From NCBI GenBank assembly GCA_025201365.1, contig JAIXMF010000006.1:558001-622000 (forward strand): 64,000 bases of DNA, in the 5' to 3' direction. Below the pieces are notes generated by a model. That model saw nothing but the letters and a program-made list of their open reading frames with translations. It was not told where the DNA came from and made no database searches. Of the stretch, positions 1 to 64,000 are shown in pieces. Both the position numbers and the translations under genes were made by a program. How positions within the stretch are numbered: the stretch's first letter is position 1; each line of letters starts with the position of its first letter. Source of the stretch: Syncephalis plumigaleata (Eukaryota > Zoopagomycota > Zoopagomycetes > Zoopagales > Piptocephalidaceae).

Positions 1-642
1 ATTCATATTGTTGTATTGCTACTATTGTTGTGTGTATATGTGTGATACTACTAAATACAAATTTGTATGTTTAAATTGTTTACTTACCATCTGCTTGCGC
101 TGAAGCAAGCGGTTGGTCAAGAACTTGCGAGTGCGAAGAGTTGCTGGTGGAGCGTCAGCCTATTTAATTAAATATATATATATGTATATATGGTTAGCTA
201 TCGTGTCTACTATGAATAATTGAACCAATTCCCCTTTGGTAGGTTATGCTTTCGCGTATTACTAGCATTAGTTGCATGTGAACTATGCTAGACACGTATA
301 AACAGAATAAATATTACTAGCAGTATATCCATCTCATCAATACATGTAGTAGTAGTCTAGCATCTAGACCATTCTGCTGTACATTCAATAGATACCGTTC
401 ATCCATCCATCCATCTATCTATCTAATATACTATCTATTGATTATCATATACAGTAGCTGATCTATAACGCCATTAATGAGAGCGTATATTCCTATTCAT
501 CCATCCATCCATCTATCTATTCAAATACTAGATTGCGTCGCGTCTATAGCATTCATCTATTCATCCATCCATCTATTGCTGTCTATACTCTACATAATAC
601 GCCATCTATAGCGTACGTTAACCGTTATCTATTACATACCAT
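1..642 (-). CDS. RPS24: Ribosomal protein eS24 (5' part; runs off the left edge)
   Basis: Component of the small ribosomal subunit. The exon at 88-159 encodes ADAPPATLRTRKFLTNRLL followed by QRKQM, the conserved eS24 N terminus, and ends at a GTAAGT donor (82-87). Its acceptor AG is at 160-161. The only upstream start that fits is ATG at 640-642, directly followed by a GTATGT donor (634-639), so the first coding exon holds just the start codon and is followed by a 480-nt intron, the longest seen here. An ATG-only first coding exon is a known habit of ribosomal protein genes in several fungi. The remaining exons lie left of base 1. The intron carries three copies of an ATCCATCCATCCATCTAT-like run (about 405-424, 499-520, 553-577). 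Family identity is strong; the start is inferred. Confidence 0.85.
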
Positions 643-979
643 AATGTGTCTGTGGTCTCTGTATATCACCTGATCAGGGATAGCACAGTAGAAGAGAAGA
701 GGAGGGACCGGAGGCGGTGACTGAGTGCTACTCTGCGATGTTCATCACTGACGACCAATCACCACTCATTCACACCCAATTATCGAGTGTAATAATTATC
801 CACTATTTTATTGAATCATACATTTGACACACACACTCATATACATTAATATCGTGTATTGCAAGTAATAGTAAAGATAATCATTGTTTATTAGAGTAGT
901 ATTCATACTGATGCGCGAATATTGCATTGGTAAAAGTAGTGAATAGAATCAAATCAAGTCATAGAACTATCACTACTAT
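643..979. other. Intergenic: eS24 promoter side and Mpo1 3' side
   Basis: AT-rich spacer of 337 bases between two minus-strand genes. It should hold the eS24 promoter and 5' UTR (right of 642) and the Mpo1 3' UTR (left of 980). I see no ORF, RNA gene or clear repeat. Confidence 0.5.
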
Positions 980-1763
980 TTATTCAATTTTCTCAACAGA
1001 GGCAGCTTGACGTCGTTTAGCAGCAGCTTCACGACGGAAGCGTGTTACATTGATACCAACTTGATTGCGGATACGTTTATGAAGTGCTGGTCGATATCCA
1101 AATGCAAATAAAATTTCCAAAAATACAAAGAGTGGTGCTTGCAAAAAGGCTAGATTACGTGCGTATGTGCGTGTCAATAACATAACATAACATAATTGTT
1201 AGTATATATGGCTTTGTTTCGTATACCACTATTATTATTATTGGTAGCCAATTAGTTCATCTTACCTTGTGCCAAGTTATCTTGTAGAGCAGGTGCTCGT
1301 TTCTCGAATACATGATGCGTAAAGATCTGAGCTGCCCACGAGAATACTTGCACGATTACGGCAGTCTGCATCGCATTGTCAACGTGACTATAAAAGTAGC
1401 CAGCAGTTGTTGACATAACATAAAGGATAGGAGTGAGTAGCATCTATGATTAATTAACAACAATGGCATTAGTTAATAATGACGATTGCTATTTCATGCA
1501 ATATCAAGCATGCTACTTACACCTGCTCCTGGTTCCAATAGTAGATAGTAGAAGCTGTAAAAGAGAACAGCACATAGTGGAACACCAATTTGAACGGTTA
1601 TACCCGAGATGACTATAGTAGTCACGGGCGGGATAGCACTAGCAAGTACCAAGGCACTCCATAGAATGAGAGGTACACAGGCAATATGGCAAAAGACGTT
1701 AACCTTATTGCTGTGATAGCTACCGTAGAAAATCAGTTGTTGTTCAAGGTCGAGTATTCCCAT
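980..1763 (-). CDS. MPO1: Mpo1-like 2-hydroxy fatty acid dioxygenase (DUF962)
   Basis: ER membrane protein of the DUF962/YGL010w family. Yeast Mpo1 is an Fe(II)-dependent dioxygenase that alpha-oxidises 2-hydroxy fatty acids in phytosphingosine breakdown. Three exons join cleanly: 1521-1763, 1266-1443 and 980-1149. Exon 1 gives MGILDLEQQLIFYGSYHSNK, then VNVFCHIACVPLILWS, with the family's first histidine pair. Exon 2 carries TAGYFYSHVDN and IFTHHVFEKRAPALQDNLAQ with the second histidine cluster. Exon 3 gives the LQAPLFVFLEILFAFGYRP membrane segment and a basic tail. Three to four hydrophobic segments fit an integral ER protein. Length is about 196 aa, normal for the family. It is divergent from the SWAP gene across a 383-bp spacer. 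Confidence 0.88.
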
Positions 1764-2146
1764 GATGATTCAAGTAGACGTAGGTAGTTGTTCTTGTTGT
1801 CGAAACAGTCAATATCGTGGTAGTCGTAGTAGTAGTAGTAGTAGTAGTAGGAAGAATGAATAAGCAGAAACAAGGTAGTGCGATAAATTGGTTTCTGATA
1901 AAAGAAAATGATAGACATTAAATAATGAGAGAGGCCACTAGGAATGACGGGTGAATTCAACCGATGCGTCACATGCATAACCTGACACGAACTAACTAAC
2001 TTACTAATGAAATCATGATGATGATGATGATTGGCATGAAAAATGGAGACACACCTACGCATTATTCATAGTACTCCGACTACGAATATAATTATATATA
2101 GCACGTTATCTTTATATCTATCTATCTATCTATCTCTACTTAGTCT
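1764..2146. promoter_or_regulatory. Divergent promoter region, Mpo1/SWAP
   Basis: Shared 5' spacer of 383 bases between two head-to-head genes. It holds a TAG/TAC trinucleotide run (about 1825-1850), a GAT run (about 2010-2030) and a CTAT run just before the SWAP start (about 2117-2135). No specific factor site is claimed. Confidence 0.5.
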
Positions 2147-3781
2147 ATGGAGAACACTAGTGAATCGACAATTACACGTCGGAATAGTTCGAATAAACGT
2201 GCTCGCTCGCCTGAAGTGAGCCAATCTACGTGGACTATAGTGGGTTACGAGGCTAAACTATTTCGACGTGCAGCCTTAGATTTAAACGAATTCCTACAAT
2301 CATGGCGTGATCATGGCGTACTACTAGACCGGTAAGGTGCTAACTAGCTGTTGATATACCCTGAGTCATATGCATTATACCAACAGCTATTGATATACAT
2401 GACATTGATCAGGTATGATGTACGGAACTTGTTGGATGAGCAACAATTGGATGCGGTCAGGTACACCGAGAAATTAGGCGAGTTAACGGATTCAGTAAAG
2501 TTCGCGGAGGAACAAGAGTTGGATAGCATGCGCTATCATGACCTCGATTCGGATGAGGAGGTTCTATTCGACATGGATGCACAAGAACGTGAGCAACACG
2601 TTGGTAAGTGGTCACCTAGTCATGTGTCTATGACAATCATCAATAGAGGTGGAAAAGTAACGTATACTGCTATTGTAGAAGAGAAGAGGAAACGAAACAA
2701 ACTAGCCGATGAAGGCCGAGAGTTCTATTACGATTACGGCGATAGTAATACAAACACACATCATGACAATGAGCATATCGAATCAGATAGAATGGAACAG
2801 CAACGATCATCATCTGCTGACATGATATCGACACGAATGAATGATCATGAACGAGCTGCTAGCATCACGAATGCACCACTGGTAACGAAGCCAAAAGTAG
2901 ACGCATTTACACCGACATTCAGTATTCCTGAGGATATGATTATTGTAGGTATTATGTAGAATTATCGTCTGTGTATATATATCATATCTGATATCATTGT
3001 TAGCCGGAGACTAAACGACTAGCCGAGATTATTGAACGTACCGCACGTTATCTCAATGCCAGTACTGATCCACAGTTGGAGATATTGATTAAAGCGAAAC
3101 AAGCACATAATCGTGATTTTGCATTCTTGGATACACGACATTACCTGCATGAATATTACAAGCATGTGCGTTGGATCATGGCCAGTGGATTGGGTGATTA
3201 CGCATCTAGTAATGATGATGATGATGATGATGAACATCAATCTACCTGTTCAAGTCATTATTCAGATACTGAAATAGAAATACCGTAAGATGAATAGATA
3301 TTCCATGAGTTTAGATGAAAGTAACGCTTGTTTACACGCATAATATTATAGATCAGATCAGGAATTGAAGCAATTTATCGATCGTATGGCGGAATTCATT
3401 GCACGGAATGGCGATGACTATGAAGAGCAAATTCGCACTAATCATTCTAATCCAGCAGACTGTCATTTATGGACAAGACATCCAGCTATCGAAACTATTA
3501 TAGATCGCAAGTGAAAGCATATCGAAAACAATTGACATCAGAGACGACATCCGATACGAAAGACGTATCGAGCCCAGATACTATGACATCCGTAGAAGAG
3601 GATACTGCCTCTACCACTGAGTTAGGTAAGTGTAAGCGACTATCTAGTTTATTAATTGATCTATATTGCATTGCTAACCACAACATCAGATGAGATTGAG
3701 CAAAAAAAGGCAGAACGTCTGGCAAAGGCACGCGCATGGTTAGCCCGACGAAAAGCCACTACAGAACAAGAGACTACATGA
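2147..3781 (+). CDS. SWAP (SFSWAP-like) splicing regulator with two SURP domains
   Basis: Suppressor-of-white-apricot family; SURP domains bind SF1 or similar partners in pre-mRNA splicing. Exons: 2147-2331, 2413-2944, 3004-3284, 3352-3625, 3690-3781. Exon 1 plus 2 give the N-terminal domain (WTIVGYEAKLFRR, then DRYDVRNLLDE across the junction). SURP1 spans the exon 2/3 junction (PEDMII, then ETKRLAEIIERTARYLN and HYLHEYYKHVRW). SURP2 begins in exon 4 (LKQFIDRMAEFIARNGDDYE) but its second half (SSYRNYYRSQVKAYRKQL) lies in the +1 frame, so one base seems missing near 3450-3456; adding it gives NPSRLSFMDK, a normal SURP core. No intron fits there. The C terminus is a Lys/Arg/Ala-rich helix. The break is most likely a sequencing error. 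Confidence 0.82.
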
Positions 3782-3848
3782 ACACATTCATTCTCATTTA
3801 CAATTTACTATAATCATCTTCAATAAAATGTACTACTTGACAAAGAAA

Positions 3849-3896
3849 GAGAACGGAAGAACGGAAGAACGGAAGAACGGAAGAACGAACGAACGA
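3849..3896. repeat. Short tandem repeat (GAACGGAA-type)
   Basis: About five copies of AGAACGGA drifting into GAAC repeats, in the spacer between the converging SWAP and Atg22 genes. The rest of 3782-4113 is AT-rich and holds the SWAP poly(A) signal (AATAAA near 3822) and the Atg22 3' UTR; no other gene is seen. Confidence 0.7.
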
Positions 3897-4113
3897 ATTA
3901 CTGAACAGAAAAGTAACAAATGTTTATAATTATAAAAGGGGAATGAATAAGACTCAACTACTTATAAATGGATCAAGTATATCTCGTTAATGTTTGGTCA
4001 ACTGTATTGTTTTCTTTCTTCATTATAGGATGTTAATGATATATATGTGTATGTATGTGTGTGTATGCGTATATATAGATAGCTTATAGTCGCATGGATG
4101 GCGAATGGGCTTA

Positions 4114-6107
4114 CTACGTCATTTGTTCCAATTCAGCATCTTCCGAGAGGGCACTCGCGTCTTTCTTTGCCTGTTTCACATCGACAAACCAAGTTAGGAA
4201 GACGGGCATCAACAGCATGACGATTAGCAGGCAAAAGGCGTAGCGTAACTCTTCTGTCGCATCAGCAATGGCTGCCGTGACCAATGGTCCAATCCAGGCC
4301 GCACCCTTATCGGTGATTTCATACAAGCTGAAGAATTCGTTCTCGCGACCAGGTGGCAACAAGTCCGCGAACATAACACGAGCGTAACTTTGCACGGCAC
4401 CCAGTAGAAGACCACTTGCTATGGACATTACCCAAATTTCCGCTTGATGCTTAAGACCGAATGGAGCAAAGAATCCCAGTAGACCGTAGATAGGCATTAG
4501 CGTGTAGATAGCACATATCATGATAAGCATCGTCTTGGTGGTCAAGTTAAAACGACGCTGAATAAACAGCCAAAAGTACACGCCAACAGCCGCTGAAATA
4601 GGAACGATAATGGCCGCGATAATCAGTTGTACCTGCGTCATGCCCAGTTTTGTTTTAGCGAAAATAACTGCTACTGATGTGATGGTGCCGACACCATCTG
4701 ACAACATGAACCAGGCCAAGAGGAAACGGAAGGTATGCGATAACTTGCGTACTTGCTTAACCGTGTGGAACACTAATAAAAATCAATAGGATAGAAATGT
4801 TTAGTAAGACAATCATATATGGAGCAGATAAATAGCTAGATAGAAATACTTGCTCACCTTTCTTCCATGAATAGGTGAAATAATTCTCGCCCGCGGGTAA
4901 AGGTGGAGAAGGACGTGGTGGCAACAAACGATGACCAATTAAACCGGCAATCGCCCACCATAAACAAGTTAAAGCACCACCAATATGCATTCTATTCAAG
5001 TAGGATTAGCAAAACATTGAGTAGCAATAATAATAGTAGTAGAGTAATAATCTACACTAATAATGAGTATACATACGCGTAACTTGGATCAGAATAAAAG
5101 TACACAATGATAGCACTGAGGATGAGCATGGTCACACCGGCAGCGTAGCCAATAGCCATACCATTACCGCTAATCGTGTTACTAGTCTTCGTGGACACTT
5201 TGGTGATCTCTGCCTCGTTGCCAGTCTTGTGCGCGGCAAGTACATCAGGATGGAAACGTGTCAATGTTGGAATATAGGCGTATAGGAAGACGAGCGATGC
5301 CCCAAAACAAATATTACCAATGCCTGTGATGGCGCAGCACCTAAGAATGCCTTGGGCGTGGTAATGGTCAACATCAACATGCCAACGACGGCACCGAGCA
5401 CGTTGAAGAAGAGTAGGAATGTTTTACGCCAATCTATACGAGTACATTAATTATTATTATATCGATTAGTTAGTTAATAAGTGAATATCAAAGTGTATCC
5501 TTGTATAAAAAAGGAAGGGGAATCCAAGTATACTTACTGCCATGATCGGCAAGTGCTCCCAAGCTAACAAACAAGAAGGCCTGAATAATGACGGCGAAAC
5601 TTGAGACGTAAAGCGGAAAGCTTGACGTGTTCACCCAGGTGTTGCCGATTTTTACTACGCATTTGTAGTCCTCAATGCTAGTGTCGCATGGCACACTAAG
5701 GTCATCCACCTTGTAGCCGTTCTTTGAAGCCAAGGTCTCGAGAATAATAGGCAGAAACACGGACATGAGCACCACTGAATAAGGCTCGCTCTACAGGCAA
5801 GCAATAATGATTATACATGAGTGATGGGAATATATATACATATATAAACGGTAATGCTCATATTATTAGTACTTACTGCAGCTGAATAAACGTAAAAGCC
5901 CCATAGTTCTCGCTTAGTTACCGGTTGCATACCTTTACTGGCTAACTCCGCGGCCATATTCAATTCTTTCACCGCCATATCGGCACTTTCCAATATTGAT
6001 ACCTCTTTCATGACTAGTGTCGTTTCATCATTGGCACTCTGGTCGCTCTTGGATAGATCGGTGTCCACGTCGTTCGATGTAGTATCCAGCTGGTAAGGAG
6101 GACTCAT
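4114..6107 (-). CDS. ATG22: Atg22-like vacuolar amino-acid effluxer (MFS)
   Basis: Atg22 family transporters export amino acids from the vacuole after autophagic breakdown. Exons: 5877-6107, 5538-5790, 5077 to about 5431, 4858-4991, 4114-4772. Exon 1 is a soluble N-terminal tail that ends in KRELWGFYVYSAA; exon 2 continues SEPYSVVLMSVFLPIILETL, the signature first membrane segment of Atg22. Later exons give NICFGASLVFLYAYIPTL, then WKKGEQ/VFHTVKQVRKLSHTFRFL and FMLSDGVGTITSVAVIFAK, all family landmarks, with many hydrophobic helices. One base appears lost near 5329-5336 (GCTGCGCC), shifting the frame between TTPKAFLGAA and ITGIGNICFGA. Otherwise full length. Start chosen at the first in-frame ATG. 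Confidence 0.85.
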
Positions 6108-7693
6108 AGTGAGTGGTAGTTTTCAAATAAGAAAAATGAATCTACCGTGGAGAAAGAGTTTTGGGTGAAATGAAATGGCTGCCAATAGATTGAGAGGTAT
6201 GCACGCGACCAACGCAATACGCCACACCACACAAGCACAGGATAATTTAACGATGTGATATCAATATTAGTCAATGCAGGATGTTCTCTTTTCTGCCACG
6301 ACACGACTAATATATCAATAGTTGTGGTGGATCAGGACAGTAAAGCAACTGCTATAATGATGATGTGACGCGATGTGATAATGACACGTTCGTAATGGTT
6401 ACCGAAAAGAATACGCCGACGCAGAGATAAAATCGTTAGGATGTGTATTTGTAGGGGCCACCGCTAGAAAAGAAGAACAAGGATTTAGTAACGTAAGAAA
6501 TAAGACTCGTAATTATTTGTTAGAACAATCAGGGATGTAGCATGTAAAAGTGTATCGCAGAAGAAAATACGTCGTTACAAAAGAACGCTAAGAAGACACT
6601 GATATAAGAGGAGAGGTAAAACGACAACGAACGGACAATGAATAAAAAAACGCATCCGTTTAAATGTGGCAAACACGGAGACTAAAAAAACAATCCAAGT
6701 TTGGATGTACACCAGAATATTCGATATTTATCCCAATGAGGTGGGGGGAACGGGTATGTCAACGATAGAAGTAAAACGACAAGAATGACAAGTGAGTACA
6801 ACAAGTGCGTACACAAACGATAGATATATGTGAATTGCTAGCAGTTAGTTAATACAGATTAATAATAAGATTAACACGCGTTGTATTAATACTAGTGATT
6901 TAACACTGTTATGTATCAAGTTTCTAACGAGAAGTAACAATAGTGTCATTGCTGTACATTAGATCTACATCAATGTAGGCCTCAATTCTATTAAAGGATC
7001 CATGTTCAAGAATAATGGCATCCGCCTTATTCTGTCTGTTTGTTCTCTTGTCCGCTTGCATTATTCGTGGCGGTGGTGGTGGTGGAAGCTGAATGTTGCG
7101 GCGTGTTACCAATTCATGTCGGTCATCGGATATTCACCGAGACAGGCAGGTGGCCACGTGATACGAGTGTGGCAACATGTGTTAATGAGTCTGAAAGAGG
7201 CATTCAGCTGAGAATGTGACAAACGTGCCTCAGAAAAGAGTGGCAACGTCGTGCAATTCTGAGACAAATACATACAAAGTGTGATTTGACGTAAAGACGA
7301 GAATGCAGTACATGAACACATTTATGACGATAATGATCTACGACTTACTCAAGTTGGTTTCGTGGAGAGGTGAAAGTAACTAAAACAGTAACGACTAAAA
7401 AAGGATTCACATCAACACGAAGATTGATTAGTTTCATATGGTTCTTGTGACAATGACAGATCATTTCTAACGGATGTTACAAATGTCGATTAATTTATTA
7501 TTAACATAAGCAATAAAGAAATACGGAACAAATCAAGCAAGAGAGATTACTACGGGCAAGTATAAAATATAATCAAGCTGACAAACAAACAAACAAACAA
7601 GCATTAAACAGATGTACCATAACTGATAGTATGATGATTGGGGAAAGACGAGTTCCTATAATGATAAAATTGCCAAAAATCTAATCGTTTGAA
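6108..7693. other. Intergenic, 1.6 kb, no gene recognised
   Basis: AT-rich spacer upstream of Atg22 and downstream of the Ypq1-like gene, both minus-strand. Short ORFs here have no family signature. A (GGT)n run lies at about 7069-7085 and (AAAC)n at about 7580-7600. It should contain the Atg22 promoter. Confidence 0.5.
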
Positions 7694-8876
7694 TTAGCAT
7701 GCTATAGTATCCATGTAGATGAAGTAACTTACTATAAAATCAAAGAACAATGTGCCACCACTATAGAAATAAACAATGCATTAGCAACTATTATTATGTA
7801 AAAGCAATCCAATAACAGAACAAGAGCAACTATTTACCTTCCCAATAGCCATGGTAGATTAATGAGCAAATAGTCAAGATCCATGGAATACAAGAAGATG
7901 GACTATTTCATGTATAACAAATGGTGTTCGAATCAGATTAGATGAGTGTGTAGCAATAATGAATACATATGTATCTAATACTTACCGCACAATAGGTGAG
8001 ATTCCCAAATACACAACAGATAAACATGCCAATAGCCAGACCTTCACAGGATTTATTACGGAAATTGAGTATAATCTGAGGAATACGTGCCCATACTAGA
8101 AATACACGCAAGTTATTATTAGTATCGTAGTTACTGTAATATTAATCTACAAAATAGCTTACCATAAAATAATGCGGAAATATAGCCTAATATCTGTGGT
8201 AATGGTTTGATCGTGTCATGATGACCAGGACTGGTGGGTGCCTGTTTATGCTCAACACTCATTGAATGGTAGATGAGTGCACCACCTACACCACCAATGA
8301 CAAGTAGCATCACTGACACTAGAATGCTGTAGTGTAACCATCGTGGTTTTCCTTCTTCGTCTTCACCATGATGTTCGCGAATTATTTCAGTATTCTCCTC
8401 TTCTACTTCCTCAGTTGCTAAATATGTTTTATCTTTCACTTCAACATCTACTACTACTACATCTACCATTTTATTAAGCAATGGTGATTGCTCATTTTGT
8501 TGCTGTTGCTGTTCAGATTTAGATGAAGTGATCGTGCTTTGTCGACTATAATAAAACATTTGTCCTATCAATATAGTATCGGCAAACGTGTAATAGACTG
8601 CTAATAGTAGCATGGTAAAGAGTAGATCCTGAAGAATGACCCCAGCTAAATTGAATAGATCACCGATAATCCAGGTAAGAACAAAGTAAAAGGACAGTGA
8701 ATCACTCGATTTACGACGCCAATTTGTGTATATTTGTCTATAGATAAGTAAATGAACAAGGTTAATAACAACAATAGAGCTGTTGTATATCAATCTACTA
8801 CTTACGGTATGAATACAATAATCCAACAGATAATGGATAGATAACCGGCTAATGCCGACCATAATTGATGATCCAT
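7694..8876 (-). CDS. PQ-loop vacuolar basic amino-acid transporter (Ypq1/PQLC2-like)
   Basis: Yeast Ypq1-3 and animal PQLC2 move lysine, arginine or cystine derivatives across the vacuole/lysosome membrane. Exons: 8806-8876, 8163-8737, 7986-8095, 7838-7902, 7694-7760. The first PQ loop is built across the first junction (IICWIIVFIPQIYTNWRRKS, then SDSLSFYFVLTWIIGDLFNL). The second is in exon 3 (WARIPQIILNFRNKSCEGLA). Exon 4 gives LDYLLINLPWLLGS and exon 5 GGTLFFDFI. Seven membrane segments fit. A long Gln/Asp/Glu-rich loop with a dileucine-type EQSPLLNK stretch (a vacuolar sorting motif in relatives) separates the halves. The last few residues are uncertain: a GTAAGT at the end of FDFI could be a further donor. 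Confidence 0.85.
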
Positions 8877-9519
8877 GATAATTGTCGACTTTTGTGTGAA
8901 TAACTGCTAATACAATAGTTGTATGGTATATCTAATGTGACAATACTAATAACAAGCAAATGGTATCTAGCGTTGTCTACTGCTACATATACAGGAAAAC
9001 AATAGTAAGGAACAAAAGGAGAGAATGTGTGAACACAGGAGAAAATTGTAAAACGGGCGACAAAGCCATTTATATAAATCAAGTCCGACAAATCAATATG
9101 AGGTAGATGCCAGAAATAAAAAAGACGCCATCTCATAGAAAGATGAAAGATCATCCATCACACCATCATCATCAGCATCATCATAAGATAGGGTAGAACA
9201 GGAGAGAACAGGAGAGAACAGGATGGAATGTCGTAAAAGATAGACAATCATTGGTGTCAGAATGTGAATCTATGCAACATCATCAGCATCAGCATATTCA
9301 TACATGACAAACTCGTTATGCAAGACTAGTATTCCATGTTGTACGAGACGAAATACAGCATTTATTATTACTATTACTAGTGTTATATATAGTTAATCAA
9401 TGTAAAAGAAGATATAATCAGAAAATGATATAGAATAAAGAAAAATAGAATACTACTACTACTACCACTGCTACTAGTAACGGTAAAAGATAGATTAAAC
9501 AACAACAGTAACATATCAA
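8877..9519. other. Intergenic, 640 bp, no gene recognised
   Basis: Spacer upstream of the Ypq1-like gene and downstream of the GEF gene. It holds a short tandem repeat AGAACAGG(A/G) near 9193-9223 and CAT/CAG runs near 9160-9180 and 9280-9300. No supported coding exon. Confidence 0.5.
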
Positions 9520-12500
9520 CTAACTGAGTCGTTGACAGTAACTGGCAGGGAACCAGCCTACACTGCCTGTATCCAAATCCTTGCCGTACCACCAGTCACC
9601 CTCTTGATCAAGACTGATGACACCAATGGTCGATCCTACCGAACTCAATGATAACTGGCCTGATTCCGCACTGGCCGGTGTATACGGGTAGAGACTAAGA
9701 CATATAAATAAATAACGAGCGGTTTGCTCATTCGGTTCCTCTGTCATATCGGCATCAGTGCCATACTTGAGGTGAGTCTCGTATGGCCTGGACGTGTTTC
9801 GCGTAGTTGTGATGTTGTCCTCGATGATGATATGAATTTATTGTTCAATTGTGCCATTGCACCTATTGTTTGTAATTGACGTGCTACATACGAGTAGTAT
9901 CATTAGTCGATGTACTCGTTTATTTTCTTTGTTACTCTGAAATACACACACATACCTGATAATCCATTCGGTGCCACACCCGGTAATGATCCATGAGACA
10001 CTAATAAACACGTATGATTAGTTCTATTATCTCACATGTAAAGTGTGACCATCTTCATTATAGTACTTACCTGATCTGCGTAGTTCTTTCATCTTCCTAC
10101 GTAAAGCGGCATTATGTGTGGATATGTGTGTGCCCTCCAACTCTTCCGAGTATCGCGTAGTAGCTTGATCACTCAACGGTATTGAATCAATGAAACTTGC
10201 GGGTTTAGAGGGGCGTTCATCTGGGTATACATAGAGTGTAAATTAGTACGATGTTAGATAGCAATAATATTAAGTAATAATTACTTTGAATGGAATTGGC
10301 TTTTTGTATGGAAGTATCGCTAATAGAAGTACTAGAGGTACCAGCCACTAATAGTCAATACATATAGATTAGTAATAGGTTAATGGAATTGTTACAGGTA
10401 TTGTATGTTATCCTTACCAATATCGCGCCATGATCCATTAACTACGCTAAGTTCCATGAGTAGAGTGGTGAAACCGAATTCACCCTCCATGGCATTCTGA
10501 TGATCGGCAACGACATCTTTCACGTCACCTCGACAAAAGCCTTTAGCGCGTAATTGCTCGAACGTCCCCTTGGCCTCTTCATGATAACGAAGGTAAGCAT
10601 CTGATTGCAATTTGACCATGTCTTGAGCGATCAAATTGAAAATACGCCCGGTACATTGGAAGAACAACGGAAGTTCCTCGATAAGTTGTGCGTTAATGGC
10701 CACATAAGCCTCGGCTGATGCTTGTGTCATACGATCCGGCTATGAATAATGAATTCATTGTTCATTAGTTAGATGCAATTGAAAGTAACAAAGAAACAAA
10801 TAGAGTATCATGCATACTTACTTTATCGTTGCGTTGGCGCATATCTCGAGCACGGTCATAATCAATGAGCTTCTTGGCTCGTTTATTAATAACAGCCTGC
10901 GGTCCTTTGTACAATTCTAGTAGGCGTTCAATGGGTTCACGCACCATGGATTGCACATCTCGTTGCTAATCATGATCATTACTCGTTAGTAGGTAATTGA
11001 TCATGTCTCGTAGTGTACACTTACAGCACGCTGCCAAATGTCAACGGCTAGCTTGGCCATAGACGCTCGATAAGTGAGTATCTGCATGCCATGACTCATT
11101 TTCCACAAGGGATCTCGTACCACTAGGTAGACATCCTCGAGTGAAGTCGCTTGAATACGTTGCCATTCCAGGTAACCTGTTATGCATAATGGTGTGTCAA
11201 CATCCTAATACAACGTGATGCACGATTGTTCCGTATATAACAAAAAACTTACTTTTCAAGTTTTGCACCCATGTCTCAGCATCTTCTAGGAACACGCGAA
11301 TCAAACGTTGTTGTAATAAGAAGCGTTGATGTAACACATTGAAATCCTCATCGACCTAATTGTTCATTGATTAGAAAAGATCATTGTTTCTCTTATAGAC
11401 AAAGGAAAGAAATGGTCAGCATCACTTACTGATTCATCCAGTCGACCGGCTTTCTGTAATAATTTACGCGTATTTCTATTGAATCGTTTCTGAAGTCCAT
11501 GTCTATAAACAAAGCATACGTCTAATTAGTACATCTGATTGTGTTGTTATTCTACACACACACAAACATGAATAACAAAGAAACTTACCGTATCTAACAA
11601 GTGTCATAATGATGATGATAATAAAGTGTTGCAATAATAAGTATAAAAGGACGTGCTACATTGTACGATATCATGTGTTTACTTACATCAACACTACGCT
11701 TTCTACCGCCTACAATGCCTTCGACAACTTCTTTCCTACGCTTCACTTCATTGATACGATCGGCCATATTTTGTAGTTCACCACTAAGGCGAAGTAGTTG
11801 ACGATGATCAGCATGCTCCGCATCAGTATGTTTCAGTATTTCCTATTCATTGTTTAGTTCGCCATATTTACAACATTTCTACATCCAATTTACCTGCACC
11901 AATAGTGGATACTTGAGTACACGCTGTACCGGTTTAATAAGCAACGATCCTAAATCCCAACTTGTCGTCCGACCTGCCAGTTGTTCCCTACAAGCCTAAT
12001 AGCAACGATAAGGATAATAACAAGCAGCATTATCAGGACACTTACCAAAAGAATTGCTGGTATTGCGATTGCGATTCAAGATCTTGTAAACGTTCGAGGG
12101 CCGAGTCGTATCGTTTGCAGTATTCCGTGTAGACATGCTCCATTCGTTTGAGCTGATTATTATCAATAATAATAATAATTAAATAATTTAAAATATTTAT
12201 ATTTATGAGCCATTAGTACAGGACATTAAACCATATAAAAAAACACCCCGATGAAAGAACTTCATAAAAACCCTCATGTAATAATACTAGTAATAATAAT
12301 AATAATACACTTACTTGGTCGATAAAGACATTACCAATACTGCCACCATCATTAATTGCTTCCGATTTAGTCGGTAACTTGAATATATACGATTTCCCGT
12401 CGGTTTTCGGTATCATCTTACTGACTTCCGCCAATTCCTCGACGAATACATGAGCTTGCACCCGTACCTCTTCGATATTCGTGAATAGAACACGTATATC

Positions 12501-15500
12501 AAGCGGTCTAAATAATGGTGACACTTTAGCAGCATCGTGGTAAACCTCAATAAGCACATCGAGATCCGAGGCGAATGCTGCCTCCGTATTAACCAGTTCA
12601 GAGACGACTAGACGTCGTTTCTCCGCCGCTTCGCCAGTTGCAATGCCGTGTCAGCCTCGGCAATAACATCCGTGATGATTCGCGAGTCTTTAATCTCCAC
12701 GCTACGTGATCGTGATAGTGTGCTAAGACGTGACGTGCGTCGTTGAGTCGATGGATCGGTGAGCGCGTCTAGCGGTTTCGACACACTCGCCGAATCAGCC
12801 GTGTAATAATTGGACGAGGACATACGATGGAATCGAGTGGGTGATTTAAGGGCAGCAAGTGCCAGCATACTCTGCCGACTAAGACGTACTCCCTGGAACA
12901 TTTGGTCGTCGATCTTTAACGAGTTGGCCACGGCACTCCTTGTGATTGGGCTCACCGAGTTAAGTTGTTCCTTTTGATGTTTCTGTAACTCGTCTAATAT
13001 ACCCTTGCCACTGCCTAGATTTGATCCGCCCGTTGCATTAAGCACGGTGGCACGTTGTACCCGACGTGCATCCATGCCCTTGGCACGCTGACGACTAGCC
13101 GAACGAGTGGGTGGCACGGGCGGTGCTTGAGCCTCACGTTGTAGTCCCGATGGTGCCGGTAATGGTTTACTAGGTGAGATGTGACGAACCGCCAATGGAT
13201 CAGTATTGCGACCTGGTGAATGAGTAATATGTGATGATGCCGATGTTGATGCTGATGTTGATGTAGATGCAGCACTAACTACCTCTTCTAATGAGACCGT
13301 ACGATTATGCATCGAATAGGATTTATCGTGTTGTGCCATAGAAGATTTGGATGAACTAGCCTTGCTATCAGCGTCATTACCATTACTACCATCAAGCTCG
13401 GTGCCATTTGGACTGTAAAGTGCCGATTCCGATTTCGATTGTTGCGTATGTTGACCACGACCAAGTCTTGCCTTTTGCGCCGTTATTATCGAATGATTAC
13501 GCGCCTTCTCCTCCATTAGCTGTAACGCTTCCCGACCGAATACCGAGGCAATAGAAGGATGCTTAGCTCGACCAGATGTCGATGTCGATGTCTCCTCTCC
13601 TGGATCGGATGGCATTCTCGTTAACAGAATTGTATTATCACCTGCGGCCTTTGCATCATCAGTTATCTCATCCTCTGACACGACCTTAATCGTCGAGAAC
13701 ACACGTTTACGACGAGTTTGCGCACCGGATTGCGAACGACGTGGTGGACTTTTCGACAATCCACTCAATTCGACGAGTGGCGGTGGTGTCGCCGTACTTG
13801 ACGTCGTCATCGTCAACGGAATACCCTGCGTGGATGTCATGGATGACATTGAAGTGTCGGCGAATGAGGTTTCACATTCAGTTTGCTCGTCATCCGCTTC
13901 ATCACACACTTCGCGTAGATTGGATAAACGTCGCTCGTCCTCCTTTACCCTGTACACGCCGTTGGATTCCTGCGAAGCCTGCTCGAGAATATCCTTGCTG
14001 TATAGTTGTGATCGAGTACGTGGTCGTCGATAGGTGGTCGATTTGCTGTTATTCGATGGAACGCGATTCAAACTGGATGCCGTTACATTTTGTTTCAAAT
14101 TAGTACCAGTTGTCTAGTATTATTCGTGATAATAGCAACAAGGTTAGTATAATCAATCGCACAATTGTTCACTCCTTACTTGTTCACCCTGTTCCTCCAT
14201 TAGTGGTTTGTCATTCGATATCACTTTCCGTTTAATTGATGCCGTTCTAACTAGAGCACTACGTGGTGATTCTACCGGTAAAGGCGAGTCAGTAACCGAT
14301 TCCATGTCCAATTCGACAGTTTTCGCCGCTAACAATGTATTGAGCGATGTATCAATCTTGATTCCATTCGATTTCTTAGCTGGTTCCGATTTCGTCATAG
14401 TAATTGATGTTACTGAAGGTGTCGATGTCGATGCGGATGATGATGATGCCGAATGCATTACCTTAGTAGCTGCCACACCAGATTTAGTATGATTATTAAT
14501 CATCGCTGCATTTTTATCGACTAATACTTGATTGCTTTCTGATTTCTTCGTATTATCTAGTTCATTAGAGGGACGATTGGTGACATACTCCGTAGATGAT
14601 AATGATGATGCATTTGCCATGGAGACTAATTTATCCTTGGACTGAAGTTGATCCTCCATTGCCGTTATAGTTTTAGTAATGGAATCGATACTCGCCAAAT
14701 AGCTTTGTCGTAATGCTTCATCCGCGGCAGGTGTCGATCCAGTAGACGATATCGTTGCAACCGATGTAGGCGACGATAATGACGGTGTACTACCCGATGA
14801 CGCTGCTGTTGCCTCGAATTGAGCACGTAAATCGCTAAATGCTCGTCCTCGCTCCCTAATAACATAGCTGGATGAAATCTCCAATGCCGACTTACTCCCT
14901 GCACTGTATGGACCGGCTCTATTTCGTGGCAACTGTTGCATATCAAGTTTCAATCCACTTTTGGCTGCAATTGCACTAGCAGCATTACCCGATGATTTCG
15001 ATTCATGATGCCGATTACTGTTCTTAGTATTAGATGATGATGATGATGATGATGTCTGACGTAATGATACTGATCGCTGATGATTATTACTATTTTTCAC
15101 TATTGCATTACTAGGAAGTCGCTCATCTAGTAGATTATTATTATGTTTAGATATACCTTCCACTGATTTGGATGTTATTAATGTTGATACGCCTTGTTTA
15201 GATAGTATACTATTTTTCTATATAATATATATATAATATAATATATATATACATTCATGTTAGCTTATATTCAATGAATATCTTTCTTTCTATTCTATTA
15301 CCGTAGCATTAGTGTTCATGTTTGTTGTTTTAGTAGTACCATTACCAGCCTGCGGCAATGGTGCAAACGGTGTATTGGGTGGCACTTTGCCAATTGGTAT
15401 AATGGACCCCGAGTCAGCTGTTAAACCAGGCGAAGTTACACTGTTGTCTTCAGTTGTATCAGCACCTGAAGTCGATGCATTATGAGACGAAGCAGTGACC

Positions 15501-15505
15501 GTCAT
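9520..15505 (-). CDS. Cdc42-type guanine nucleotide exchange factor, DH-BAR-SH3 (Gef1/Tuba-like)
   Basis: Rho GEF with the domain order of S. pombe Gef1 and animal Tuba/DNMBP; these activate Cdc42 at sites of polarity and membrane curvature. A long Ser/Thr-rich N-terminal region (exons 15302-15505, 14180-15217, most of 12315-14113) precedes the DH domain, which starts at LVVSELVNTEAAFASDLDVL and has DLGSLLIKPVQRVLKYPLL (11894-11995). The BAR domain follows (LQKRFNRNTRKLLQKAG, IQATSLEDVYLVVRDPLW, REPIERLLELYKGPQAVINK, EGEFGFTTLLMELSVVNGSW). The C-terminal SH3 is in 9520-9747 (LYPYTPASAESGQLSL, DWWYGKDLDTGSVGWFPASY). One exon is only 5 nt long (11589-11593). Apparent one-base losses lie near 12637 and at the T run at about 12047-12050. 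Start: first ATG in frame, inferred. Confidence 0.85.
11589..11593 (-). other. 5-nt microexon inside the GEF gene
   Basis: Minus-strand ATACG is flanked by TTAG at its 5' side and GTAAGT at its 3' side. It joins VD| and |HGLQKRF in frame as D-I-R-H (exons 11687-11842 and 11430-11502). Without it the frame is lost. This shows that the organism splices exons of only a few bases in an ordinary gene. Confidence 0.75.
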
Positions 15506-16671
15506 CACACTCGTCAATATATAATATCTGTGTGTGTGTATATCTCTTGAATATTAGGACACCCTGTCTCGAAAAGTACTAACAATATAAATATGGCTGA
15601 CTAGCTAATAAGAAGACTAGTCAATACCGCTGAATACTTGTTCATGAACTCGCAGTATATAATACGTAAGTTACAAGTGGCGACGTTTGCCAATTAGAAT
15701 TCAGAATACAATAGTAATTGACTATCAAAGTAGACCACAATAGAAGGAAAGCGAGAGTGAAATAAATGAAGATGGTGTCGACAACGCCACAAGAAGACAG
15801 AAATACGCATATAAAGACAAGGAATCACGGTAAAGAAACAACAACTACAACAATCACAATAGCGATAAAACTAATTGCTACCTGATGGGATGACTATTAT
15901 TATCGTGGTCGTAGTACTAGTATTATAGTACTACTACTAGTAGTAGAAGTAGTAGGAGTAGTAAGTAACAAAGTATTCAGGTAGATAGATGAGCTAGTTA
16001 ATGATGAAGGAAGAATAGTAGGAGTAGTAGGAGTAGCCTTCTTAATAATCTATAAGAAGGAGCAAATTGGTTTTATGACAGAAAAACAAGTGGTAGCCGT
16101 GTGCAGTAGCAGCTGGTATTGCCATTGATACAGGCTTTTATCACGCTCTAGCCAAACCAAAACCAAACCAAACGAAACTGTTATGGTAGAGTGTCAGTGT
16201 TGGAGGTGGAGGTGGAGAGGTGCAGTTGGTGTGTGTGTCTTAGCCCCTTGAATGGGTAAACGCGTGACTGATTATAACAGGGATTATCTCTTTCTCTCTC
16301 TCTGTCATTCATTCATTCACTCACTCTCACATTCACACTTACTTTAATAGGTGCCGCACTATCAATATTTGCTATTATTACTAGTATCGTCATTATTAGC
16401 ATACGATTATGAAACACTCATTCGATAGCTGATTTTACATGCATTCTATTCCAATATTAAGCATATTAACCTTGTACACTAGCATATGAATATATATATG
16501 AGTACATCTGATAGTTACCATGTTATATAAGCAGCGCTATTATCATTATAAACTGAGTTAGTGCGGTGTTTCACTGAGTAACAACAGATATATTTTCAAC
16601 ACACAAGTAATTACTAAAAATGGCATATGGCATATTTATTAGAATGAATAGCCATCAAAATGCCAGCTTAT
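15506..16671. other. Intergenic, 1.2 kb, upstream of the GEF gene
   Basis: AT-rich spacer with TAG/TAC runs (about 15900-15965 and 16017-16037) and a CT-rich tract (about 16286-16330). A minus-strand AG...GTAAGT pair near 16334-16355 could bound a short 5' UTR exon of the GEF gene. No coding gene is supported. Confidence 0.45.
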
Positions 16672-17507
16672 TTATGATGCTTTAGCAACTTGAGCTGCAG
16701 GAAGTGTAAAGGGTGTGCCTTCATTCGATTGACGTCCATTCATCATGGGCCCACCCAAGGTACGATATTCCATTGTAGAAAGAGTTTGACATTTTGTTTA
16801 CTAATACATATACATACATATCATATAATTATTAGTGACTTCATCTATAATACATAAATGTCATCATTATATTATTATTATTAGTTACCTTCCAAATGAA
16901 CGACGAATATCGGTAAAGCTGTATTTCTGTGTTTGTCTACGTAGTTTTAACTTGGCCTCTTCAACAGATAGAACCAATGTATCCCATACGGTAACTTGAT
17001 TGTTAGCCTAGTATCATCGATGAGTATTAGCACGATGAGTATCATTGATACTAATTCAATGTTGTACTTGCATGTGATTTACTATCGTATTCTGCAACAA
17101 GATTAACATAGAGCTGTTTCGTATTCCAACTGAATAGTGGTGTTAAATCTAATAGCAAGTAAGCAAACTATTGTATTAAAGAGTGTTATGTCTCCGCTTT
17201 ACCCGCATCCAAATCTATCTCGGTGAATACATGGTCGCGTGCATCACCACCATCACTATAATAGGGATCATAACTACCGTGGAAGCTAGAATAAATACGC
17301 GTATTATTACGATGAATATTATAGAATGAAACAAGCTACATCATCTATCGATTACTTACACTTGAATATTATTGACAGCAATAGAGGCAGTAGGTGCTAG
17401 ATGAGGTAGACTCAACCAGCCTGATAATGCCACAACGGCAATAGTATTAATAGACCGGTAGTGGCTGTGGCTGTAACCGCACCAAGTCGTTGTAGTAGCG
17501 AGTACAT
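16672..17507 (-). CDS. SPC3: Signal peptidase complex subunit 3 (Spc3/SPCS3)
   Basis: Essential ER type II membrane subunit of signal peptidase. The first exon (to 17507) encodes MYSLLQRLGAVTATATTG and a hydrophobic anchor ending SIAVNNIQV. The next give DLDADLTPLFSWNTKQLYVN (across a junction), LVAEYDSKSH, then NNQVTVWDTLVLSVEEAKLK and YSFTDIRRSFG, and finally NVKLFLQWNIVPWVGP, all in family order. The intron after YDSKSH uses a GC donor (GCAAGT, 17066-17071). Two apparent one-base losses break the frame: one in the signal anchor near 17440-17460 and one in the GGGCCC run near 16747-16752. The gene is otherwise full length (about 190 aa). Stop TAA at 16672-16674. Confidence 0.85.
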
Positions 17508-17802
17508 GACAATAACAAGTTAAACAAGGAAGGGTGAGAGCAGCGTAGATGGAATCAGAAAAGTAATCAAACGAGAACAATCAATAGAAAGACGTGGAAG
17601 ATACCAAAAAGAGAAGGATATGAATTAGCAATGCTTATGATGATGATGATGATGATGATGATGATTGTGTATTTCCTCTCTCTTTCTATTTATTATAGAT
17701 GAATATATACAAATACACTAGTATGCAATAGTAGTAATAGACATTGATCAATTGTATTCATACGATAATAATGGTATGGTTTATTAATTATAATCCATAG
17801 GG

Positions 17803-18900
17803 TTAAGCTTTGTTTTGTGATATCACATCGACCATCCTATATGTATACAAACATACAAAGTATTAGCCATTTGTATGTCACAGAAATACACCGCTGTCAT
17901 TCCTAGTCACATACCAATCTAATCCTTCTGTTAGACCTTCACCTTTAACGGCGCTTGTTTTAAAGATTGTCCAGGTTCGATGGCGTAGATCGCTTAGTCC
18001 AAGTGCCTCGGTCACTTCTACTTCAGTCATGGCTCCCGGCATATCCTAATCATTAATCGTGTTAGCAGTGTAATTACTATCTCTAATACAGTTGATACTT
18101 GCCTGTTTATTGGCAAATACTAATAGTACGGCATCCTTTAATTCAGCTTCCTATATTACATTGTAAGATAACGTAGAATACACAAGATATCAATACTCAT
18201 AGTACAATAGAATATTAATCATTTACCTCCAACATTGACATCAACTCCTCTTTACTTGTACTAATTCGATCACGATCACAACTGTCCACCACGTAAATGA
18301 CAGCATCGGTATTGGCATAGTAACACGCCAATATGGACTAGAATGAATGATGATTAACCGGTGAATACAATATCTATGAGTATTATCTTACCGAATACTC
18401 GTCTGACCACCAAGATCCCATACTAATTTCATCATTCAGTATATACTACCAATTATACAATCAATTGATTGCTTGCTTGATGGCTGGCTACTTGCCTTGG
18501 AACTTGATATTCTTATAGGTCACCGTTTCCATATTGAATCCAATAGCTATAGCGTGGAATATGTAGTAATAGCATGGTTATTGTAAGCTATCCCTTCTCA
18601 TCACCATAGTTAATCCTTCATAACATACTTGGAATAGTGGAGATAACTTCTCCCAACTAGTTATTTGTGTTAGCACACGTATATATATATATCACTCTAT
18701 TATTATTGTCGTCATTCTACAACTTGCTTACCTGCATTCGGTAGAGTATAGTCGTTTTACCGGCACCATCTAATCCAGAATGAGGATGCGCACATCCTTC
18801 TCGCCCCATAAACGACTGAATACACTAGAGAATAGTTGGCCTGTACAAGTAGACTACGTTGGTGAACACATAGACTTGTTGTCTCGCTCTACTTACCCAT
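17803..18900 (-). CDS. ARL1: ADP-ribosylation factor-like GTPase Arl1
   Basis: Golgi-associated small GTPase that recruits GRIP-domain golgins. The start exon is ATG G (18897-18900), followed by an intron. It continues [20 protein letters not shown] with Gly2 for myristoylation. Motifs in order: GLDGAGKTT (P loop), [20 protein letters not shown] (switch 1), [14 protein letters not shown] (switch 2, with the G3 box WDLGGQ), VFANKQDMPGA (G4), [18 protein letters not shown] (G5). The VFANKQD and trans-Golgi type C terminus favour Arl1 over Arf1. At least eight exons, one of 28 nt. Two introns use GC donors (18490-18495 and 18097-18102). Two bases appear lost: a G in the P-loop codons near 18775 and a T near 18325 (WRCYY). 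Confidence 0.9.
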
Positions 18901-19215
18901 AGTCAAATAGGTTGCAAGGTAACAATGAATTTAAACGAGGAAAAGAAACTTGAATTCGGTAGGCAAGTAGGCGAAGGCGGACTATTATTTGGCTGTGATA
19001 AATAAAAGAAATCGTCATTAACCCTAAAAGATGATTTACATTAATTAATTACATTTTATTATGATCAAAGTAAACGTTTGTTTAATTCCTATTGTATTAT
19101 ATGTTAACGGTTTATGAATACAAATAAATGCGCAAAATTATAACAAACAACGACAAGTGTAGTTGAGAAGAAATGGAAATGGAAATAGAATAGAAATAAT
19201 AAGTAAAATAAACAT
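18901..19215. other. Intergenic, Arl1 promoter side
   Basis: AT-rich spacer of 315 bases between the Arl1 start and the 3' end of the ankyrin gene. Nothing else recognised. Confidence 0.5.
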
Positions 19216-22200
19216 TTAAGACTCGATGGCTAATGGTTGTCCGCATAATTCGCTAAGGGTTCGCATCTTGTTCATGTACTCCTTACGCTTACGAGTCAAT
19301 ACTAGACTCATCTTGTTGTGCATTTCTGAACTAGGATCACCACAGATTGACGTGATGTCACACTACGATTGGCTTGTAGCACGGTCTTCTCTAGTATGGT
19401 GATCTCTGCACGTAGGCGGGTAAGTCGTTCGAGTGACTCGGCAACTACCGGATCATCGCCACGACGACGAGCTGCTTCGGCCCATAATTTTGCACTGGCG
19501 TGAGATCATCGGGTGTACGGACATGACGTAGACGATTCTGTCGAGTGGCAGATGATGTCATTCCATTGACAGTATTCATGTTGGATGAGACCAGCATCGA
19601 CATACGACGAGTCTCGATGCCTGTATCGCTAACACCGCTGCTAATCTGATCGGCTAATGATGCATCAGTCTCGGAGGCTGTAACACGATGTCCTCGATGA
19701 GTGGCAGTTGATGAATTTACAGATTTTTGCTGTTGCTTTTGCTGTTGCTGTTGTTGTTGCTGGCGTAGTTGCATGCGAAGCGTGTCCAATTCCGTAAGCG
19801 TCGATGAACGTTCGTGTAGTTCATTCTCTACCATGGATGGAGTGGCATTCATCATTGAACTAGGTGTCAATAAGCCTAGATCAAGTTTATTCTCACCAAA
19901 TTTATCCATCGTGATTGATACGCGTGGTTTCACTTCAATGTCACTATTATAGCTACGGGAACGTGCCATAGAAGGCGAGCTATTGCCGCTGTAACATGCA
20001 TTGCCATCGGCATCAGCTGAATGGAGAGCAGAATCGGTGGTGCCACTAAGTACGGATGTTGCACTATCCAACGGGCTCATCATCGAATCGGATACAAATG
20101 TGTCGGCGCTTGACACCCAACTTAATGGACTTTGATTGGCATCCGACGACGATTGACCTAGTTCAATGTTGCTACTACTACGACGCATAGCTATACTCTC
20201 CGTGAGATCTCGTTGCTGTAGACGTGGTTGGGCGAGCGTAGTAGTGCATTGCCTGTACTTGAGGAAGCGGCCATAAGTCGTGGTCGTGGTCGACGTGTTG
20301 ATCCGTTTAGCGCCAACTGACCAGTGGGATCATCAAAGTAGCCGCCAAATGTTGGCATCGATCGGAAGGAGGCCGATGTAGAGACGGATGAGCTAGAACC
20401 ACGACGTCGATGCGTGTTTGGTTGATGTCCATTAATGCTATTACTACCGCCACCGCCACCATTAATAGTGATACCGTTACCCAGACCAGTGGACACGCCT
20501 AATGCTGTATGATTGAGTGTGGCATCAAGTTGTCGGCTGAACATCGACATGGCACTGTCCAGATCACCGGTGGAATCCTCGTCCATGAGCTTCTTACGTA
20601 CTTGTTCCAATACGACACGTACAAGTTTCTCATTACGTTCCCGTTGAACACGCAACTCTTGCGCGTACGTTTCCAAGTGTTCCGCCAAATGATCACGCTG
20701 CCAACGTGCTCGATTCAATGCTCGTAGGATTCGACGTTGTCGGTGTTGTCGTACGTTTACCGTAGCACCTGTAGCATCCTCAACATTCTCATCATTACCA
20801 TCAGCTTTGTCATTATCAATGTCATTCATGGTATTCAATGGATCATCATCGCCTTCATGATCACTGGAGGATGGTGAGGCTGCTGCCATATAAATACGAT
20901 GGCCATCCGGTAGCTCAAGTTGCCATGGTTCGGCTAATGCTTCAGCATGTTGCAACACTTGCGTTTGTCTGTTTGCATCGCCCTTTAGTCGTTCGTGCAA
21001 TTGAGCAATCTGTGTCGAGGCATTCGTTTGTTCCTGCTTCAGGCGTTGCTCAGCCTTACGCCAATGCTCATGTGAACTACGTAGTTGTACTTCGAGTGCT
21101 TCCTCACGTTCATCGGCCTCTTCTCGCTGAATTCGTATTTTACGCTCCAGTTGCATGATTCGTTGTTCATCGATATTACTAGCAAGTGGCGTTGCTAACA
21201 TTGCATCATCCGCTGCCGTGTCACTTCCTGATCCCTCTGAATTGCTATCATCATCACCATCATCATTGGAAGTTAACATGTCATTTGTACGAGCTTGATG
21301 ACGAGACGATTCATCCGCGGTCAATGAATCGGACGACACTGTATCGGCGTTATCTCGCTCCTGTCGACGTATCTTCTGTTCCAATTGATCAATAAATCGA
21401 CATTGCACCTCTCGATCACATAGCAGTTGAGTAAGCGCGCGATGAATACGCTCATGACCATCTTTGGCTCGTTTCAATCGGGTTTGCGTTTCTTGATCGG
21501 GTGAATAGGCGACTTCATCCTCCGCTAGTCTAAGCGCTTGAGCCGCTCGCATCTCCTGTTTCTTTAGATTTTGAATATCCACCTGGATCTCATTGACATT
21601 CTCCTGTCGAATTTCCAATTGCAAACGAAGTCCTGCATCGATGGTTGCTCCGCCCGTTTCATTGATGGATCGCACGTGACGTTGACGATGGAGACGACGT
21701 CTACGTTTACTACGTCGACGACTTGTCGATTTAGTACTAGTTGATTGTGACTGTGACTGTTGCAGCTGTTGCTTGATCAATTCAGATGATGTCTCCGGCA
21801 TTGGCTGTTCAGGAATAACTAACGATTACGTCGTCGTCTGTCGACACCACCGTCTGTTTCATTTTCATCAGTGGAAGCGATGGCGTTGTTGGCCCGTTGG
21901 CATCATAATGACCATCGTCGTCATCATCCAATGAATGCTCCTCGTTTGCATTATACACGGATAGACGATTTTTGCCCATATTTCGCTCGGCCAGTGAGTC
22001 GGCTAGCATGACGAGTTCCTCGATTGAATCGGTGGGTGCTTGACCAAATGTATTTCGAATATTGCCACGTGTAGCAACGGGGATTGATCTTTCTGTACTG
22101 CTATTACTGTTACTACGTGAGATTTGTCCCGATGTGGTCGTATTGGCCGGTAGTGCTGATGATAAGGGTGTTTCATTCTGACCTACTGCCGTCAACGAGA

Positions 22201-24577
22201 TACGTACACCAGATGACATATCCTGATTTGCAAATTCATTTGTCGATGTAATCTCACGGATGTAGTTGCTTCTGTTGCTGTTGAAAATTGTAGATTATGA
22301 TTTGCCGGATGACCATGCAATGTCGCGCCATACTGCTGACGGTGAGTTGTCGTGGTTGTTGTAACAGCCGGATCGGTTAGTCGACGTGTTAGGTCACCGC
22401 CTACACGACTACGATCATCGTGACTTTGAAAGCGACGGTGAAGATTTCGCGGTGCTAGCGATGATGTTTCGCTATTATCACTGACTAGGCCCTCCTTGCC
22501 TTGTAGCGTGATATGCAGACGCGGTGGAGGGGAACGGGGGAGTGGACTACCATGTGGCACCTCGCCTTCCACGTACACTGTAGACGAGTTACTCTGAAGG
22601 AGGGAGAAGCGTAATTGTGATGATGTCGCCGTAGACGAACGAGTATGACCTGGACGGCGTGGCACTGCCTCACTCGTTCGAGTGTCTGCAACTGCACGAG
22701 GCATTTTCTCGATATCCGTGTTATTGATTAGAGCAGGAATAGGCTCATCGATAGTTGTCGGTTGAATAACGGGAGAAAAGGAGGGAGGTGTTGAAGGAGG
22801 TAAGGGAAAGTCGTCGGTTAATCGTCTCAACTCCTCGTCCATATGTGTATGACGTTGAGTGTGACCGCGTACCTCTGTGCCGCCACCACCACCTAATGAA
22901 TTGTTATGACACTAAAGTAGGCCAAGGCGTACACAAACACATGTTTGCGTACATGTGTGTAAGGATTGAGATCAGGTTAGATTAACAGAAATAATAACAA
23001 TAATAGCAATACTATTATCATCATTACTACTACTTACATTAGTCATGGCGATTTTACTTGATGCCGTCACTGCCACTGCTGATGCTGCCACTGCCGCCAC
23101 TGCTGATTGTCGTAGTAGTGTCTCGGGTGGTGTAGTTGATGGTGGCGGTGGAATGGCAGGTGGTGAAGGTGGCATTCGTGCACGTTGCAACTGCTGTTTC
23201 TGCGCTGTTTCTTGACATAATTTATGCAGTGAAGAATGAGCGGCTGTTGCTTGCGGACCATTGGCAGCTTTCTCGGCCAACGCTACCACATTCCGACCTT
23301 GTTGATCCACTGCCAACACTGATGCACCATGACGCAGCAATACATGCGTCACTTCTCGTTTGCCATTAGTAACTGGATTAGGTGATGGAGTACGATGTCG
23401 GTAAAATGCAATACGTGTGTTTGTAGTTAGCATACTATGATATGATATGATATGTGATGATAATGAAATGGGAAAAAAAGTGTGAAAAGGCATCATTCGA
23501 GCAACTATTATCCTTTAAATGTAACTAGCTTGACCCCTTTCCTCCTCCTCTTCTTCTTCCTCTAGTACTACTACTGCTACTTTGATCCGCACACGTGTCT
23601 CATCATTGCTTTATCCGCTTACCTGCGTGCATTAATGCCGTACGACGTTCCGAATCACGACCATCTACCGCAACAGGCGGTCTTGTAGTTAATAATAATT
23701 CAACAGTACGTGGCTTTCCCAGGAATGCCGCCAGTCCTAATGGTGTCATGTTCATGGCAGCAGTGGCTGGTGTTTCACGTGTAACACGGGATAGTTGTGG
23801 GTGGCACAACAAATGTTCCCGTAGAATGGTTAAATGCGATGGGTGCTCCAATGAGAGGTACATACGATTGCGGCTGCGCCCTCAGTTATATCCTGGCCAA
23901 ATAACGCACAATGCAGAACGGTCCTAGTTGCAAACAGGAGACAATAAATAATGATACAGGAGAGATGTTCAGCTGATATGTTAAACGCACAATAATCACA
24001 ACAACGACATGTAGCAAACGGAGAAATGAGTACGGAAAAGAAAACAAAAAAGGGAATGAAACGGAAACACGAAACGGGTACGAGGCATTACGGGAGCAGA
24101 ACAATAAACGAGCCATCCATACACGTTCAACGTTTCAAACAATGGCCATATAAGTAGCGTTATAGAGCCATGACCACGATGACATGTAACAAAGGAGAAA
24201 ATACTAAGTAGACAAAGGGAAGACGCGAGTAATAGGTAACCTACCTGCCTAATCCATCGAGTTGATTAACGTCTGCACCGGCTTCCAATAGAATTGAACT
24301 GCCTCCACATGTCCCGCTAGGATTGCTATGTGCAATGGATATGCCGCATAAGTATCGATGACCCCGCCATTGTTTTGTGTATTGTACGAATCACCGGCAT
24401 TAGCGAACAATGCGGAGGGCGTTCGTTGACACGTCCAAGTTAAATCGGGTGTATTAGGATTGTGCTTGTGTTCGCCGTATCTACACCATGCTGAGCAGTG
24501 CCAGTCTTGTTACTTCCATCTAGAAGCTGACGTAATAAATTAATATTATTGTCGGCGGCTGCCTGACACAATGTCAT
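19216..24577 (-). CDS. Large ankyrin-repeat and coiled-coil protein, unknown function
   Basis: I do not recognise the family. The N-terminal third has degenerate ankyrin repeats: LCQAAADNNINLLRQLLDGS, PLHIAILAGHVEAV, LLEAGADVNQLDGLG, TVLHCALFGQD, MTPLGLAAFLGKPRTVELLL, THVLLRHGASVLAVDQQG. After a Pro/Ala linker and a Ser/Thr-rich region (21.8-22.9 kb) comes a long charged coiled coil (20.2-21.8 kb; IDQLEQKIRRQ, MQLERKIRIQREEADEREEA, HLAETYAQELRVQRERNEK-like). Then a Ser/Gln-rich segment with a polyQ run leads to a conserved-looking C terminus (LWAEAARRRGDDPVVAESLE, then KRKEYMNKMRTLSELCGQPL). Several apparent one-base losses split the frame, for example near 24450, 24286, 23866, 22210, 19500 and 19345. 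The start at 24577 is uncertain and 5' exons may lie further right. A scaffold role is inference only. Confidence 0.6.
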
Positions 24578-26784
24578 TACGAATGGAGTGAAGCGATATA
24601 TATAAAAAGCACTGCTTTAACTAATCTATAATCGCGGTATAGACCCTAGATCGACTATTGTTGTTTGTCGCTTAACACGTGGTGATGACAAAGAGATAAG
24701 AAGTAACAAGGTAATGTCGCCGACAATCCCAGATGAGAGTAATGCTCTAATATGACGACAACCTATGGTGAATGCCTTATATGCTGCGTTAAAGGAACAA
24801 AAAACGTGGAAAGAATGAAGAAACGCGAGATGAGAGACAATTCGGAGAATAAGTTGGTATCAAATAGTTGTCACTACTGCAATATCAGCATACGCAGACA
24901 GACAAACGAACAAATAAATAAACAGCAATAAACGAAATGAAACGAAATGGAATGGAGTTGACTAGTAACAAGTGAGTAGAGAATGAGAACAAACGAGTAA
25001 AGAAAGAAAAGAGCGAGCAATAGAACCGAATGAAAAAAGACAACAATATTGCGTGGTTGACTGTAGTAACAAAAGAGGAAAGCAGCAAAGGATACTAACG
25101 ATGGTGATGATGATGATGATCTGAGCCAACGTGGTTAAATAACACGGAACTAGCAATGCGGCTAAGCACAATGAACTGAAATCGTGCTTGGTGTGCGCGT
25201 CTGCGTGTGATATCAGAATAAGCACGCGTGAAATGAGCAGTAACGAGAGAGAGATACGATATTGTATTGTATTCTCAATCACTACTATTACTACTACTAC
25301 TAATGAATGGTATTTGTATATAAACAGTTGAACTGACTAGTAGAAAGATGGTTTAAAAGAATAAGGAAGAAAAGTACGACCTGCACAAAGGTTACACACA
25401 CACAACGAATTAAAAAGTGAGAAGAGAGATGTAATAAGATGTATAAAATGAAGGGAAGAAAGCGAGAGTGAGATGCAACGCACCGCAATAACAGGAACGA
25501 ATCACTGCAAAGAACACGTACACGCACACAGAGAGAAGAGAGGGATAGCAGTCAAATGATATGCGTTCAATATGAACACAGATCGTCGTTGTCACTGTCA
25601 ATGTTGTTGCTGTTGATATCTGGTTATCTAGTCCTAGAATTGATTCAAAAAGTAAAAGGCAAGTTAGTAAAATGTATCTAGTCGCCTTTTGCTTCTTCTT
25701 TTTCTTCATTCTTCGTCATTGTTTATCATGCCAAGCAACATCTTATACGTAAAACAAAAGCATAGGATAGGCTGTACCGCCTAATGAATGTCACCTTACT
25801 CAATGCCATCCCCATGTCGCTATAGCACTTGTGGCCTAGCAAGCACGGGTACTTGATGATGATGAATATCACGGTACACCTGTGGCTATAATTTCATTCG
25901 TTCTTCTATTGATCTACTCACCGTAGGACAAATGAAACTGTATGACTGCTTCGATAAATTGACAAACAAACAAACAAACAACCAAACAATTTATATGTGT
26001 GTAGTTTGATTGATTTGTTAGTGGTACACACGAAAAGAGGAAAGAGAAATAGTAAGAAATCAAAATACAAAACAAACAACTGAATGGCACACGACTACAA
26101 CAAAGCAAGTATGTAGATAAATAGATATATATAAATATAAATACACACACTAGGAATAATGGTTCGTGTTTGGCATGGCTCTATTATACAACATAGATGG
26201 AATGTGATTGGATGCGAGTGTAAGGCATGCTTGTCATTGCAAAACTTGTCACATAGCCAAGGTGAGAGTGGATGTATGTCCGTATACCCTGTGCACGTGG
26301 TAACAATGCGTTACTTGTTCGTTTAATTATAGCGCCATTTCACCTATGCTACACAATAATATGGCGTATTAACATCTAGTTAGATAGATATTGAATAATC
26401 AGTTGAACTAGCTAATCTAATATTACATTTACAAATAGACATCGAATCATTATAAAGAACAATGGTAGATTTGCTATGCGTATATCCACTAAATAAAGGA
26501 TATTACCAAACTAGGCAATGAGAGTAACCATGCTTAAATGGTCTGGGCCCATGCCTGATATCGATTACTCTATTCGTGGCAAACAACCGGATTATCGGAA
26601 GATTACCACCAATTGTGGTACACGTTGTAAGCATGCTTGAATCAATACAAGAGCAATTTATATCATGTATGTCTACAAATTGAGCAAGTAAGCAACGACA
26701 AGTGTTCATGTCTATTTAAAAGAATAGTTTATTGCAAAAAGAAATAAAAAAGAAATAAAAAGAGATTGAATATATATCCATTCA
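24578..26784. other. Intergenic, 2.2 kb, no gene confirmed
   Basis: AT-rich spacer between the ankyrin gene and the GATA factor, both minus-strand. ORFs here are short and of biased composition. An exon-like island at about 25798-25892 on the minus strand (ATAG before it, GTAAGG after it, higher GC) might be a distant 5' exon of the ankyrin gene. A short minus-strand ORF at 26503-26709 has no recognisable motif. Confidence 0.45.
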
Positions 26785-27860
26785 TTACTGCATTTCTACA
26801 TCATCTTTGCTGGATGACTTGTCATCATACTCAGCGAAATTATCATTATTATATTGCGGTATGTTATGGAACCAGAATCCGCTAACCACGTCTGTCTCCA
26901 TTGATTCCTCGGTAGGGGCTAGAGCATGTCCTACATAATAGTTGCCGTGTCGTTCCTCGGCTCGAGACATACGTTCTGCGGCTAGTCGTGCCGCTGCCAA
27001 TACTCGTTGATTATGAAGTCGTTCTGCGATGGCTAATGCCACACTTTGTCGAGATTCACTGGAACTGTCAAGTGGTTGCGCTGTTAAATGATAACCAGTC
27101 GTTGATTCGTTGGTTCGCACTCGTTTCGTTTGAGATGATAGCGTGTCATTGTGTGATAGATGAGATGAAGTGTAATTCATTGGATAATGATGCTGCTGAT
27201 GAGGATGAGGATGAGGATGATAATTGGACGGTGCTGGTCGTATATGACTTGTATGAGCTACGGCTACAGGTCGTGGTCGACGATTACGCTTCTTAATAAC
27301 CGATGCCTTTAGACTTTTAGGTCGTAGCACACCGTGTAGTTTAAGAAAGAGACCGCATGCATTACACAACGGGTTACCCTCTGGATCTCGACGCCATAAT
27401 GGTGTGACTGTAGTCTCGCAATTCTTACAAGTAAGATCAGATGATTTATCGTCATTAGTATGACTAGTATTGGATATGGATTCAGCGGTAGCAGCAGCAG
27501 TAGTATTTTCATCGTCCATTGTCTTTACTACGCTATCCACTGTTTCTTCTGTAGAGGATAAAGTGAACATAGAATTACAATTAGATGAGGATATCTTAAC
27601 TAATGGATTCAATGTAATACCAGCCATAGTATAAGCATGGTCAATGGTATCACTAGTGCCACCCAATATCGGTAATTTACCTCCCACGTCGTCTCCACCT
27701 CCACCATCTCCACTACCACCACCACGACCTACACCATTAATAATACGATTAGAATCTGTAGTAGTAGTAGTAGTGGCAGTAGTAGTAGATGTGGAGGGTG
27801 TAGATAGTGTATTATTAATGTTATTATCACTATTAGTAAAGTGATTATTACTATGATTAA

Positions 27861-27893
<33 letters not shown>

Positions 27894-29322
27894 TCCTATT
27901 GGTATGATGAATTTGATTAAATAATGCATTAGTAATTGGATTGGCAATGACATTGAAGCTAATGTCATGATTCATTAATTCGGATGGAATCATATTTGAC
28001 ATTGATGCTGAAGATGATGTTGACATGGAAAGAGAAGCAGTCGACTGAATATTATCATGTCCAGTATACTTGTGCTGATCACTAGACGATAGCTGGAATG
28101 TAAATGGAAAGTTGGATAATGAAGCAATAGAAGATAATAGCGCGGTATTATCCAGTCCATCAAGAGTGGCTGGATTAGTTGCTGTCATTGATTCAGGTAG
28201 ATTTGATATTAGCGATGATGCCATAGATGTACCAGATGATGTCGGCATGGTTGGATGTGATGCAAATGGTGTAGCTGTCATATCATCTGAATCATCAGCG
28301 GGAATGGTGATACTCGAACCAAGTCTTTGTAACGAGTAAGCATTCATGTTGTCAGCGGTTTGTGATCGTGTCATATTGGGTTTCTTTCGTTGTAATGATG
28401 GTTTAACTGGTTTTGCAATAATTCGCGCTTCATTCTGTTGCTGATATGAGGAACTAGCATTGGTGGCAACATGTCGTATATCGGCCATTGACATGCTACG
28501 CTGTTCAAGCAAGGATACTGTATCATGTTGATGATAATGACTCTGAGTAGCTGCATAGGTTGATGTAGGTGTTGACGTACGATAAGCTGTATCTCTAGCT
28601 TGGATATCATTAGCAGGTGCTGATGCACCACGAATAGCTGTGTTACCATAAGAGATAGACACATCGTCATTGCTATTACTACTGATATGACTATTGTCGT
28701 CGTTGTCATCTCTATGTTTGCGCTTTAGACTAAGTGACATGATACGCCAGGCTAGATTCTCAACACGAGAGGACTGCGTCAATCGTTCCTTTGCTCGATT
28801 AAACATACGCCATACTTCGGTGGCCGATTGTTCATCAGGTCGATCAATCAATGCGTTGTCTGGTAGAGAACTGTCAACCACCTTGGCTACGGTGTCATCA
28901 GGACCAATCGATTCGGATCCTCTGTTTAGATACTCGACTGTACGTGGTGAGTCCATGAAATCCATGGCATTCGGTGAGGCTACATCCAAATAGTGGGGAG
29001 ATGCCGGTGTTATCGCAGGTCTAGCATGCTGACTATCAACTATTGGACTAGTGGGCTGCAGCTGTTGCAGTTGTAGTTGCAGCTGAGCAGATAGTACGTC
29101 ATTGATGGTAGTATACGAATGTGCGTGTTGTCCCATTTGAGATACAGGTAAATTACCGATGGATGACAGATAAGATAGACCAGGTGATAATGCAGCCTGT
29201 GTCAGTGGATGAGACCCACTAAGTAGTAGTGCCTCTAACGGGCTAGGTTCTCGCGAATTCCGTGTCATCGCTTGAACAATGAGCGGTGATTGTGCCGCCG
29301 TAGTTCCAAGTGGAATCGACAT
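26785..29322 (-). CDS. AreA/Gln3-type GATA zinc-finger transcription factor
   Basis: 845 aa in one uninterrupted exon. Near residue 640 is one fungal type IVa GATA finger: [20 protein letters not shown], then [14 protein letters not shown], with the CX2C-X17-CX2C spacing and the basic tail [19 protein letters not shown]. Near residues 170-200 lies the AreA box ([33 protein letters not shown]), the DUF1752 motif found in nitrogen regulators AreA/NIT2/Gln3. The rest is Ser/Thr/Asn-rich and presumably disordered. By family it activates nitrogen-catabolite genes at GATA sites. The C terminus is acidic. No frame break across 2.5 kb. Start ATG at 29320-29322 is the first in frame. Confidence 0.9.
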
Positions 29323-30354
29323 GAGACAACAATACTACGACACTAACTGTGCTGTATACGAGATCAAGCACACAAACAGTAGAAATCTAGCTGTAGTAGA
29401 AGAAGAAGAAACAATTACCGTCAAAGACAAAAGAAGAGAAAACAAGATCGCTAGACACGAAGAAAAAGAAGCCAAACAAGCATGAATAAAGAGGAGATGG
29501 ATGCTGTAGTATTGTGACTTGTACCAAAATTAGTTAATTGATTGACTGATTGACTGATTGACTGATTAACTGATAGAATTGATTGACTGGCACATGGTTG
29601 GTGTGTGTACATAAAGTCGTATAATTGACTGACTACACACATCTCTTTTTCCTTTTGTTAAACGTGGTTATCAGGCATGTATCAATCTGAGTTTCATTTC
29701 GCATGATCATACATATAGAGACATGCCACATACGAGCATGTTCACCTGTAGCATGTGATAAGATGAGATAGCCAAATAGAGCAATGTCAACTTGGATTAT
29801 AAAGATGAATCAAGAAGTAGATAGCATTATACTAGGATTGCTTTCGGTATCCAATGTATGGTGTATATGGGTAACCAAGTGAACAGAGCAAGTAGTAGTT
29901 AGCTGATTATTATAGCTGATACAGATAGATGAACATTAACATGATGAATAAAAGCAATAGTATACGATAAGTAGAGATTTATTTTCCATTAGATGAGTTA
30001 AAGTGGTGTGTCTCCTTTATACTGTGTCAATTCAGTAAAGAAAAAAGGAGTGCATGCGGAAGAAAAGTAAGGAACCAACAAAAAAAGGACAATACTGCAC
30101 AATGGTTCGAAGTGTTATACTATTGCCGTAGAACGATATATTACATCAAACTACGAATATAGTAATAACAAGGTGAACAACAATAATAATAGTAATAGTA
30201 ATAATGACAAGATAAATCATTACTATTCATGTATGACTATCCATTTAGAGGAAATGGAACAGTATTAGCAGATGAATTGCCACTACTGTCACAGCATATC
30301 AAACAAGAAAGGAATAAACACGATGAATAAGCAATGTCGTTGTGGACTACGCGA
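29323..30354. other. Intergenic, 1.0 kb, GATA-factor promoter side
   Basis: AT-rich spacer. A tandem GATTGACT repeat (about five copies) lies at about 29537-29580. No coding exon supported; the 5' UTR of the GATA gene is probably within about 29323-29700. Confidence 0.5.
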
Positions 30355-31906
30355 TCACGTTCGGAATATATGAACAACTCGAGTGATCTTGTCACGACAA
30401 ATAGGACAGGCATTATGATCGTCTTGTAGTCGTTTTGCGCATGACATGCATGTGGCCATATGTCCACACTCGAGGAAGACGCAGTTGATGATGGCATCGC
30501 AACAAATACGACACATTTGATCGTCTTCCGGTTGTGCCGCGCTGTGTTTAACCATTTCTCGTGCCGTGTTATCAACGAGTCGTTGTACTCGTTCTATTAA
30601 TGCGGTCTTTGCCATTTTCGGTTCTACTTTAACGCAGTTATCCTCGAGAATAGCACGTAGTGTTACCACACTGAATGTGTCTAAATCCATTTTACCGCTA
30701 ATAATAGCAGAGATAGGGGAGGTGGTAGTGGTGTCGTTTCCTCGGTGGGTGTTTCCTCCGATGGTCCTCGTTCGCTAGTCGAGACCTCTTGCAAATCAAA
30801 TCCGTAGAGTTGAGCTAGCATTTGTTCGAATTGCTCGCGTTCCTCGAGCATCTCCGGTGTTAGTTCGATATCATCGAGATCAACCGCACGGCCAGGAGTA
30901 ATTGCTCGATAGACGAGGCGAACAGCGACATGGCAGGACGGATGGGTGATTCGGGTAGATTCGCGCGGAAATAGCGTTCTTGCGCATCAGTCATCGGTTG
31001 AGCAGCCACGATAATGCTGGCCAATTCCGCTTTATCCTCGGGCAATGGCGTTTCCAAGGCTAGATCAAATGCCATTACAAAGTTACGCAATAGCTTTAGA
31101 CGTTGCTCTACCAGTTCCTCCATAGGCATATTAATTACTATTGCAATACGAGTTATAATTGGTTAATCAGTCAATACATATATGTATGCAGATTATGCAA
31201 TTCCATCACTTACATGGAATAAATTTATGACAATAATCACAAACGGATACGGGTCTATAACGTGATATTAGTATCTCTGCTGTATATATTATTATATATT
31301 ATTTAACTTACTCGTAATAACCAAACTGTGGTAGTAAATCTTTAGACTGCGTACAACTATAGCAACATACACTACCTGTATAGATGATGGATGCATTAGT
31401 TGGAATAATAAGGTATAATTCATATAGATTACTTACCACAATAATGACAATGATTCTATAGATCAATATGGTGCAAGATATTAAATCCACATTAGTCATT
31501 ACTAGACATAAGAATGAGAATCTATACTACTTGCCTTGTGTCGGAAGAATGAAAACTGATTGCCACAATGATAACATGATGAATGTTCGTCACGTGGCTT
31601 TAATCGTGGGATAGTATGTGTAATAGGTGGATGAAACGATGCACCCGGTGATAATGTAGTACAACTACGAGGACGAGTGGTGAATGAAGGTAGGTCGCTC
31701 ATTGCCGTGCCACTATGCATGTCCTCAGCATTGATAGTGGCCGCTCGTATACGTAATCGACCGACGACTGGTGAGGTTGATTCTTCCGTGGTCACTAACT
31801 CTAGTTGTTCTTGTTGAGTTTCACATGAATGCTGCGAGTCAGTATCATCTACCACATCCAATGATGACGCCTCTTCGCGTTGCATTACTTCCTCGCTTAA
31901 TAGCAT
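30355..31906 (-). CDS. FYVE-RING E3 ubiquitin ligase, CARP/RNF34-like
   Basis: Architecture of animal CARP1/2 (RNF34, rififylin): atypical FYVE, SAP-like helices, C-terminal RING. The FYVE finger is pieced together from four exons: HSSCYHCGNQFSFFRHK (ends 31535), NHCHYCG (31437-31455, only 19 nt), SVCCYSCTQSKDLLPQFGYY (31312-31375) and PVSVCDYCHKFIP (31214-31254). The last exon (30355-31137) has a helical part (MEELVEQRLKLLRNFVMAFD), a SAP-like segment (LDTFSVVTLRAILEDNCVKV) and the RING (CRICCDAIINCVFLECGHMA, then CPICRDKITRVVHIFRT). The intron after RHK has a GC donor (31529-31534). Apparent one-base losses lie near 30890-30925 and in a C/G run near 30717-30722. Translation may start at 31906 or at an in-frame ATG at 32134. 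By family it ubiquitinates membrane or endosomal substrates. Confidence 0.82.
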
Positions 31907-32134
31907 TTTGTGATTGACAACACCGTCGTTAATGGATCCAGTAAGTGAATGCTGCTGCTGGATGATGATGGTCAGTTCGATTCGTGCTGAGCTGGTTGCT
32001 ATTCGGATGGGTTGGCTCAATTGAACCCATAGTCGGTGTTGACGATAGTCGTGCAGGTGATGCCTGATCACCGTAGAACCAGCGGGCGAACATGCGACAG
32101 AAGAAAAAGATAACGACGGCAACAATGACAACAA

Positions 32135-35100
32135 TGGAGGTGAGATAACAAGGTGAGTTGAGGTGAGGGCAGAGTGACGAATGTGACTAGCTCAAGTCGA
32201 CGCAACAGCAAACAACCGACAATGGATGGCTAAATAGGAAAAAGGCGGATGTAACAAGGAAGAATTAGAGTAGCTGAGAATGTCAAACAAGTGGTATATA
32301 TATGTATTAAATAGCGAATGAGTTAACAACTAATATATATATATATATATATAAGACAGGGGAAGAAGAGGGCGCTCACCCGTATATGCACGCATACACC
32401 ATACACACACACCGCACGTATACACTTGGGGCGAACTGAAACGAGACAAACCGAAATACGCAATCAAGGGAGCGGTAAAGGCGGGAACGAAGTGGAGTAA
32501 ACACCTTGAAGAAGAGACGACACTCTGATGAATTCACTTCTTTGGTAGATGAGCAGTAAACGAGAGATGAAACTGTTGTATACCCGGCAAAAGCAGTAAA
32601 GAAATAGGCACGATCCGTATATATAAATATATCTGTGTGTATGTGTACGCCTAGTTCGACATGATACTAGTCGAATAAGAGCTGACCGACTTACTAGGCG
32701 TCGTGATTAATATAAACATACACTAATAGTTGAAGGTACGTGACCGATTCTAGCACGAATAGGATAAAGTTGATAGAAACAGGATAAGTGTATGAGCATA
32801 CAAAGTGTATGATAAGATGACGGCGCTTTAAAAAAGAAAGGAAAATGAAATACAATAACGACTTTGAAAAAGAGAGAGAAAGAGAAAGAAAGAGAGCGAG
32901 AGCGAAGAGAACGAATGAGCGAATGAATGGAGAGGTAGAAATAACGGGTGCTTCACATCAGGCTGCCATGTTGGTCTTTCCTCTCTCTCTCACTTCTCTA
33001 TACCACCATGGTATATATCTGCTAAACAGGCAGGAACACGCATTTCGATCATGATTGGCTAATCCACCCTGCAATATGGTCAGCAAAAAAGTGGTTCCCT
33101 TTTCTATCGTTATGCCGACTCTACTAACCAATTATAACAGAGTGATTGTAGATGCCAGTTGCTTCTCTATCCCTCTCTACATTGCTTATCTTACCTGTTC
33201 TATCCCACAAATACTAAAGCACAGGCAAGAAAGCATCATACTACAGCAATTGCGTGATATCCGCTACATGTATGATTGATTGATTGGTTGGTTGTTAGCC
33301 AGAGGTGGGGATATGTACGCATGTCCCCACGTGCCATGTCCATACAATAGTATCCGTTTGTCAAGCAAGGTCTATCAATGGATGCATTGTTAAATATCAA
33401 AGAATTACGAGAGAAAAGCAAGCGAGATTCACTTCTTAGCAACCTGTGATTAGTTGACCGATTGATGATTAGCTGATTGATTGCTCGACTGTATTCAATT
33501 AACCTCTTTACTTGTAGTATACAAAAACACTAATGCCATTGCATAATTCTACTCTGCTTTCAGTGTTACTCTAATGCGTGGCAAGCACATCACAAGGTCT
33601 ATAATAAAGGAGCAATAATGGTCTGTGTCGTATTACCTACAACAAAGGTCATGCTAATTGTATTCTAATTGCTTGTCCCATCTCTCACTCGACCATTTAC
33701 AATCCTATAATTGCAATAGTAACACACGAATGCTGGTGGTGAAGGGATGAATGAAACAATATCAGGTAAGGTTAATATCATCAATATATCATCAATCAAT
33801 TTGCCACGTATTAGCGATGTGTCACCTAGTAATCAATATTTACTATCTGGTTGATACTATCACTGTCACTATCTATCACTATCACTATCTCTCGTTATCT
33901 CTCTCGTTCTTTCGTTCTCGCTTCATCCTCTTATTCCTACACTGTTATGGTCTTGTCTGCAAGATACTTGTGATTCATTGTATTTACGCAGATTATCATC
34001 CCATTACGAGGTTCTACTTTGGTAGTTTATTGATTTGATCATCTAGATATTGTACAAACGCAAGTAAGTAAAACGATTCCTTTATTTGACCAGTTCATTA
34101 TTACCGTCTTAAGTAATCCTCGTGGCTCATCTAATCAATGATTCAATACACGTGCTATATGGTAATATATACCTATATACATATATATACGTATACACAC
34201 ATACCTACACATCTATATTGCGTAAATATCAAGATACAATGGAATAATCCATTATTTAAATGGCATTACCTTTTTTGTATCATTTTTGTAGCGGAGTTGA
34301 CTAATAGTATATCCAATCAAATCAGATGCTTGCGCGTGTACCGCGTGGTCGATCCTGCTTCCTCCTCTTCCTTCTCTTCTTTAGCATGGTGATTGCTACT
34401 ATAGCCTTGTTGACCATGCTTTGCACAGACAGTGTGATGAATCGGTACTGCTCCTTAGAATATCATTGCTTGTACTAGTATCAGTGGTAGTACACAACAA
34501 GTAGATCATGATGCTAGTAGTAGTGTTGTTGTATATAATCGGATAAACTCACTTCTTAATTACTGTGATCCTTACCATAGTTCTACTTTTATATTTATAC
34601 CGCATATCATTTTGAAATTCCGGCTTATTCTCGACTTTCTATTTCACTTGATATGATGTCATCCCCGCTCAAGGCCACTGTAATATATCAATACTCAACT
34701 GGTTTATCCCTCGATCAATTGCTGTTAATTACCTTTTGAAGACTGAATGCTTAGCATCGCTTGTTCGGTGAACGCCTAATTGAATCAATCCACTTTGTCA
34801 TAACTTGTTCTATAGCCATGCGTGCCACTATATCCACGCTCTCACCATCATCTGCATTCATACTTGCTTGCTCTTTCTTCTCGCTCACACTCAAATCGAG
34901 GCGGTGGAACACCGCATACACGCACCCACCTACAACACATACAACACACACACGCGCGCGCGCATGCACGCATACTTTCACCTTCTCTCCTTTCATTCAC
35001 TTGCGCTTCCTTCATTCTATCATTTCAACTGTTAGTGGTTCTAACCGGCGCAGGCCGTTTGTTTGCTGAGCATTATTCTATACTCGTATTGCTAATTACC

Positions 35101-35608
35101 GTCTCTTCATTTTGTATGCGTATGCGTTTATATATCTCCTTTGTCATTCACTCCTGAAGGAACTGGTATTTGCTCGTCCCTCTCTCTCTCTCTCTGTCTC
35201 TCTAGTCCTTGTAGTATCTTTACGTCGCGGGGTCGTATAATCTTTTCTTGTCATTACCGTTGTTGCGAGTATTGTCGGTTGTTTTCGTATTATTCGACGT
35301 TTCTGTTTCTTTGTCAAGTTATACACAAGTCGTGTCGTATAGTTTCATTATTGTTATTGTTATTTCTGTTCTTATCCCATACATATACATATACACACAC
35401 GCACAAACATATATATATATACTACGTCTCTACACTTGTAATTGACTACGCTATTGAGCAGTTACGATTACTTGCGTATTTATTACCCTTGTCATCTCTG
35501 ACTTTAATTGTTACTAATTTCGGGGTCTCGCAGGATAGACTACCTCATACGCCTCGACGATAGACCGTACACTCGTTCACACTATATATATATATATCGC
35601 CGCCAGCC
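32135..35608. other. Intergenic, 3.5 kb divergent region, no gene recognised
   Basis: Largest gene-free stretch, between the divergent FYVE-RING ligase and RhoGEF. It is AT-rich with many simple repeats: TA runs (32332-32353 and 35584-35598), CA/CG runs (34920-34975), CT runs (33880-33930 and 35170-35205). Short plus-strand ORFs (for example 34822-35157) are Cys/Ser/Leu-biased and lack motifs. Long 5' UTRs or a noncoding RNA are possible but not shown. Confidence 0.45.
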
Positions 35609-38600
35609 ATGTCGCTGGAATCCGTCTACACCCCGCTATCTCCCCTTTTTACCAGTCTGGGATTGGATGATATCACCAAGTGTGAGGCAGAACCGCAAAA
35701 GTCGTCGGCCACCAATGTCACCAAGAAGCAATTGACCGATCCCATCGAGACCGATATCAACACGACACCACTCGACGAGATACTCGACACCGTGTGGGAT
35801 ATATCAGAGGTGTCGCCTACTCTCTTGGCTACTGCACGGGCCGATGAGTTACTTGCGCCTGAATCGGGAACTGCCGAGCCTGCCGAGCCCGCAGAGGCCA
35901 ACGAAGCATATGGCGCCGCTTCCTCGTATCATTTAGACATTCAGCGTCAAATGTCTACCTGTTCGTCGACATCATCAACAGGTTCTTTGCCGCAAACTCG
36001 TCCTTCATTCGGGGTCCACAAGTCTCAATACGACGACGATACGCATTCTGATATGAGTCGATCTGCACGGGATGCTGCACGCCGGCTGCATGCATTCAAG
36101 GAATTACTCGACACTGAACAACGATACGTACGCGACCTTGGTATATTAATAGAGGTAAATGAATGGCTTAATATCTTTTTCATTACAATTCCCTATTTGG
36201 AAGGAACAGTCATGTGTAAAGTGTTACGCTTCATGAGCCTTGTGCCTTAGCAATCGTCATTATTCACTCATCTACTTTTCCTTCCTTATATCACCGGCTA
36301 AATCAATAAGCATATGGCTTTTTGTGCTGGCATCATGGCATAGTACAAATATTATTTAGTACATTTTTACTAACTATCTATGATCTACACACAGATATTT
36401 CTAATGCCATTATCAGCAATCACTTGGATTACCGGTGAACAGAAACGTGCCGTCATTCGTAATGCTTGGGTGATCCGTGGATATCATACGACATTTCTGC
36501 AACAGCTAGAATCTGTCATTGCCGATATTATCGATAGATTATCATTGATTCCCGCATCAAATACTAATCCTTCTTCTGTCGTACAATCTCCCGATAATGT
36601 TGGTGGTACGGAAAAGGGCCTACCCACACTACCAGAACATGTCACCCTGGGTAGAATATTCCTTGATCATGTAAGCATATCAGATTATGAATCATTTATA
36701 TGTTCTAACCATACTTATTCTATTATTCCTCTAGTCTAATGACTTTCGATCTTACGTCGAGTATTGTTCAGGTCATGATAAGACATTGCGTGTACTGGTT
36801 CAACTGGCCGAGAACACCAAATGGCGCGCGTTCAACGAGGCATGCAAGGAAAGACTACACAGCCAGAAACAGGAAACTCGTCTTACCATTCATGATTATC
36901 TAATCAAACCGGTGCAACGACTATGTCAATATCCGATTATTATGCGGGAGATTATGTCGTTCTACGAGGAAGGCACTCGTGAGCATCGTGATTTGCGAAA
37001 TGCCATTGATATGCTACGTAATGTGGCAACTTCAGTTGACGATGCGAAACATATGGAAGAAGCACGTCAACGCACACAACTATTCCTATCGCGTGTAGAT
37101 GAAATATCGGTAAGTAACGATGTTTACACTGTTACAGCCACCACTAACATAATAATGATTAGTTATCGGCATTTCCTGATATAGCACATTACAGGAATGA
37201 TGGTCTACTCCTTGCTGGTGCCTTGGAATTTATCGATTTTAATCGTGGATCAAAAGTATGCATAAAGTATTATGGCTGTTTCGTGTTTCCTGGACTATTA
37301 TTGGTAGCACGAGCTCAGCGTGCCAAGACATATCGTATTCTACACCGATTCCCCTTGACAGATATGCTGTTAATCGAGTTGAGTGCAGCACAATGTAAGT
37401 GAATGGCAATAATAATGCTTACGATAATAATGAATCTAATGTGCAATGACTACTTTAGCATTACTAAGATATCCCTGGAGATTGCAATGCATGAAAACTA
37501 AGCGAAACTTTGACTTTGGCGCAGCAGGACCACAAGAGCGTAAATTATGGTTCGATCTACTTGCTCGATACACGACACAATTACGCCTACGTCATAGGAA
37601 TGATTCGACATCCTCGTTTGAATCCATGGCATCCGATCTAGGATTGGAGCAACAATCGCATCTAACGGATCGTTATCGTAACGACACGAGCGGAGAACTA
37701 TATTCTGGAGCGTCTGACGCTAGCCTAGTTGAAACGTCGAGTTCCCGACAATCACGTAGTAGCGCTAAAAGCGAGGATAGCACGACAAGCAACACCACAT
37801 TAGTGCCTAGGATAATTCGCCCGAATGGATTAAGTAGACGCTACTCGCATGGCAACCATGATTTGCACAACGCACCTACTCGCAAGTACACCGATGTTCT
37901 ATCGCCTGTTAATGAGAAATCGCCGGATCCACCCTCGCCAGATCAAAGCCTTGTACGTCGAATTCTACCCTTACGACGCACGCAATCGGTCGAGTTCCGT
38001 AGTCTACACGGTTCACTTACACTGCCGGTGGAAGTGGCACACTACGCACGACCGACATGTCCGGTCCGCCATCTCCTCTTCGTTCGCAATGGTCGTTCCG
38101 TTCATCGTCCGGCACGGACACGACACCGGCACGTAGGGTGACCATTGAACACGATTTGAGGATGTATTCACGCGAAATCATCAAACGGTACACGCACTCG
38201 AGATGCGATTACAATCGGTAGCGGAGCAGAATAAGCAGCAACGTTTATCGGTGGAGAATGACACGCACGATCAGGCAACAACCCGTAACAATCCAAGTGT
38301 CATGGAGAATGATCGACATCCGGCTAAACGTCGTGTTCATAGCGAGAATGTCCTGGCTAATGCCACCGCTAATGGCCAACCACCCGCTGTTCCCGTGAGA
38401 ACGTCGAGTCTACGTCAAACGAGTTCAAATCGTTCAATTGGCGAATCGAACAATGAGCGACCCTTCTTCAAAATTGCACATCATAGTCTATCTTTGACAT
38501 TGTCATCGGCACGATTAATTACAGGTGCTGCAAATAGACTAATGCAACCAGCTTCCACGGAAACCACCGATGATGATGAATGTCACAATAGTAGTGCTAG

Positions 38601-39396
38601 TAATAGCTATTTAGATAAGAAATCATCTAATCTTAATGAATCCATGGGTATAGTAACGCAATCCATGCCATCATCACCTATCATGCGACCACGCTCTGTA
38701 AATACTCGACCAAAACGTATCAATTCACTTTTATTCTCATCGTCATTAAGAATCAATACGGATCTCACCGATACTAGCACGAGTAATGGTATGCGTCAAC
38801 GGTCACTCTCCGTGCAACGATCATCGCCGCAACTTAACTTTAGTAGATCACGCTCGAATATTGGACAGTCCAGTCTACAAGCTAACTCCTCGATGAATTC
38901 ACCGCATAATGAAGTGGAACTCGACGCGGACAAGAATGCTCCTGCTAAACAGACGGCGGTATCTCGTTTACTACGTAACACATTCCGTCGTGCTAGACCT
39001 CAGAGTACACCGCCACCTTCACCGTCAGACGCTAGTCTACGTGAACTTGCTTCAACGCCATTCGCGTCTCAGTCGACACTTTCACCGGAACCACGCGCTC
39101 ATCCACTAATGCATCATATGACCGATGAACGGGCACGAGATGCTAAATCAATACGTCGTCCTCATAGTGCATTCTCGTTTTCATCCGTCGACAGTGATGA
39201 TGACACTGATTGTTACAGAAATCCCGTTAATAGTCCTACTAGTCCTAAGGTGACGTCGTCAATGACAATCTCTACTAGCATCACTGCTGCTACTCCTCCT
39301 ACTATTACTACACCTACTATTACTACTACTGCACCTCATTCACCAATTGGTGTGCGACATAACAATTGTCCCTCGCATCCAAGAATACTCCAATGA
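35609..39396 (+). CDS. Rho guanine nucleotide exchange factor (DH-PH)
   Basis: Exons: 35609-36154, 36395-36670, 36735-37109, 37163-37394, 37459-39396. The DH domain starts in exon 1 (RLHAFKELLDTEQRYVRDLG) and continues over SNDFRSYVEYCSGHDKTLRV and TIHDYLIKPVQRLCQYPIIM, the conserved CR3 helix. A PH domain follows (GLLLAGALEFIDFNRGSKVC, FVFPGLLLVARAQRAKTYRI, then QCMKTKRNFDFGAAGPQER). The last third is a Ser/Arg-rich disordered tail. By family it activates a Rho GTPase in cell polarity or wall integrity; which one cannot be told. Two apparent one-base losses in the tail near 38036 and 38180 split the frame. Start ATG at 35609 is the first in frame. Confidence 0.82.
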
Positions 39397-40035
39397 CCAA
39401 AACCATGATAGCAGTAACCACTACCATAGGTAATGCTTAACCGTTCATTCATCATCTTCATCTTCATCTTCATTATCTTCATTATCTCCTTCTTTATCAT
39501 AGCTTATTTTTATCATGTACATTCTCGTGATTTCTCTTCTAGTTCCTCTTCTAAGCATATTTTAGATATGTTGCACGTAACAGTAGAATGTATAGAATGG
39601 ACTGGTGTTTAATCTTGAATTCCCCCATTCATTATGGTTGTATTTCTGCGTTTCATCATTACTATTCGTTTGTTTTATTACTAAAAAAAGCTTATCGTTC
39701 ATTATATGTAAACCTAAATGTACCTTGTATAATATAGATTGTAGTAAATGATATACAAATCAATCAATCAATACTGTAGAAACGCATCCTATTTTTATTG
39801 GATTTTTTACAATTATCTAAAAACGATAATCATTGTCTTTACTCATATATATATTATATATATATCGATATCGACCATGATTCGAATGATTAATAACACG
39901 ACTATTGTTGCTTACTATCACCGTTTGATTGTTTAGGAGGAACATACGTGGGACTAGTAAAGTAATCAATTATATTATTAGTAAACTGTAATAATCTACA
40001 CACATATATGTACATTTGCTATACTAAAAAGTGAT
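39397..40035. other. Convergent 3' region, RhoGEF and RPB1
   Basis: AT-rich spacer of 640 bases between two genes that end toward each other. It should hold both 3' UTRs. No ORF or RNA gene recognised. Confidence 0.5.
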
Positions 40036-45953
<5,918 letters not shown>

Positions 45954-46574
45954 CGTGGAATATACTAACTATAGGATGTATAATAAGAAAAATAAACGCG
46001 TCTGAAACAGGAAATGGAAATGGAAACAGATCAATATGCCAAATAGTTTGATAGCACAGAGATATGTGGAAAAAAGAGGAACGAATAGAGATGGCAAATA
46101 GGTAGGTGTGGTGATAGCGAGTGAACTTGATGAGATGGATCCGATCGTGTTGATCAAACGAATAAACACTGCCGTCTAAAAAGCAAATGACTCTGCTTAA
46201 TAAACAACAGTGTGTGTGTGTATATGTAAGTGAGTGAGTGCGCAACGACGTATCACTTTCTCTTAGGTAGTCCTCCTATCTTTAACTGATGGATGTGTGT
46301 GCACAGTTGACAACAGCGCAACAGAAAGAAGAAGTAGCATCCCGAATCGACGGGCGAATGCAAAAATGGGGCTCTATTTATAATTGAGGAATGAGTCATT
46401 CTGCATTGATTTGAATGGTATGTGTGTGTAAGGTGGAAAATGTTCAAGGCAAGTATGGGAATATTGTCCCGCCTCATTTGTGGGTAGAGTCATCACATAT
46501 TACCTTCCCATTTTGTTGTTAATCACAATTAATAAAACTATTCAATTATAATTATAATGGTCAATACGACATAT
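45954..46574. other. Spacer: RPB1 promoter side and 3' side of the microexon gene
   Basis: AT-rich, with a GT run near 46210-46235. It should contain the RPB1 promoter and the 3' UTR of the neighbouring minus-strand gene. No other feature. Confidence 0.5.
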
Positions 46575-49500
46575 TTATTCAATAAATGATTGAATGATCT
46601 TGTAGATATATTTCTTGGTCCAAGGAATAATGACTTGAATGGCATGGACACTAAAGGGTCTTGCACCAATCCATTCTTGACTTGAATACCTATAATATCT
46701 ACTTGATGATGTCCTTGTCTTGTTCTGTAATCTTGATGGATTAGTATGAGTATGATTATTGTGGATTATTACTTACTGCTTAATCTTCCTATCGTTCAAT
46801 CAATGTGTATTGTATTGGAATTAGATCGATGTATCAATGTTAAAGATGCTAGCTTACATCCTAGTATCCATGATCATACGGGAATTGTATGTCACAATAT
46901 GATTAATGCTTCATGTCTATAAGCTGACACGTTTAACTTACAAGCTATCATGCGGCCATACGTTAATCATTTGTGATATTCCAACTAGTATGCCGCAGAT
47001 TGTAATGGTGACATCAACCTACATGTTGATTCTCAGCCTCCAACTATGCCATACAACAGTGGATTAGTTTTACAAGATGTTTGACCAAAGCAAACGATAA
47101 TACTTACATCTTCCTGTACATAATCATACGTGGATTGTATGTCCCATTGTAATAAGTGCATGATGCATTATTATTCGGATATTAACTTACTTCCTATAAT
47201 AATACAAGTACAAGTCGTATTCCAATTAGCATACCATAGATTGTAATCGTGGCATCAACCTACATGTTGATTCGCTTCCTCCATCTAGAACATACAACAG
47301 TGCATTAGTTTTACAAGATACTTGACCAAATCAAACGATAAAACCTACTTTTTCCCGCATACGTTCCTACGTGAATCGTACATTCCACTGTAATGAGTGC
47401 ATGATGCATCGTCATTCGGATATCAACTCACAAGCTATCATGCAGCCATACGTTAATCACTTGTCATATTCCAACTAGTATGCCGCAGATTGTAATGGTA
47501 ACATCAACTTACACGCTGCTTCTCAGCCATCAACTAGGATATACAACAGTGGATTAGCTTACAAGATATTTGACCAAATCAAACAATAAAACTTACTTCT
47601 TCCAGTATACGATTCTACGTGGATTGTATGTCCCATTGTAATGAGTGCATGTTGCATTATCATTCGGATATCAGCTTACTTGCTATAATATTAAACAATC
47701 ACATATTACATTGCAATCAGTATACCGTAGATTGTAACCGTAGCATCAACTTACACGCTGCTTCTTAGCCACCAACTATGACATACAACAGTGGATTAGC
47801 TTCACGAGATGCTTGACCAAATCAAACGATAAAACTTACTTCTTCCCGCACACGTTCCTACGTGAATCGTACATTCATTGTAACGAGTGCATGATGCATT
47901 ATCATTTGGATATCAGCTTACTTGCTATGATAATGATACAAACACATATCGTATTATGATTAGCATGCTGTAGATTGTAATCAAAATGATGACTTACACG
48001 TTGCTTCTCAGCCTCCAACTAGGGAATACAGCAATGGATTAGCTTCACAAGATACTTGACCAAATCAAACGATAAAACTTACACCATTCTGTGCATAATC
48101 ATACGTGGATTGTATGTCCCATTGGAGTGAGTGCACGATGCACCATCATTCAGATATCAGCTACCCCTATAACGATACAGCAAGCACATATCCCATTGCA
48201 CTCAGCATACCGTAGATTGTAATCAGAATGATGACTTACTTCCTTTCATACACAATCAAGGTCAATAGTATATCACAATACGATTAATACGCTATGTAAA
48301 TTGGCTGGAATACTGGCTTACCTTTTAACATTTACAGGTTTATGTGAATCATTCAATGCATTATCATTAGCATGTCACATATTGTAATCAGCATGTCAGC
48401 TTACCTCCTATTAATGTAATCATACGTAAACATAGGGCATTTGCAATTAGTTCATTCAGCATGAGTCGAAAATAACTTACTATCTATCATTTGTAATTAC
48501 ATATGGTCGTATTCATGACGATTAACAATCGTATCCTGTAGTGATAATGCTAGCTTACTTGCTGTTATATGTGATCATAGATCAATGTATCTAATTTACG
48601 ATTAGTTCATCCTATGCTATAATCACTACTCTGACCTACCGCCTGATATGCATAAGTGTAAGTGAATTGTATACCGATTAAATTAGTTGATTGTACGCTA
48701 TAATCATTATGCATCCTTACTTCCTGTTATATGTAATGATAAATGGATTCACATCGATTATATTAGCTCACGGTATGCTGTAACCACTATTTCGACCTAC
48801 CATCTGTTATAATGATTATAATGAATTGTACACCGATTACGATTAATTCATCGTATAATACAGTCATTATTTTAGCTTACTTCCTGTTACATACAATCAT
48901 GGGTGAATTGCACATTAATTTACGATTAGTTCATTGTACGATGTAACTGATATGTAAACATACTTCCTGTTATATGTGATCATAGGTCAATTGCATACCC
49001 GCTTACAATTAGTCCATCCTATGCTGTAATCACTGTTCTGACCTACCGCCTGATGTGCATAAGTGTAAGTAAATTGTACACCGATTACAATTAGTTGATT
49101 GTACGCTGTGATCACTATGCATTCTTACTTCCTGTTATATGTAAGCATACGTGAATGGTGTATCAATTTAGAATCATTTGATTGTGTGTTATAATCGTTA
49201 TCTTGTCTTACTTTCTGACATTCATAGGCACAAGTAATTGCACATTACTTTGCTATTAATTTCTGGTATGCTATAATCACTATTTTGGCTTACTTCTGGC
49301 ATGCATAGGCACAAATAGTAGCATATCAATTTATAATTAGCTGATTGTATTCCATAATAACAATGCTGCCTTACTGCCTGTTATATGCCACCATAAGTGA
49401 ACAGTGTGCGATTTACAATTAGTTGATTGTGCGCTGTAGTCGCTATGCTAACCTACTCTCTGTTATATGTAATCATAGGCGAGTTCCACACCAATTACGA

Positions 49501-51722
49501 TCAGTTCATCGTATGAAGCGATCGTTATTTGACTTACTCTCTGTTATATGTGATCATAAGTCAATGGTATCATAATTTACGATTAGTTCATCGTATGATA
49601 TAATCACTACTCTTGCTTACTATCTAACGTGCATAAGCGTAAGTGAATTGCACACCGATTACGATTAGTTCATCGTATAGTGGGATCGTTATATGACTTA
49701 CTTTCTGTTATATGCAATCGTAAGTCGATGGTACGCCGATTTACAATTAGTTCATCGTATGTTGTAGTTACTATTATGACTTACGAGCTGATGTGCATAA
49801 GTGTAAGTAAATTGTACACCGATTACAATTAGTTGATTGTACGCTATAATCATTATGCATCCTTACTTCCTGTTATATGTAAGCATACGTGAATGGTGTA
49901 TCAATTTAGAATTAGTTGACTGTATATTGCAAATAGTATACTAACTTACCAACTGGTATTTACCATTATAGATTTGTTATTCCACATTAAAATTAGTTCA
50001 TTGTGTGCTAAATCCTATACGTTGGCTTACAGGCTATGATTTATAAATGCATATGAATCGTATATTCCACTCCAATTAGCATACATTCTACGGCAATTAT
50101 AATGTTGGCTTACTATCTGTTGTACGTGATAATACGTGAATTGATTGTATTCCACACTCCAATTAATGTCCCGTATGCTTCAATCGAAATAATAACTTAC
50201 GGCCTATTGTATTCCATAGTCATAGGTGAGCTACATTTTGGGATTGTAGTCCACGTGTTAACTTACACTCTATGTTGTGTGATCACCACACACACACGTA
50301 TATAAATTGTATTTGCATTATGATTATTGTGATTATTATTGGAATGCTAGCTTACTTTCTTCTGCATGTGTTATTACAAGTCAATCATGTATCATGCTAC
50401 AATTAGCATACTGTATCCTATAGTCATCATAATGACTTGCCTCCTATTATTCGTAATAATAAATATATACTATGATTAGTATGCTGTATACTGACACTAG
50501 AATGACAACCTACAATCTATGCCGTGTAATCATCCATCATGATCCATGTTCATCATTTCGATTAACACATCACATATTATGATAGAAATGTCTAGTTACC
50601 CTCTGTTACATGGAAGCATACATGAATCATCAATCAGCTTGTAATTAATTGATCACACATTGCAATGATGATCACTTACATACTATTACTCGTAATCATA
50701 TGTGAATTGTATGCCATAGGGTAATGAGTACATCAACTAGTAAGACTGGAATGCTAACTTCTTACAATCTATTATGTATATATATGTGTGTGTGTGTGAT
50801 GCATTGTTATTAACATGTCATGCATTAGTATGGAAATGTCCACTTACATACTAGTGCAATCATATGGGAAGAGAATGATGATAATTGTTATTGTTATTGT
50901 TATTAGTACATTATACAGTAATGCTAGACTAGCAACTTACATCCTGTTACAGGTCATCGTACACGTATCATGACATGTCAACTTATAATGAGCACATCGT
51001 ATGCTATGATCGAAATGATCACCTACATGCTGTCATATGTGTGTGAAATGACAAGTGAAGCAATTGTGCCATTGCAATTAGTATGACGTATACTGCAATC
51101 GGAATACCGCCCACTTACAATCTATTACACGTCATCATCGGTGAATCGAATGCCACATTCCAACGAGTGCTTGCTTACCCACTAATACATGCAATCATAC
51201 GTGAATCGAATGGCTCATTACAATGATACTAGTAGCTTACGTGTTCCTATGCATGATAGTCATACGGGAATTGATTGCCCCATTCCAATGAGCGTATGGC
51301 ACAGTATCATCGTGATTCACAACTCACCTCCTATCATATGAGTATTGCAGTTAATACGTTGTATGTTTATTTAGACAGAATATCAACTTACGTCTGCTTC
51401 TATAATAGTGACATATGATTTTGATTTACATTCCAGTCAACACGACATATGTCATGATCACTCGTTGTTTAACTCACCAGCTATGATTGACAGTATCGTA
51501 TGTGACATCATCATTAGCATCGCAATCAATGTCATACGATATAGACTTACCATCTATTGATTGTCATTAGAAAGACCATTAGATAGTAGTATTACGATTA
51601 GTATGTTGACTAGTATCGATGATGATGATGATAGAAATACCAGTGGAATTTGATGATACGGATGCTGTATCATTGACTATAGGCTGGCTATTGTTATTAT
51701 TGTTATCAGCAGATAATTCCAT
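46575..51722 (-). CDS. Microexon-array gene: about 60 introns, most internal exons a single 3-nt unit; novel protein
   Basis: No known family. Exon 1 is 51641-51722 (MELSADNNNNNSQPIVNDTA, then SVSSNST plus one base), with a GTATTT donor. Then follow about 59 internal exons, 43 of exactly 3 nt, each with AG before and a donor after (mostly GTAAGT; some GTAGGT, GTGAGT, GTAAGG, GTATGT and one GCAAGT). Introns are 57-90 nt, mostly 77-81. The last exon is 46575-46689 (YSSQEWIGARPFSVHAIQVI, then IPWTKKYIYKIIQSFIE, stop TAA). Joined, the exons keep one frame: phase 1 after exon 1, phase 0 after the exon at 51392, phase 2 into the last exon. The middle reads EEHWIHDYIYRIE, KKSAIPLE, LKIRRAEKEAEEMEAQIE, then decapeptides such as ERVREEKQRQ and NRILEEKQRL. 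About 158 aa, over 90% of the locus being intron. Likely helical; function unknown. Two 2-nt exons (49294, 48165) and one zero-length junction (48321) are unresolved. Confidence 0.8.
46942..48164 (-). repeat. Higher-order tandem repeat: five copies of a three-intron block of about 245 bp
   Basis: Copies at about 46942-47190, 47191-47431, 47432-47679, 47680-47921 and 47922-48164. Each contains three introns in the same order, recognisable by shared internal text (for example CATACAACAGTGGATTAG and GACCAAATCAAACGATAAAA on the plus strand). In the spliced protein each block adds about ten residues: (K)QRQ or (K)QRL plus ERVREE, NRILEE or ERMREK; the outer copies are reduced to NG and ED. So the DNA repeat, the intron pattern and a decapeptide protein repeat coincide. 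Confidence 0.85.
48316..48327 (-). other. Zero-length exon junction (AG directly followed by GTAAGC)
   Basis: Between the exons GAG (48405-48407) and GAA (48240-48242) the gap is 162 nt, twice the usual intron. In its middle, AG is followed at once by GTAAGC, so the two intron-like units abut with no exon. It could act as a recursive splice site or be a unit that lost its codon. Confidence 0.55.
48481..49949 (-). repeat. Array of 81-bp intron-plus-codon units
   Basis: About 18 successive units with a period of 77-83 bp, each a 75-80-nt intron plus one 3-nt exon. Units share a minus-strand core GAACTAATCGTAA and a 3' end like ACTTATGATCACATATAACAG. Some multi-unit copies are nearly identical: 48640-48740, 49047-49150 and 49785-49890. 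This fits growth by tandem duplication of intron-codon units. Confidence 0.85.
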
Positions 51723-51972
51723 GTTGATATTGTCCAATGGAAGAGCAAGAAAACAAACAAACAAACAAACAAACGAAATGGAGTAATGAGTATAGAATAG
51801 AATAAAAAGAGTAGACACACCTGATGATGATGATGGTGTAAGATGAATCGATTAGCATTGTTTATTTCTAGCCAGCCTATTTGATGGCATAGCTCTTCTC
51901 TACTATCTTCTAGATGGTGTATTTATCCTCTAAATCTTCTACATAAATCTTCATTGCATCTAAACTACTATA
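51723..51972. promoter_or_regulatory. Divergent promoter, microexon gene and PHF14-like gene
   Basis: Head-to-head spacer of 250 bases. It includes an AAAC tandem run (about 51750-51775). An upstream in-frame extension of exon 1 exists up to about 51818, but it has no ATG and a low-complexity Phe/Cys-rich composition, so ATG 51722 is preferred. Confidence 0.5.
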
Positions 51973-53851
51973 ATGACAGCTCATGCTCGTAGTAGTAATG
52001 TCTCACTTTATCCATATACACTACAGAACAATATCGTCTATCCTACTCCTATTGGTCAATCGCGAGCGACAACCTTATTAGCTTGGGTGAGTTGCAGGAT
52101 TCTTATTCTTTGTTACTACTTCTACTTACTCTACGTAAGAAACAAGCTAGACCTAGTATCTGTTGTATCTGCAACGAGCACAGGTCATTGCTCAACAACC
52201 CGCTGTTAGTATGTGCTACACTGACGTGCGATGTAGTTGTTCATCAGTGTAGGTTAACAATACGACACTATCAAGTATATATATAGCAAAGACTAATTCG
52301 TTTATTTAATCAGTTTGCTATGAGGCTGAACTTTGTTGCACGTCCAACTCCTCGTCTTCATGGTATTGTCAGCGCTGTCTATCGGGTATAGATCGAGTGG
52401 TAAGCAAAATGGATTGTTGATAAGAAACAGCGGTTCTTTTCTAATTTACCATACGATAGACATGCCTAGTATGTCCAAGCAATCAAGGTGCTTTCTATCC
52501 AGTTGGCGATATACCCGGAGGTTGGATTCATACAGTGTGTGCTCTGGCTATTCCAAATGTAATTATTCAAAGGACGGCACAGCATCAATGTCAAGTTTTT
52601 GTTACTAGAATCGCCCTCGATTACTGGCAATCAGTGAGTAGTGTTGATTCTCTATCAACGAAGCTCGTCTAACCACAATAATACTAGTGTACGATATGTG
52701 ATGATGTGATAGATGCCACAGAAGGTGTATGCATTCCATGTGCGGTTGAACATTGTACGCATCGATGTCATATTACGTGTGGTTATCTCGCAAGTGATAC
52801 CACTATTCCTACTAGTAAATGGTCCATCTATTGTCCTGATCATGGACAAAGTAAGGGAATCAAACATGATACATGGCGGAATTGGTCATGTCAATATGGT
52901 CAGTCCATCGATACTTGGGAGTTACATGATTATCGAACACTTGTAAATAGCTGGAAGATGAACGTATCATGGCAAGTGGAACAGTTTACACTACTGCATA
53001 ATGAACGCGTGCATCAATCGGATCTATTAAATGCTCGTCGTTTAATGGCACGTACTCTTTCGCAACTATGGTATATCATTCGACCATTCTGGTCAGTTAC
53101 AAATCAGTCCAAAACTGCCATTATACCAACAGCACAAGAGAGAGATCACGTCAAATATCTACAAAAGATACTTGAAAGGCAGCTTGACCTATTAGCACCA
53201 CAGAAATCTATAAGCATGCCTGTTGCCAATAAATGCTCACCTATCATTGTAAACGATGATCAATCATCATCATCAACATCAACAACATCATCATTGACAC
53301 GGCACACTCATGAAGATCATGTAGAAGATCATGTAGAAGAGGACAGTAATATGATATCACATACATCACTTGATAGCCATCATAGTGCAGAGACATCAAC
53401 TACTATTAAAACAAACAATCAAATGCTGGATAGTCATAATGATCATGAAAGTAATAGCAATATGAATGAATCTGAATCATTTACATTATCCGATCCAATA
53501 GACGACGAATCCACACCGCGTCATCATCTTAAACGTTCACCATCTCCTTCAACTTTATCTACTGATCAACCATTACAACAACAACAACAACAACAACGTC
53601 GTCATCGTCGTCGCCGTATTCCACACACGCCAAAGTATCACTTTACACCACGTTCCAACAAGCCGTTGTTATGTACAACGTGTCAGTTGGATAATAAGCC
53701 TGATTCATTATCGTCTACAGATACAACTACATCATCACTTCGTAAAAGTACTCGCCATCATGTAGTACCACGACATATAGCCACCACGAATACTACAGAT
53801 AAAGTAACTTGGGGTGCCATTTGTACTCAATGTCATCGTGTATTATTTTAG
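51973..53851 (+). CDS. PHD plus extended-PHD finger protein (PHF14/BRPF-type reader)
   Basis: Chromatin reader with the PHD - zinc knuckle - ePHD cassette seen in PHF14, Jade and BRPF proteins, which bind histone H3 tails. Exons: 51973-52086, 52140-52248, 52314-52399, 52460-52633, 52688-53851. PHD1: CCICNEHRSLLNNPLLVCAT, then CDVVVHQFCYEAEL and WYCQRCLS. Knuckle: CLVCPSNQGAFYPVGDIPGG, then WIHTVCALAIPNVII. ePHD: CTICDDVIDATEGVCIPCAV, HRCHITCGYLAS, WSIYCPDHGQ. The C-terminal half has a helical stretch and a Ser/His/Thr-rich tail, a polyQ run and two late CxxC pairs (LCTTCQLD, ICTQCHRVLF) that may form another small zinc site. Poly(A) signal AATAAAATAAA follows near 53902. No frame break. Confidence 0.85.
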
Positions 53852-54087
53852 TATCATTTCTTGTTATTATTACTAGTCATCTTTTCTTTTAAATAGTTTG
53901 CAATAAAATAAAGTAAATCTTTCATATATATATATATATATACAGCTTACTATTATTTACTTAATCAATCTTATATTTACCACAACAGTAACAACAATAG
54001 GGCATTTATTACTAATAAAACAGACAATCATCTTTCGTTTATGTAATTCAATAATAACAATAATAGTATAATAATAGTGTAATGCGG
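53852..54087. other. Convergent 3' spacer
   Basis: Holds the 3' ends of the PHF14-like and DnaJ genes, with a TA run at about 53925-53942. No gene. Confidence 0.5.
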
Positions 54088-55557
54088 TTAGACTTCTGGT
54101 TGAATGGCCGAGTAAACATCGCCCAATTCCTTGAGTGCCAATGCACGATTATTACGCGTTTCTTTGGTGGCAGTTTCATCGTGAAGTACACGATCGCACA
54201 CTTCGCGCAACACACTTTGCACTTCAAGCTTGCTACCCTTCCACATGGCATACAATCCCTGTCGTGCCGCGGCCTCTTCAAGCTTGGCACGCTCGGTTGT
54301 CTCGAGATTACCGGATTCATCGGCTTGTTGTAGCTGTTGGAAGGAGCGTTGTAGATCAAGTGCTGATCTAATGGTCGACACGGTCTCCGAGAGAATATGA
54401 CCCTTCTCACGCATACGACGATAGACCCCGGCTAGACCGAGCATTTCATGACGACCGATATATTGCTCGGCTTTAGAGGTGTACGTGTAACCAATGGCAT
54501 GTAACAACTCGAGTCCATGTGATTCCTGTTTAAGTTCTTCTGCTTCTATTTGCTGAATGGTACGGAAGTTGTTTAGATCCTCGGAAGTACAATTCGTCTC
54601 GGTGAACACTGATAGTTTACGAACTAAATTGTCCACTAGTTTATCCACTCTTTCCGCACGTTCTTGCTGGCGTCGTTCATTCGATTGCTTCTGCAATAGT
54701 TCACGTCGTTGTTTCTTCTCCTCTTCCGTCATGTTCGTTTCCTCTTCAGTCTCTGCTGTATCATCGACTAGATCACGGAATTCACGACCAATGGATATTT
54801 TACCGATAATGTTCAAGAATCGTTCACCACCAAATTGCTGCTGGAAGAACTCCTCAGGATCGACTAATAAATAAGAGTTGATTAGTTTATACAATCCATT
54901 GTTCATTTATACTACAATTGCTATTGCTTACCAAATCCACCTTCTGGTGTTGCATCCAATGTACCATACTCGTTATAACGCTTACGTAATTCAGGATCTG
55001 ACAATACTTGATATGCTTCAGAAATACGCTTGAACTGGATCACGATACACAGAATAGTCATCGTATATTAGTATGATTGTTGATGTTTAGTACTCTAGCA
55101 AGACTACTTACATGTTCCTCAGCATCAGGATCGTTGTTCTTATCAGGATGATATTTAATGGCAAGTTTGTAGTACCTTTTACGAATCTCATCCGCAGATG
55201 CTGTCGCTGACACTTCAAATAGATCGTAGTATTCCATAGAGGCTGGTTTCTCATCTAATAACATTGTATGATATTAGTATCACTCATGTAGTATTCCATT
55301 GTTTATTTATGCTTACCTGTACCACGCTTACCACCCCAACCAATACCACGACTTCTTCCGTTAGAGCTACCCGAATCATCACTACTAACACGAGCTGTGC
55401 TTGTAGTAACCGAGTAGACGAATATCTTACTACAGCCATGACATGTCACTTTTACATCACTAGTTGGTTTAATGAATTCAGTGGCCACATTACACGCTGG
55501 ACACTGAACGATAACATGCTTTGGTGCATGTGATTGAATAGTAGTAGTTGAGGTCAT
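54088..55557 (-). CDS. J-domain co-chaperone with DnaJ-X domain and N-terminal zinc ribbon (Caj1/Djp1-like)
   Basis: Hsp70 co-chaperone. Exons: 55318-55557, 55112-55254, 54932-55034, 54088-54863. The J domain runs YYDLFEVSATASADEIRKRY, YKLAIKYHPDKNND (HPD intact), then AYQVLSDPELRKRYNEYG. The DnaJ-X domain follows (DPEEFFQQQFGGERFLNIIG, KISIGREF, and later GLELLHAIGYTYTSKAEQYI). The C terminus aligns with the Caj1/Djp1 type, whose members assist peroxisomal import or calmodulin-linked processes. Unusual is the N-terminal CPACNVATEF ... VTCHGCSKIF, a CxxC/CxxC zinc ribbon ahead of the J domain. Full length, no frame break. Confidence 0.88.
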
Positions 55558-55881
55558 GATGTCAAAAAAAGAACAAGGAGTGGAAGGCGTGGTTGCCTAC
55601 AGTCTAACTATTAATACCACTTGTGCACACACACAAAGTACAAGTAGAAAGTAGAAAGAAAGAAGAAAGGAGAGAAACGACGTCGGAAGAACGACAAAAG
55701 CTACGTCGGCAACATTTTATATGTGATATGTGATATGTGATGTGTGTGTGTGTAATAGTGCCAAGTTTTTTTCCATTTTATCATTTGATCTTAGTGGAAC
55801 TCACACCCAATTCAATTAGATTTTTCTTCTTTTTATTTCTTTTTTGTTCATTGATTATTGAATCTACTATATACATACAAA
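55558..55881. promoter_or_regulatory. Divergent promoter region, DnaJ and Rrp7
   Basis: Head-to-head spacer of 324 bases with GT and GAAAGAAGAAAG runs. Both genes' promoters must lie here. No factor site is claimed. Confidence 0.5.
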
Positions 55882-57064
55882 ATGGCTAAAGGTATCAAGA
55901 AGGTAGCCAATTCTAATAAGAAGAAAAAGACAAAGGATAATGGAAATAGTGTTGGCGGTAATAGTAACAATACAGAATCACTACAAATACAAGATGGATT
56001 CCATGTATTACCGTTACAAATGCCTGCTTATAACGAAGATGTAGAAAAGCCAATAGTTCATTATGTTTACTTTAAACAACATCAAATGCATGGAAGTAGT
56101 AAATTGAACAATGATGATGGTGATGATGATAATGTTGCTACTTTGGGCAAACATATTCCCGAAGAGCAACGTATGTTATTTGTATTGAATTTACCCGTGG
56201 ACACGACAGAAGCCGATATACGCCATTGGTTCCGTGATGCTGGTGCCATTGAGACGATTCGCTTCAAGACATTGCAGCAATATGAGGAAATCTATGATAT
56301 AACAGCGGGTAGTAGTGAGGCTGAAGCACTGAGCAAGCATCGTTTACGTCCTCTATTAGATGCCGGTTCTTATGCTCATGTGATATTCCTGGAACCATTG
56401 GGATTACAGCGTGCCTTATCGTTAACTGCGCGTACACGACGTTGGCGCGATGAAGCAACCAGCGAGAAGAGTAAAACACAACTTGCTATTGGTTTAGAAC
56501 GTAAGTAGTAGTCAATATAAACATAAAAGTAAGACATTGAATAACGATTAACGATATACACATTTAGGTTACAAGTTGACATATCAACAAAGTCGACCTG
56601 CGCCATCTACACTTGGTAAACAGGCCAACGCATATATTGTAGCCTACGAGGAGGAACAACGCAAGAAACAGGCCATGGAATCGGCCATGTACAATGTACC
56701 GGATGAGGATGGTTTCATTACAGTGGTGCGTCAACATCGAAAACGTGGCAACACCGATGGACGTGGTATGGTCAAGGCTGTTCGTGCTGAAGATGCGGCG
56801 AAACTTAAGGAGAAATCCGTAGATAGCAAGGAGAAGGTCGACTTTTATCGATTCCAACATAGAGAAGCCAAACGTGAAAGTAAGTAGTAGTAGTAGTAGT
56901 CAAACGTATAATGAAGGGATACTACACGGTATATCATTTACTAATAATCAATCTATTGCTTGTTATTATCTCATCTAGAATTACTTGATCTTCGTCGTAA
57001 ATTCGAACAGGATAAAGAGCGTATTGCAAAAATGCGTACTAATCGTCGATTCAAGCCATACTAA
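55882..57064 (+). CDS. RRP7: Ribosomal RNA-processing protein Rrp7
   Basis: Nucleolar factor of the UTP-C/CURI complex for 40S pre-rRNA processing. Exons: 55882-56500, 56568-56879, 56979-57064. A Lys/Asn-rich N terminus precedes an RRM-like fold (MLFVLNLPVDTTEADIRHWF, then AGAIETIRFK and GSYAHVIFLEPLGLQRAL). The C-terminal Rrp7 domain has QANAYIVAYEEEQRKKQAME, VPDEDGFITVVRQ and ends LLDLRRKFEQDKERIAKMRT followed by NRRFKPY, the family hallmark. About 338 aa, intact. Start is the first ATG, in a good AAAATGGCT context. Confidence 0.93.
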
Positions 57065-57336
57065 TCATTGATTTTAGCGCTTTTTCTTTTACTTTTTCGT
57101 CATTACTATCATTATTATTTACTTGCTAACTAATACGACATGTCATCATTTGTTATACTTCGTATTTACTATCATCATCATCATTATCAGCATTATTATT
57201 GAAATAACCCGTAAACATAAATGAATAAAGTTAAATGATTATTGCTGATTAAAATGTAACAATTTCATTAGGATATACTAATATTTAACAATACATCGTT
57301 ATAACTAACTAACTGACTAACTAATTAAGAATAAAG
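57065..57336. other. Convergent 3' spacer, Rrp7 and Cdc7
   Basis: AT-rich, holding both 3' UTRs; an ATC run lies near 57170-57190. No gene. Confidence 0.5.
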
Positions 57337-60300
57337 CTAAGCAAAAAATGGATGTGATAAGGCATCGGATGCGGTGATCCGTTCGGCTGGATCGACTTTC
57401 AATAGTTTCTCCAGTAAGTCGACAGCATTAGTATCTAAAAAGTCAGGTCGATCCTCGTTTAAATATTGAATGAGTCGAGCGAATCCAGCTGCATTATTAC
57501 GCATACCGGGAATATTGCAATGGAAGCTACGATCTATCACACTCAATATTATTAATATCATGCTTATTCAATGAGTGCTATGATGATGATATACTTACGA
57601 TACTTGACTGCCATATTCTTCATGGCTATTTGACCCTGTATACATGTTATTTCCAGTAGTGCTTCAGCATCGCTACTTGAATTGAAAAATGGATAGCGAC
57701 CTGTAAGGAAACATAGTAGAATCACACCAGCTGCCCACATATCCAATGCTTACAATAGATAGATAGATCTAATTAGTTACACTACTCTTTTAATAAGCAA
57801 CTAATGCTCAATCGACTTACCAGTCGTTTGATGTTCAACCTTGAGTAATACTTCAGGTGGACGGAATCCACGTGTGCCTGCTCGATCTGCTCGTACTACC
57901 GGTCTAGTGATAATCATGATCATGATCATTAGTATTAGTAGTAGCACTTGTATTGTTCGTATTATTACTTACCGATTGTCACGAAGCAAGTAGCCTAATC
58001 GATTATCCTCAGTTCGTGGTGTACCCACTAATGTTGCCGGTGTCGGTGGATAGATGGGCTTACTCGTGTCTACAAACTAGCATTGACAGTTAGTCATCAT
58101 TCCCTATGCACCACTGAATCATCATGGTCAATTACCTGAGCTAATCCGAAATCGACTAGAAATCCACGACGATGCTGTATATCGTATAGGAAATTAGTGG
58201 GTTTTACATCACGATGAACAATGCCCTGACGATGTGTGTCTTTTAATGATTGCAACAGCGAATACATGTAATGACGAACATCATCTAGATTGCAACCTGT
58301 GTAGAATTTCTAACAAATAGCAGTATTGTTATTATTGTCATTATTATTGCATACTGATATACATTGAGATAATTGTATAGTCATACCTTGAAATCATCAT
58401 GCTTAATGTAGGGCAACACGATAGCCACATGATCTTCATAGCGGAATGCATCGAGCATAGGTGCCACTGACGGTGATTGCCTAGTTCATTCATCGTATTC
58501 AATGATCAATTATCATCTATCATTCATTGCTAGTATTAGTCACTTACCGTAAGGCATTCAATTTGCTTAGTTCACTATGAATCCTAGAAGGTGAACTACT
58601 TATATGAATACACTTGATGGCCATATAACGTAATGCCGATGGAGGCAATTGCCATCGATTCTCCTTTAACGTCCGTCCTAATAGATCCTTGGCTTTGAAT
58701 ACCACACTAAAGGTACCTATGATTTGTTACAACAATGAGACGAATACATTTACTACATACTTGTACATGCTTATTAGACTACTAACCTTCACCGATCTTA
58801 CGTAAAAGTCGATATTGTTGTGCCAATAGTGGAAAACACTCGTTGATATGTGCAATTTCCGCACGTTCACCTCGATAAGTGGGACCATTGTAATCACTCG
58901 ACTCTTCCTCCTCTTCCACTTCCTCTTCCTCTTCTATTTCTTCATTTTTATTATTTGTAGTAGTAGTGTTTTCATCAGCAGGTTCATCTACTGCTAATGG
59001 TATGGTGTCAGGTTGATCTTGCACTATCTTCGCTTCTGCTGTATTCGATATGATGATTGAACAAGACTTGTCATCCTCATTCACCGCTACTGAATGATCT
59101 GGTTCTCCAAGTGATCTTGACTCTGTTGATTTGATCGATTCCTCATCATGTTGATCAACTTGCATCGTATCTTCTTGTACTACATCACCTGCTGGTATGG
59201 TTGATGATGGTACAACTGATGCAGTAAGCGATGTAGATGTTTCCACTTGTATTAATGTACTCTTCTGTGATTCATGCTGTGTACTGATCGATGTAGTAAA
59301 TTGGATAGTTGTCTTTGATACTGATGCTGATGTCGATTCATATCGTTTGCTCATACTACGCTTTCCTAAAACTACTAACAATGTTAATACATTATAATAT
59401 GAGAATACTATTCAACTTACCTTGTGAAGTAGTCTTTAAATCATTGCTCATGTGTTGCTCTTCTTTTTCTTCCTCTTTACTTTCCACAATCGATGTAGTG
59501 TTCTTAGTAATGTTATCTTCCATATCAATCTCATCACTTTGCGGTATGAATACTACTCGAGCGATTCCACGTCGTGGTCGTGATCGTGGTTGTCGTGATT
59601 GTCGTGATTGTACTAAATGACTCGCCTGTCTATCCACTTTAATATGCGCACTATCTTCTACTAATGGAGAAAGAGTAGCGTTTAATGTCTCCTGAACGGT
59701 GTCTGCATTCTTTTCCATTACAGTGGATGATTCATTTGCCAATGATACTAGCTTGGAATACAATGATGCACGCGGTGTCTCTTCATCCTCTTCATCCTCC
59801 TCTTCTTCTGTTTCCTCCTTTTCTTGCTCATCTTCATCATGCTCCATACCAAATCCATAAATAGCTTCTGCTGCTGTCATAACTCGCGCTCTTGTTTGTA
59901 TAGTCGATGTGTATCGATTAGCCACCGGTGTCAATGTGATAGAATGAGTAGATGAAGCCTCTTGGTTCTCGTCATTATTGCGTGTTTTATTACTACACCT
60001 TCGTTGCTGATATCGACGCATACGACGAGATGTGTTATAGGGCGATCTATACTTTGCCTCGTACTCCATGGATAACGCGTGCTTTTCTCGAGGAGGATTG
60101 TCGATCATAGTAGAATGATTAATGACGGTGGAGGAGACGTTGTCTGTTGAATGAGTAACTGCTACATTATCCTGCTGTTCTTGCTCCTTATTCATACTAG
60201 TCATTACGCAACTACTCTTCATTGTTGTCTGATATTCCGTGTCTACCTCCTGCTGGAATGTTTGTTCATCGTCACTCTCATCGGAATCTAGACCGGACGA

Positions 60301-60501
60301 CTGAACATCCGTCAATTCGGAACCTGAAGCTAGACCGAGAACAACAGCCATAGAGGAAGCCACTTGTTGCACGTCCGCTAAGTACGAGACATCTTCCATT
60401 GTAGCACGCGACGCCGCTCTAGTCACCCTAGGTTGCCGTAGTCGTCGCTGTTGCCGTTGCTGTTGCTGTTGTTGTGATTCTTTACTTCGAGTGGCATGCA
60501 T
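57337..60501 (-). CDS. CDC7: Cdc7 (Hsk1-like) DBF4-dependent protein kinase
   Basis: Ser/Thr kinase that fires replication origins by phosphorylating MCM2-7. A long disordered, Glu/Ser/Thr-rich N-terminal part (from ATG 60501: MHATRSKESQQQQQQRQQRR) joins through the intron at about 59380-59420 to VVLGKRSMSKRYESTSASVS. The kinase begins NECFPLLAQQYRLLRKIGEG (glycine loop), then MAIKCIHISSSPSRIHSEL (Lys), GIVHRDVKPTNFLYD (HRD), FLVDFGLAQF (DFG), GTRGFRPPEVLLK (GTRGFRAPEVL-type Cdc7 motif), DMWAAGVILLCFLTGRYPFF, and ends DPAERITASDALSHPFFA. Kinase inserts between DFG and GTRG are short. About nine exons, intact frame. Poly-Glu tracts at 58900-58960 and 59790-59830. Confidence 0.92.
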
Positions 60502-60770
60502 CGAGTTAAAAAGGGAGGGGAAAAGACACGAGCGGTGAAAAAATAATATACAAGTTGATTTTATTCTGAGTAACAAATCATAAACAAAAAAAGACATATA
60601 ATAAAATGAAGATCGTTTATTAATACGTTTATAATGATGTGCCATATGAATAGGCGTGTAGTTACTTTTAAACAAACATAGGATGCATAAGCATTGTCGT
60701 ATGATATTTAAAGATATTGACATTGGATGAACATGTCAATTTATGTACATCTTGTCCTATTATTTTAAGC
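60502..60770. other. Spacer: Cdc7 promoter side
   Basis: AT-rich, 269 bases, between two minus-strand genes. It holds the carnitine acetyltransferase 3' UTR and Cdc7 promoter. No further feature. Confidence 0.45.
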
Positions 60771-62855
60771 TTAGTTCGAGGTTGATACGGTTGCAGTAGC
60801 AGTAGCAGTAGAGGCAGTGTCTAACTGAGATGCAGGTATGGCGGCTGGTTTCTTTGTACCATCAGCTACTGTGGTGGTGTTTGCTGGATTGTTACTTGTA
60901 GTAGTAGTAGTAGTTGATGATGAAGTAGCGTCTGATGTATTGTTATTCATACGTTCTAGACGTTCAGTAAGCTGCTTTACCGCTTCTTGTTCGTGCTGTG
61001 CTTCCTCGAGTAGTTCGTGCATATCGTTAAGTGCACCCACCAATGATCGGTGCATTTCAGCGCTGTTCATGCCTTTACTGCAAATGTTCGCGTAGACAAA
61101 GTCATCGTGTACCATGTAGGCATAGCCATAACCCTCGGGAACCACCTCACCCCATGCATATGCCACTACAGCCGAGTCAGTAATTTGCGAGGTGGATAAA
61201 TACCAATGGGTAGAGTAGGAGTAAGTAGGATCACTGAAGATGTCAGGCATGACAACCGGTTCACCAGTGGCCTTTGCTTCATCCGCCAACAACATACGGA
61301 AACCAAGTAGGTGTCGATCGATACCTTGTCCATTAACAGCAAGTGCCGTATTACGCGAGTGGATCATGATAGCATCGCGTAAGAGTTCCGCCTTGACCGA
61401 GTAGGACATGCTGTCGCTACGGTCGGCCATGGCCTTCACCCAGGCCAATGACTTCTCGTTAACGGAACGAGCAGTCTCGGTACGACCATATCGGAAGCGA
61501 CGTGTGGCGGCCGACTCGTAGGTGGGTCGACACGTACCATGCATGCGATAGTAGGCCAGTTGGAAGGCCATTTGCACGAAGGCATCGGGACTGACGCCAA
61601 ACTTCTTCATACGATTCTTGCCGTAGTTGGTGTAGCGCATCACTGACACTTCATGAGCGGCCACCTCACGTTCCCAGGTGGCACGCGCCTCTCGGATATC
61701 GGCACGTACCGTATCATTAAGTTGCAGGACAATAGGAGATGGTTCGGGCATCGATGCAACTTGTGCAATTGCCGCGGCAACCTCCTCGCCTAATGGGAGC
61801 GTTTCACGTTCCGATTTCTCCAAAGCAGTACGACAAAGACGACTGGTGGTGGTGCCATCGACCAACGAGTGCTCGCCGCTAAAACCACATCGTCCATTAG
61901 CGAAGGCAATAAGCTGGAAGCACTTGTCGTAGTAGCGATTGAGACCATCACCATGCCAGCATGCACGACTGAACTCGGCATCGGTCTCTGGCCGCGATTC
62001 ATCGAGGCAAATGAGGAAGGCGGCCGACTCTAATCGGTGCAACTCGGCAGCATTATCCGGATGAGCTGCTAGTAAGTGACCACGCTTCTCGGTCCAGGTG
62101 TCACGATGTTCCGCGGATAACACGCCAAAGGCTGGATCACCACTGGTTGTACTCGCTTCATCGGATTGTTTGGCCAAATCGTACACGCGATGAAGTTGAG
62201 CGAGGATCTCTATCGTGGATAGACGACGACCATCCTCGTGCACCGTGTCAAACGTGTAGAAACGACCGCGACACACTACGGCAATGTGTTGATTCGCATC
62301 ATAATCGTACGATTCAGTGTGATCCAGCGGCATGGCAGGGAAGCGACAAGCATTGAACAAGTAGTCGTATTGCGACATACAGAATGGTTGACCACGTACG
62401 GCATCCGGTTCTAGGGTACGATCACGGATAAGATCACGGAAATCAAGCATACCGGTGGCGAGGGAGGCCACACGGGTGAGCCAGTCTAACTTGACTCCTC
62501 GGGGATCTTGACGGAAACCGAAACCGTAGTTGACATAGAAGCAAACGCTTTCACGATTGGAGAAGTAGGCGCATTCGTTCCACCAGTCGATGAGCCAGGA
62601 GGTCTTGCTGGTGGCCGCACGTTCCTCTAGTCTCGCTTGCAATTTGGGACCATCTCCGGTACGGAAAGCCTCCACGGCTCGTTGCGTACGCTCCCATCGC
62701 TCTGGCTGACCATCCAACAATGGCTCCACCGAGGCTAGATAACGATTCAACGTATCATTAAGAGCGGGTACCGGCAATTTTGGCATCGTCTCTTGACCAC
62801 GATCCATGGGAGCCGTAGTATCGACTGAGGCAGTTTGTTCGTGACGGTTCGTCAT
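60771..62855 (-). CDS. Carnitine O-acetyltransferase (choline/carnitine acyltransferase family, YAT-like)
   Basis: Transfers acetyl groups between CoA and carnitine for acetyl transport among peroxisome, cytosol and mitochondria. About 694 aa from ATG 62855, one exon. Landmarks: LPVPALNDTLNRYLASVEPL at the N terminus; DFRDLIRD and QPFCMSQYDYLFNACRFPAM; CGFSGEHSLVDGTTTSRLCR with the catalytic His; YESAATRRFRYGRTETARSV (CoA/carnitine binding); GIDRHLLGFRMLL; HWYLSTSQITDSAVVAYAWG (STSQ); and GYGYAYMVHDDFVYANICSK. The C terminus is a Thr/Ala/Asn-rich tail without a clear peroxisomal PTS1. In frame, an upstream ATG at 62978 would add 41 mostly uncharged/basic residues that could serve as a mitochondrial presequence. 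Intact. Confidence 0.92.
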   Translation of the reverse strand: MTNRHEQTASVDTTAPMDRGQETMPKLPVPALNDTLNRYLASVEPLLDGQPERWERTQRAVEAFRTGDGPKLQARLEERAATSKTSWLIDWWNECAYFSNRESVCFYVNYGFGFRQDPRGVKLDWLTRVASLATGMLDFRDLIRDRTLEPDAVRGQPFCMSQYDYLFNACRFPAMPLDHTESYDYDANQHIAVVCRGRFYTFDTVHEDGRRLSTIEILAQLHRVYDLAKQSDEASTTSGDPAFGVLSAEHRDTWTEKRGHLLAAHPDNAAELHRLESAAFLICLDESRPETDAEFSRACWHGDGLNRYYDKCFQLIAFANGRCGFSGEHSLVDGTTTSRLCRTALEKSERETLPLGEEVAAAIAQVASMPEPSPIVLQLNDTVRADIREARATWEREVAAHEVSVMRYTNYGKNRMKKFGVSPDAFVQMAFQLAYYRMHGTCRPTYESAATRRFRYGRTETARSVNEKSLAWVKAMADRSDSMSYSVKAELLRDAIMIHSRNTALAVNGQGIDRHLLGFRMLLADEAKATGEPVVMPDIFSDPTYSYSTHWYLSTSQITDSAVVAYAWGEVVPEGYGYAYMVHDDFVYANICSKGMNSAEMHRSLVGALNDMHELLEEAQHEQEAVKQLTERLERMNNNTSDATSSSTTTTTTSNNPANTTTVADGTKKPAAIPASQLDTASTATATATVSTSN

Positions 62856-64000
62856 GGTTGAATGATAAACAAGACAAAGACTGGATGTTGTGCAACAAGT
62901 ATCAAATGAAGATAATATCGAGATAGGTTTGTGGTTAGCTAAGCGATAATAAAGATGATAAAACGCTTTTGAATACAAATATCAATAGCTATGCTACTAG
63001 TACTACTAGTATATGATATTGTAAAGGCTCAGCTTAGAATAGAAAGTATATTCTTCTCTAGACCAGATAGAGACAGATAGAGAGAGCACTAATTGTCAAA
63101 CGAAAGTAAAAAACGAATAAAACGTCAGCTAAAACAACGCAAGTGGAATGAAATAGAAAAGAGAAACTTGAAGGCAAAGAGAACTGTTTCGTAGTATAGA
63201 ACGAGTAAACACGACAATAGTGAATAACAGGGAGAGAAAAGATACAACTTGAACAAGTATCAATATAGTAAAAGAAAGAGAAGCAATTTAAACAATATTA
63301 CATCTACACGCTCATTCATTACAAGCATATACAAATAGAGATACTCTCACTTTCTCTTTCTTTCCTAGAGCAGTAGCAATAGTAGCAGTACTAAGGAAAG
63401 GGGTTGCCGAAAAAGATGCCGAAAAGGCAACTACTACACTAGATGTGGCTATTACACCTGTTCCTACTGTTCATACTATGCACATGTTGCTGTTGTTGTT
63501 GTTAAGGAGACAAACAAATTAAGAGGAAATGGAATGAAGAGAGCACGTGTTATTACTACTAATAGTGGTTGTATAACTTCGGCTCGGTAAATAATAACAG
63601 CAATATCGTCATCGAATGTGACATATGAACATACAGACAATAACCACAACAAGAATCGGTTTAATTTGATCTAGTTTGTGACTTACCTGTAATAGTGTTT
63701 TATTCAAAACCAACTGCTGAATAATAGATTCAATCAACAATGACAATATAATGCTTAATGCTATACTATGCCAATGCCAATAATCAAATCAAGTTGAAGA
63801 ATGATAATACCAATGGAATACTAGTAGAATCAATGCCTTATCACAATATGAGAGAGAGTGAGATACTGGCAAGGTTAAAATGATGCACAGTATATAACGC
63901 AATGCTAGTTAGAAAGAGAGTAAGGAATGAGATATAGGAATGCAATAATGGAAACCTATAAATCAATCAATGTCCTAACTAAAGAGTAAGAGTAGAAAGA
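62856..64000. other. Upstream region of the carnitine acetyltransferase gene
   Basis: AT-rich, 1.1 kb, to the window edge. A minus-strand AG...GTAAGT arrangement near 63684-63690 could be a 5' UTR splice donor. No supported CDS. Confidence 0.45.

Follow-up and report, generated by a model that had tools for sequence, protein, structure and literature searches.

Can a gene be built almost entirely from exons that hold a single codon? The question is raised by a minus-strand array in the window, the stretch of 64,000 nucleotides of contig JAIXMF010000006.1 (positions 558,001 to 622,000) that was analysed here. We put the probability at roughly 0.87 that this array belongs to a large mycoparasite gene family in which runs of single-codon exons encode a putative arsenal of secreted peptides. 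Frame and stop statistics, conserved cysteines and intron-free relatives make it very probable that splicing joins the single-codon exons and that they are translated. The window copy has the following parts.

51641..51722, minus strand: exon 1, 82 nt, exit phase 1, reading MELSADNNNNNSQPIVNDTASVSSNST in the splice-site chain
48405..51553, minus strand: first section of the array, with 39 internal exons counted, 35 of them 3 nt long, and in addition GAG at 48407-48405
49294..49295, minus strand: exon of 2 nt, against 3 nt in the paralogue, a frame break or an assembly error
48083..48404, minus strand: stretch without a clean array parse, with one acceptor lost and one further irregular junction
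46858..48082, minus strand: second array section, tandem units of ~243/490 bp, 15 parsed exons
46777..46788, minus strand: terminal coding exon GAAGATTAAGCA, with the family stop TAA at 46782-46780
46725..46776, minus strand: 3′-UTR intron, GTAAGT..TTACAG, 52 nt, set by the intron-free relatives
46560..46724, minus strand: conserved 3′ block of the family, read as 3′-UTR

The minus-strand chain of splice sites was built without any preference for reading frame. It returned the same 43 exons of exactly 3 nt that the sequence-only reading of this locus had counted, and none of these triplets is a stop codon. The remaining parsed internal exons, out of 54, measure 6 nt (three), 18 nt (three), 21 nt (three) and 2 nt (two). 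The 56 introns have the noted length of 57-90 nt, also within the first array section, and the donor is most often GTAAGT, as had been claimed (GTAAGT 22, GTAAGC 12, GTAGGT 9, others 13). Their lengths are spread 18/19/19 over the residues modulo 3; the last of them was run through the terminal exon, where the other parse gives 69 nt. The expected normal first exon with a phase 1 exit was found at 51722-51641. The exon ending at donor 51391 has 2, 5 or 8 nt depending on the choice of acceptor, always 2 modulo 3, so that the array is in phase 0. In the second array section, whose peptide is rich in Glu/Lys/Arg/Gln, 8/15 exons have 3 nt and the others 6, 18 or 21 nt. Of the 54 internal exons, 52 are divisible by three. 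The claim of one open frame is not confirmed for this copy, given the 2-nt exon 49295-49294 and the poorly parsing stretch 48404-48083. A normal coding last exon of 37 codons plus stop had also been proposed. This block lies within the conserved 3′ block and reads as 3′-UTR, because intron-free relatives run from the stop straight into it, and the family TAA precedes it. The splice parser ended the 46725..46776 intron at a later AG; here the intron-free relatives decide. A possible AAAAG/GT site, a candidate of the recursive type, was seen near 48322 in the array. Recursive splicing involves exons of zero nt, and the 3-nt exons of the array are, by sequence evidence, kept and coding.

The array pattern was searched for in the 32.6-Mb genome of Syncephalis plumigaleata, a fungus that parasitises other fungi. 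Successive introns set apart by 3-nt exons were found at 2109 two-unit places, compared to 5 matches for the reversed pattern, 4 for a pattern with a 2-nt exon in first place and 1 with a 4-nt exon. The controls for the last two patterns gave 2 and 6. A chance origin is excluded by these counts, and the window array is real and one member of a far larger gene family. The signal-peptide exon of the family occurs at at least 144 loci, some of them intron-free and some possibly allelic, and the conserved 3′ block gave 203 first-look candidates genome-wide, 40 of which were scored. Among 10 regions picked by pattern alone, 8 start with the family signal-peptide exon, one is divergent (L039) and one has none (L033).

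For gene models, 35 signal-peptide loci were taken (L031, L032, L034-L038, L040, L043-L069), and 32 were modelled, again without preference for multiples of three; L052, L058 and L068 were dropped as their exon 1 lies outside the start pattern. All 32 models begin with MKFS, the start by which they were chosen, and three further loci start otherwise but retain a hydrophobic stretch; signal peptides were judged by eye. The signal-peptide exon is of ordinary size. The models predict small secreted peptides in which each exon holds one codon, with as many as 34 such exons following one another. The usual product of the family would be a short secreted peptide, the window gene being only one member. 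Multiples of three make up 627/667 internal exons and 557/667 are exactly 3 nt, while the introns (n = 699, median 80 nt) are distributed 236/211/252 modulo 3. All but one of the 40 other exons are 2 modulo 3, and 29 of these 39 are the one phase-setting exon of their model. Among the 3-nt exons, phase 0 accounts for 420 and phase 1 for 99. The terminal exon is reached by 24 models, and 8 stop short of it. The TAA is in frame with the ATG in 18/24 (p = 4e-5) and out of frame in 6/24. Other stops were found in 5 further models: three inside the terminal exon, one in the pro-region (L050) and one going with a mis-parsed exon (L036). No stop occurs in 516 triplets, where 12.28 were expected (mean of 20,000 column shuffles, none of which reached 0); for TAA and TGA alone, 8.7 were expected and none was found. 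Stop counts alone do not single out phase 0, because one alternative phase is also nearly stop-free (1/393), the third having 48/393. Triplet codon usage did not match that of ordinary open reading frames of the window (rho -0.07). In L039, where the family intron profile gives no match, single-codon exons still yield an uninterrupted frame for a secreted peptide, closed by a TAA.

An untranslated, intron-like satellite, lying within one big intron or 3′-UTR and skipped as a whole, would also yield introns that are homologous to each other (median identity 63%), and no transcript of the arrays is known. Between the window copy and its paralogue, moreover, exons diverge as fast as introns. It is nevertheless very improbable that the arrays are such a satellite: the exons keep a spacing of 3n while intron lengths spread evenly, and stops are absent. 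Cysteine codons were kept in 39/39 pairs between related units, five of them as TGT/TGC exchanges, whereas neighbouring codons were replaced, with only 24/116 of the other codons kept (permutation maximum 0.36). The spliced sequence is also present in intron-free relatives. RRAVVERRA is uninterrupted in the intron-free L072 and cut into exons in L038 and L040, and the junction from stop to 3′-UTR is uninterrupted in the intron-free L071 and L072. These observations on frame, stops and cysteines agree with the sequence-only reading in rejecting a passive satellite. Together with the intron-free relatives they support its central proposal, a gene composed mostly of single-codon exons and selected for splicing and frame.

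Short regular segments between coding pieces are also what programmed DNA elimination, as in ciliates, would leave, the segments being removed from DNA rather than RNA. This is extremely improbable, as donor, ACTAAY branch point and acceptor are spliceosomal signals and the intron-free relatives sit at other loci and encode different peptides. Recent retrocopies were considered as fossil transcripts and set aside: DNA and protein searches found no intron-free copies of 11 mature peptides, and since no candidates were available to score, the empty result is uninformative.

Where do the introns come from? Family donors are GTAAGT in 384/451 introns, and an ACTAAY branch point lies ~43 nt upstream of YAG. 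No conserved RNA hairpin was predicted among 24 introns. The intron profile has 41 matches in the window, all inside the array, and none in L041, L042, L039 and L071 (~90 kb in all). Introner elements populate a genome with numerous short introns of like sequence, inserted into many unrelated genes. The family introns resemble them in being many and similar and differ in apparently forming intron-plus-codon units and in having no matches in other genes of these ~90 kb, which within that sample speaks against spread as introners. The nearest introns of different arrays share their flanking codons in 118/451 and 107/451 cases, with 13 expected, which points to codon and intron being linked as one unit; in the less similar half of introns this sharing is weak (15/221 on each side). 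Intron identity is 0.755-0.769 within an array and 0.756 to other arrays, and for 81/451 introns the most similar intron belongs to their own array (19 expected). Recent local tandem duplication as the only origin was rejected, as introns within an array are hardly closer than those between arrays.

The window copy itself may be damaged, as it is missing a signal peptide and carries the frame-breaking 2-nt exon. We consider it nearly an even chance, though slightly less, that it is a decaying pseudogene while other family members function. Its exon 1 is identical to that of the paralogue L033 at 80/82 aligned bases and, unlike sampled family members, has no signal peptide; the 2-nt exon and the unparsed 48404-48083 fit decay as well. 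Exons differ from the paralogue at 10/118 positions, as fast as introns, and 6/7 changed codons are nonsynonymous: purifying selection is absent from the exons of this pair. Splice sites and branch points, however, are still more conserved (17/518 diverged) than intron bodies (206/2542) in the first 3.3 kb, 52/54 exons remain 3n, and single-base assembly errors would give the same picture.

A typical family member starts with a conserved exon for a signal peptide that ends in a dibasic site, followed by a short pro-region, runs of one-codon exons between homologous introns of ~80 nt, a small stop exon and the conserved 3′-UTR. The spliceosome would remove each short intron by intron definition, presumably with the help of donors close to the ideal, a branch point whose distance is constant and introns of uniform length. 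Removal would be easiest from 5′ to 3′, an order in which no intron would face a truly tiny exon on its upstream side. The products would be secreted and then processed after the dibasic site, and may act as effectors, a fast-evolving arsenal against the host fungus or competitors. Units could be gained, lost or exchanged by recombination in introns with the frame kept, because each consists of an intron and whole codon(s); the peptide could then change residue by residue without frameshift. We regard it as possible, at somewhat below even odds, that the codon-per-exon layout is itself a diversity generator at the host interface, acting through unequal crossing-over, gene conversion or skipping. 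The same tentative reading has a eukaryotic genome write a whole secreted-peptide repertoire with a separate exon for each codon, and the mature-peptide message assembled residue by residue, perhaps with combinatorial splicing. That the arrays are combinatorial, skipping giving many peptides per gene, is unlikely. Nearly all exons are symmetric, which intron insertion alone would not require, and the GenBank models P0123 and P0124 contain the same single-codon runs and leave out individual exons. Frequent skipping, however, would blur a cysteine framework that is constant across genes, the donors are near uniform, and a prediction artefact accounts equally well for the omissions. The two models may be ab initio predictions; the omitted exons often, though not always, have weaker donors, and the models were not accepted as transcript evidence.

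Skipping is a reported risk for exons below 51 nt (PMC4674806), and microexon recognition by the spliceosome has been called an open question (PMC13149111). If our reading is correct, RNA splicing is pushed far past the usual exon sizes, and intron-definition splicing could be tested at its physical limit, in runs of up to 34 and at about two thousand two-unit places. The parasite could alter its peptides residue by residue without frameshifts. Such a repertoire can escape ordinary annotation: P0123 and P0124, the GenBank models compared with a locus, are both incomplete.

Exons this small are known singly. Arabidopsis APC11 has a 1-nt exon (PMC4674806), Drosophila homothorax a 3-bp exon (PMC7392893), and a microexon in Trichoderma Xlr2 indicates that fungi use them (PMC11121469). 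These cases demonstrate that splicing copes with exons of 1-3 nt. As these sources describe them, these are single microexons, in contrast to the runs of tens in the family. With conotoxins the family shares a conserved signal peptide, a dibasic site and hypervariable loops between conserved cysteines. When 7 proteins were compared to Pfam Conotoxin, the one match, of one precursor at 17 bits, was below the cut-off of 25.1 and gives no evidence of homology. Single-codon exons are not known from conotoxins. The exons of bicycle genes are, as far as is known, longer than one codon. In the aphid genes, internal exons are in phase 2, CYC motifs occur and megacycle has more than 100 microexons (PMC9168663). 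By that account, bicycle genes and the family are alike as very large, diverse sets of genes for putative effectors, with numerous exons that are exceptionally small and share one phase. The family differs from them in its C..CC..C framework and in its mostly phase-0 single codons rather than phase 2 exons. The schistosome micro-exon (MEG) genes, of which 35 are given, have 10-20 exons, mostly of 15 bp with a minimum stated as 3 or 6 bp, and introns of 0.1-5 kb (PMC10526429). Consecutive very short, mostly 3n exons are found both in the family (627/667) and in the window copy (52/54), and a first-exon signal peptide in the family models but not in the window copy. As far as PMC10526429 describes them, the schistosome genes and the family share secreted products, predicted ones in the family, and a coding sequence of mostly very short 3n exons in parasite gene families, while the family stands apart by its typical exon of 3 nt instead of 15 bp (557/667), by as many as 34 such exons in succession, by mutually homologous introns near 80 nt in length, by its signal-peptide exon at 144 or more loci and by its occurrence in a fungus.

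Donor and acceptor sites of the spliceosomal type alternate on the minus strand of the window from 51722 to 46690. This gene was parsed by dynamic programming, with scores for donors, acceptors and branch points and no preference for exon lengths that are multiples of three. An exon 1 of 82 nt is followed by 54 internal exons, 52 of them multiples of three and 43 exactly 3 nt, the number that the sequence-only reading had also counted. The 56 introns (57-90 nt) are spread 18/19/19 modulo 3; the last runs through the terminal exon, which was found in a separate analysis. Exon 1 of this copy encodes no signal peptide. The copy is weakened by a 2-nt exon at 49295-49294 (minus strand), where its paralogue L033 on contig C1 has three bases, and by the stretch 48404-48083, which gave no clean parse. 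Downstream of the array gene, at 40036-44347, the same (minus) strand carries ORFs of RPB1 (RNA polymerase II large subunit) that include the YSPTSPS tail. The adjoining ORF at 52706-53851 (plus strand) has a Cys/His-rich N-terminus that looks PHD-finger-like by eye and found no match in a Pfam search. A neighbour gene has 84% identity to S. fuscata, and a metagenomic protein is closer (90%).

Models were obtained from 32 of 35 fetched loci of a family sharing a signal-peptide exon 1 and a conserved 3' block. A typical member is built as follows.

Exon 1: MKFSAVIAIAVAVVALTSLVAVEA-SPVLERR; exit phase 1
Small exons after exon 1: few; one, usually of 5 or 2 nt, sets phase 0
Array: single-codon exons, after the phase-setting exon
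Terminal small exon: TAA (TGA in L069), then GCR or ACA
3' end: an intron in the 3'UTR, then the conserved 3' block

Among the 667 internal exons of these models, 557 are 3 nt and 627 are multiples of three; 39 are 2 mod 3, including 29 phase-setting exons, and one is 1 mod 3. The introns (n=699) are spread 236/211/252 modulo 3, and 606 measure 76-84 nt. The longest runs of 3-nt exons number 34 (L053, truncated by the limit of the fetched sequence), 31 (L063) and 30 (L048). Twenty-four models extend to the terminal exon; in 18 of them TAA is in frame with the ATG (p 4e-5), and 13 of these 18 have no earlier stop. Three of the other five carry an extra stop within the terminal exon, L050 has a stop in the pro-region and L036 a mis-parsed 31-nt exon. 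The frame is lost in six models: from exon 1 on in L032, L035 and L067, via a 2-nt exon in L066, and through either parsing or a real change in L038 and L044.

On sequence grounds, the single codons of the arrays are very probably translated; five lines bear on this, namely stop counts, cysteine conservation, the intron-free relatives, L039 with its different introns, and selection on splice signals. No stop was observed among 516 triplets, with 12.28 expected from column composition, and none of 20,000 shuffles reached zero. Because TAG could also be shunned as a false acceptor, it was set aside, which leaves 8.7 stops expected and none seen. Strictly phase-0 triplets contain 0/420 stops and the two shifted readings 1/393 and 48/393; phase 0 is therefore not told from the former by stops alone. 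CAG does not occur among the 516 triplets of all modelled arrays (3.9 expected; also zero in 334 of 20,000 shuffles), and CAA is over-represented (11 versus 4.7). Both observations fit a YAG just before GTAAGT being mistaken for an acceptor, and CAG is probably shunned as such a false acceptor beside the next donor. A point against this reading is that codon usage of the triplets showed no likeness to that of ordinary ORFs.

Conservation of the encoded residues was assessed in 13 hand-picked Cys-containing arrays, by pairing introns of separate arrays that align with a score of at least 55. Wherever either member of a pair has Cys as its downstream codon, both have it (39/39 pairs, five of them TGT versus TGC), compared with agreement in 24/116 for other residues. 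When codons were permuted inside arrays, Cys retention reached at most 0.36 over 2000 trials. With both flanking codons of all arrays, where each pair is counted from both sides and pairs are not independent, Cys agrees in 220/226; Lys, Pro, Asp, Thr and Ala agree in 9-14%, Gly in 42%, Leu in 54%, His in 49% and Arg in 45%. Five models (L048, L055, L062, L063, L064) contain C-x(n)-CC-x(n)-C, with n = 4-15 in the first loop and 7-12 in the second. Related pairs of the top quartile share their downstream codon in 72 cases, and its change is nonsynonymous in 44 and synonymous in 6; therefore no purifying selection is seen outside the cysteines.

Comparison with L033 across the opening 3.3 kb of the window gene shows changes at 17/518 positions of donors, acceptors and branch points and at 206/2542 of intron bodies (p 4e-5); the splice signals of this pair appear to be under selection. 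Their exon bases differ at 10/118, and six of seven changed codons are nonsynonymous. Introns are homologous throughout, with a median identity of 63% in the multiple alignment and about 76% pairwise, within or between arrays. Nearest introns of other arrays share the upstream codon in 118/451 cases and the downstream codon in 107/451, versus 13 expected; most such cases fall in the more similar half, the less similar half giving 15 + 15 of 221. Codon and intron therefore tend to travel as one unit. Whole units were gained or lost, for example, between L034 and L069 and between L044 and L059. Whole-codon spacing would be expected from unit gain, loss, exchange or skipping, and would not be demanded by intron insertion itself.

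Introns flanked by 3-nt exons (n=451) are near 80 nt and carry the donor GTAAGT in 384 cases and a TAG/CAG acceptor in 448. A branch point ACTAAY lies about 43 nt from the end in 348, and 48 lack a match in the scanned part. Across 24 introns, structure prediction gave no conserved RNA fold. We infer that the family introns suit intron definition. Should removal proceed 5' to 3', the exon upstream would grow by one codon per step and would never be tiny.

The pattern YAG-NNN-GTAAGT-(50-80)-YAG-NNN-GTAAG gave 1122 + 987 matches in the 32.6-Mb assembly and its reverse 5; with the first exon resized, 2 nt gave 4 matches (control 2) and 4 nt gave 1 (control 6). A first look found 180 candidates for the conserved first exon and 203 for the 3' block, with 40 of each scored. 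In a protein search with one member, 150 of 167 candidates were scored, and at least 144 of them were signal-peptide loci at E up to 0.001, including some intron-free loci and some on small contigs that may be alleles. Small contigs C360 and C223 (L070, L071) and C193 and C68 (L060, L063) hold identical or similar copies of large-contig genes; these are perhaps alleles, usable for allele comparison. Exon 1 relatives occur on short public contigs (proteins P0138, P0140-P0144; 53-73% identity over part of the query), and five of six seem to continue into an intron at the matching position. Other Zoopagales may also have the family.

Among signal-peptide members, L070-L072 are intron-free, and the fetched part of L073 shows no interruption; these four loci are either ancestral or derived by intron loss. 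CGT-GCT-GTT-GTC-GAA-CGT-CGT-GCT forms one continuous stretch in L072, and its residues are also obtained from L038 and L040 once introns are cut at the predicted junctions. In L071, nothing separates TAA-GCA from AACAAGACAAGG, a stretch that starts only behind the 3'UTR intron in array members; the sequence fetched for L072 ends in TAA-GCA-AA. For 11 mature peptides tested, no intron-free copies were found. L039 (C1:2255883-2256550) is a putative divergent secreted-peptide gene: its signal peptide is divergent, the family intron profile has no matches in its introns, and its single-codon exons lead in phase 1 to MKFSVVIIVAFVMAMAIIMSSADATPVAATSSSCTRRRCYDD-stop, with a predicted product ending in SSCTRRRCYDD.

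The GenBank gene models P0123 and P0124 share long runs identical to our independent models of L053 and L061 and leave out single exons, several with weaker donors; they may be ab initio predictions. Judged by eye, the family products are predicted to be secreted. Zoopagales are described as mycoparasites (PMC10386755), and an effector or antagonistic role is suggested by lifestyle, family size and hypervariability around the cysteines. In Pfam, P0133 and the L064 precursor score below threshold against the yeast alpha-factor leader (E 0.31) and Conotoxin (E 0.012), which points to a likeness of precursor layout and not to membership. Titles and abstract openings among the best literature matches listed, a scope outside which preprints and most subscription journals fall, mention neither Syncephalis microexon arrays nor genes with runs of single-codon exons. 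Of the known systems among these matches, schistosome MEGs, bicycle genes and isolated microexons come nearest to the single-codon exon arrays.
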